A DNA stretch of 35,944 nucleotides from Bacteroidales bacterium. Its GTDB lineage: Bacteria; Bacteroidota; Bacteroidia; Bacteroidales; Marinilabiliaceae. The notes below the pieces were generated by a model that saw nothing but the letters and a program-made list of their open reading frames with translations, made no database searches and was not told the origin of the DNA. Both the position numbers and the translations under genes were made by a program. The DNA lies in assembly GCA_015061285.1 (NCBI GenBank), contig SUWW01000023.1, positions 1 to 35,944 of the forward strand, written 5' to 3'. Positions 1-35,944 of the stretch are shown piece by piece (the first letter of the stretch is position 1; each line of letters opens with the position of its first letter).

Positions 1-139
1 CACCCGAAAGTTTGCTGCTTAATTCCTGTGGCTATTTTTTTTGAGAAAATGTTTGGATATAACCTATAATACTGTGCATGCCCCAAAGACATCAGTGCGA
101 AAACAGAACAAGAGAAAATCCGTTTTATCTTTGCCCCCC

Positions 140-208
140 GAATTCATGAACTCGGAATTCATAATTCATAACTCGTAACTCGTAATTAGGAACTCGTAAT
201 TCGTAACT
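140..208. repeat. AT-rich short-word repeat array (AACTCGTAA / AATTCATAA words)
   Basis: This stretch repeats the words AATTCATAA, AACTCGTAA and AATTCGTAA several times and ends six bases before the ATG of the first gene. The same words recur at 22908-22961 and 23846-23859, so it belongs to a dispersed family in this genome. The rest of 1-214 holds no gene that I can support. Confidence 0.7.
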
Positions 209-214
209 ATATAA

Positions 215-1780
215 ATGAATAAGACGATAGAACTACGCTTGCTTCCGCAAGAGGCTGCCGACGAAAACTTGTGTCGCAGCCGTGTGGCAAAGCAACTCGA
301 CATACAACAACGCGAGATAACCGCCATGCGTCTTGTGCGCCGTGCTATAGATGCGCGCCAACGTCAAGTGATGGTGTTGCTAACTTTCGATGTATACGTA
401 GGCGAAGAGCCCAAAGAAGAGGCGCTCAGCGAAATGCCAGGCTACAAAGATGTTCGCAGTGCTCAGCCTGTGGTTGTGGTTGGTGCTGGCCCTGGTGGTT
501 TGTTTGCAGCATTGCGCCTCATTGAACTTGGTTTGCGCCCTATTGTTGTGGAGCGCGGCAAGGACGTAAGTACGCGCAAAATAGATCTCGCACAATTGCA
601 ACGTAGCCACACTGTAGATCCTGAAAGCAACTACGCTTTTGGCGAAGGCGGTGCTGGTACTTATTCCGATGGCAAACTATTTACGCGTAGCACCAAACGT
701 GGCAACGTGCGCAAGATTCTCGAAACCTTTGTGCATCATGGTGCTCAACGCGATATTCTTATCGATGCTCATCCGCATATTGGCACCGATGTGTTGCCAT
801 ACGTAATAAAAAAGATGCGCGAAACCATCATCGAGAATGGTGGTGTGGTGCATTTCCAAGCCAAAGTGGTCGATTTGCTTAGCAATGGCGATGCTATCAA
901 AGGCGTAAAACTTGCCGATGGTCACACAATAGAGGCCAACGCTGTGATATTGGCTACTGGCCACTCGGCACGCGATGTCTACGAGATGCTCAATAGCAAA
1001 GGTCTTGCGCTTGAGGCTAAGACGTGGGCTATGGGCGTGCGCGTGGAGCATCCTCAAGAGCTAATCGACGAACTTCAATATCACATGCCAAACGGCCGTG
1101 GGGAATATCTTCCGCCTGCTACGTATAGCCTCGTAGCACAGAGCGATGGCCGCGGCGTATACTCGTTCTGCATGTGCCCGGGCGGATTCATTGTGCCTGC
1201 CATGACAGCCGACAACGAGATGGTGGTGAATGGCATGTCGCCGTCGCGCCGAAGTTCGCCTTACGCCAACTCGGGAATTGTGGTGGAAATTAGCCCTGAA
1301 GATATTGGCGCATACCAAAACGAAGGTCCTCTTGGCGCCATGCACTATCAGCAAGAATATGAACGTCTTGCATTCATAAATGGCGGACACGGCATAGTTG
1401 CTCCAGCTCAAGGGTTGGCCGATTTTGTTGATGACAGGCTATCTTTCGAACTGCCAGAGACTTCATACATACCGGGCGTAGTGTCGTCGCCAATGCATTT
1501 CTGGATGCCCGACAACATCAGCAAACGCCTTCGCGATGGTTTCGCGCAATTCGACCGACGCATGCGAGGTTTCGTAACCAACGAAGCCATGGTGGTGGGT
1601 GTCGAAAGCCGCACATCGTCGCCTATTCGCATTCCTCGCGACGCCGAGACGATGTGTCACCCACAGATGCAAGGTCTTTATCCTTGCGGCGAGGGCGCTG
1701 GTTTTGCTGGAGGAATTGTCTCTTCGGCTATCGATGGCGAACTTTGCGCCGAGAAAATTGCACAATCACTGAAAAACTAA
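215..1780 (+). CDS. FAD-dependent dehydrogenase (COG2509-type NAD(FAD)-utilizing protein)
   Basis: A 521-residue predicted cytoplasmic flavoprotein. After an N-terminal region of about 80 residues comes a Rossmann dinucleotide-binding segment (VVVVGAGPGGLFAAL, residues 86-100) ending in VVERG, the usual FAD-binding hallmark. A glycine-rich block EGGAGTYSDGKL follows near residue 145. The C-terminus has GLYPCGEGAGFAGGI, a second FAD-contact segment typical of this group. Length and motif order fit the COG2509 'uncharacterized FAD-dependent dehydrogenase' family, whose substrate is unknown. The ATG at 215 is preceded by the AT-rich repeat rather than a Shine-Dalgarno sequence. The stop is four bases before the murI start, so the two are probably co-transcribed. 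The family call is firm; the reaction is unknown. Confidence 0.88.
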   Translation: MNKTIELRLLPQEAADENLCRSRVAKQLDIQQREITAMRLVRRAIDARQRQVMVLLTFDVYVGEEPKEEALSEMPGYKDVRSAQPVVVVGAGPGGLFAALRLIELGLRPIVVERGKDVSTRKIDLAQLQRSHTVDPESNYAFGEGGAGTYSDGKLFTRSTKRGNVRKILETFVHHGAQRDILIDAHPHIGTDVLPYVIKKMRETIIENGGVVHFQAKVVDLLSNGDAIKGVKLADGHTIEANAVILATGHSARDVYEMLNSKGLALEAKTWAMGVRVEHPQELIDELQYHMPNGRGEYLPPATYSLVAQSDGRGVYSFCMCPGGFIVPAMTADNEMVVNGMSPSRRSSPYANSGIVVEISPEDIGAYQNEGPLGAMHYQQEYERLAFINGGHGIVAPAQGLADFVDDRLSFELPETSYIPGVVSSPMHFWMPDNISKRLRDGFAQFDRRMRGFVTNEAMVVGVESRTSSPIRIPRDAETMCHPQMQGLYPCGEGAGFAGGIVSSAIDGELCAEKIAQSLKN

Positions 1781-1784
1781 GACC

Positions 1785-2603
1785 TTGACAGAAATCACTC
1801 CCATAGCACTTTTCGATTCGGGCTACGGAGGCCTCACCATACTCGATGCCGTACGTCGATTGATGTCCGAATATGACTACATATATCTCGGCGACAACGC
1901 CCGTGCGCCCTACGGAACACGCTCTTTCGACATTGTATATAAATATACCAAAGAGGCCGTTGTTCGTCTATTCGATATGGGAGCGCCACTGATTGTCTTG
2001 GCTTGCAACACCGCATCTGCAAAGGCTTTGCGCAACATACAGCAGTGCGATTTGCCTACGCTCGATGCTTCGCGGCGTGTGTTGGGCGTCATTCGTCCAA
2101 GTGTGGAGGCTGTTGGCAGCGTCACTCAGTCGCGCGTGGTAGGTATTATGGGTACGCAAGGCACGGTCGACTCCATGTCGTACCCTATCGAAATACATAA
2201 GATTAATCCTGACATCCGCGTCTTTCAGCAGGCTTGCCCAATGTGGGTGCCGCTCGTCGAGAATGGCGAATACGACAAGCCCGGCGCCGACTATTTCGTA
2301 CGTAAATATGTAGACGAACTCATGTCGCAATCGGCCGACATAGATACTATTATACTTGCTTGCACACATTTCCCGCTACTTAGGAAGAAGATTGAGGCAT
2401 GTCTGCCAGCTAATGTTACGCTCTTGTGTCAGGGCGATATTGTGGCGCGTAGCCTCAAAGATTACTTGCAGCGCCACACCGAGATGCAGAGCCGACTGAC
2501 CAAAGGTGGCTCGGTGCGTTTCTATACCACCGAAAATCCCGAAAAGTTTGGCTCTATGGCGCGTCTCTTTTTCGATGGTGATATACAGATTTCGCATCTG
2601 TAA
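1785..2603 (+). CDS. murI: Glutamate racemase
   Basis: 272 residues, the normal length for MurI, which converts L-glutamate to D-glutamate for peptidoglycan. The three family signatures are present: FDSGYGGLT (residues 10-18, with the acidic D11), ACNTAS with catalytic C74, and ACTHFPLL with the second catalytic C193. The two cysteines are the proton-exchange pair of cofactor-independent racemases. The start is a TTG four bases after the preceding stop. It is chosen because the essential DSGYGG motif begins only ten residues later and no ATG lies between. The tight spacing suggests translation coupled to the upstream dehydrogenase. The TTG start may lower expression, but that is inference. 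Confidence 0.95.
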   Translation: MTEITPIALFDSGYGGLTILDAVRRLMSEYDYIYLGDNARAPYGTRSFDIVYKYTKEAVVRLFDMGAPLIVLACNTASAKALRNIQQCDLPTLDASRRVLGVIRPSVEAVGSVTQSRVVGIMGTQGTVDSMSYPIEIHKINPDIRVFQQACPMWVPLVENGEYDKPGADYFVRKYVDELMSQSADIDTIILACTHFPLLRKKIEACLPANVTLLCQGDIVARSLKDYLQRHTEMQSRLTKGGSVRFYTTENPEKFGSMARLFFDGDIQISHL

Positions 2604-2798
2604 TTAGAACACAGGATTCCGCAATATTACATTGGGTAGAGCGTAGAGAGTAGAGCGTAGTGTAGTATGTCGGTTGGGTTGTAGGACTATCATATTATGG
2701 CAGCCTTGTTAGAACACAGATTCAACGGATTGAACAGATTCACTCAGATTTTTTTGTTTGCAAGTTGGGCGTAGCGTTTCGCTACGTCCTAAATAGGT

Positions 2799-2887
2799 TG
2801 TCATCCTGAGCGAAGCGAAGAAACGTAAGTTCGGCGCAAGCCAATCTCCTATAGTGATGGGATTCTTCGCTTCGCTCAGAATGGCAA
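2799..2887. repeat. Long inverted repeat with TGAGCGAAGCGAAGAA arms
   Basis: TGAGCGAAGCGAAGAA at 2807-2822 is perfectly complementary to 2863-2878, and the flanking CAT/ATG bases extend the pairing imperfectly. The central 40 bases are unpaired. Sequences of this GAGCGAAGCGAAG type are known as dispersed REP-like repeats in several bacterial phyla; membership in that class is my inference. It lies inside the 2636-3064 block. Confidence 0.6.
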
Positions 2888-2937
2888 TGGGGCGTGGACG
2901 CACGCGGTGCGTCCCTACATGATTGTGCCCGTTGTAC

Positions 2938-2965
2938 GTAGAGACGTTTCATGAAACGTCTCTAC
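2938..2965. repeat. Perfect 28-bp palindrome (GTAGAGACG...CGTCTCTAC)
   Basis: The 28 bases read identically on both strands, with outer arms GTAGAGACG and CGTCTCTAC. The palindrome at 6410-6433 has the same GAGACG/CGTCTC arms but a different centre, so the arms are conserved and the core varies. It is further framed by GTACGTAG (2934-2941) and CTACGTAC (2991-2998). Confidence 0.75.
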
Positions 2966-3067
2966 CATGCGGACGCGATGAATTGCGTCCCTACGTACAA
3001 AAAATGGGCTGCCACGATGTGACAGCCCTACATACTACACTACCCTTTACCCTCTCCACTCTACACT

Positions 3068-3097
3068 AAAAAAGGCGACCACATTGCTGCAGCCGCC
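3068..3097 (-). terminator. Candidate rho-independent terminator of the beta-helix surface protein gene
   Basis: On the minus strand GGCGGC (3092-3097) pairs with GTCGCC (3074-3079), with one G-U pair, and is followed directly by six T residues (3068-3073). It lies 36 bases beyond the stop codon at 3133. The loop of 12 bases is rather long, so strength is uncertain. Confidence 0.5.
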
Positions 3098-3109
3098 ATA
3101 CTTATTGTG

Positions 3110-3131
3110 ACAATGGGGCATGCCCCATTGT
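3110..3131. repeat. Perfect 22-bp palindrome just beyond the surface protein stop codon
   Basis: The arms ACAATGGGGCA and TGCCCCATTGT are fully complementary with no spacer. The palindrome begins one base after the stop codon of the minus-strand gene. It could be an mRNA 3'-end hairpin protecting that transcript, or one more palindrome of the neighbouring cluster. On the plus strand it is followed by TTTTATTT. Confidence 0.6.
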
Positions 3132-3132
3132 T

Positions 3133-6045
3133 TTATTTAATCACGCGTCCCGTTACGTCGTACTTCACGCCGTTGACTTCGATAATCAATATGCCGTTTT
3201 CGAGATATTTCTTAGCATGTTGTTTTTCTGCTTCAACATTGTTTACAGCGGTGACGGTGCCCGGAAGTTTTGTGCCTTCTGCGGTGCGAGTGTCGGTAGC
3301 GCCGCAACCATGGTCACAAACGGCAGTCTCGGTGCCATCGGCAAGTTCCGTTGCATCGTTGTTGTAGACGTAGTTTGTGAATGAGTGACCTGTTTTAGTT
3401 ACGCTCAACTCTATGCCTGTTACCACTTCGTAGTTATCCACGTCGCTTGGCGTGTATTTGAGCGTTACGATCTTGGTAGAGCCAACGGCTATTTCCGTTT
3501 CTACATTCTCGAACTCGAAACCTTCTGGCAACTCAATATCAGCAAGCGTTTGGTTGCATGCTATGGTTTGTGCGGTAGGAGCGGTGTAGGTTGGTTCTGC
3601 ACGATTGATAGTAAATGTCTTTTCAACTATTTCGGTATAATTACCTATACCAGTAACAGTTACCTTGGCAGTACCAGCATTAATGTTGTCGGAATACGAA
3701 ACCGTATAATCCGTGCCAAGCGTGAGCGTTGTTTCGCCGTCTGTTACAACAACCTCTGGTTCGATAGCCGATCCCGTGTAAGTCTGTGCGTCAATGTCGG
3801 CGATATTGTCTGCTGTGAGATTCTTAGTCCATACTGCCGTAAGCGTGATGTCGCCGGTGACAGCAGTGGAGAAGTCATAGGATAAATCGTTCTGCGTCCA
3901 ATCAACGAACACGTATCCTTCTTTGGTTGGAGTAATAGGCTCTACCGCGTGAGCGTTTTCAGCAACCTTTACATACTCAGTCAGAAGCGTTGTCTCGCCG
4001 TCCATGAAGGTGACGGTATGCGACATGTCTTCGTTCGTCATGCTCGTCCAAACCAACTCCTCGCCATCAGTAGCTAATCGGCAATTCGAGCCTCCATCCA
4101 CAACGAAGTTTCCCCAATGAGCGTATTCGGCAAAGCCTTTTGTCAAGTTAGCCGTAGGAAGATATTCATCCGAGGAAATATATAACGCACCTATGCGTGA
4201 TGCTGTATCCAGAGGCGCACTGATTGTAATCATCTGACTGGACGAAGGATACATGTTATTCTCTGTATAGCTATCGCCTTGTGTGTTGCCAATGATGGTC
4301 ACTTTACCCGATATGGTTATGCCCCAGCTTGCGTACACGCCACCAGGGCTGTAGATGCTGCTTGAGGCGCAGTGGTTGTCAGTGATCTTGCCACCAGTCA
4401 TAAAAAAGTTAGAGCTGCAAAACAGACCGGCACCGGAATATTGGCTGATGTTGCCAGATATCTCGCCACCCTCCATATAGAACGTGCCGCTGCTGATATA
4501 TACACCAGCACCATTGCTGCCATGGTTGTTATTTATCTTTCCGCCAGTCATCGTGAATATGCGGTTATAGCTGGAGAAATAGACGCCGCTTTTACCGTTA
4601 TTACTGATTTCGCCGTCTGATAATATCATATCAGAATTGCTGTCAACGTACACGCCATATCCGACATTGTCGGAGATTGCGCCTCCTTTCATCGTAAAAA
4701 CGCAAGAATACACATAAACACCAGCGTTTTCGCAACCGCTGATTGTACCGCCCTCCATAGTGAACGAGTTTAGAGTACCATCTGCAGCAGCGTTACCGTA
4801 ACTGATGCCATAGAAATAGCTTTTTTCGGGGTTTCCGATTAGCTTGCCCTCGCCACCACTATCTTTGAGAGTCAAAGTTGTACCTTCCTCGCAACGAATA
4901 ATGCATGAACTAGTATTGTTAGCGCTGTAGTCGATAGTATGACCGTTCAGATCGAGTGTGAGCGCCCTGCCGCGTAATAATAGCTGATTATCGCCACTGA
5001 GCGAGACATAATCCTTTTGCAATGTAATCGTGCTGCCATCCTCCGCTGCATCAATCTCAGCCTGCAGATCGGATATATCGGAAGTCAGCGTTGCCTCTCC
5101 TTCGTCGGAAATTTCGACACGGTATCCATTGTTACTGAAGAAATAATCGGAAGGTTTATTGGTGCCCATATTGGTGCTCCATCCGTTAGTGAACGTATTC
5201 ACCGATTTTGACCTTATACCGATAGATGCGCCTTCTGTCAATGCACCAGTCAGCCCAATGAAGTCTTCACCATAGCGTTCAAAACACAAATCGGATGCCG
5301 TCGGCTCACTTGCGTCTCCTAAACTGTGAACGTTTCCAGTAATCTTCGGTGCGCCAGAGATATAAAAATGACAGCCGTATTTAACATAAACACCGCCTGC
5401 TACATCGCTGTCTATTTTCAATGGCCAACCACTAGCGTTGCAACGGTTTTCTGCGATTGTACCACCGTTCATGTAAAACTCATGCTGTACGTAGACGCCA
5501 CCACCGTAACTCTTATTAGCCAGATTTCCTGCAATCGCGCCTCCATTCATGGTAAACGTACCACGTGTGTAGACGCCGCCGCCACCACCCGTAGTCTGGT
5601 TTCCAGTAATCGTACCGGCGTTCATAACAAACGTACCTTTTACGTAGACGCCGCCGCTGTAGGAATTATTATAGCCGCCAGTGATAGTGCCGGTCTTGTC
5701 CACACTACTATCGTCGAGCGTAAGGGTGCAATCATAATCTACATTGATAACATTGCCATTGCTTTCAGCGGTTTCACTATTCGCAAGCCCACGGTCGATG
5801 GTATATCCCGCGAGGTCGAGCGTAATATTCTTATTTACCGTAAGCACATTAGTCAGGTTTACATTGCTCAACAGTGTGATAACATCGTCGTCTTGTGCTG
5901 CTTCGAGCGCATCAGTCAGAGTTTCATAATTCGTTGTTGTAGCATCATGTGTCACGCTTGCTACATGAAGAATTTCGTCAGCCAACGCTGTGGTGGCAGT
6001 AAGCCCCAGCGCGGCAAAAAGTGTGAGTACTTTGTTGAATTTCAT
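3133..6045 (-). CDS. Secreted beta-helix surface protein (adhesin-like)
   Basis: 970 residues from the preferred start at 6045 (MKFNKVLTLFAALGLTATTA, a clear signal peptide). An in-frame start at 6084 would put 13 charged residues before it. Two related blocks, roughly residues 30-320 and 320-640, each begin with a segment like ITLDLAGYTID and continue with repeats of the type GGVYVKGTFVMNAGTITGN, the pattern of right-handed parallel beta-helix proteins. A Listeria-Bacteroides repeat (EGYVFVDWTQND, ending TLTAVWTKN) follows near residue 690-750. Next come an MBG-like beta domain and a cysteine motif CDHGCGATDTRT. The tail NGILIIEVNGVKYDVTGRVIK-like end resembles C-terminal tails of Bacteroidales surface proteins. 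Likely an exported adhesin or glycan-binding protein; the ligand is unknown. Confidence 0.85.
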   Translation of the reverse strand: MKFNKVLTLFAALGLTATTALADEILHVASVTHDATTTNYETLTDALEAAQDDDVITLLSNVNLTNVLTVNKNITLDLAGYTIDRGLANSETAESNGNVINVDYDCTLTLDDSSVDKTGTITGGYNNSYSGGVYVKGTFVMNAGTITGNQTTGGGGGVYTRGTFTMNGGAIAGNLANKSYGGGVYVQHEFYMNGGTIAENRCNASGWPLKIDSDVAGGVYVKYGCHFYISGAPKITGNVHSLGDASEPTASDLCFERYGEDFIGLTGALTEGASIGIRSKSVNTFTNGWSTNMGTNKPSDYFFSNNGYRVEISDEGEATLTSDISDLQAEIDAAEDGSTITLQKDYVSLSGDNQLLLRGRALTLDLNGHTIDYSANNTSSCIIRCEEGTTLTLKDSGGEGKLIGNPEKSYFYGISYGNAAADGTLNSFTMEGGTISGCENAGVYVYSCVFTMKGGAISDNVGYGVYVDSNSDMILSDGEISNNGKSGVYFSSYNRIFTMTGGKINNNHGSNGAGVYISSGTFYMEGGEISGNISQYSGAGLFCSSNFFMTGGKITDNHCASSSIYSPGGVYASWGITISGKVTIIGNTQGDSYTENNMYPSSSQMITISAPLDTASRIGALYISSDEYLPTANLTKGFAEYAHWGNFVVDGGSNCRLATDGEELVWTSMTNEDMSHTVTFMDGETTLLTEYVKVAENAHAVEPITPTKEGYVFVDWTQNDLSYDFSTAVTGDITLTAVWTKNLTADNIADIDAQTYTGSAIEPEVVVTDGETTLTLGTDYTVSYSDNINAGTAKVTVTGIGNYTEIVEKTFTINRAEPTYTAPTAQTIACNQTLADIELPEGFEFENVETEIAVGSTKIVTLKYTPSDVDNYEVVTGIELSVTKTGHSFTNYVYNNDATELADGTETAVCDHGCGATDTRTAEGTKLPGTVTAVNNVEAEKQHAKKYLENGILIIEVNGVKYDVTGRVIK

Positions 6046-6333
6046 TTGTTTATATAATTTATTTATGTGTTTTTGTGAATACAAAGTGTTTTGTCCTGAA
6101 AAGGTTTATGCAAAAGCAAGCAAACCATCATCAGGGTGGCGAATGACAAATGATGTATAAGTGTGGAATCTGCATAGAAAAGACGCTACGACACTCCGTT
6201 ACGCCCAAATATTTAGCATAACTATACGGAATTAGTAGTTTGTCGAATAGCGTTTTTTTCATAATTGTGTTACGAATCCAGCGCGGCATTTATACTAATA
6301 AAAATCCATTCAAGCGGATAAATATTTATCTGT

Positions 6334-6433
6334 ATAGACGATGTGCGCTGATTTGTTTTAGAGACGATGTACACTGTTTTGTTTAGAGACGATGTACACT
6401 GATTTGTTTAGAGACGATGTGCACATCGTCTCT
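6334..6433. repeat. 25-bp tandem repeat capped by a 24-bp palindrome
   Basis: Copies begin near 6334, 6360, 6385 and 6410 with unit AGAGACGATGTACACTGATT plus TTGTTT. Copies two and three differ at one base. The fourth departs after GATGTGCAC and runs into a perfect 24-bp palindrome (6410-6433) with arms AGAGACGATGTG and CACATCGTCTCT. The arms match the GAGACG/CGTCTC family seen at 2938-2965. It may be an expansion of half a palindrome. No spacers are present, so it is not a CRISPR array. Confidence 0.75.
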
Positions 6434-6449
6434 ACAGGGGTTCGTTCCC

Positions 6450-6480
6450 CTTGTCAATAAATCAATATGATTTAATTTTG
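6450..6480 (+). promoter_or_regulatory. Candidate Bacteroidota promoter (-33 CTTG, -7 TAATTTTG)
   Basis: CTTG (6450-6453), a 19-base spacer and TAATTTTG (6473-6480) match the Bacteroidota sigma consensus TTTG-N19-21-TAnnTTTG with one mismatch. The ATG of the small membrane protein lies at 6491, which implies a very short 5' leader. It would drive the rightward gene run. Confidence 0.45.
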
Positions 6481-6490
6481 GCTTCTAATT

Positions 6491-6700
6491 ATGGTAAAGA
6501 TATTTCTATCAACATTGATACTTGTAGGAGTGGCACTTCTGCTATTTGCTGTACGCATACTTATAAAGCGCGGCGGCACGTTTCATTCTCAGCATGTTGG
6601 TCAAAGCAAAGCCATGCGCGACCGAGGCATCAACTGTGTGCAGTCGGCAGACAGAATAGAACACGCCTCGAAACTCAATGTCAACGATATGGAAAAATAA
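6491..6700 (+). CDS. Small single-pass membrane protein of unknown function
   Basis: 69 residues. A hydrophobic N-terminal helix (about residues 3-24, FLSTLILVGVALLLFAVRIL) is followed by a basic stretch (IKRGG) and a polar tail with HVGQSKAMRDRGINCVQSAD. One such short protein with a membrane anchor and an HVG...MR..GI.C motif is, to my recollection, common in Bacteroidota, but I know of no assigned function. The single cysteine lies in the conserved part. The gene is 13 bases upstream of the GT-C glycosyltransferase start and has its own promoter candidate, so it probably leads that operon. A longer ORF in another frame (6451-6714) lacks these features. Confidence 0.65.
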   Translation: MVKIFLSTLILVGVALLLFAVRILIKRGGTFHSQHVGQSKAMRDRGINCVQSADRIEHASKLNVNDMEK

Positions 6701-6713
6701 AGCTACATACGTA

Positions 6714-8447
6714 ATGAAAAAGCAACAACCCAAGCCACAGTCGACTTCTGCAGCATCAACAATCACTGCACAACAAAGTTTTATTGATAAATATGCCAAC
6801 GTCATAGCCATTGCAATAACGGCAATAACGGCAATTATGTCGCTACTGCTATTCAACATGCGCGTTGATGAAGGCGGCGACGATTCGGCATATATATGTC
6901 GCGCTTTCGACCTAATAGAGTCTGGGCGCTATCCGAGCTACCAAGGGCCACTCTACCCTATGTTTCTTGCCGTAGTAATATCAATATTCGGCTCAAGTCT
7001 TTTTGTGCTGAAACTCACATCGCTGCTATTCATCACAGCATCGCAATGGATATTCTATCGTTCGCTCCGTGGGCGCGTGAATGTGCGTTTGCTACTTATG
7101 GTGATGGCCATAATCAGCATCAACTCGTGGTATCTTGCCTATGCAAGCCTCACCTACAGCGAAGCGATGTTCATTTTTGTGGAGTTCTGCATCACATGGC
7201 TCGTGCTTCGCTACGAAAGTTGCGAATGCGATGGTTGGCTATCGGCATTGAAGGGCGCACTGCCCATTGCTGCTCTTGTGGTTGCCGCTATACTTATTAG
7301 AACGATGGCTTTAGCCATTATTGTGGCAATCGTTGTGTATATGCTCACTTCACGTCAATGGCGCAAAGCATTAGCCGTGACGGGGCTTACCATTGCGCTC
7401 TCGTTTGCTTGGTTGGGCGTGCGCACCGCCATTTGGGGTAGCAAAGTAGACCACGGAGGCTCACAACTCGAGCAACTCACGCGCAAACACCCTTACGAGA
7501 TTGAAAAGGGACAAGAAGACTTCAAAGGATACTTAGGCCGCATAGTAGACAACTCAAAACTCTACCTGTCGAAGAGAATGATGTATGTGCTTGGATTCAA
7601 GAAGGAGAGCGACCGAACATTGAGCACATTTACCACACTGCTATTCTATGCACTCTTCATTGCTGGTGGTTTCTTTGGGTATAAACGCAACCGCGCCGTA
7701 TTCTGGCTTGCCATACTCACAGCCGCTACTTTAGGTCTAACTTTCGTCATGCTGCAAGCACTATGGGATCAGCAACGTCTGATTATTCCTTCGATAGTCA
7801 CCGGATTCACCGTTATGCTCTATGGCATATACAATTTGCTAAAACTCGTTACACGCAAATTTGCGCCATACATAACTATGCTTATAGGCATAATAGTATG
7901 CTTTACCTCCATTGCACAGACGGGCGAGAAAATTGACCTCATGGCATTGCGCAAGAATATGCAAGGCGATAATATTTATGGCTATACTACCGATTTCTAC
8001 AACTATTTAGCTCTCTGTAAGTATTGCGGCACACTGCCCGAAGATTGTTTCGTAGCTTGTCGCAAGCCCGAAATGGCTCGTATCTATTGCGGAGGACGTC
8101 AGTTCTATGGCATATACAACTTCAACACCGAAGACCCCGACGAACTTATCGACCGCTTGCGCAAAAACAAAGTTACGCACATCATCACAGCCAGCCTTCG
8201 CCGCGACCCTCTTGTGCCTCGCGACAAGATTATCAACACCGTTCATAGATATTGCTACTTTGTGATGCAGAAATATCCGAAAGCTTTCGTTTTTCAGAAG
8301 ATGGTTGGTAGCGAAAACAACGAGCCCGCTTCACTCTTCGCCATCGATTATGAACATGTCGATGCCGTGCGCCAGCAGCTCGCGGCGGCGTCTTCTCCAA
8401 ATGAAACAAACGAAAACGAATCGAAGGCTGATAATACGTTGAATTAG
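6714..8447 (+). CDS. Multi-pass membrane glycosyltransferase, GT-C fold (ArnT/PMT-like)
   Basis: 577 residues from the ATG at 6714; an earlier ATG at 6678 would overlap the preceding gene. A first membrane helix (about residues 29-48) is followed by MRVDEGGDDSAYI with the acidic pair D56-D57. That is the position where GT-C enzymes keep their catalytic or metal-binding acid in the first periplasmic loop. The loop continues with YPSYQGPLYPMFLA, also typical of the GT39/GT83-like superfamily. About ten further hydrophobic helices follow, then a soluble C-terminal domain of about 150 residues. GT-C enzymes move a sugar from a polyprenyl-phosphate donor to an acceptor at the outer face of the inner membrane. 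Donor and acceptor here are unknown. The downstream GT2 fusion is a plausible donor-making partner. Confidence 0.78.
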   Translation: MKKQQPKPQSTSAASTITAQQSFIDKYANVIAIAITAITAIMSLLLFNMRVDEGGDDSAYICRAFDLIESGRYPSYQGPLYPMFLAVVISIFGSSLFVLKLTSLLFITASQWIFYRSLRGRVNVRLLLMVMAIISINSWYLAYASLTYSEAMFIFVEFCITWLVLRYESCECDGWLSALKGALPIAALVVAAILIRTMALAIIVAIVVYMLTSRQWRKALAVTGLTIALSFAWLGVRTAIWGSKVDHGGSQLEQLTRKHPYEIEKGQEDFKGYLGRIVDNSKLYLSKRMMYVLGFKKESDRTLSTFTTLLFYALFIAGGFFGYKRNRAVFWLAILTAATLGLTFVMLQALWDQQRLIIPSIVTGFTVMLYGIYNLLKLVTRKFAPYITMLIGIIVCFTSIAQTGEKIDLMALRKNMQGDNIYGYTTDFYNYLALCKYCGTLPEDCFVACRKPEMARIYCGGRQFYGIYNFNTEDPDELIDRLRKNKVTHIITASLRRDPLVPRDKIINTVHRYCYFVMQKYPKAFVFQKMVGSENNEPASLFAIDYEHVDAVRQQLAAASSPNETNENESKADNTLN

Positions 8448-8492
8448 CGGCTGCTCTAATATTTATGCGAATAAAAACGAATACGATTAGTA

Positions 8493-8500
8493 TAAATTTG
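8493..8500 (+). promoter_or_regulatory. Candidate -7 promoter box (TAAATTTG)
   Basis: TAAATTTG matches TAnnTTTG exactly in the 94-base gap before the methyltransferase-GT2 gene (start 8542). No clear TTTG lies 19-21 bases upstream, so this is only a possible internal promoter. Confidence 0.3.
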
Positions 8501-8541
8501 TTCAGTTCGTTGATATTTAGCAGCAAACCAGAAACTAAACA

Positions 8542-9945
8542 ATGAAAGAATATTTTGAAAACGCGGCTTCAAATTGGCAAAAATATCGCCAACGTCGCTC
8601 ATACTACTGGAACTCGATAACCGACTACGTAGGCTATTACATACACCCCGACAACACTGTGCTTGAGATAGGATGCGGCACTGGCGAACTGATTGCCTCT
8701 GTCAATGGCAGCCACAAAGTGGGCATCGATTTCTGCGAAAGCCTCATTGAGCAAGCCCGTAAGGCTCACCCCAATGACGTAGATTTCTACGTCATGGAGG
8801 CCGAAAATATCACGCTCGACGAGAAGTTCGATGTCGTTGTTCTCTCAAACCTCGTTGGCTTCCTCGACGACATAGAAAAGGTGCTACGCGAGATTCGCAA
8901 AGTATGTCACGAACGCACGCGCGTCATAGTTACTTCGTACAATCGCTTGTGGGAACCTATGATTCGCTTTGCCGAATTCATACATATAAAACGTCGCACA
9001 CCACAACAGAACTGGATTTCTCGCGACGATCTTTGCAACATGCTATATCTGAGCGGTTTTGAGACATACCGTTTCAACAGCAACATGCTATGCCCAGTAT
9101 ATATACCACTCATATCACCCCTTTTCAACAAAGTGGTTTCGCACTTACCGCTGATGGGGGCTTTGTCGCTAAATAATTACTTTTTCGCACGTCCTATGCC
9201 CGAAGACGGCGATTGGGTGAAACGCTATTCGGTGTCGGTAGTTATTCCAGCACGCAACGAGAGTGGTAATATTCGTGCTGCCGTAGAGCGCATTCCCGAC
9301 ATGGGCAGCCACACCGAGATTATCTTCGTCGAAGGCAACTCAACCGACGACACTTGGGACGAAATACAACGCATAAGCAATGAATATGCAGGCAAACGCG
9401 ACATAAAAATTATGCGTCAAGATGGGCGAGGCAAGGGCGATGCCGTTCGCAAAGGCTACGCTGCCGCTACGGGCGACATACTTATGATTCTCGATGCCGA
9501 CCTCACCGTGCCACCCGAAGATTTGCCAAAATTCTATCGCGCCATAGCTACGGGCAAAGGCGAATTTGTCAATGGCGTTCGCCTCGTCTACCCTATGGAA
9601 CAAGAGGCTATGCGCACTCTCAACAACATTGGAAATCACTTCTTTAGTCGTCTTTTTTCGTGGATTCTCGAGACTCCAGTGAAAGACACACTTTGTGGCA
9701 CCAAGGTGATGTTCCGCACTGATTATCTACGACTTGCCGAAGGCCGCAAATTCTTTGGCGACTTCGACCCATTTGGCGATTTCGATCTGCTTTTCGGTGC
9801 ATACAAACTCAATCTCCGCATTGTGGACTTGCCTATTCGCTACCGCGAGCGTAAGTATGGTTCTACAAACATTTCGCGCTTCCGTCACGGATTTATACTA
9901 CTGAGAATGAGCGTATTTGCTGCAACAAAAATTCGTTTCAGATAA
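8542..9945 (+). CDS. Fusion of SAM-dependent methyltransferase and GT2 glycosyltransferase
   Basis: 467 residues with two complete enzyme domains. Residues 1 to about 215 form a class I methyltransferase: motif I is VLEIGCGTGEL (40-50), followed by VGIDFCESLIEQAR and FDVVVLSNLV. Residues 231 to about 460 form a family 2 glycosyltransferase like DPM1/ArnC: VSVVIPARNESGNI, then EGNSTDDTW, DGRGKGDAVRKG (294-305) and the metal-binding DAD (318-320), ending with YGSTNISRFRHG. Such GT2 enzymes usually load a nucleotide sugar onto polyprenyl phosphate. No membrane segment is evident. The gene sits between a GT-C glycosyltransferase and coaD. The methyltransferase substrate is unknown; methylation of the lipid-linked sugar or its acceptor is a guess. 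Confidence 0.85.
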   Translation: MKEYFENAASNWQKYRQRRSYYWNSITDYVGYYIHPDNTVLEIGCGTGELIASVNGSHKVGIDFCESLIEQARKAHPNDVDFYVMEAENITLDEKFDVVVLSNLVGFLDDIEKVLREIRKVCHERTRVIVTSYNRLWEPMIRFAEFIHIKRRTPQQNWISRDDLCNMLYLSGFETYRFNSNMLCPVYIPLISPLFNKVVSHLPLMGALSLNNYFFARPMPEDGDWVKRYSVSVVIPARNESGNIRAAVERIPDMGSHTEIIFVEGNSTDDTWDEIQRISNEYAGKRDIKIMRQDGRGKGDAVRKGYAAATGDILMILDADLTVPPEDLPKFYRAIATGKGEFVNGVRLVYPMEQEAMRTLNNIGNHFFSRLFSWILETPVKDTLCGTKVMFRTDYLRLAEGRKFFGDFDPFGDFDLLFGAYKLNLRIVDLPIRYRERKYGSTNISRFRHGFILLRMSVFAATKIRFR

Positions 9946-9956
9946 ATATTATTCCT

Positions 9957-10448
9957 ATGCCAAACAATAAGACTTTAGCCGTTTTCCCCGGTTCGTTCGA
10001 CCCCTTTACGGTTGGCCACGAAGACATTGTGCTGCGCGCTCTCCGCTTGTTCGATGAGATTGTTGTGGCTGTGGGCATCAATAGCGAGAAACATTCATTC
10101 TTCTCTGTTGAGCGCCGCCTCGATTTCATTCGCGAAGTCTTTAGCGACGAACCACGCGTTAGCGCATGCAGCTATAGCGGTCTGACAGTTGACTTTGTGC
10201 GCGAAATTGGTGCAACCCACCTTCTGCGAGGCATACGTACGGCTGCCGATTTTGAATTCGAACGCGCCATAGCTCAAGTTAACCGACAAATGTCGGGCAT
10301 CGACACGGCTTTTTTGCTCACTTCGCCTGAGCATACGCCCGTAAATAGTTCTATAGTACGCGACATCTTGTCGCATGGCGGTGATGCCTCTATATTCTTA
10401 CCCGAAAAAATACGCTCTATGGTTATGAACGAAAATCTACATAACTAA
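9957..10448 (+). CDS. coaD: Phosphopantetheine adenylyltransferase
   Basis: 163 residues, the usual length. The enzyme joins ATP and 4'-phosphopantetheine to give dephospho-CoA, the penultimate step of coenzyme A synthesis. The nucleotidyltransferase signature PGSFDPFTVGH (residues 11-21, with the HxGH-type histidine) is intact. RGIRTAADFEFE, the family's substrate-contacting segment, and the C-terminal nucleotide-binding segment NSSIVRDI are also present. The start lies 11 bases after the upstream stop and the TlpA-like gene begins 11 bases downstream, which points to one transcript. Confidence 0.96.
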   Translation: MPNNKTLAVFPGSFDPFTVGHEDIVLRALRLFDEIVVAVGINSEKHSFFSVERRLDFIREVFSDEPRVSACSYSGLTVDFVREIGATHLLRGIRTAADFEFERAIAQVNRQMSGIDTAFLLTSPEHTPVNSSIVRDILSHGGDASIFLPEKIRSMVMNENLHN

Positions 10449-10459
10449 CTACAATTTAG

Positions 10460-11941
10460 ATGTTTAGAGCTTTTATAGTATTCATATTTACAAACATATT
10501 TATACTTACGGCGCACTCCGCACCAGTTCGTTTCTATGGCTCTGCCCCCGACTATAAAGGCATGGCTATAGAAATAAATAAGTACGCCGACTTCATCACC
10601 CACGAACTTCTGCCAGTCTGTGTACTCGAAATTGACAGCCTCGGTAATTTCGACATTACCGCCGACATTGAGACTGTTACGTATGCTTTTGCCGACTTGG
10701 GGGCAATGCGTGCATACATATATATTGAACCCGAAAAAGACTACGAACTCGTTTTACCGCCATTCACACCACGCGCCGACGTAGACCGACTCAACCCGTA
10801 TTTCCAGCCAGAACTCATTGAAATGGGCATTGCAAGCACCACAAGTCGTCTTAATGAGGCGCTGCGCAATTTTTATGTTTATGCCGATAGCATCTACAAC
10901 GCATCAGCCATACGCATTGTGAAACAGCGCAACCGCAAATTGGCAGATAAGATTATAGCCGACTACGACTCGGTGGCTCATCTACAGCAATGCAACGATG
11001 ATTTTTTCAACGATTTTGTGCGTTATCAACAGGCGAAAATATTTACGCTTGCTCGACTAAAATCGCCGAAAAAAGTAGCCGAAAAATATTTCTTGCACGA
11101 TAGCGTTGCCTTCAACCAAGAGGCCTATTGGCAGACACTCGACTTGGTCTATAGCAATTTTTTGTCGATGGCACTCAAGGGCAAAGCATCAGCTATGGTT
11201 CGCGAGGTGTTAGCCAAGCCATCGCCCCATTTCAGCGAACTATCGGCTGCAGTAGCTTCCGACTCGTCGTTTCTCGATGCTACACAGTTGCGCGAAATGC
11301 TTGTAGTAAAAGGCATCTACGATGCATATTATTCTGGTACGCTATCGCCAACTGCCACAGATACACTACTATACTCCACTGTGGCAGAAGCCGTTACAGA
11401 AACAGCTCGAATTGCCGCCAACAACATTCTTGTGCGCCTCAATCGCATGCGCGTAGGCACTCTTGCTCCCGACTTCACTCTCTACGATTTCGAAGGCGTG
11501 GAACGTAAGTTGAGCGATTTCAAGGGTTTGTTTGTATATCTGAGTTTTCAGCACTCCAAAAATTTTGCTTCGCAAAAGGATTTTCCTGCACTTCAGGTGA
11601 TAAACAAGAAGTACGAGCGACTTATGTATGTAGTAAATATCTTCACCGATGAAAATGTAGACGAAGCGAAAACGCTTGTAGCACGTGGCAAATACAATTG
11701 GTTGCCACTGAGCTTCATCAACGACCAAGCCGTGGTGCTTCGCTATGGCATAACGCACGAGCCATCATATTTCCTTATCGACCCTGAAGGCCGACTGTCG
11801 TTGTCGCCTGCTCCTTCGCCTACCGAAGAACGCTTAGTGACAGCCATAGCGCAACAGATGCAAAAATATAAAACTGAAAAAATGCGCCGTACTCCACCTA
11901 AAATACGCGATATTTACGACATGGTACGTGAAGTGAAATAA
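10460..11941 (+). CDS. Exported TlpA/thioredoxin-like protein lacking the CxxC active site
   Basis: 493 residues. An N-terminal signal peptide ([20 protein letters not shown]) is followed by about 300 residues resembling the N-terminal part of Bacteroidota TlpA-like proteins. A redoxin domain starts at residue 332 ([15 protein letters not shown]) with [14 protein letters not shown] at 350-363. Where a thioredoxin would have WCxxC after the first strand, this protein reads [13 protein letters not shown] (364-376). The only cysteines are C54 and C178, outside the domain. It is therefore unlikely to be a thiol-disulfide reductase and may be a structural or binding derivative. It lies between coaD and the LolD-type ATPase. 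Confidence 0.75.
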
Positions 11942-11956
11942 GGGTAATAATGCGGT

Positions 11957-11984
11957 AATTTTCAATTCTCAATTTTCAATTTTC
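11957..11984. repeat. AATTTTCAA short-word repeat
   Basis: Three iterations of AATTTTCAA/AATTCTCAA fill most of the 46-base gap between the TlpA-like gene and the LolD-type gene and end three bases before the ATG at 11988. The reverse complement of the same word (AATTGAAAATTG) occurs at 22908-22930 at the end of miaA. Confidence 0.65.
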
Positions 11985-11987
11985 TCG

Positions 11988-12644
11988 ATGGTTATAGCAG
12001 AAGACATAAAAAAATCGTTTGGCACGCTTGAAGTGCTTCGCGGCATTAATTTGCATATCAACAAAGGCGAAGTGGTTTCGGTGATTGGTGCGAGTGGCGC
12101 CGGCAAAACTACCCTACTACAAATATTGGGTACGCTCGAAAAGCCTACATCTGGTCGTGTAATTATTAATAATACAGATGTAGCCAATCTCTCCGACGAT
12201 GCTATCTCCGATTTTCGCAACAAGAATATTGGATTCGTTTTCCAGTTTCATCAACTTTTGCCCGAGTTTACGGCTCTCGAGAATGTTATGATTCCGGCTC
12301 TTATTGCCAATCGCGACCGTAAGCAGATTGAAAAACGTGCATACGAATTGCTTGAGTTTCTGAATATTACGGCACGCGCCGAACACAAACCTATGGAGCT
12401 CAGTGGTGGCGAAAAGCAGCGTGTGGCCATTGCGCGTGCACTCATAAACAACCCAGCTGTTGTCTTTGCCGACGAGCCTTCGGGCAACCTTGATTCTCAC
12501 AATGCCGTGGAACTGCAGCGTCTCTTCTTTTCGCTTCGCGACGAGTTTGGTCAAACTTTCGTCATAGTTACGCACGACAATCATCTTGCCTCCATGTGCG
12601 ACCGCATGATACATATTCAAGACGGTCTTGTATCAGCTGATTAA
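11988..12644 (+). CDS. lolD: ABC transporter ATP-binding protein, LolD/MacB type
   Basis: 218 residues, a single ABC ATPase domain without membrane segments. It has Walker A GASGAGKT (34-41), a Q-loop in [11 protein letters not shown] (83-93), signature LSGGE (138-142), Walker B VVFADEP (158-164) and a THD switch histidine. The [16 protein letters not shown] stretch is characteristic of the LolCDE/MacB subgroup, which drives lipoprotein release or export with an FtsX-like permease. No permease is encoded nearby, which is usual for lolD in Bacteroidota as far as I know. Co-transcribed with the TIGR02757 gene 9 bases downstream. Assignment to LolD rather than another MacB-type ATPase is likely but not certain. 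Confidence 0.82.
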
Positions 12645-12653
12645 CAATACATT

Positions 12654-13436
12654 ATGAACGACAGTGAGTTAAAAGAACTTCTCGATGCTAAAGCATATCA
12701 ATATGAATCGCCTGCATTCATAGCAGCCGACCCGATAAGTATTCCTCACCGCTACACACGCAAAGAGGACATTGAGATTTCGGGATTTTTGGCAGCCACA
12801 ATAGCATGGGGCAATCGCAAAGCCATTGTGAAAAATGCCGAAGCCATGATGCTCTTGCTCAACGATATGCCATACGAATTCGTCACAGAAGCCACGGAAA
12901 GCGATCTTGCCCAACTGCAATCTTTCGTTTATCGTACGTTTCAGCAAGACGATCTCGCTGGCATGGTGCGCGGTTTGCGCGATATTTATGCAAACCATGG
13001 CGGCCTTGAAAGTGTACTTACTCCTCGCAATGGCGAGAATGTGGGTGATGCTTTTGCGCGTTTTCGCCGGCTGATGTTGCCGCATCTGAGCGAGCGAACC
13101 TATAAGCATATAGCTAATTATGAATCGGGAGCAGCATGTAAGCGCCTAAATATGTATCTGCGGTGGATGGTGCGTTCGGCGCGTGGAGGAGTTGATTTTG
13201 GCTTGTGGCACGGCATTAAGCCTTCGCAGTTGATGCTCCCTCTCGACGTACACACGGCGCAAGTTGGTCGGCAGTTTGGTTTACTGCAGCGCAAGCAGAA
13301 CGATTGGCGAGCTGTAGAAGAAATCACTGCCCGCCTGCGTAGTTTCGATCCCAACGACCCCATCCGCTACGACTTCGCCCTCTTCGGCCTCGGCATCTTC
13401 GATGGCTTGGGTAAGGGAATTGAGACAAGTAAGTAG
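12654..13436 (+). CDS. TIGR02757 family protein (DUF2400)
   Basis: 260 residues, the normal family length. The sequence shows the family pattern YESPAFIAADPISIPHRYT, ISGFLAATIAWGNRKAIV, a central CKRLNMYLRWMVR segment, and a C-terminal DPIRYDFALFGLGI block. The CKRLNMYLRWMVR and LDVHTAQVGR segments recall helix-hairpin-helix DNA glycosylases of the HhH-GPD superfamily. A DNA-repair link is therefore suggested, but no activity is established that I know of. Nine bases after the LolD-type gene; its 3' end faces folA across 23 bases with no obvious terminator between them. Confidence 0.85.
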   Translation: MNDSELKELLDAKAYQYESPAFIAADPISIPHRYTRKEDIEISGFLAATIAWGNRKAIVKNAEAMMLLLNDMPYEFVTEATESDLAQLQSFVYRTFQQDDLAGMVRGLRDIYANHGGLESVLTPRNGENVGDAFARFRRLMLPHLSERTYKHIANYESGAACKRLNMYLRWMVRSARGGVDFGLWHGIKPSQLMLPLDVHTAQVGRQFGLLQRKQNDWRAVEEITARLRSFDPNDPIRYDFALFGLGIFDGLGKGIETSK

Positions 13437-13459
13437 GTATTTAGCAAGACTCTTACTTC

Positions 13460-13948
13460 CTATTTTTCGTAAGTGACGTACCTATAACGCAATCCAGATT
13501 TCTCGTCGGTAGCCCAATCGGTGGTTTCGGTGACATGCCATGTGGCACTGTCGATAGCAGGGAAAAAGGTATCGGCTTCGTCGAATGCTTTATCTATTTC
13601 GGTGATGATTAGGCGATTAGCTACGGGCATAAACATTTTATAAATCTCGCCACCACCTATCACATAGAGTTCATCGTCGGTAGCTTCGTCGATTGCTTGT
13701 TGAATGGTTTTCACCACTGTGAAGCCCTCTTTTTGCCAGTCGCTTGAACGCGAAAGCACAACATTTTTGCGGTTTGGCAGAGCACCTTTGGGCAAAGCTT
13801 CAGCAGTTTTGCGCCCCATAACTATAGTATGCCCTGTTGTGAATTGCTTGAAGCGGCGAAGATCTTCGCGTATGTATGCCAATTGGTCGCCTTTGTTGCC
13901 TATGGCATTGCGTTTGTCGATGGCTACTATTATGCTAATCATCTTCAT
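13460..13948 (-). CDS. folA: Dihydrofolate reductase
   Basis: 162 residues. It reduces dihydrofolate to tetrahydrofolate with NADPH, regenerating the cofactor oxidised by thymidylate synthase. Recognisable segments are SIIVAIDKRNAIGNKGDQLAY (N-terminal Met20-loop region), the acidic active-site region EDLRRFKQFT, IVMGRKT (NADPH contact), the VVLSRS strand and YVIGGGEIY near residue 95-103. The start at 13948 lies five bases after the thyA stop, so the pair is surely co-transcribed. A second ATG two codons later is an equally possible start. Confidence 0.96.
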   Translation of the reverse strand: MKMISIIVAIDKRNAIGNKGDQLAYIREDLRRFKQFTTGHTIVMGRKTAEALPKGALPNRKNVVLSRSSDWQKEGFTVVKTIQQAIDEATDDELYVIGGGEIYKMFMPVANRLIITEIDKAFDEADTFFPAIDSATWHVTETTDWATDEKSGLRYRYVTYEK

Positions 13949-13953
13949 TGTAC

Positions 13954-14748
13954 TTATACCGAAACTTCGCCTTTGATGTGTGGATGGGCCTGATAATCAA
14001 CGAGCTCAAAATCTTCGTATTTGAAGTCGTTGATATTCTTCACATCGGGGTTGATTTTCATTTTGGGCAGTGGATATGGCTCACGCGTGAGTTGGAGTTT
14101 TATCTGCTCTATGTGGTTGAGGTAGATATGCGCATCGCCGAGAGTATGCACGAAGTCGCCAGGTTGGAGGCCACACACTTGCGCCATCATCATAGTTAGC
14201 AATGCGTAAGAAGCGATATTGAACGGCACGCCGAGGAAAATGTCTGCCGAACGCTGATAGAGTTGGCAACTGAGTTTGCCATTAGCTACGTAGAACTGGA
14301 AAAGTATGTGACAAGGCGGCAACTGCATTTCGTCGATTTGCGCAACATTCCATGCGCAAACCAAGTGACGACGCGAATAAGGATTGTTCTTGATGTCGTT
14401 TATCACGTTGGCTATCTGGTCGATATGTCCGCCATTGTAGTCGGGCCACGAGCGCCATTGGTAGCCATAAATAGGACCAAGTTCGCCATCTTCCTTTGCC
14501 CATTCGTTCCAAATACGTACACCGTTATCTTGTAGATATTTCACATTCGTAGAACCCTGAAGAAACCACAGAAGTTCGTATATGATGCTCTTAAGATGAA
14601 GTTTTTTGGTGGTAAGCAGCGGAAAACCTTGGCTCAAATCGAAGCGCATCTGATGGCCAAAAACGCCAATTGTGCCCGTGCCAGTGCGGTCGGTTCGTTC
14701 AACGCCCTCTTCGAGTACGCGGCGAGCTAAATCGAGATATTGTTTCAT
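13954..14748 (-). CDS. thyA: Thymidylate synthase
   Basis: 264 residues from the ATG at 14748, exactly the E. coli length. An in-frame start at 14790 would add 14 residues and overlap the kinase gene, so it is rejected. It methylates dUMP to dTMP with methylenetetrahydrofolate. Catalytic C146 lies in [11 protein letters not shown]. The dUMP-binding [11 protein letters not shown] (21-31), the arginine pair in YSRRHLV, and [20 protein letters not shown] are all intact. The neighbouring folA recycles the dihydrofolate it produces. Confidence 0.97.
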
Positions 14749-14765
14749 AAGTATGCTGATTATAA

Positions 14766-15692
14766 TTATTCCAAAAGGCGGCGAATCCAACTCACCTCAC
14801 GCAACGGATGCTCAACTTTCTCGAGGTCGGCGAGCATGTCGGCAGCGGTGGCATAGCGTTCCGCAATGCCTTTCGTAAGTATTTCTTCTATTTTTTCAGG
14901 CTTCATACGACGTGGAGGCAACGGAAACGACTCTTTGTTGGCTGCTCGCTTAAGCACAGCAAACAACTCATCTGTCATTCGTGATGGTTGCTTCATTGGG
15001 TATGTAAGCATCAGATTTATAAGTATTTCAGGATTACAATCGGTATACGGAGCTTTACCCATAATGAGCTGAAACAGAGTTATGCTAAGCGCAAACAAAT
15101 CCGACGATGGACCCACTAAATGGCTATAGTGCAAAAGCATTTCGGGGGGCGAATAGACGAGCGCAAACGACGAGCGCACACCTCGCTGACCTGGATAATT
15201 TGCACACTGCTCAAAATCTATTAGAACAGCTTTCGAATAGTCTACTGTCGTAGGGTCTTCGTCTTGACCATGCGGCACCACAATATTGGATGGTTTCACA
15301 TCGCGATGCACAATTCCAAGGGCATGAACAGCACTCAAAGCCTTCAATACGGCGCGTCCTGCATCCAAATATTTATGTTCGTCTACTCTACGATAGAGCT
15401 CCTTGTTGGCAAAAATCGTCTTGAGGTCGGTTCCTGCTACATAGCGCTGAACTACATACAAACAGCCATCGGCGGCCACAAACGACTCTAAAACCTCAGT
15501 AGCATTGGGGTGATGTAGTTGCTTAAGCCTATTTATTATATCGAGTTGATTCGGGCCGAAGTTCGTAAGGCATTTTATAGTTACGCGTTCGCCATTTGCA
15601 TTATGACTAAGCATAACACCACCATGTTTGCCACGAGCGCCCAATGCTCCCTCTATTTGATAAGTAAAGGTTGGGCTTTCAATGGCTTCCAT
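14766..15692 (-). CDS. Hanks-type serine/threonine protein kinase
   Basis: 308 residues, a soluble kinase domain with no PASTA repeats or membrane anchor. It has a glycine-rich loop [12 protein letters not shown] (15-26), ATP lysine K40 in VTIK, the catalytic loop VHRDVKPSN (D131, N136), and the metal-binding aspartate D159 in a DFE rather than DFG motif. A YSPPE segment stands where kinases have APE, followed by [21 protein letters not shown]. All residues needed for catalysis are there, so it is probably active. It lies 8 bases after the arginine decarboxylase and 17 bases before thyA, an unusual place for a regulatory kinase. Its substrates are unknown; the neighbouring metabolic enzymes are candidates only by position. 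Confidence 0.88.
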
Positions 15693-15700
15693 AGCTATGT

Positions 15701-17116
15701 CTATTTATGGTTATAGCCTAAAATGCGCAACATATCCTCAGGGCTCTGTTCGTCGTTGAAGAGATAATCGGTTATCTGACCATTCTCATCGCGGTTGATA
15801 ACGACGTGCTTAGGCGAAGGAATCAAGCAATGCTTAATGCCACCATATCCACTCAACGAATCTTGATAAGCGCCCGTGTGGAAGAAACCGATGTAGAGCG
15901 GCTCTTTCTCGCCCGGATACACGCAAGGCATGTACACCTGCTGGTTGAGGTCCTCGGTGTTGTAGTAGTCAGCGTGGTCGCATGTGATGCCACCGATATT
16001 TACGCGCTGGTATGAGTGATCCCATTTGTTGATAGGCAGCAAGATAAACTTCTCGCTAATACCCCAACTATCTGGGATTGTGGTCATTAAGCTATTATCT
16101 ATAAGATACCAAAGCTCGGTATCGTTCTGTTGTTTAGTCTCTACAACCTTGAAAATTACAGCGCCCGACTCGCCAACGGTGTACTTACCAAACTCGGTGA
16201 TGATGTCAGGTTCGTCAATCTCCTCAGTGGTGCAAGTCTCAGTTATGCTGCGCACAAGCTCATTGACGATGTATTTATAGTCGTAGTCGAAGCTAAGGTT
16301 GTTTCTGATAGGCAGACCACCGCCGAGGTCGATCATGTGGAGGCTTTCGCACTGCTTTTTGAGTTCTGCATACGAAGCCAAAGCCTTGCGGAATACGCCC
16401 CAGAAGTAGAGGTTATCCTTTATACCACTATCAACGAAGAAGTGGAATAGCTCAAGGTTGACATGAGGGTTGTTCTTAATCTTTTCGTTGTAGAACTTCA
16501 CAATATCGGATGCGCGAATGCCCAATCGAGAGGTATAATATGCAGCTTGCGGCTCTTCGTCGATAGCCATACGTATACCGATGTTTACACGCTCGCCATT
16601 CATCACTTCGAGAAGGCGATCGAGTTCACCCATCGAGTCGAGCACGGTGATGCAGTTCTTGAAACCAAGTTGCTGTATCTCCTTTATTTTCTGGAGATAA
16701 AGGTCGGTTTTGAAGCCGTTGTTCAGAATAATAATATCCTTAGAAATGGTGCCCTCTTCGTAGAGTTCGCGCACAATGTCGAGGTCGTAAGCCGATGACG
16801 TTTCAAGTTGAACTTGATACTTCAAAGCCTCTTTCACCACAAAACTGAAGTGGCTACTCTTGGTGCAGTAGCAATACTTATACTGACCTCTGTAGCCCTG
16901 CGTCTTGATAGCCTTGCTAAAGAGGTTGCGTATACGTTTAATCTGTTCGCCAATCTTAGGTAAGTAGGTTATTTTCAGCGGGGTACCATACTTATCGATG
17001 ATATATTTAAGCGAAATGTTGTTGAAAAACAGATTCCCATTTTCCAAGTCGAAACCATCTTGAGGAAAATAGTACGTCTGGTCAATAAGGTCGAAATATG
17101 TACTTTTCGTTCTCAC
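15701..17116 (-). CDS. speA: Arginine decarboxylase, short Bacteroidota form (fold III, PLP-dependent)
   Basis: 471 residues, shorter than the roughly 650-residue proteobacterial SpeA but typical for the Bacteroidota version. Fold-type III decarboxylase features are YKYCYCTKSSHF with PLP lysine K86, LETSSAYDLDIV, the HFF segment, IDLGGGLPI (glycine-rich phosphate-binding loop) and the C-terminal GFFHTGAYQ. It would turn arginine into agmatine for polyamine synthesis. The start is a GTG at 17116, chosen because the family begins with a YFDLIDQTYYFPQDGF segment right after it and no upstream ATG is in frame. It precedes the kinase by 8 bases. Other fold III decarboxylases (diaminopimelate, carboxynorspermidine) fit less well. 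Confidence 0.82.
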   Translation of the reverse strand: MRTKSTYFDLIDQTYYFPQDGFDLENGNLFFNNISLKYIIDKYGTPLKITYLPKIGEQIKRIRNLFSKAIKTQGYRGQYKYCYCTKSSHFSFVVKEALKYQVQLETSSAYDLDIVRELYEEGTISKDIIILNNGFKTDLYLQKIKEIQQLGFKNCITVLDSMGELDRLLEVMNGERVNIGIRMAIDEEPQAAYYTSRLGIRASDIVKFYNEKIKNNPHVNLELFHFFVDSGIKDNLYFWGVFRKALASYAELKKQCESLHMIDLGGGLPIRNNLSFDYDYKYIVNELVRSITETCTTEEIDEPDIITEFGKYTVGESGAVIFKVVETKQQNDTELWYLIDNSLMTTIPDSWGISEKFILLPINKWDHSYQRVNIGGITCDHADYYNTEDLNQQVYMPCVYPGEKEPLYIGFFHTGAYQDSLSGYGGIKHCLIPSPKHVVINRDENGQITDYLFNDEQSPEDMLRILGYNHK

Positions 17117-17159
17117 TAAACCTCTGTTTATAAGTGTAATATAAAGTATAAGATGATTA

Positions 17160-17816
17160 TCAATTCAACCATCCGATGATGGTTTGGCTGCCAACTACGC
17201 TCTGCTTCATAGTGGCATCGATTTTAGTGCCAAGAGGTAGATACATGTCTACACGCGAACCAAATTTTATGAATCCCATTTGGTCCGACTGACGCACCTT
17301 CTTACCCTCTTCGGCGTAAGTAACAATACGACGTGCCAATGCGCCTGCTACCTGACGAATGAGTATTTGTTGTCCATTAGGTCGTTCTATCAAGATAGAA
17401 GAGCGTTCGTTCTCTGTCGACGATTTAGGTAGCCATGCTGCTTGAAATTTTCCGTTGTGATGCTTACAAAACTTTACTACACCACTCACTGGATACCAAT
17501 TGATATGCACGTTGGTCACCGACATAAATATCGACACCTGCAAGCATCGTGTTTTTAGCACTTCTGGCTCATCGGTTTCTTCTATCACTACCACCGTACC
17601 ATCGGCAGGAGCCACAATAGCGCCATCGTAGCGCGTAGCTTTTCTGCGTGGACTGCGGAAGAAACTGGTTAGAAACAGCAAGAATGCACCCGTAACTACT
17701 AAGATTATCTCTTTGGCAAGTGTGCCCGACACAAACTTGTAGTTAAGTATGTTTATAGCTACAAAAATTATTGATGCTGTAACTATGGTTGTTGTTCCCT
17801 CTTTGTGAAGTTTCAT
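17160..17816 (-). CDS. psd: Phosphatidylserine decarboxylase proenzyme, short form
   Basis: 218 residues, the short class. Two N-terminal hydrophobic segments (about residues 10-28 and 35-52) are followed by IVAPADGTVV and MSVTNVHINWYPVSG. Near the C-terminus, KFGSRVDMYLP holds the self-cleavage site G186-S187. Cleavage there would give the pyruvoyl-bearing alpha subunit. It makes phosphatidylethanolamine from phosphatidylserine at the membrane. The gene follows cdsA by about 27 bases, and CdsA makes the CDP-diacylglycerol used upstream in the same pathway, so the pair forms a phospholipid unit. Confidence 0.93.
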   Translation of the reverse strand: MKLHKEGTTTIVTASIIFVAINILNYKFVSGTLAKEIILVVTGAFLLFLTSFFRSPRRKATRYDGAIVAPADGTVVVIEETDEPEVLKTRCLQVSIFMSVTNVHINWYPVSGVVKFCKHHNGKFQAAWLPKSSTENERSSILIERPNGQQILIRQVAGALARRIVTYAEEGKKVRQSDQMGFIKFGSRVDMYLPLGTKIDATMKQSVVGSQTIIGWLN

Positions 17817-17843
17817 CTCTCTAAATTTCTATTGATGAATTAA

Positions 17844-18653
17844 CTATGTGAAAAAGTAGTAAAGTAGACTAACAATAGGCACTGCAAACATAATAGCATC
17901 GAAGCGGTCGAGTATGCCTCCATGTCCTGGAAGAAGCGTTCCACTATCTTTTACTTTTACAGAGCGCTTAAACATCGACTCGATAAGATCGCCAGCTGTA
18001 CCTATCACTGCTACAGACAATCCCGTAATTATAAATATTGCGGTAGACATAATGTCGGTATATATCGACAGCAGATATGCAGCTAACATTGTCAGCACAA
18101 CGCCTCCCGCAAAACCTTCTATTGTCTTCTTGGGCGATATGCGCTCACAAAGTTTATGTTTGCCTAATGTTACGCCTGTTATGTATGCCCCCGTATCGTT
18201 TACCCAAACGAGCACAAACAACAGCACCACTGGTTTCCAATCGTATACTCCATTTTTGAATGCCAAAAGGTTGAATAGTGCAAATGGCAATCCTATGTAT
18301 ATGGTTGAGAGCAGTGTCAATGCTACGTTTTGCAATGGATTCTCGTTTTTGCAGTATAATTCTACTATAAACACTGCCCATATCATCACTACTATAGCAA
18401 GTAGGAAACGAGGGTCGTAGTGGTTGAAGTAAATTAGAAACGATAGTGCAAACGAAACCACATTAACGCCAAGCACCGAATAGAAGTGCGGCGACAAGCC
18501 TGCTGTACGTATCATGCGGCAGAACTCGTTGGTAGCAAGTGAAACAACACAAACCATTAACATAGCATAAGTAACAGGACCGAGCAAGAGTGCAATTCCT
18601 ATCACTGCTATGAAAATGATACCTGTTATGGCTCGTTGTATAAAGTTGGACAT
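17844..18653 (-). CDS. cdsA: Phosphatidate cytidylyltransferase
   Basis: 269 residues from the ATG at 18653; the longer reading to 18668 begins at a TTG. A multi-pass inner membrane protein (about eight hydrophobic segments) that makes CDP-diacylglycerol from phosphatidate and CTP. The C-terminal family signature is clear: VKDSGTLLPGHGGILDRFDA, with the conserved lysine and aspartates. WVNDTGAYITG and SPKKTIEGFAGG, also hallmark segments, precede it. Immediately upstream of psd and probably the first gene of the leftward run that ends at folA. Confidence 0.95.
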   Translation of the reverse strand: MSNFIQRAITGIIFIAVIGIALLLGPVTYAMLMVCVVSLATNEFCRMIRTAGLSPHFYSVLGVNVVSFALSFLIYFNHYDPRFLLAIVVMIWAVFIVELYCKNENPLQNVALTLLSTIYIGLPFALFNLLAFKNGVYDWKPVVLLFVLVWVNDTGAYITGVTLGKHKLCERISPKKTIEGFAGGVVLTMLAAYLLSIYTDIMSTAIFIITGLSVAVIGTAGDLIESMFKRSVKVKDSGTLLPGHGGILDRFDAIMFAVPIVSLLYYFFT

Positions 18654-18687
18654 TTTATTGTTTTCCAATATTCGTTTTCAGTGCACG

Positions 18688-18695
18688 CAAAAGTA
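18688..18695 (-). promoter_or_regulatory. Candidate -7 promoter box for cdsA (TACTTTTG)
   Basis: On the minus strand TACTTTTG matches TAnnTTTG exactly, 35 bases before the cdsA ATG. A second match, TAAGTTTG, lies just upstream on the same strand. No ideal TTTG is found at the expected -33 distance for either. Confidence 0.35.
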
Positions 18696-18734
18696 CACTT
18701 TACAAACTTAAATGGCACACAAAACATTAACCTT

Positions 18735-20525
18735 TTATCGTCTTCCGAATTTTTTATCGCGGCGTTCGCGTCTGTTACGTGGTTCACCGCTCCAATCTTC
18801 GGATTTTTTGCTGCGATGCGAGTCTCTTTTGCGGTCGCGTTCTCTATCGCCTCTGCCAAATGGTTTACTATCTGAGCGACGTGGTCTGCGTCGGCGTTCG
18901 CTGTTGTCGCCGCCATCGCGTGGTTGAGCCTGTTCTACAATAAGTTTATAGCCATTAAGCTCTTGACCATTCATAGCCGCTATTATCTGTTCTCCATACT
19001 GCGAATCGACCTCAATAAACGAGAAGTTGCGCATAATATCTATGTGACCAATAGCAATTTTCTCTTCTACGTGGCGCATGAAGCCATTCACTATGCTCAT
19101 CAAATCGCCAGGACGCAAGCGGTCCATCTTACCCATATTTATGAATAGGCGCATGTAGCTACCATCGTTGGCACGTGCTGTGAGCTGCTTGCGGTCGTAC
19201 ACATTGAGATCGGCAGCATTTTGGTAGTACGAGTTGACGGTTTCGAATTCGCGAGCTACAAATTTGTTTATGAGCTCCTCCGACGAGAATTTCGACAATC
19301 GCTCCATAATGCCAGGAAGGAATTGTGCTACAGCCGAATTTTCGTCTACTTCTTGTTTCTCTATCTCATCTATGAAATGCTGCAATTTCACTTTACAAAC
19401 CTCTTCGGCAGTAGGCACAAGACAGCGTTCGAACTTCTTATTCGACATCTTCTCTATCTGACGAATCTTACCAAGTTCGCGACTATGTACAATAGATATA
19501 CTTACACCTTGCTTGCCAGCGCGCCCAGTACGTCCACTGCGGTGTATATACACTTCAGGATCGTCGGGGAGGTTATAATTTATTACGTGAGTAAGATTAT
19601 TCACATCTATGCCTCGAGCAGCCACATCGGTAGCCACAAGCAGCTGCAAATGACGCATGCGGAAACGCTGCATCACCATATCGCGTTGAGCCTGCGAGAG
19701 GTCGCCATGGAGTGCATCGGCATTATATCCATCGGCAATAAGTTTATCGGCTACATCTTTTGTCTCTTCGCGTGTGCGGCAGAACACAATGCCATATATA
19801 TCGGGCACAATATCTACAATGCGCTTGAGAGCTAAATAGCGGTCCGAAGCCTTCACTTGATAATATTGATGCTCTACGGTGTCGGCGCCTTGATTGGTTC
19901 TACCTATACTTATTTTTATAGGATCGTTCATGTAGCTATTTGCAATTTTAGCTATGAACGGAGGCATAGTAGCCGAGAAGAGCATCGTTTGGCGAGTTTC
20001 GGGAGTTTCGGCAAGGATAGTCTCGAGGTCGTCTTTGAAGCCCATATTGAGCATTTCGTCTGCTTCGTCGAGCACAAGCCATCGAATTTCGCCAATGTTA
20101 AGACTACCACGATTCATGAGGTCAATCACGCGACCTGGCGTACCCACAACAATATGTGCAGCGCCACGCAAAGCCTTAATCTGTGCGCGAATATCGCTAC
20201 CACCATAGACAGGTACAATTTGCACACGCTCACGATATTTGGCGAAAGCTGTGAGATCTTTTGTTATTTGCAAACAGAGTTCGCGCGTCGGACATAGCAC
20301 GAGGGCTTGAGTATGCGCAGTGTGATCGTCGGCCAGTTGAATAATAGGCAAACCGAAGGCTCCCGTTTTACCAGTTCCAGTTTGTGCCAATGATATAACA
20401 TCGCGACCACCATTAAGAATTTCAGGAATTGAACGCTCCTGCACAGGCGTTGGTTGCTCAAAGCCAAGTTCACCTATGGCTTGAAGCATTTCGGTCGAAA
20501 GACCGATTTCTTCAAATTTTGACAT
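18735..20525 (-). CDS. DEAD-box ATP-dependent RNA helicase with basic C-terminal tail
   Basis: 596 residues. The RecA-like core carries the Q-motif (FEQPTPVQE), motif I AQTGTGKT (47-54), PTREL, GTPGR, DEAD (153-156), SAT, and motif VI HRSGRTGRAG. It is followed by a region resembling the DeaD/DbpA RNA-binding domain (about residues 460-545) and a tail very rich in Arg, Lys, Asp and Ser (NRRERRDKKFGRR at the end). It likely unwinds RNA in ribosome assembly or mRNA turnover, often under cold stress. Its leader of over 100 bases contains a 10-bp inverted repeat ending four bases before the ATG. The exact counterpart (DeaD/CsdA, RhlE) cannot be settled here. Confidence 0.93.
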   Translation of the reverse strand: MSKFEEIGLSTEMLQAIGELGFEQPTPVQERSIPEILNGGRDVISLAQTGTGKTGAFGLPIIQLADDHTAHTQALVLCPTRELCLQITKDLTAFAKYRERVQIVPVYGGSDIRAQIKALRGAAHIVVGTPGRVIDLMNRGSLNIGEIRWLVLDEADEMLNMGFKDDLETILAETPETRQTMLFSATMPPFIAKIANSYMNDPIKISIGRTNQGADTVEHQYYQVKASDRYLALKRIVDIVPDIYGIVFCRTREETKDVADKLIADGYNADALHGDLSQAQRDMVMQRFRMRHLQLLVATDVAARGIDVNNLTHVINYNLPDDPEVYIHRSGRTGRAGKQGVSISIVHSRELGKIRQIEKMSNKKFERCLVPTAEEVCKVKLQHFIDEIEKQEVDENSAVAQFLPGIMERLSKFSSEELINKFVAREFETVNSYYQNAADLNVYDRKQLTARANDGSYMRLFINMGKMDRLRPGDLMSIVNGFMRHVEEKIAIGHIDIMRNFSFIEVDSQYGEQIIAAMNGQELNGYKLIVEQAQPRDGGDNSERRRRPRRSDSKPFGRGDRERDRKRDSHRSKKSEDWSGEPRNRRERRDKKFGRR

Positions 20526-20529
20526 CTTG

Positions 20530-20628
20530 TTCGGTATTGTTATCTCCTTTCACTTTTTCGATATACACCCTTCCTGCCCAGCACCTTTGCCGGCTCTTCT
20601 TCGTGACGATTTAATAATCAATACCGAA
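20530..20628 (-). promoter_or_regulatory. Possible structured 5' leader of the helicase mRNA
   Basis: TTCGGTATTG (mRNA sense, 20628-20619) is complementary over 10 bases to CAATACCGAA (20539-20530), which ends four bases before the helicase start codon. The intervening 79 bases include GC-rich segments around GCCGGC and an AAAGGAGAT purine stretch just before the 3' arm. Pairing could hide the initiation region. About three 10-bp inverted repeats within 100 bases are expected by chance in a window this size, so the position is the main support. Confidence 0.35.
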
Positions 20629-20713
20629 TTAGTGATATGAGATAGTTAAAATTGAGCGCGAAAATAGAGGTATTTCCATTTACTTTGTAAAACATTAACC
20701 TTAATTATAGAAT

Positions 20714-22000
20714 ATGAGTTTGGTTATCATATTTATGGGAATTCTCTACTTTGTGGGTCATTTACTAACCCACATATTCAATCGTTCGAAAATTCCTGAT
20801 GTACTTATACTTATATTGTTTGGCATAATAATAGGTCCCGTGTTGTGCTTCGTTACGCCAGAGATGATAGGTTCTGTCGGTTCGCTACTCACTTCGCTTG
20901 CTCTTATAGTGATGCTTTTTGAGAGTGGACTCAATATGGAACTCAAAACACTCATTCTGTCGGCACGCCAAGCGCTCAATTTGTCGTTCATATCGTTTAT
21001 AATGTCGGCAGCTATAGTTTTCTCCATTATGTATTTCGGCTTCGAATACTCATCGTGGGCAAGCGCGCTGACTGGTTTTATCTGTGGAGGAACTTCTTCG
21101 GCGGTTGTCATACCTATGGTGCGAGCGCTTAAGGTGAGCAACGAAGCATCGACAATAGCCATTCTCGAATCGGCACTGACAGACGTTTTTTGTATAGTAT
21201 TTACGCTTGGCGTGGTAGATAGCTTCGACAGTGGCGAATTTGAAATTGGCAAAATCATTGGCAACCTCATTTCTTCGCTCGTCATGGCATCGGTAATTGG
21301 GTTGGTGGCTGGTAGTTTCTGGCTTTACCTTATCGACAAAGTACGGAGTTACCCCAACTCGCAATTCGCCACCTTTGCATTCATGTTTATAGTGTATGGC
21401 ATAGCCGAAAAACTCGACTATAGTGGCGCTATTGCAGCTTTGGCATTCGGCATTGTTATGGGCAACAATGTGGTGGTCTATAGCGTGCTTCGCCGACTCA
21501 AAATCACTAAAGCTGCCGTTGGCGTAGTCACCGATGCCGAAAAGGTGCTCTACAAGGAAATTGTGTTCTTGCTGAAGATTTTCTTCTTCATCTACCTCGG
21601 CATTTGTATACCATTCAACCAATTGCATCTTGCTCTCATTGCACTATCTATAGTTATTGGTATATATATAATGCGTCCATTCGTAACCAAAATATTTGTG
21701 CGCAAACGCACTACGCCATACGATCGCGAGATTCTTTCGGTGATGGTGCCCAAAGGCTTAGCCGCTGCGGTCTTGGCAAGCGTACCTATTCAGCACGGAT
21801 TGGTAGAAGGTAGCGACGTTCAGACTATTACATATAATATTGTGCTCATAAGTATAATTGTTACTTCGGTCGCCATTCCTCTCATAGAGGACACGCGATT
21901 GGGTACTATTTTCAGAAAATTCTTCGTTAGTAAATATGATGATGAAGAGGAGGATTCTGGCAGCACAATGAAACTTCACGTAGACGATTTCACACGATGA
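20714..22000 (+). CDS. Cation:proton antiporter (CPA family)
   Basis: 428 residues with about twelve hydrophobic segments starting at the N-terminus. SKIPDVLILILFGIIIGPV (helix 1-2), LFESGLNME, GGTSSAVVIPMVRAL and ESALTDVFCIVFTLGVV are the ordered motifs of CPA1/CPA2 sodium (or potassium):proton antiporters. The ESALTD acidic residues sit where the ion-binding aspartate of NhaP-type proteins lies. A short acidic cytoplasmic tail (YDDEEEDSG) ends the protein, with no TrkA-type regulatory domain. Its stop overlaps the miaA start by four bases (ATGA), a sign of translational coupling. The transported ion is not decided. Confidence 0.87.
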   Translation: MSLVIIFMGILYFVGHLLTHIFNRSKIPDVLILILFGIIIGPVLCFVTPEMIGSVGSLLTSLALIVMLFESGLNMELKTLILSARQALNLSFISFIMSAAIVFSIMYFGFEYSSWASALTGFICGGTSSAVVIPMVRALKVSNEASTIAILESALTDVFCIVFTLGVVDSFDSGEFEIGKIIGNLISSLVMASVIGLVAGSFWLYLIDKVRSYPNSQFATFAFMFIVYGIAEKLDYSGAIAALAFGIVMGNNVVVYSVLRRLKITKAAVGVVTDAEKVLYKEIVFLLKIFFFIYLGICIPFNQLHLALIALSIVIGIYIMRPFVTKIFVRKRTTPYDREILSVMVPKGLAAAVLASVPIQHGLVEGSDVQTITYNIVLISIIVTSVAIPLIEDTRLGTIFRKFFVSKYDDEEEDSGSTMKLHVDDFTR

Positions 22001-22920
22001 GCAAAACTGATATGGTGGTCATTTTGGGCCCTACTGCATGCGGCAAAACCGATTTTGCCGCACACCTCGCTTTGCAACTTGGTGGCGAGATAATAAGTGC
22101 CGATTCGCGTCAAGTTTATCGCGGCATGACCATTGGCACTGGCAAAGACTTAGATGATTATATTATTGATAATAAGCACATTCCATATCATCTGATAGAT
22201 ATTGTCGACCCAGGCGAGAAATACAATGTATATCGCTACCAAACTGATTTTTGCGATGCATACGCCGACGTCACTCAACGCGGCAAGTTGCCTATAATGT
22301 GCGGTGGATCAGGTCTTTATATCGAAGCTGTACTGAAGGGCTACAAAATGCTGAGTGTTCCGCCCAATCCTGAATTGCGCGCTCAATTAGCCGAAAAAAC
22401 GCTCGACGAACTTGCACAAATTTTGTCATCTTATAGGCAATTGCACAACAATACCGACACCGACAACCGCCGTCGCGCCATTCGCTCTATCGAGATTGAA
22501 GAGTATTACCGACAAAACCCTAAACAAGAGAGCGCGGTACCACCTATCAATTTCACCGTCATAGGTCTTGACATAGATCGCGATTTGCGCCGCGAGAAGA
22601 TTACTCGCCGACTGAAAGCTCGCCTCGACGAAGGCTTGGTCGATGAAGTGCGCTCGCTGCTCGATTCGGGCATCTCTCCCGACGACTTGATTTACTATGG
22701 CCTTGAATATAAATTCGTTACACTATACGCCATCGGACATATCAATTATAACGATATGTATGAACTACTCAATATTGCCATTCATCAGTTTGCTAAGCGT
22801 CAGATGACTTGGTTTCGTGGCATGGAGCGCCGCGGCATACATATAAATTGGCTCGATGCTGCTCAGCCAATGGAGACCAAAATTGCGGAAGCTCGCCGCA
22901 TATTAGGAATTGAAAATTGA
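21997..22920 (+). CDS. miaA: tRNA dimethylallyltransferase
   Basis: 307 residues. It adds the dimethylallyl group to N6 of A37 in tRNAs reading UNN codons. The P-loop is GPTACGKT (11-18), followed by ISADSRQVYRGM (substrate-binding), MCGGSGLYIEA and DNRRRAIRSIEI. The version here has GTGKDLDDYIIDNKH after the DSRQ motif. That differs from the common MiaA and, as I recall, resembles the second MiaA paralogue found in many Bacteroidota. The last residues (GIEN) and the TGA stop are encoded inside the AATTGAAAATTG repeat, so the native C-terminus was shaped by the repeat. Confidence 0.92.
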   Translation: MSKTDMVVILGPTACGKTDFAAHLALQLGGEIISADSRQVYRGMTIGTGKDLDDYIIDNKHIPYHLIDIVDPGEKYNVYRYQTDFCDAYADVTQRGKLPIMCGGSGLYIEAVLKGYKMLSVPPNPELRAQLAEKTLDELAQILSSYRQLHNNTDTDNRRRAIRSIEIEEYYRQNPKQESAVPPINFTVIGLDIDRDLRREKITRRLKARLDEGLVDEVRSLLDSGISPDDLIYYGLEYKFVTLYAIGHINYNDMYELLNIAIHQFAKRQMTWFRGMERRGIHINWLDAAQPMETKIAEARRILGIEN

Positions 22921-22961
22921 AAATTGAAAATTCGAAACTCGTAACTCGTAACTCGTAATTC
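22908..22961. repeat. Composite AT-rich repeat (AATTGAAA words then AACTCGTA words)
   Basis: Three AATTGAAA units are followed by three ACTCGTA units. The first half is the reverse complement of the 11957-11984 repeat and the second half matches 140-208. The repeat supplies the miaA stop codon (22918-22920) and ends three bases before the TTG start of the next gene. Confidence 0.75.
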
Positions 22962-22963
22962 TA

Positions 22964-23857
22964 TTGCTTACCTACTCCGATTATATAGCCAAACGCTTTG
23001 GACACAAGATGCAGAAAATTTCTATCGACGCTGGCTTTACTTGTCCTAACCGCGATGGAACTCTAAGCGTTGGTGGTTGTGCTTTTTGCAATAACAAAAC
23101 TTTTAGTCCTACATATTGTTCGCCGCAAAAATCTGTTACACAACAGATTAACGAGGGAATTAATTTCTTTTCAATCAAGCACAACGACCTTGGCTACTTG
23201 GCTTATTTTCAGTCATATAGTAGTACGTATGGCAACACAGCAGACATTCTTCGTCTCTACAACGAAGCACTCGCCCATCCGCGCATTTCTGGATTGATTA
23301 TTGGCACTCGCCCCGACTGCATCGCCAACGATTTATTGGCGGAACTATCTACTCTTGCCCAACACACTTACATATGCATAGAAATTGGAGCTGAAAGTAT
23401 TTATAATGAGACTCTTACAGCCGTGAATCGTTGCCATACGTGGGAACAAACGCAAGATGCAGTAAACCGCGTTGCTGCTGCAGGCATCGATGTCGGATTG
23501 CATCTGATTATGGGACTTCCGGGCGAGACTCGCGAGATGATGATGCATGAAGCAGATGTTGTGTCGACTTTGCCTGTTACTATTGTGAAACTTCATCAGT
23601 TACAAATAGTTAAAGGCTCTGCCTTCGAGCGTATGTATGCCGAAAATCCTACACATTTCTCGCTCTTCTCTGTTGATGAATATGTCGACTTCTGCGTGAA
23701 TTTTGTGCAAAGGTTGCGCCCTGACATTGTTGTTGATAGGTTCACCAATCAATCGCCACCCGACTTGGTGATTGCTCCTCGCTGGAACTTGAAAAACTAT
23801 GAGTTCACTCATCGTGTGGAGCGTAAAATGAAAAATATTGGAATACATAATTCGTAA
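22964..23857 (+). CDS. Radical SAM protein, TIGR01212/YhcC type
   Basis: 297 residues. The [4Fe-4S] cysteines have the widened spacing of this family: C27, C39 and C42 in FTCPNRDGTLSVGGCAFCNN. Further family segments are YLAYFQSYSSTYG, GLIIGTRPDCI, YICIEIGAESI and GLHLIMGLPGETREMM. The reaction is not established in general; YhcC-type proteins have been linked to tRNA or biosynthetic metabolism without proof that I know of. The start is a TTG at 22964: an in-frame stop lies at 22949 and the next ATG would remove conserved residues. The last codons and stop (IHNS, TAA) come from a repeat word. The nitrilase gene begins three bases later. Confidence 0.87.
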   Translation: MLTYSDYIAKRFGHKMQKISIDAGFTCPNRDGTLSVGGCAFCNNKTFSPTYCSPQKSVTQQINEGINFFSIKHNDLGYLAYFQSYSSTYGNTADILRLYNEALAHPRISGLIIGTRPDCIANDLLAELSTLAQHTYICIEIGAESIYNETLTAVNRCHTWEQTQDAVNRVAAAGIDVGLHLIMGLPGETREMMMHEADVVSTLPVTIVKLHQLQIVKGSAFERMYAENPTHFSLFSVDEYVDFCVNFVQRLRPDIVVDRFTNQSPPDLVIAPRWNLKNYEFTHRVERKMKNIGIHNS

Positions 23858-23859
23858 CT
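23846..23859. repeat. Single unit of the AATTCGTAACT repeat
   Basis: CATAATTCGTAACT matches words of the array at 140-208. It encodes the C-terminus and stop codon of the radical SAM gene and abuts the ATG of the nitrilase gene at 23861. Confidence 0.5.
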
Positions 23860-23860
23860 A

Positions 23861-24625
23861 ATGAAAGTCGCATTATTACAAATGGACATCGAATGGGCAA
23901 ATCCAGAAGCGAATATTCAAAAGGCTGAAACGCTCATTCATACTGGCGCAAAGGCCGATTTATATGTGTTGCCCGAAATGTGGAGCACAGGTTTTGCGGT
24001 CGACCCTAATGATGCGTATGAAACAGCCGATAGTTTGTCGCTCGCTTGGATGCGACGTACTGCTCACGAACTCAATGCCGCCATTTGTGGCAGTATAATT
24101 ATTCGTGATGATGATGGTTTTCATAATCGTATGTATTTCATAAACCCCGATGGTTCAGGTAGTTACTACGACAAGAAACATCTCTTCACTTATGGAGGCG
24201 AACACAAGCGTCTCATGGCAGGACGAAAGCGCGTGGTGGTTGAGTTTCGTGGTGTGCGATTCTTGATTTTGGTATGCTACGATTTGCGTTTCCCCGTTTT
24301 TAGCCGCAACAATCATCAAGATTATGATGCATGTATATATGTAGCCTCGTGGCCCGAGAATAGAATATCGGTATGGAAGACGCTTTTGCAAGCTCGAGCC
24401 ATTGAAAATCAGAGTTATGTAATAGGTGTCAATCGCGTTGGCAATGATCCTACTTGCCGCTACAATGGTGCGAGTGCTGTTATCGATGCGTATGGGAAAA
24501 CGGTTGCTGCGCCCGAAGAAAACAAAGAGTCGATGACAATAGTAGAACTCGATTTTGAACGACAAAAGTCGTTTCGACAAAAATTCCCAGTTCTCAACGA
24601 TGCCGACGACTTTGAGATGTTATGA
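23861..24625 (+). CDS. Nitrilase-superfamily amidohydrolase (omega-amidase/YafV-like)
   Basis: 254 residues, one nitrilase domain. The catalytic triad is visible: E39 in LPEMWSTGF, K105 in YYDKKHLFTYGGE, and nucleophile C139 in LVCYDLRFPVF. The MWSTGF and HLFTYGGE segments match the YafV/Nit2 omega-amidase branch, which hydrolyses alpha-ketoglutaramate or alpha-ketosuccinamate as metabolite repair. Its length is shorter than N-carbamoylputrescine amidase (about 290), and it lacks clear features of that enzyme despite the arginine decarboxylase elsewhere in the window. Last gene of the antiporter-miaA-radical SAM run; it converges on hisB. Confidence 0.88.
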   Translation: MKVALLQMDIEWANPEANIQKAETLIHTGAKADLYVLPEMWSTGFAVDPNDAYETADSLSLAWMRRTAHELNAAICGSIIIRDDDGFHNRMYFINPDGSGSYYDKKHLFTYGGEHKRLMAGRKRVVVEFRGVRFLILVCYDLRFPVFSRNNHQDYDACIYVASWPENRISVWKTLLQARAIENQSYVIGVNRVGNDPTCRYNGASAVIDAYGKTVAAPEENKESMTIVELDFERQKSFRQKFPVLNDADDFEML

Positions 24626-24641
24626 AATATCGACAACCTAC

Positions 24642-24674
24642 AAAAAAAGAGGGCTGCCGCTAACGCAACAGCCC
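24642..24674 (-). terminator. Rho-independent terminator of the his operon
   Basis: On the minus strand GGGCTG (24674-24669) and CAGCCC (24656-24651) form a 6-bp stem with a 12-base loop, followed by TCTTTTTTT. It begins 24 bases beyond the hisB stop codon and marks the end of the his transcript. Confidence 0.7.
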
Positions 24675-24698
24675 AATCAATATTTATATAAATACCAC

Positions 24699-25802
24699 TT
24701 ACAACATTCCTTTAGTGCTGGGTAACTGATAGTTATATATATCGCGACGCACTGCCATTTTTATGCTCTTTGCTAATGCCTTGAAAATGCCTTCAATTTT
24801 GTGATGCTCGTTTTCGCCTTCTGCTTTGATATTCAGATTCATACGAGCAGAATCGCTGAGACTTTTGAAAAAATGGAGAAACATTTCTGTTGGCATATCA
24901 CCAATTTTTTCGCGCTTGAATTCAGCATCGTAAACCAACCAAGGTCTACCGCCAAAATCAAGAGCTACTTGACATAAGCAGTCGTCCATTGGCAAACAGA
25001 AGCCATAGCGTTCTATGCCGCGCTTATCGCCCAAAGCTTGACGAATAGCATCACCAAGAGCTATAGCTGTGTCTTCGATAGTATGATGTTCGTCAACATG
25101 TAGGTCGCCTTTCACTCTGATGGTGAGGTCGGAGCCCGAATGGCGTCCAATTTGTTCGAGCATGTGGTCGAAGAATCCAAGTCCAGTGTTTATGTTGCAT
25201 ACACCAGAGCCATCAAGATTAATACTTACAAATATATCTGTCTCGTTAGTCTTGCGCTCCACTGTGCCAACGCGTTCCCCTGCGTATATAATCTCGCTTA
25301 TTTTATCCCACGAAGCCACTTTGCAACAACGATCTATATTGAGCGGCTCATCGTTTTGGCTAATCAAGAGACCTTTGCAACCAAGGTTTTTAGCAAGTTG
25401 CATATCCGTCATGCGGTCGCCAATGACGTAGGAGTTTTCCAAGTCGTAGTCGCCCGTCATATACTTTGTAAGCATCGCCGTGCCTGGTTTACGCGTTGGC
25501 TTATTGTCGCTCGCATAAGTTTCATCGAAATAGGCATCATCGAACATAATACCCTCATTTGCAAATGTTTGTATCATTTTCGACTCTATTCGATCAAAAA
25601 CATCACGAGGGTAAGCCGATGTACCCAACCCGTCCTGATTCGACACTATAACTAACTCATAATCTGTATGTTTGCGCAAAAAATACAGATTTCTAATTAC
25701 GCCAGGCAAGAACTCCAACTCATCAAGCGTATTAACTTGTTCTGTGATAGGTGGTTCCACTATCAAAGTTCCGTCTCTATCGACAAAGATGGCTCTTTTC
25801 AT
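24699..25802 (-). CDS. hisB: Bifunctional histidinol-phosphatase / imidazoleglycerol-phosphate dehydratase
   Basis: 367 residues, a two-domain fusion as in enterobacteria and Bacteroidota. Residues 1 to about 165 are the HAD-type phosphatase: D8 and D10 in [30 protein letters not shown] and [13 protein letters not shown]. Residues from about 170 are the dehydratase with [14 protein letters not shown], the metal-binding [14 protein letters not shown] and a second metal segment [14 protein letters not shown]. It catalyses steps 6 and 8 of histidine synthesis. It follows hisC by two bases and is the last gene of the operon; hisHAFI are not in this window. Confidence 0.97.
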
Positions 25803-25804
25803 AA

Positions 25805-26839
25805 TTAGAATTTTTTCAACTCGTTAATAATAATATTGTTCTCTTCGGGCGTACCTATAGTTATACGCAAGCAATTTTCACATAATACCACATTATGCCT
25901 ACTACGCACCACACAACCTTTCTCCGCCAATGCTTTATAGATTTTAGGCGCATCGGTAACACGCACAAGCAAAAAATTGGCATCGCTTGGGAAGATATGC
26001 TTCACTACGCTTAATGTCGACAATTCTGCCTGCATCTTAGCTCGCTCTTCGAGTAGTATTTTCACCTGTTCGCGCATCTTCCGCTCGTTACTAATAGCCT
26101 CTAATATAGCTTTTTGCGTAAGTATATTTACATTGTAAGGATACTTAACTTTGTTGAAGAATGCTATTATATCTTCACTCGCAAATGCCATTCCGCAACG
26201 CGCACCCGCCATGCCCCAAGCTTTCGAAAATGTCTGAAGCACAATTAATTGTGGATATTTATCAAGTTCCGTAAGCCACGACTCTTCGCCAGCAAAATCT
26301 TGATATGCTTCATCGATAACAACAATGCCATCGAATGCATCAAGAATCTTCTTTATTTCACTGCGATTCAATAGGTTACCGCTCGGATTGTTAGGCGAAC
26401 ATAACCAAATAACATGAGTATGCGAATCAACAGCATTCAGTACAGTGTCGGCACAAAGCGAAAAATCTTCATTAAGTCGCACCGTGCGATACTCTACATC
26501 GTTGATGTCGGCACAAACGCCATACATACCATACGATGGCGAAATAGCCACAACGTTGTCCACTTTGGGCTCGCAAAATATCCTGTATATCAAATCGATA
26601 GGCTCGTCAGAACCATTACCAAGCATAATTTGCGTTATTCGCACGTTTTTTACACGACTAATCTGCTCTTTCACCGATAGTTGAAGCGGGTCTGGATACC
26701 TATTGAAACCATTCGGAAATGGATTCTCATTGGCATCTACAAAAACGCGCGCTTCACCTTTGAATTCGTCACGAGCGCAACTGTATGGTGCCAACTTCCA
26801 TATATTAGGTCTTACTAAACTTTTCAACTCTTTCATCAT
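25805..26839 (-). CDS. hisC: Histidinol-phosphate aminotransferase
   Basis: 344 residues, a fold-type I PLP enzyme catalysing the seventh step of histidine synthesis. It has the N-terminal [17 protein letters not shown] (substrate loop), [29 protein letters not shown], the PLP-binding lysine K206 in [14 protein letters not shown], and the C-terminal [10 protein letters not shown] with the carboxylate-binding arginine. Two adjacent ATGs (26839, 26836) could serve as start. The gap from hisD is 28 bases and to hisB two bases. Confidence 0.96.
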
Positions 26840-26867
26840 CAGTTGTTTATATATATGTATAAATAAC

Positions 26868-28151
26868 TTATTTCACACTTTCGCGGCGCATCTTCATAGC
26901 CAATCGGTGCGCATCGAGATGCTCGTTTTCGGCCATAATTTCCACTGTACGAGCTATATTACGTATGCCTTCTGGCGTTATCTCTTGATAAGTCATCTTC
27001 TTGCGGAAGCTATCAAGGTTCACACCGCTATAGGCATGAGCGTAGCCACTTGTGGGCAAAGTATGGTTTGTGCCACTTGCATAATCGCCTGCGCTCTCGG
27101 GTGTTAGATGTCCAAGGAATAGCGAACCAGCGTTGCATATTCTATCGGCTATCTTATGTGGCTCTGCGGTCTCTATAATCAAGTGCTCTGGAGCATACTC
27201 ATTTGTAAGATCTATCACCTCATCGAGATTTCTAACCACTATGACACTACTGTGTTCGAGCGACTTAGTCGTCAGTTCAAGACGTGGCAATAGTGCAACT
27301 TGGCGCTCCACTTCAAGCATAACTTTATCGGCCAATTCTTCCGACGATGTTATCAATATTGCCTGACTATCAGCTCCATGTTCGGCTTGCGAAAGCATAT
27401 CGGCAGCCACAAATGCAGCGTTTGCTGTCTCGTCGGCTATCACTTCCACCTCCGATGGACCTGCAGGCATATCTATTGCAACATCACGCAGACTAACTGC
27501 TTGCTTTGCAGCCGTTACAAACTGATTTCCTGGTCCAAAAATCTTATAAACCTTAGGAACCGACTGTGTTCCATAGGCCATAGCACCTATTGCCTGAACG
27601 CCTCCAATCTTGAATATTTTACTTACCCCAGCCACATGAGCTGCATAGACTACAGCTGGGTTAATCTTGCCATCAATAGCAGGCGGCGAGCATAGCACAA
27701 TTTCCTTACATCCAGCTATTTGCGCTGGCACTGCAAGCATAAGTACAGTGCTAAAAAGTGGCGCTGTTCCTCCTGGAATATATAGGCCAACTTTTTGAAT
27801 AGGAACGGCTTTTTGCCAACAGTGCACGCCAGCCATTGTTTCGATGGATGGCAACGGTTGATCTTGAGCAGCATGAAATTTTGCAATATTCTCTTTTGCC
27901 GTAAGTATGGCACGCTTCAGATCGTCACTCACAAGAGTTTCTGCTTCAGCTATTTCGGCGTCACTAACAGCAAGCGATTGAAGAGCCACCTTGTCGAACT
28001 TCAATTCATACTCCTTAACAGCTTCGTCGCCTCGATTGCGCACATCGTCCAAAACGCCACCCACGATAGCCGACAAATCGCCTCTGTCTATATGTGGTCG
28101 CGTTAGAAGCTCTTTCCACTGAGCTTTGCTTGGATATTTTATCAACTTCAT
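26868..28151 (-). CDS. hisD: Histidinol dehydrogenase
   Basis: 427 residues, standard length. It oxidises L-histidinol to L-histidine using NAD and zinc, the last two steps of the pathway. Motifs seen are YIPGGTAPLFSTVLMLAVPA, IFGPGNQFVTAAKQ, MLSQAEHGADSQ (zinc-ligand region), and HTLPTSGYAHAYSGV (active site). The ATG overlaps the hisG stop by one base (TAATG), which suggests coupled translation. Confidence 0.97.
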   Translation of the reverse strand: MKLIKYPSKAQWKELLTRPHIDRGDLSAIVGGVLDDVRNRGDEAVKEYELKFDKVALQSLAVSDAEIAEAETLVSDDLKRAILTAKENIAKFHAAQDQPLPSIETMAGVHCWQKAVPIQKVGLYIPGGTAPLFSTVLMLAVPAQIAGCKEIVLCSPPAIDGKINPAVVYAAHVAGVSKIFKIGGVQAIGAMAYGTQSVPKVYKIFGPGNQFVTAAKQAVSLRDVAIDMPAGPSEVEVIADETANAAFVAADMLSQAEHGADSQAILITSSEELADKVMLEVERQVALLPRLELTTKSLEHSSVIVVRNLDEVIDLTNEYAPEHLIIETAEPHKIADRICNAGSLFLGHLTPESAGDYASGTNHTLPTSGYAHAYSGVNLDSFRKKMTYQEITPEGIRNIARTVEIMAENEHLDAHRLAMKMRRESVK

Positions 28152-29014
28152 TAGAGTATCATTTTTTCTATTGGCATCACCAAAATACTTTCGGCTCCAA
28201 GCTGCTTTAGCTTACCTATTATATCCCAAAAATCCTTCTCTGGCACAACCGAGGCCATCGACGACCAACCTTCTGTTTCGAGGCGAGTGATGGTTGGTGC
28301 TTTCATGCCAGGGAGCAACGTTGTTGCTTCGGAAATCTTTTCGTTAGGTATGTTGAGCACTATATATTTCTTACCCTCCGCATTCTTATATGAATCGAAT
28401 CGGAAGAGTATTTCGTTGAGTATTTCTTGTTTCTCGGCACTAATGTTTTTGTTAGCTATAAGTACAGCTTCACTCTTCATAACCACTTCCACCTCTTTGA
28501 GGTTGTTGCTTACAAGCGTTGCGCCCGAGCTAACAATGTCGAAAATGCTATCGGCCAAACCAATGCCAGGAGCTATCTCCACCGAACCTGTAATTACATG
28601 TATATCAGCCTTCAAACCATTTTTTTCGAGGAAACGTTTCAATATACCAGGATACGAAGTAGCTATCTTTTTGCCATTAAGCCATTTATTCCCAAGTTTA
28701 TTATACTCCTCCAAGTTGCGCTCTGGAATAGCTATTGAGAGACGACATTTGCTAAAGTCGAGACGCTTGATAATTTGCGCATCCTCTTGACGCTCCTCAA
28801 ATTCGTTTTCTCCCACTATACCTACGTCGGCCGTACCTCCTGCAACAGCTTGCGGTATATCGTCGTCGCGAAGGTAGAGTATCTCTACTGGGAAATTCTT
28901 AGCTGGTACAAGCAATGTGCGTTTAGCAGCATCGATCTTAATACTCGATTCTGCCAACATCGTCATTGTCTCTTCGTAAAGGCGGCCTTTGGCCTGAACT
29001 GCAATTCTTAGCAT
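28151..29014 (-). CDS. hisG: ATP phosphoribosyltransferase, long form
   Basis: 287 residues from the ATG at 29014 (MLRIAVQAKGRL). An in-frame ATG at 29038 lies just four bases after the attenuator T-run and gives an N-terminus unlike the family, so 29014 is preferred. It is the first, committed enzyme of histidine synthesis, joining ATP and PRPP, and is usually feedback-inhibited by histidine. Seen: DVGIVGENEFEE, the PRPP-binding region around DSIFDIVSSGATLVSNNL, and a C-terminal part of about 75 residues matching the regulatory domain of long HisG. It lies directly behind the his leader and attenuator, so it is controlled both by transcription attenuation and probably allosterically. Confidence 0.95.
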   Translation of the reverse strand: MLRIAVQAKGRLYEETMTMLAESSIKIDAAKRTLLVPAKNFPVEILYLRDDDIPQAVAGGTADVGIVGENEFEERQEDAQIIKRLDFSKCRLSIAIPERNLEEYNKLGNKWLNGKKIATSYPGILKRFLEKNGLKADIHVITGSVEIAPGIGLADSIFDIVSSGATLVSNNLKEVEVVMKSEAVLIANKNISAEKQEILNEILFRFDSYKNAEGKKYIVLNIPNEKISEATTLLPGMKAPTITRLETEGWSSMASVVPEKDFWDIIGKLKQLGAESILVMPIEKMIL

Positions 29015-29042
29015 AGTATTATTTTTTATTGTTTTCATACAT

Positions 29043-29077
29043 AAAAAAAGAGGCTTGCCCCGCTAAAGGCAAGCCTC
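29043..29077 (-). terminator. his attenuator: intrinsic terminator in the hisG leader
   Basis: On the minus strand GAGGCTTGCC (29077-29068) and GGCAAGCCTC (29059-29050) form a perfect 10-bp stem with an 8-base loop, followed directly by seven T residues (29049-29043). It lies between the histidine-rich leader ORF and hisG, so it would stop transcription before the operon. Its 5' arm can alternatively pair (GGCTTGC, 29075-29069) with GTAGGCC (29120-29114) at the leader stop codon, a plausible antiterminator. Confidence 0.85.
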
Positions 29078-29116
29078 AATGTTCTTTATTTCACCCGTTC
29101 GCACATCAAGACCGGC

Positions 29117-29167
29117 CTACTGTTGTAAGCTATGATGGTGATGATGATGATGAACGTTTAGAATCAT
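29117..29167 (-). CDS. hisL: his operon leader peptide with seven consecutive histidines
   Basis: A 16-codon ORF on the minus strand: M-I-L-N-V, then seven His codons (29152-29132; six CAT and one CAC), then S-L-Q-Q and TAG. It ends 39 bases before the attenuator stem and about 100 bases before hisG. Ribosomes stalling at the His codons when His-tRNA is scarce would leave the leader-stop region free to form the antiterminator. Ribosomes reaching the stop would block it and let the terminator form. This is the classical attenuation logic of enterobacterial hisL, here with an unrelated sequence. The peptide itself probably has no other role. Confidence 0.85.
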   Translation of the reverse strand: MILNVHHHHHHHSLQQ

Positions 29168-29190
29168 ATTTCTTATTCTTTTTTGCGCTG

Positions 29191-29198
29191 CAAATATA
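29191..29198 (-). promoter_or_regulatory. Candidate -7 promoter box of the his operon (TATATTTG)
   Basis: TATATTTG matches the Bacteroidota -7 consensus TAnnTTTG exactly, 23 bases before the leader ATG. The -33 region has only TTG instead of TTTG. One arm of a 10-bp inverted repeat (29212-29221) covers the expected -33 region. Confidence 0.55.
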
Positions 29199-29376
29199 AC
29201 ATTCTTTTGTTTGCACAATCGCACTGTGTAAAATTTATATCATTTGTTTATTTTTCATATCGATTGTGCATTCGACACATCTGATAATCTCTTGCAAAAG
29301 CTCATGAAACTTATCATGCTGGCACATTTCACAATTTTCTATTGTTAAAATTCTTCTTTATACATATCAATATATT

Positions 29377-29384
29377 TAAGTTTG
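29377..29384 (+). promoter_or_regulatory. Candidate -7 promoter box (TAAGTTTG) of the surface protein gene
   Basis: TAAGTTTG matches TAnnTTTG exactly and would give a leader of about 120 bases before the ATG at 29510. It is overlapped by the palindrome AAGTTTGTAAACTT (29378-29391), so a repressor could act there. No clear TTTG is found at -33. Confidence 0.4.
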
Positions 29385-29509
29385 TAAACTTGTTTTATAA
29401 GCGTATACATATACGCAAAAACATATCAATAACATTATAAACAGCTGAGTAACAACACAAACGCACGCCATCAAACAAACGACAAATAATCACACATAAT
29501 AATATTCAT

Positions 29510-32500
29510 ATGAAAAATTTCTTAACACTTTTAGGGCTATTAGTAGTCTTATGCACTACGAAAGCTTACGCAGAAGTCGACAAGACGAGAATTTTCTCTA
29601 CGTCGGAAAATACGCAAGTTGAGTTCGCGCCTTACAACCTTATGGCCGAATGCGAATTTATGACTCCAGAAGGCGAAGAAGATGAAATTCGTGTTGCAAC
29701 AGAATTTTTGCTTTCGGAGAATTACGAGGAATTCAATGATGCGGCAACTTCTTTCCCTTGGGGCTGCAATAAACCGCGAAATTCAGTAAACGGCATTTCT
29801 GTCGAAGATACCGAATACTTCGACGCTGCTACCACTCTCAACGAAATTAATTCTGATTTCGGTGGCGATTGGGGCGAACAAGTTGATTACGACTACATTA
29901 ACTCTTGGCGTACACCTACTTACGAGGAGCTTGATTACATCCTCAACAAACGCCCTAATGCAGCACAACGACGCTACAACCTTTATTTATGGAATGATGG
30001 GTTTAAGGGTCTTATGCTTTTACCTGATAACCCAAGCGAAAATTTGCAAGCATTGATTAATCAAAGCAATGTTTTGAATGGCAACGACTTGCATATTGGC
30101 GCCGACTCTTCAGCATATTTTCAAGAAGAGGGTGCCATTATCCTCTCGTACGAAAATCATGGAGGCGACAACATTGCAGAATATTACTGGACTGCAACAG
30201 GTTACAACGTAGAAGAAGGTATTGGTAACGCTCCACACGAAACGGCTATGGCTTTATCTATAAAAATGGACGAAGAAAATGGTCCTCAAATCGATTTTGT
30301 AAATATTGAACGTATACAATCGGCAAAAGTTCGTTTAGTGCGTTCGGCTTATAAAGTCACATTAGTGCCTAACGTTCCTGAGCGAGGCGATACTGCCGTT
30401 GGCTACTCGCGTGGTATCGAGGATGTAGTATATATTGATGCAGCACCAAAAGATGGTTTTGAATATTATCACTCATACGATTGTTCGAATTGGGGCTACG
30501 CTAATGAGAATTACCTCCATAAAGTTGGTATTCGCTTAGATGGCGCAGAAAGCGATACTACAATTACCGCATTCTATCGTAGCACAAATCAAATTACACT
30601 GCGTGTAGAGACCGAAGAAATCTTCCAAGATTCGAATGTCCAAATTCAAGCAACCGATGAATTAGGTATAGCAACGTGGGACTACATTTATGACACTGGT
30701 TATACAAGCGTTAAGTCAGGAGAATGGACAAATTATGACTATTTCAACGAAAATGTAGAGAACCCAGACATGTATCATTGCTATGTTAAGTATGGCGTAG
30801 GCGATGTTGTCAATTTGCATACACCAGCAACCATTGATATGGAAGTTGAAGTCGAATCAGGTCAAGGAGCAGATGGCGGACAAATCTTCGAAAGAAAAAC
30901 CGTCACATACGTATTCGACAAATGGGTTGCAACACTTGCTGGCGAAGATTACATAACTGCCGAACAAGCTGCCGACACCATTCTCACATTCACCGTAACT
31001 ATTCCAGAAGCCACTCCAGAAGTATTGGATTTGGTTGTTACTCCACTATACGTACTAAAACAAGAGATAAAATCAATAGACGAACTTGTAGCAATCACAA
31101 GTGGCTTAAACGGCTATGCTAGCGACGAAGAAAACAACTCTTTGGTTGAACTCTCCGACGTCATCACCACAAACAACAATGTGGCCGAAATGACAACAAA
31201 CGACCTCTATGATAAAGAAGATTCAGAATTGGCCGAGCTACCTAAATTGAGCACCATAACGGGTAAGTTCACTGGTCAATTCATTGCATCAGAAGCCACC
31301 ATCAAAGATGTGCTTGTACAAATGTCGGGCAGCCTCTTCGAAAACATCGACGCAGAAGCTACTGTTCAAGACCTCATATTCGACAATAGTGCTATATACA
31401 TAACCGAACAATCCAACAATTGGAAGATTAGCGAAGATGGCGACACACTATTCATTTCGCTTCTTGCCGAAGAAGTAGGTGGCATCGTTGATGGCTTCGC
31501 TCTAACTGGTAGAGTGATTATATGTGATGCCCTTCAAAACCAGTTCTCTGGCGAAAACAAGCACATAATACTGAATATCATAGGCGAACTGAAAGAAGGT
31601 GCTTCTGTAAATGGCTTCTTCTTCGACTACGAAAAACTTACCGACAACAAGGCTGTTCGCGTACGCGAAGTTCAACCTATTCGTATGGACAATGGTAGCT
31701 CGGGCGGAAGTTGCAAAATGGCATCTACCTATTCAGATTTCGGCGTGAAGAAGGTGGTTCTTGACTACAACTACACTGAGGAAGAACTCACAAAGAGCAC
31801 TCGCACATTCACTGCAGAAGAATTCGCAAGTGGTGCTGTTGCTTATTGGCTCAACTATAGCGGTCCTGGCTACACTGGCGACTACACTGCTAAATGGACT
31901 CAAGGTGCTAAATATCCTGTACTCGCCAAGTCGGCTGATAACGCTCTCTACGGCATCAACTATACGTTCAATGGCACTGGCTACGAAGACTACATCACTG
32001 CTTTGCCTAAGTTCGCTAATGCTGGTTCTACCGTAACTATAGAATACACCCAAAAGCCAACTTCAATTCGTTTCGATGGCAAAGAACTCGAACTTGGCGA
32101 AACAAGTGTAAGCTTCACAATGCCAGCTGCTAATAAGTCGGTTGTCATTACATATCCAACTGCTACGACCTATATAGTAAAATTCCAGACTGCCAATGGC
32201 GTCACCATCAAGGAAGAAATTGCTGATGTTACCGAAGGCGAAACTTATACCGCATCTGAGTCGCAGTTGGCTAACTTCGAAAAAGATGGCGCTACATATA
32301 AGTACGTTTCAGGCAACGAAGAGAAGGTAGCTGTAAAAGAGGCTTCTCAGAATGTAATTTCTCTCATATTCGAGTCTGTAGTTACTGCCGTTAGCAACAT
32401 CAAAGCCGATCAGACTAACGATGGTTGCATATACGATCTCCGTGGTGTGAAAATAACCAACCCATCACGCGGCATATATATACAAAACGGAAAACTTATT

Positions 32501-32512
32501 ATTGTGAAATAA
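29510..32512 (+). CDS. Large secreted surface protein with DUF1566-like domain and T9SS-like C-terminal tail
   Basis: 1000 residues. A signal peptide (MKNFLTLLGLLVVLCTTKAYA) is followed by a region (about residues 80-285) with SWRTPTYEELDYIL, YYWTATGYN and KVRLVRSAY, the landmark pattern of DUF1566/FISUMP-type domains in exported proteins. The middle contains beta-rich repeat material. SGSLFENIDAEATVQDLIFDN (about residues 605-625) resembles a GLUG-type repeat. The C-terminus (CIYDLRGVKITNPSRG, then IYIQNGKLIIVK) matches the tails that direct Bacteroidales proteins to the cell surface, probably through type IX secretion. Few basic residues and many Asp/Glu fit an exported protein. Ligand or substrate unknown. 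Confidence 0.8.
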   Translation: MKNFLTLLGLLVVLCTTKAYAEVDKTRIFSTSENTQVEFAPYNLMAECEFMTPEGEEDEIRVATEFLLSENYEEFNDAATSFPWGCNKPRNSVNGISVEDTEYFDAATTLNEINSDFGGDWGEQVDYDYINSWRTPTYEELDYILNKRPNAAQRRYNLYLWNDGFKGLMLLPDNPSENLQALINQSNVLNGNDLHIGADSSAYFQEEGAIILSYENHGGDNIAEYYWTATGYNVEEGIGNAPHETAMALSIKMDEENGPQIDFVNIERIQSAKVRLVRSAYKVTLVPNVPERGDTAVGYSRGIEDVVYIDAAPKDGFEYYHSYDCSNWGYANENYLHKVGIRLDGAESDTTITAFYRSTNQITLRVETEEIFQDSNVQIQATDELGIATWDYIYDTGYTSVKSGEWTNYDYFNENVENPDMYHCYVKYGVGDVVNLHTPATIDMEVEVESGQGADGGQIFERKTVTYVFDKWVATLAGEDYITAEQAADTILTFTVTIPEATPEVLDLVVTPLYVLKQEIKSIDELVAITSGLNGYASDEENNSLVELSDVITTNNNVAEMTTNDLYDKEDSELAELPKLSTITGKFTGQFIASEATIKDVLVQMSGSLFENIDAEATVQDLIFDNSAIYITEQSNNWKISEDGDTLFISLLAEEVGGIVDGFALTGRVIICDALQNQFSGENKHIILNIIGELKEGASVNGFFFDYEKLTDNKAVRVREVQPIRMDNGSSGGSCKMASTYSDFGVKKVVLDYNYTEEELTKSTRTFTAEEFASGAVAYWLNYSGPGYTGDYTAKWTQGAKYPVLAKSADNALYGINYTFNGTGYEDYITALPKFANAGSTVTIEYTQKPTSIRFDGKELELGETSVSFTMPAANKSVVITYPTATTYIVKFQTANGVTIKEEIADVTEGETYTASESQLANFEKDGATYKYVSGNEEKVAVKEASQNVISLIFESVVTAVSNIKADQTNDGCIYDLRGVKITNPSRGIYIQNGKLIIVK

Positions 32513-32533
32513 TCATCGTCACATCAATGTGAT

Positions 32534-32566
32534 AAGGGCAGACCATAAAGGTCTGCCCTTTTTTTT
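32534..32566 (+). terminator. Strong rho-independent terminator of the surface protein gene
   Basis: AAGGGCAGACC and GGTCTGCCCTT form a perfect 11-bp stem with a 5-base loop, followed by a run of T residues. It lies 21 bases after the stop codon at 32512. Confidence 0.92.
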
Positions 32567-32582
32567 GTGCACGATAGACAAC

Positions 32583-32616
32583 AAAAAAACACGAGCTCAA
32601 ATAATGAACCCGTGTT
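32583..32616 (-). terminator. Rho-independent terminator of the rubrerythrin gene
   Basis: On the minus strand AACACGGGTTC (32616-32606) pairs with GAGCTCGTGTT (32598-32588), an 11-bp stem with two G-U pairs and a 7-base loop. The T-run (complement of 32583-32589) follows. It lies 24 bases past the rubrerythrin stop and is back to back with the terminator at 32534-32566. Confidence 0.85.
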
Positions 32617-32640
32617 GTAAAAAAACAGAAATCAAACTAT

Positions 32641-33192
32641 TTATTTCTTACCAAAGTAGCGATTGAAAAGTGCATAAAATCCGCGACCATGACGAGCTTC
32701 ATCTTTTGCCATTTCGTGAACTGTATCGTGTATTGCATCAAGGCCGAGCTCTTTAGCACGCTTAGCTATGCGGAACTTATCTTCACATGCTCCTGCTTCT
32801 GCATTCATACGTTTTTCGAGGTTCGTCTTGGTATCCCATACTACCTCGCCAAGGAGTTCAGCGAATTTTGCGGCATGCTCAGCCTCTTCGAAAGCGTAGC
32901 GCTTGAAAGCTTCTGCCACTTCAGGGTATCCCTCACGATCTGCTTGGCGACTCATTGCCAAATACATACCCACTTCGGTGCACTCTCCGTTGAAATGCGA
33001 GGTCAAATCTGAAATCATCTCTGCATCGCATCCTTTAGCTACGCCAAGTTCATGCTCGGTAGGAAATTTCAATGCAGCCGACTCATCGAGCATTTTGAAT
33101 TTTGATGCTGGTACACCACATTGTGGACATTTTGCTGGAGCCTCATCACCTTCGTATACGAAACCGCATACAGTACAAATAAATTTTGCCAT
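32641..33192 (-). CDS. rbr: Rubrerythrin (N-terminal rubredoxin domain type)
   Basis: 183 residues. A rubredoxin-like iron site (C6, C9, C22, C25 in [12 protein letters not shown] and AKCPQCG) comes first, followed by a ferritin-like four-helix domain with the diiron ligands in [21 protein letters not shown] and [10 protein letters not shown]. This domain order is the reverse of classical rubrerythrin, in which the rubredoxin part is C-terminal. The enzyme reduces hydrogen peroxide in anaerobes with electrons from NADH-linked donors. It lies 54 bases downstream of the PerR-like regulator in the same direction, so peroxide probably induces it. Confidence 0.93.
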
Positions 33193-33246
33193 AGTTCTTT
33201 GTTTTTGTTGTTATTATATGAGTTATATCATTGATTATCTGCTAAT

Positions 33247-33657
33247 TTAGCAATTACAATATTTACATATACCACGATAAAACACATTAACTCTATTAAT
33301 TCGAAAACCTTCTATTTCGGTCTTTAGCACAGCTTCAGACCCTTGCACATCGTCGAATCGTAAATCATATACTTTCCCACATTTCTCGCATTTGAAATGA
33401 ATATGATCCGAGATGTCGCCATCGTAGCGTATCTCTGACTCATCGATTGTGAGCGACTGCACTATGCCTTGCTCCTCAAAGAGTTTCAGCGTGTTATAAA
33501 CTGTCGTCTTCGATAGAGTTGGCATATTTACAACCAAGTCTCTGTATACTTCTTCTATCGTTGGATGTGTAGCATGTGTAAGCATATATTGCATAATTGC
33601 TACTCGCTGCACCGATGGCTTCACATCATGCTTTATAAGTATATCTGCTACATTCAT
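33247..33657 (-). CDS. perR: Peroxide-responsive Fur-family repressor, PerR type
   Basis: 136 residues: a winged-helix domain (KPSVQRVAIMQYML, TLSKTTVYNTLKLFEEQGIV) and a dimerisation domain. With a constant offset of six, all five regulatory ligands of Bacillus PerR line up: H31, D79, H85, H87 and D98 (H37, D85, H91, H93, D104). The zinc cysteines C90, C93, C131 and C134 are present. The aspartate at 98 is the residue that separates PerR from iron-sensing Fur (glutamate). The gene is followed by rubrerythrin and preceded by a PerR-box palindrome. It likely represses both until peroxide oxidises its iron-binding histidines. Confidence 0.9.
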   Translation of the reverse strand: MNVADILIKHDVKPSVQRVAIMQYMLTHATHPTIEEVYRDLVVNMPTLSKTTVYNTLKLFEEQGIVQSLTIDESEIRYDGDISDHIHFKCEKCGKVYDLRFDDVQGSEAVLKTEIEGFRINRVNVFYRGICKYCNC

Positions 33658-33675
33658 ATTGTAATTGTTTCACTT

Positions 33676-33690
33676 TTGTAATTATTACAA
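33676..33690. promoter_or_regulatory. PerR-box operator (perfect 7-1-7 inverted repeat)
   Basis: TTGTAATTATTACAA has perfectly complementary 7-base arms around one base and matches the Bacillus PerR box TTATAATNATTATAA at 12 of the 14 arm positions. It lies 19-33 bases upstream of the perR ATG and overlaps a -7-like element (CATATTTG on the minus strand), the right place for autorepression. Confidence 0.75.
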
Positions 33691-33736
33691 ATATGTAGTA
33701 TTTACATTTCACATGCAATAGTTATGCATATATTTA

Positions 33737-34447
33737 TTATTTGTCTAAATAAAAATCGTGCGTAAGTAACTCAAACTCAGGTGTTAGTTTTCCTGTAGAG
33801 TCTTGAAGTGTAAGTGTGTGCTGCACTAATTTTTCTGCTTTACCATTGACGAATTGCATGACTATCCTTTTAGGTTGTTTGCGTTCGGTTGTTCGTATGT
33901 AGGTTTCTGAAATCAGATGCAAATTGCTCAATTCGCATAAATATCTTAATTGTTCGCGCGCTTCTGAAGGGACAATCACAGCGAAGACACCATTTACATT
34001 TATTAGTCGAGCTGCGGCATCAACAAGATTCTCGTATGAAAGAGATTGCGTATGGCGAGCAGTTGCACGCGCCTCGTCGGGATTGAGAAGCGAATTGCAG
34101 AAATATGGAGGATTGGACACTATAAGATCGTATCTGTGGCTTGCTCTATAAATATTTATATCCGATTGATAAATATGTATACGAGAAGCGAACTTCGAAT
34201 TCGAGGCGTTTTCTTCAGCTTGTTGCGCCGCCTCTTCAACTATCTCTACAGCATCGACAACAGCTTGCGAAAAACGCTGAGCCATCATCAGTGCAACGAG
34301 ACCAGTTCCAGTGCCAATATCAAGAATATAAGAAGGCTCGTAGGCATCTGCCAACACACCAAGCACTACCCCATCGGTGCCTACTTTCATTGCGCAACGC
34401 TCCTGGTTGACAGTGAATTGCTTAAACTGGAAATAAGTATTCGACAT
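33737..34447 (-). CDS. trmN6: tRNA1(Val) (adenine(37)-N6)-methyltransferase
   Basis: 236 residues, the usual length of TrmN6/YfiC. An N-terminal FKQFTVNQERCAMKVGTDGV segment (a family hallmark) precedes motif I ILDIGTGTGLVALM, an acidic VEIVEEA motif II, and the adenine-N6 catalytic motif NPPY in LIVSNPPYF (about residues 110-118). It methylates N6 of A37 in tRNA-Val using SAM. The gene lies 79 bases upstream of the perR start in the same direction and about 50 bases after the SpmA/SpmB gene. Confidence 0.92.
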   Translation of the reverse strand: MSNTYFQFKQFTVNQERCAMKVGTDGVVLGVLADAYEPSYILDIGTGTGLVALMMAQRFSQAVVDAVEIVEEAAQQAEENASNSKFASRIHIYQSDINIYRASHRYDLIVSNPPYFCNSLLNPDEARATARHTQSLSYENLVDAAARLINVNGVFAVIVPSEAREQLRYLCELSNLHLISETYIRTTERKQPKRIVMQFVNGKAEKLVQHTLTLQDSTGKLTPEFELLTHDFYLDK

Positions 34448-34498
34448 AGGCCTATCAGTGAGATATGATACGTTGACACAAGAGGCACACTACAAGCA

Positions 34499-35731
34499 TC
34501 AACCAAAGAAAATGTATGCAATGAAAATGGCAGCTACCACACCAGCCAAGTCGGCAAAAAGGCCACAAGGGACAGCGTAGCGAGTCTTCTTTATGCCCAC
34601 CGAACCGAAATAAACTGCAATTATGTAGAAGGTGGTATCGGCAGCACCTTGGAATATGCATGAAAGTCGCCCCACGAACGAGTCGGCACCAAATTGTTGC
34701 ATCGATTCGATCATAAATCCACGAGCTCCAGAGCCACTCAAAGGTTTCATGAACGCAGTTGGCAGCGCATCGACAAAGCGCGTGTCGGACAGAAATATTG
34801 CGAAGAAATTGCGTAGTCCATCAATAATAAAACCTAATGCTCCCGACGCTCTAAACATACCTACAGCAACTAAAATAGCTATAAGAAAAGGTATGATTTT
34901 TATAGCCGTGTTGAATCCGTCTTTGGCACCTTCGATGAAAGAGTCGTAGACATTGACCCTTTTCACAGCAGCCATAACTACGAAAATGGCTATTATACCT
35001 ACCAAGATTACCGATGAAACAATCTTGGACCACTTCTCGAGTTGCGCCGAATCCATCGACGATGCGCCCCAAAGCATTAATCCTATTATGCTCGAAATGC
35101 CAAGTATGTAGGCAAGAGTAACAGGATGCAAGAGGTTTATCTTTTGTATAATAGAGACCATTATAAGTCCCGCCAACGTAGAGAAAAATGTAGCAAGAAG
35201 CAATGGCAAAAAAATGTCGGCAGGATTAGCAGCGCCACACTGCGTGCGATAAGCCATTATAGTTATGGGAATGAGCGTAAGCCCCGAAGTATTGAGCACA
35301 AGGAACATTATCTGCGCATTGGAGGCTGTTTTTTTGTCGTTGTTGAGCTCCTGCAATTGCCCCATAGCTTTCAAGCCCATTGGTGTTGCAGCATTGTCGA
35401 GGCCTAGCATATTGGCTGACAAGTTCATCATAATAGAACCAAACACAGGGTGACCCTTAGGTATTGAAGGAAAGATGCGCGTGAAAAAAGGCGATACAAG
35501 CTTAGAGAGCACATTCACAGCGCCTCCAGCTTCGCCTATACGCATTATTCCGAGCCATAGCGTAAGTACTCCTGTTAGGTATAATGATATTTCGAATCCG
35601 TTGCGTGCTTGGTCGAATGTCTGATTAACAATGTCTTGCATAACGAACCATTCGCCGCAAAAGATTCCGCGCAGCAATGCTATTACGAACGCAGCTACCA
35701 CAAAAAATATCCAGATGTAGTTGAGAGCCAT
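34499..35731 (-). CDS. Fused SpmA/SpmB-type nucleoside-recognition membrane protein
   Basis: 410 residues, a tandem of two nucleoside-recognition ('gate') domains. The SpmA-like half has GFEISLYLTGVLTLWLGIMRIGEAGG and NLSANMLGLDNAATPMGLKAM. The SpmB-like half has IKIIPFLIAILVAVGMFRASG and PTAFMKPLSGSGARGF. About ten hydrophobic segments place it in the inner membrane. In Bacillus the two separate proteins serve spore maturation; here the organism is not a spore former, so another transport role is likely. The family's ligand is unsettled. The same fused form is, as I recall, common in Bacteroidota. Confidence 0.88.
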   Translation of the reverse strand: MALNYIWIFFVVAAFVIALLRGIFCGEWFVMQDIVNQTFDQARNGFEISLYLTGVLTLWLGIMRIGEAGGAVNVLSKLVSPFFTRIFPSIPKGHPVFGSIMMNLSANMLGLDNAATPMGLKAMGQLQELNNDKKTASNAQIMFLVLNTSGLTLIPITIMAYRTQCGAANPADIFLPLLLATFFSTLAGLIMVSIIQKINLLHPVTLAYILGISSIIGLMLWGASSMDSAQLEKWSKIVSSVILVGIIAIFVVMAAVKRVNVYDSFIEGAKDGFNTAIKIIPFLIAILVAVGMFRASGALGFIIDGLRNFFAIFLSDTRFVDALPTAFMKPLSGSGARGFMIESMQQFGADSFVGRLSCIFQGAADTTFYIIAVYFGSVGIKKTRYAVPCGLFADLAGVVAAIFIAYIFFG

Positions 35732-35809
35732 TTAATTGTACGTATTTATTTTACAGATTTTCGAAACACAAAATAAGTGTATCGTTCGTAAATAAAATAG
35801 AACACAGAC

Positions 35810-35871
35810 AACACAGATTGCAAGAGATTCAAAAGATATATAATCTGCAGAAATCCCGTTCAATCTGTGTT
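35810..35871. repeat. Inverted repeat with AACACAGATTG arms
   Basis: AACACAGATTG (35810-35820) and CAATCTGTGTT (35861-35871) are perfectly complementary. The word GAACACAG also occurs at 2608 and 2710, the latter continuing as AGATTCAACGGATTGAACAG, so it is a recurring intergenic word. Beyond it, 35872-35944 holds only an unsupported 10-codon ORF. Confidence 0.5.
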
Positions 35872-35944
35872 ATCCTTTAGTTTAGACATCAAAAGAAAAA
35901 ACATAACAGGAATGTTAGATTTGAAACAAAAACTAGATGTCTAA

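Follow-up and report, generated by a model that had tools for sequence, protein, structure and literature searches.

A probable histidine-sensing transcription attenuator upstream of the hisGDCB operon in a Bacteroidales genome

The window analysed here, a stretch of 35,944 nucleotides from a Bacteroidales assembly of 3.55 Mb in 25 contigs, carries on its minus strand hisG followed by hisD, hisC and a bifunctional hisB, all of which were recognised by profile matches. The first gene of the operon, hisG (28151 to 29014, minus strand), encodes ATP phosphoribosyltransferase (TIGR00070, 183.9 bits against a cut-off of 75.75), and hisD, hisC and hisB occupy positions 24699 to 28151 on the same strand (TIGR00069, TIGR01141 and NF003937, each above its curated cut-off). 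The best two named hisG relatives of the window belonged to uncultured Bacteroidales from yak and horse. The longest hisG open reading frame (ORF) opens at the ATG at 29038 (29036-29038); sequence comparison suggests that the true start is probably the ATG at 29014, since the upstream ATG of L025, a locus from the same genus, meets a stop after four codons, and since the HisG proteins of relatives begin M(L)LRIA or similar. The gene upstream of the hisG leader is divergent, lying on the plus strand at 29510. The interval between the two therefore forms a divergent promoter region, in which a terminator pointing towards hisG can act only on the hisG transcript.

Directly upstream of hisG, as the original prediction had claimed, lies a leader ORF of 16 codons, MILNVHHHHHHHSLQQ, which was read directly at 29117 to 29167 on the minus strand with its ATG at 29167 and a TAG stop. 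Seven of the 16 codons specify histidine, the product amino acid, and these seven control codons are consecutive (CAT CAT CAT CAT CAC CAT CAT, 29132 to 29152, minus strand). Comparison of the window leader with that of L025 revealed four synonymous and no non-synonymous codon changes; four other comparable leader pairs had a total of seven synonymous and nine non-synonymous changes. The anatomy of the leaders was analysed in a set of 52 leader-terminator pairs. CAT and CAC were mixed in 43 of these 52 leaders, which indicates that the His runs are not plain DNA repeats, and histidine was encoded 273 times in the leader ORF frame, compared with 39 and 11 times in the other two frames.

An exact TAnnTTTG box, TATATTTG, which we take to be a Bacteroidota-type promoter element, was read directly at 29191 to 29198 on the minus strand, 23 bases before the leader ATG and thus at the distance given earlier. 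In 44 of the 52 leaders, compared with 87 of 2600 shuffles, such an exact box ended 10 to 50 nt before the ATG, and in 35 of the 44 boxed leaders the distance was 18 to 26 nt. These data place the transcription start most likely upstream of the leader ORF rather than downstream of it, the latter being a position that the original prediction had named as evidence against itself. A TTG was present 22 to 23 nt upstream of the box in 36 of the 44 boxed leaders, so that the spacing in the window, where a TTG at 29218-29216 lies 20 nt upstream of the first base of the box, is atypical. The region upstream of the box is overlapped by a perfect 10-bp inverted repeat (TGCACAATCG and CGATTGTGCA, at 29212-29221 and 29261-29270 with 39 nt between them), which is possibly a candidate operator.

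Between the leader ORF and hisG, a terminator scan detected an intrinsic terminator at 29043 to 29077 on the minus strand, with a stem at 29077-29050, a loop of 4 nt and a seven-U tail at 29049-29043; it was the strongest terminator detected in positions 28000 to 30500. Where a stem of 10 bp followed by seven U residues had been described before, the scan gave 12 pairs, of which 10 form a perfect inverted repeat. The 5' strand of this terminator also takes part in a second, mutually exclusive helix, in which an antiterminator strand (segment 2, AGGCCGGTCTTGATGT, 29103 to 29118, minus strand) pairs with 29082-29067. The latter strand (segment 3, ACATTGAGGCTTGCCT, 29067 to 29082, minus strand) was found to be common to antiterminator and terminator both by folding and in the family alignment. 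The antiterminator, 29118-29103/29082-29067, has 15 pairs and one mismatch. The pairing of GTAGGCC with GGCTTGC that was proposed originally does exist (-8.8 kcal/mol), but it is not the best available; the predicted helix has 15 pairs rather than 7. At the place that matches segment 2 the family consensus is near CGGTRGGC, which is the core of the antiterminator strand in the family. When the search was confined to the terminator arm, comparison of the window duplex with shuffled spacers gave a z of only -1.5 and a p of 0.07. A protector hairpin, GCTTAC (29130-29125) with GTAGGC (29120-29115), spanning 29115 to 29130 on the minus strand, was present in the minimum-energy folds of the window computed without a ribosome, in which the His codons also paired further downstream.

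The leader was then folded with and without a ribosome footprint, the check that had accompanied the original prediction, on the assumption that a ribosome whose A site holds the last His codon shields approximately 10 nt past that codon; coverage beyond the codon is given as approximately 12 nt in the available part of one published account (PMC4833913). The antiterminator index was defined as the expected pairs divided by the pairs of the best duplex; it may slightly exceed 1, and high values are partly built in, segment 2 having been chosen as the best duplex. In the window the index was 0.94-0.99 with codons 4 to 13 in the A site, 0.04 with codon 16 and 0 at the stop codon. Without a ribosome it was 0.00, the protector fold replacing the helix. 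The antiterminator helix was part of the minimum-energy fold of the RNA left free by a ribosome at His codon 6 or 12, the first and the last of the run (-18.9 and -17.8 kcal/mol, respectively), and was gone from the window folds in which the stop codon occupied the A site. The predicted switch was thus obtained in these models: with the assumed footprint, a ribosome on the His codons leaves the antiterminator strand free and one at the stop codon masks it. Once the RNA extended through the whole U-run, the minimum-energy fold contained the terminator hairpin for all ribosome positions tried, as expected of a switch that is timed during transcription. Timing-based switching of this kind is established for trp and his attenuators.

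On the sequence, the modelled folds and the comparative results given below, we consider the region, with a probability of roughly 0.92, to be a transcription attenuator through which a translating ribosome senses histidine and controls the hisGDCB operon. Transcription would begin a little ahead of the leader ORF. Under a shortage of charged tRNA-His, the ribosome would slow on the seven His codons with its leading edge just short of segment 2, which would pair with segment 3 before segment 4 is made; no terminator would then form, and RNA polymerase would enter hisG. When charged tRNA-His is plentiful, the ribosome would reach the stop codon and mask segment 2, segments 3 and 4 would form the terminator and transcription would end. 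If the leader were not translated, the protector hairpin seen in the window sequence would sequester segment 2, again leading to termination. Control might instead depend on coupled translation, or on reinitiation after the leader ORF, and the terminator play a secondary part; in the portion of the literature available to us, the frequency of leader genes in Bacteroidetes peaks 11 to 14 bp before the structural gene, and this peak is taken as a sign of reinitiation (PMC4833913). In the window, however, the leader stop lies approximately 100 nt from the hisG start with a strong terminator between them, and we regard control of this type as very improbable.

The conservation of a His run and terminator upstream of hisG, on which the original prediction had been made to depend, was observed in many Bacteroidales and also, outside their class, in some other genomes. 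A hisG gene was present in 35 of 41 related genomes; 30 of these loci were read, and in 24 of the 30, window included, a His-rich leader ORF was present within 420 nt of hisG. The 30 read loci together with 80 named loci made up a set of 110 (L001-L110), in which a strict detector found a His-rich ORF plus terminator at 46 loci, a count taken before any thinning of a set that contains some duplicates as well as the window itself (L029); L026 and L032 look like one genome, and L033 and L034 share one leader. The same detector gave no hit in 2200 dinucleotide shuffles, in 110 reverse strands or in 1424 other stretches; the result for shuffles and reverse strands indicates that the combination of ORF and terminator is far from chance. 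Among the named carriers are loci of Phocaeicola, Bacteroides, Paraprevotella, Parabacteroides, Dysgonomonas and Maribellus, one of them being that of Bacteroides propionicigenes NSJ-90 (L048). In a sample of the phylum, 14 of 30 hisG loci passed a looser ORF-plus-terminator test; these 30 were the best-scoring hisG matches rather than a random draw, two were from the order of the window, and the hisG start was assumed to be base 1501 in L161-L190.

The strict detector failed at 64 of the 110 hisG loci, some of them from the same genus as the window, which suggests that the attenuator has often been lost. Of the 30 loci with Prevotella or Prevotellaceae in their titles, 29 failed by a count made by eye; as a rule these had a promoter-like box shortly before hisG. 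Ten loci of the same genus were compared in addition to the window; the his attenuator was not found at four of them (L023, L026, L027 and L030), and these four had either a short promoter-to-hisG region or a hisG directly behind another gene. Some failures, among them L017, L054 and L035, represented leaders that are degenerate or displaced; at L035 the leader precedes an extra ORF. No T-run of the kind sought was present at L024.

An alignment of 41 leaders was derived from the 52 by removing one duplicate, dropping eight others and then excluding L021 and L056; most of the 11 leaders left out had an odd or weak fit, an exclusion that favours the model. In this alignment the terminator was conserved, with 92.9% of cells paired compared with at most 59.8% when slid by 1 to 3 columns; 10 of its 12 pairs were changed on both sides across the 41 sequences, and it beat every shuffle on all five measures. 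The antiterminator was also conserved (85.5% of cells paired, at most 51.5% when slid by 1 to 3 columns) and beat every shuffle on cells paired, cells with a double change and covariation score. Its further pair types were matched by 13 of 500 shuffles and its double-change pairs, 3 of 10, by 272 of 500, its covariation being weaker than that of the terminator.

The position of the antiterminator strand relative to the His codons was nearly constant. In 39 of 40 leaders it began 12 to 19 nt past the last His codon (sd 2.8), a count made on those pairs whose duplex was at least as stable as -12 kcal/mol, which 12 of the 52 leaders did not reach; in shuffled spacers the start fell in this range in 744 of 4000. 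Relative to the stop codon, the start varied from -23 to +8 (sd 6.7). The original prediction placed the antiterminator exactly at the leader stop codon; across relatives the position follows the His run and not the stop codon. Given a coverage of approximately 10 nt, a spacing of 12 to 19 nt means that segment 2 starts just past the leading edge of the ribosome. The mean index was 0.92-0.96 for A-site positions between the sixth codon ahead of the last His codon and the first codon past it, and was 0.42 three codons past the last His codon, 0.17 four codons past it and 0.07 at the stop codon. Without a ribosome the mean over 40 leaders was 0.45, the folds being mixed and the protector hairpin not being predicted in every relative.

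This spacing bears on the idea that the system is a riboswitch, a T-box or a protein-controlled attenuator, in which histidine or tRNA would be sensed by the RNA itself or by a protein instead of by the ribosome. A terminator/antiterminator pair would look alike in such a system, and the inverted repeat at 29212-29221/29261-29270 could be a protein site, but the position of segment 2 follows the His codons and no such repeat was seen by eye in L025, which is from the same genus and has an identical leader peptide. Furthermore, no Rfam family matched at its gathering score in the window or in 20 related loci. For the T-box there was neither a gathering match nor a place among the nine relaxed matches to 28950-29520, and the region was not assigned to that family. 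Thr_leader (26.7 bits, threshold 55), Phe_leader and His_leader appeared among the relaxed matches, all of them below threshold, and were rejected as evidence of membership. Sensing by an RNA or a protein thus appears extremely unlikely.

A model, R1, was built from the 41 leaders and searched against 149 whole genomes of the order. The hisG family was searched in a sample of the same size and handles, which gave one hisG place per genome in 75 genomes; three further partial hisG matches were left out of this comparison. The R1 figures for the order rest on the best 89 of the matches listed, and by eye the weaker listed ones add none at hisG. Within these 89, all 38 matches of at least 44 bits were within 322 nt upstream of hisG, and 45 of the 47 matches of at least 40 bits were upstream of hisG within 700 nt. 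An R1 match no more than 700 nt upstream of hisG and on the same strand was present in 48 of the 75 hisG genomes on the same best 89 matches; the remaining 27 had no R1 match among the best 89 listed. The 74 genomes without a hisG match had no R1 match of at least 40 bits among the best 89 listed. In the phylum sample, R1 matched 23 of 296 genomes at an E of 1e-7, and all 18 matches for which the hisG place was known lay 9 to 222 nt upstream of it on the same strand, two of them in genomes outside the class of the window. Thirteen R1 matches away from hisG were read: one was a Trp-run leader and one an Ile/Leu-rich leader, both before pathway genes, and the other eleven had no single-amino-acid-run leader, several resembling the ends of protein genes before an ordinary terminator.

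Leaders of other pathways were present in the genome of the window and in other Bacteroidales. In the former, at L194 on contig C23, a Trp leader with three Trp codons, MYNNIWWWRKSYFQSRR, and a strong terminator lie directly before trpE; no such leader was seen ahead of either of the two best leuA-family matches in this genome. In other Bacteroidales, at L144 and L153, a Trp-run leader, MQLFSNIWWWQSLIIFVERSY, precedes an ORF resembling anthranilate synthase, and an Ile/Leu-rich leader precedes one resembling leuA (2-isopropylmalate synthase), both ORFs being named from their translations. Because of the Trp leader before trpE and the Trp- and Ile/Leu-rich leaders of relatives, attenuation looks like a general habit in these bacteria and not a single case.

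The specificity of R1 and the leaders of other pathways also bear on a simpler account, namely a constitutive partial terminator or RNA processing site beside an unrelated small gene, with the His run belonging to a metal-binding peptide and not to a sensor. His-rich small proteins do exist. Against this account, among the best 89 matches listed the 38 best in 149 genomes were all just upstream of hisG, and the residue that is repeated in the leader tracks the pathway, from His before hisG to Trp before trpE in the same genome and Trp and Ile/Leu in relatives. We therefore consider it very improbable and retain ribosome-mediated attenuation as the preferred reading.

Two His leaders and two terminators were found in series before one hisG at L020, L003, L154, L156 and L157 (L155 is the same genome as L003), and R1 detected both tandem units in 4 of the 48 genomes. 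At L020 an exact TAnnTTTG box was present before the first unit and none before the second, which fits one promoter serving both units; L154-L157 had no exact box at either unit. Two R1 matches (48.7 and 29.2 bits) were also observed at L158, where the leaders were His-poor, and at L159 a His leader and terminator preceded a hisG match of 62 profile positions near a contig end.

There is, in our estimation, an even chance that ribosome-mediated attenuation is old and phylum-wide for the his operons of Bacteroidota, with trp and leu counterparts and, in some lineages, two His attenuators in series. If this is true, ribosomes would closely trail RNA polymerase in Bacteroidota, at least in leaders, and this coupling would hold despite promoters and start signals unlike those of E. 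coli; tandem His attenuators that respond to the same signal would multiply the fold of control. Because the mechanism needs coupled transcription and translation, the leader offers a sequence-defined test of such coupling in this phylum. It also represents an RNA family for which Rfam gave no match at its thresholds, either in the window or in 20 relatives, and with it a phylum in which such control is scarcely described in searchable papers gains a his attenuator that is well supported and widely conserved.

Bacteroidetes/Chlorobi were reportedly among the groups for which Vitreschak et al. listed candidate amino-acid attenuators in 2004. No description of a His leader before hisG in Bacteroidales was found in the titles, abstracts and passages returned by a literature search that covered few subscription journals. 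Prior notices of such leaders in Bacteroidota do exist in the accessible text of two papers (PMC9723704, PMC7366714). In Flavobacterium psychrophilum, strong clues for leader-peptide attenuation before amino-acid operons are reported, and a 5' element of hisG is named that has no Rfam match; this element is from the same phylum and precedes the same gene, but a His leader is not spelled out in the part of the paper available (PMC9723704). In Bacteroides thetaiotaomicron, which is of the same order, small ORFs in long 5' UTRs are described as reminiscent of attenuation, and a term search of the main text returned neither hisG nor histidine (PMC7366714). A 2021 survey of his genes in the same superphylum uses 'attenuation' once, for enterobacteria, and 'leader' never, as judged by a term search (PMC8305728). 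The Bacteroid-trp motif (RF01692), presented in the available text of Weinberg et al. as a candidate cis-regulatory RNA of Bacteroidetes (PMC2864571), did not match the his leader at either the gathering or the relaxed threshold, and the leader was not assigned to it.

Outside the phylum, His leaders are described in Firmicutes before hisZ/hisS in bacilli and before the his operons of the B. cereus group, Eubacteriales and Erysipelotrichales; to judge from the accessible descriptions, they resemble the present leader in having a short ORF with His codons, a terminator and an antiterminator before his genes, but belong to another phylum (PMC2965389, PMC9413887). Tandem attenuators are known from mgtCBR of Salmonella, where, as in the tandem relatives described here, two leader ORFs stand in series; the two mgtCBR leaders respond to different signals according to the text available (PMC3641672), whereas both leaders of the tandem relatives are His-rich. 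The closest parallel is with hisL of E. coli K-12, which likewise has a 16-residue leader peptide with seven consecutive His codons and a U-run terminator, with hisG next. The original prediction suggested that the leader looks unrelated to enterobacterial hisL and may be independently evolved. The window scored 18.2 bits against Rfam RF00514 His_leader (gathering score 49, E 1.6), below membership of that family, yet R1 scored 27.4 bits on the E. coli hisL region, which could be explained by the His codons and terminator alone; the leader may thus reflect either convergence or common descent. The layouts differ: by the method used for the relatives, the best partner of the terminator strand in E. 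coli starts 42 nt past the last His codon, compared with 12 to 19 nt in 39 of 40 Bacteroidales leaders. An extra hairpin is present in the his leader of E. coli and Salmonella in the published description as available (PMC1183508), and the Bacteroidales layout is the simpler four-segment one. Most likely, then, the attenuator is classical in kind, simpler in layout than that of the E. coli his operon and below the Rfam thresholds.
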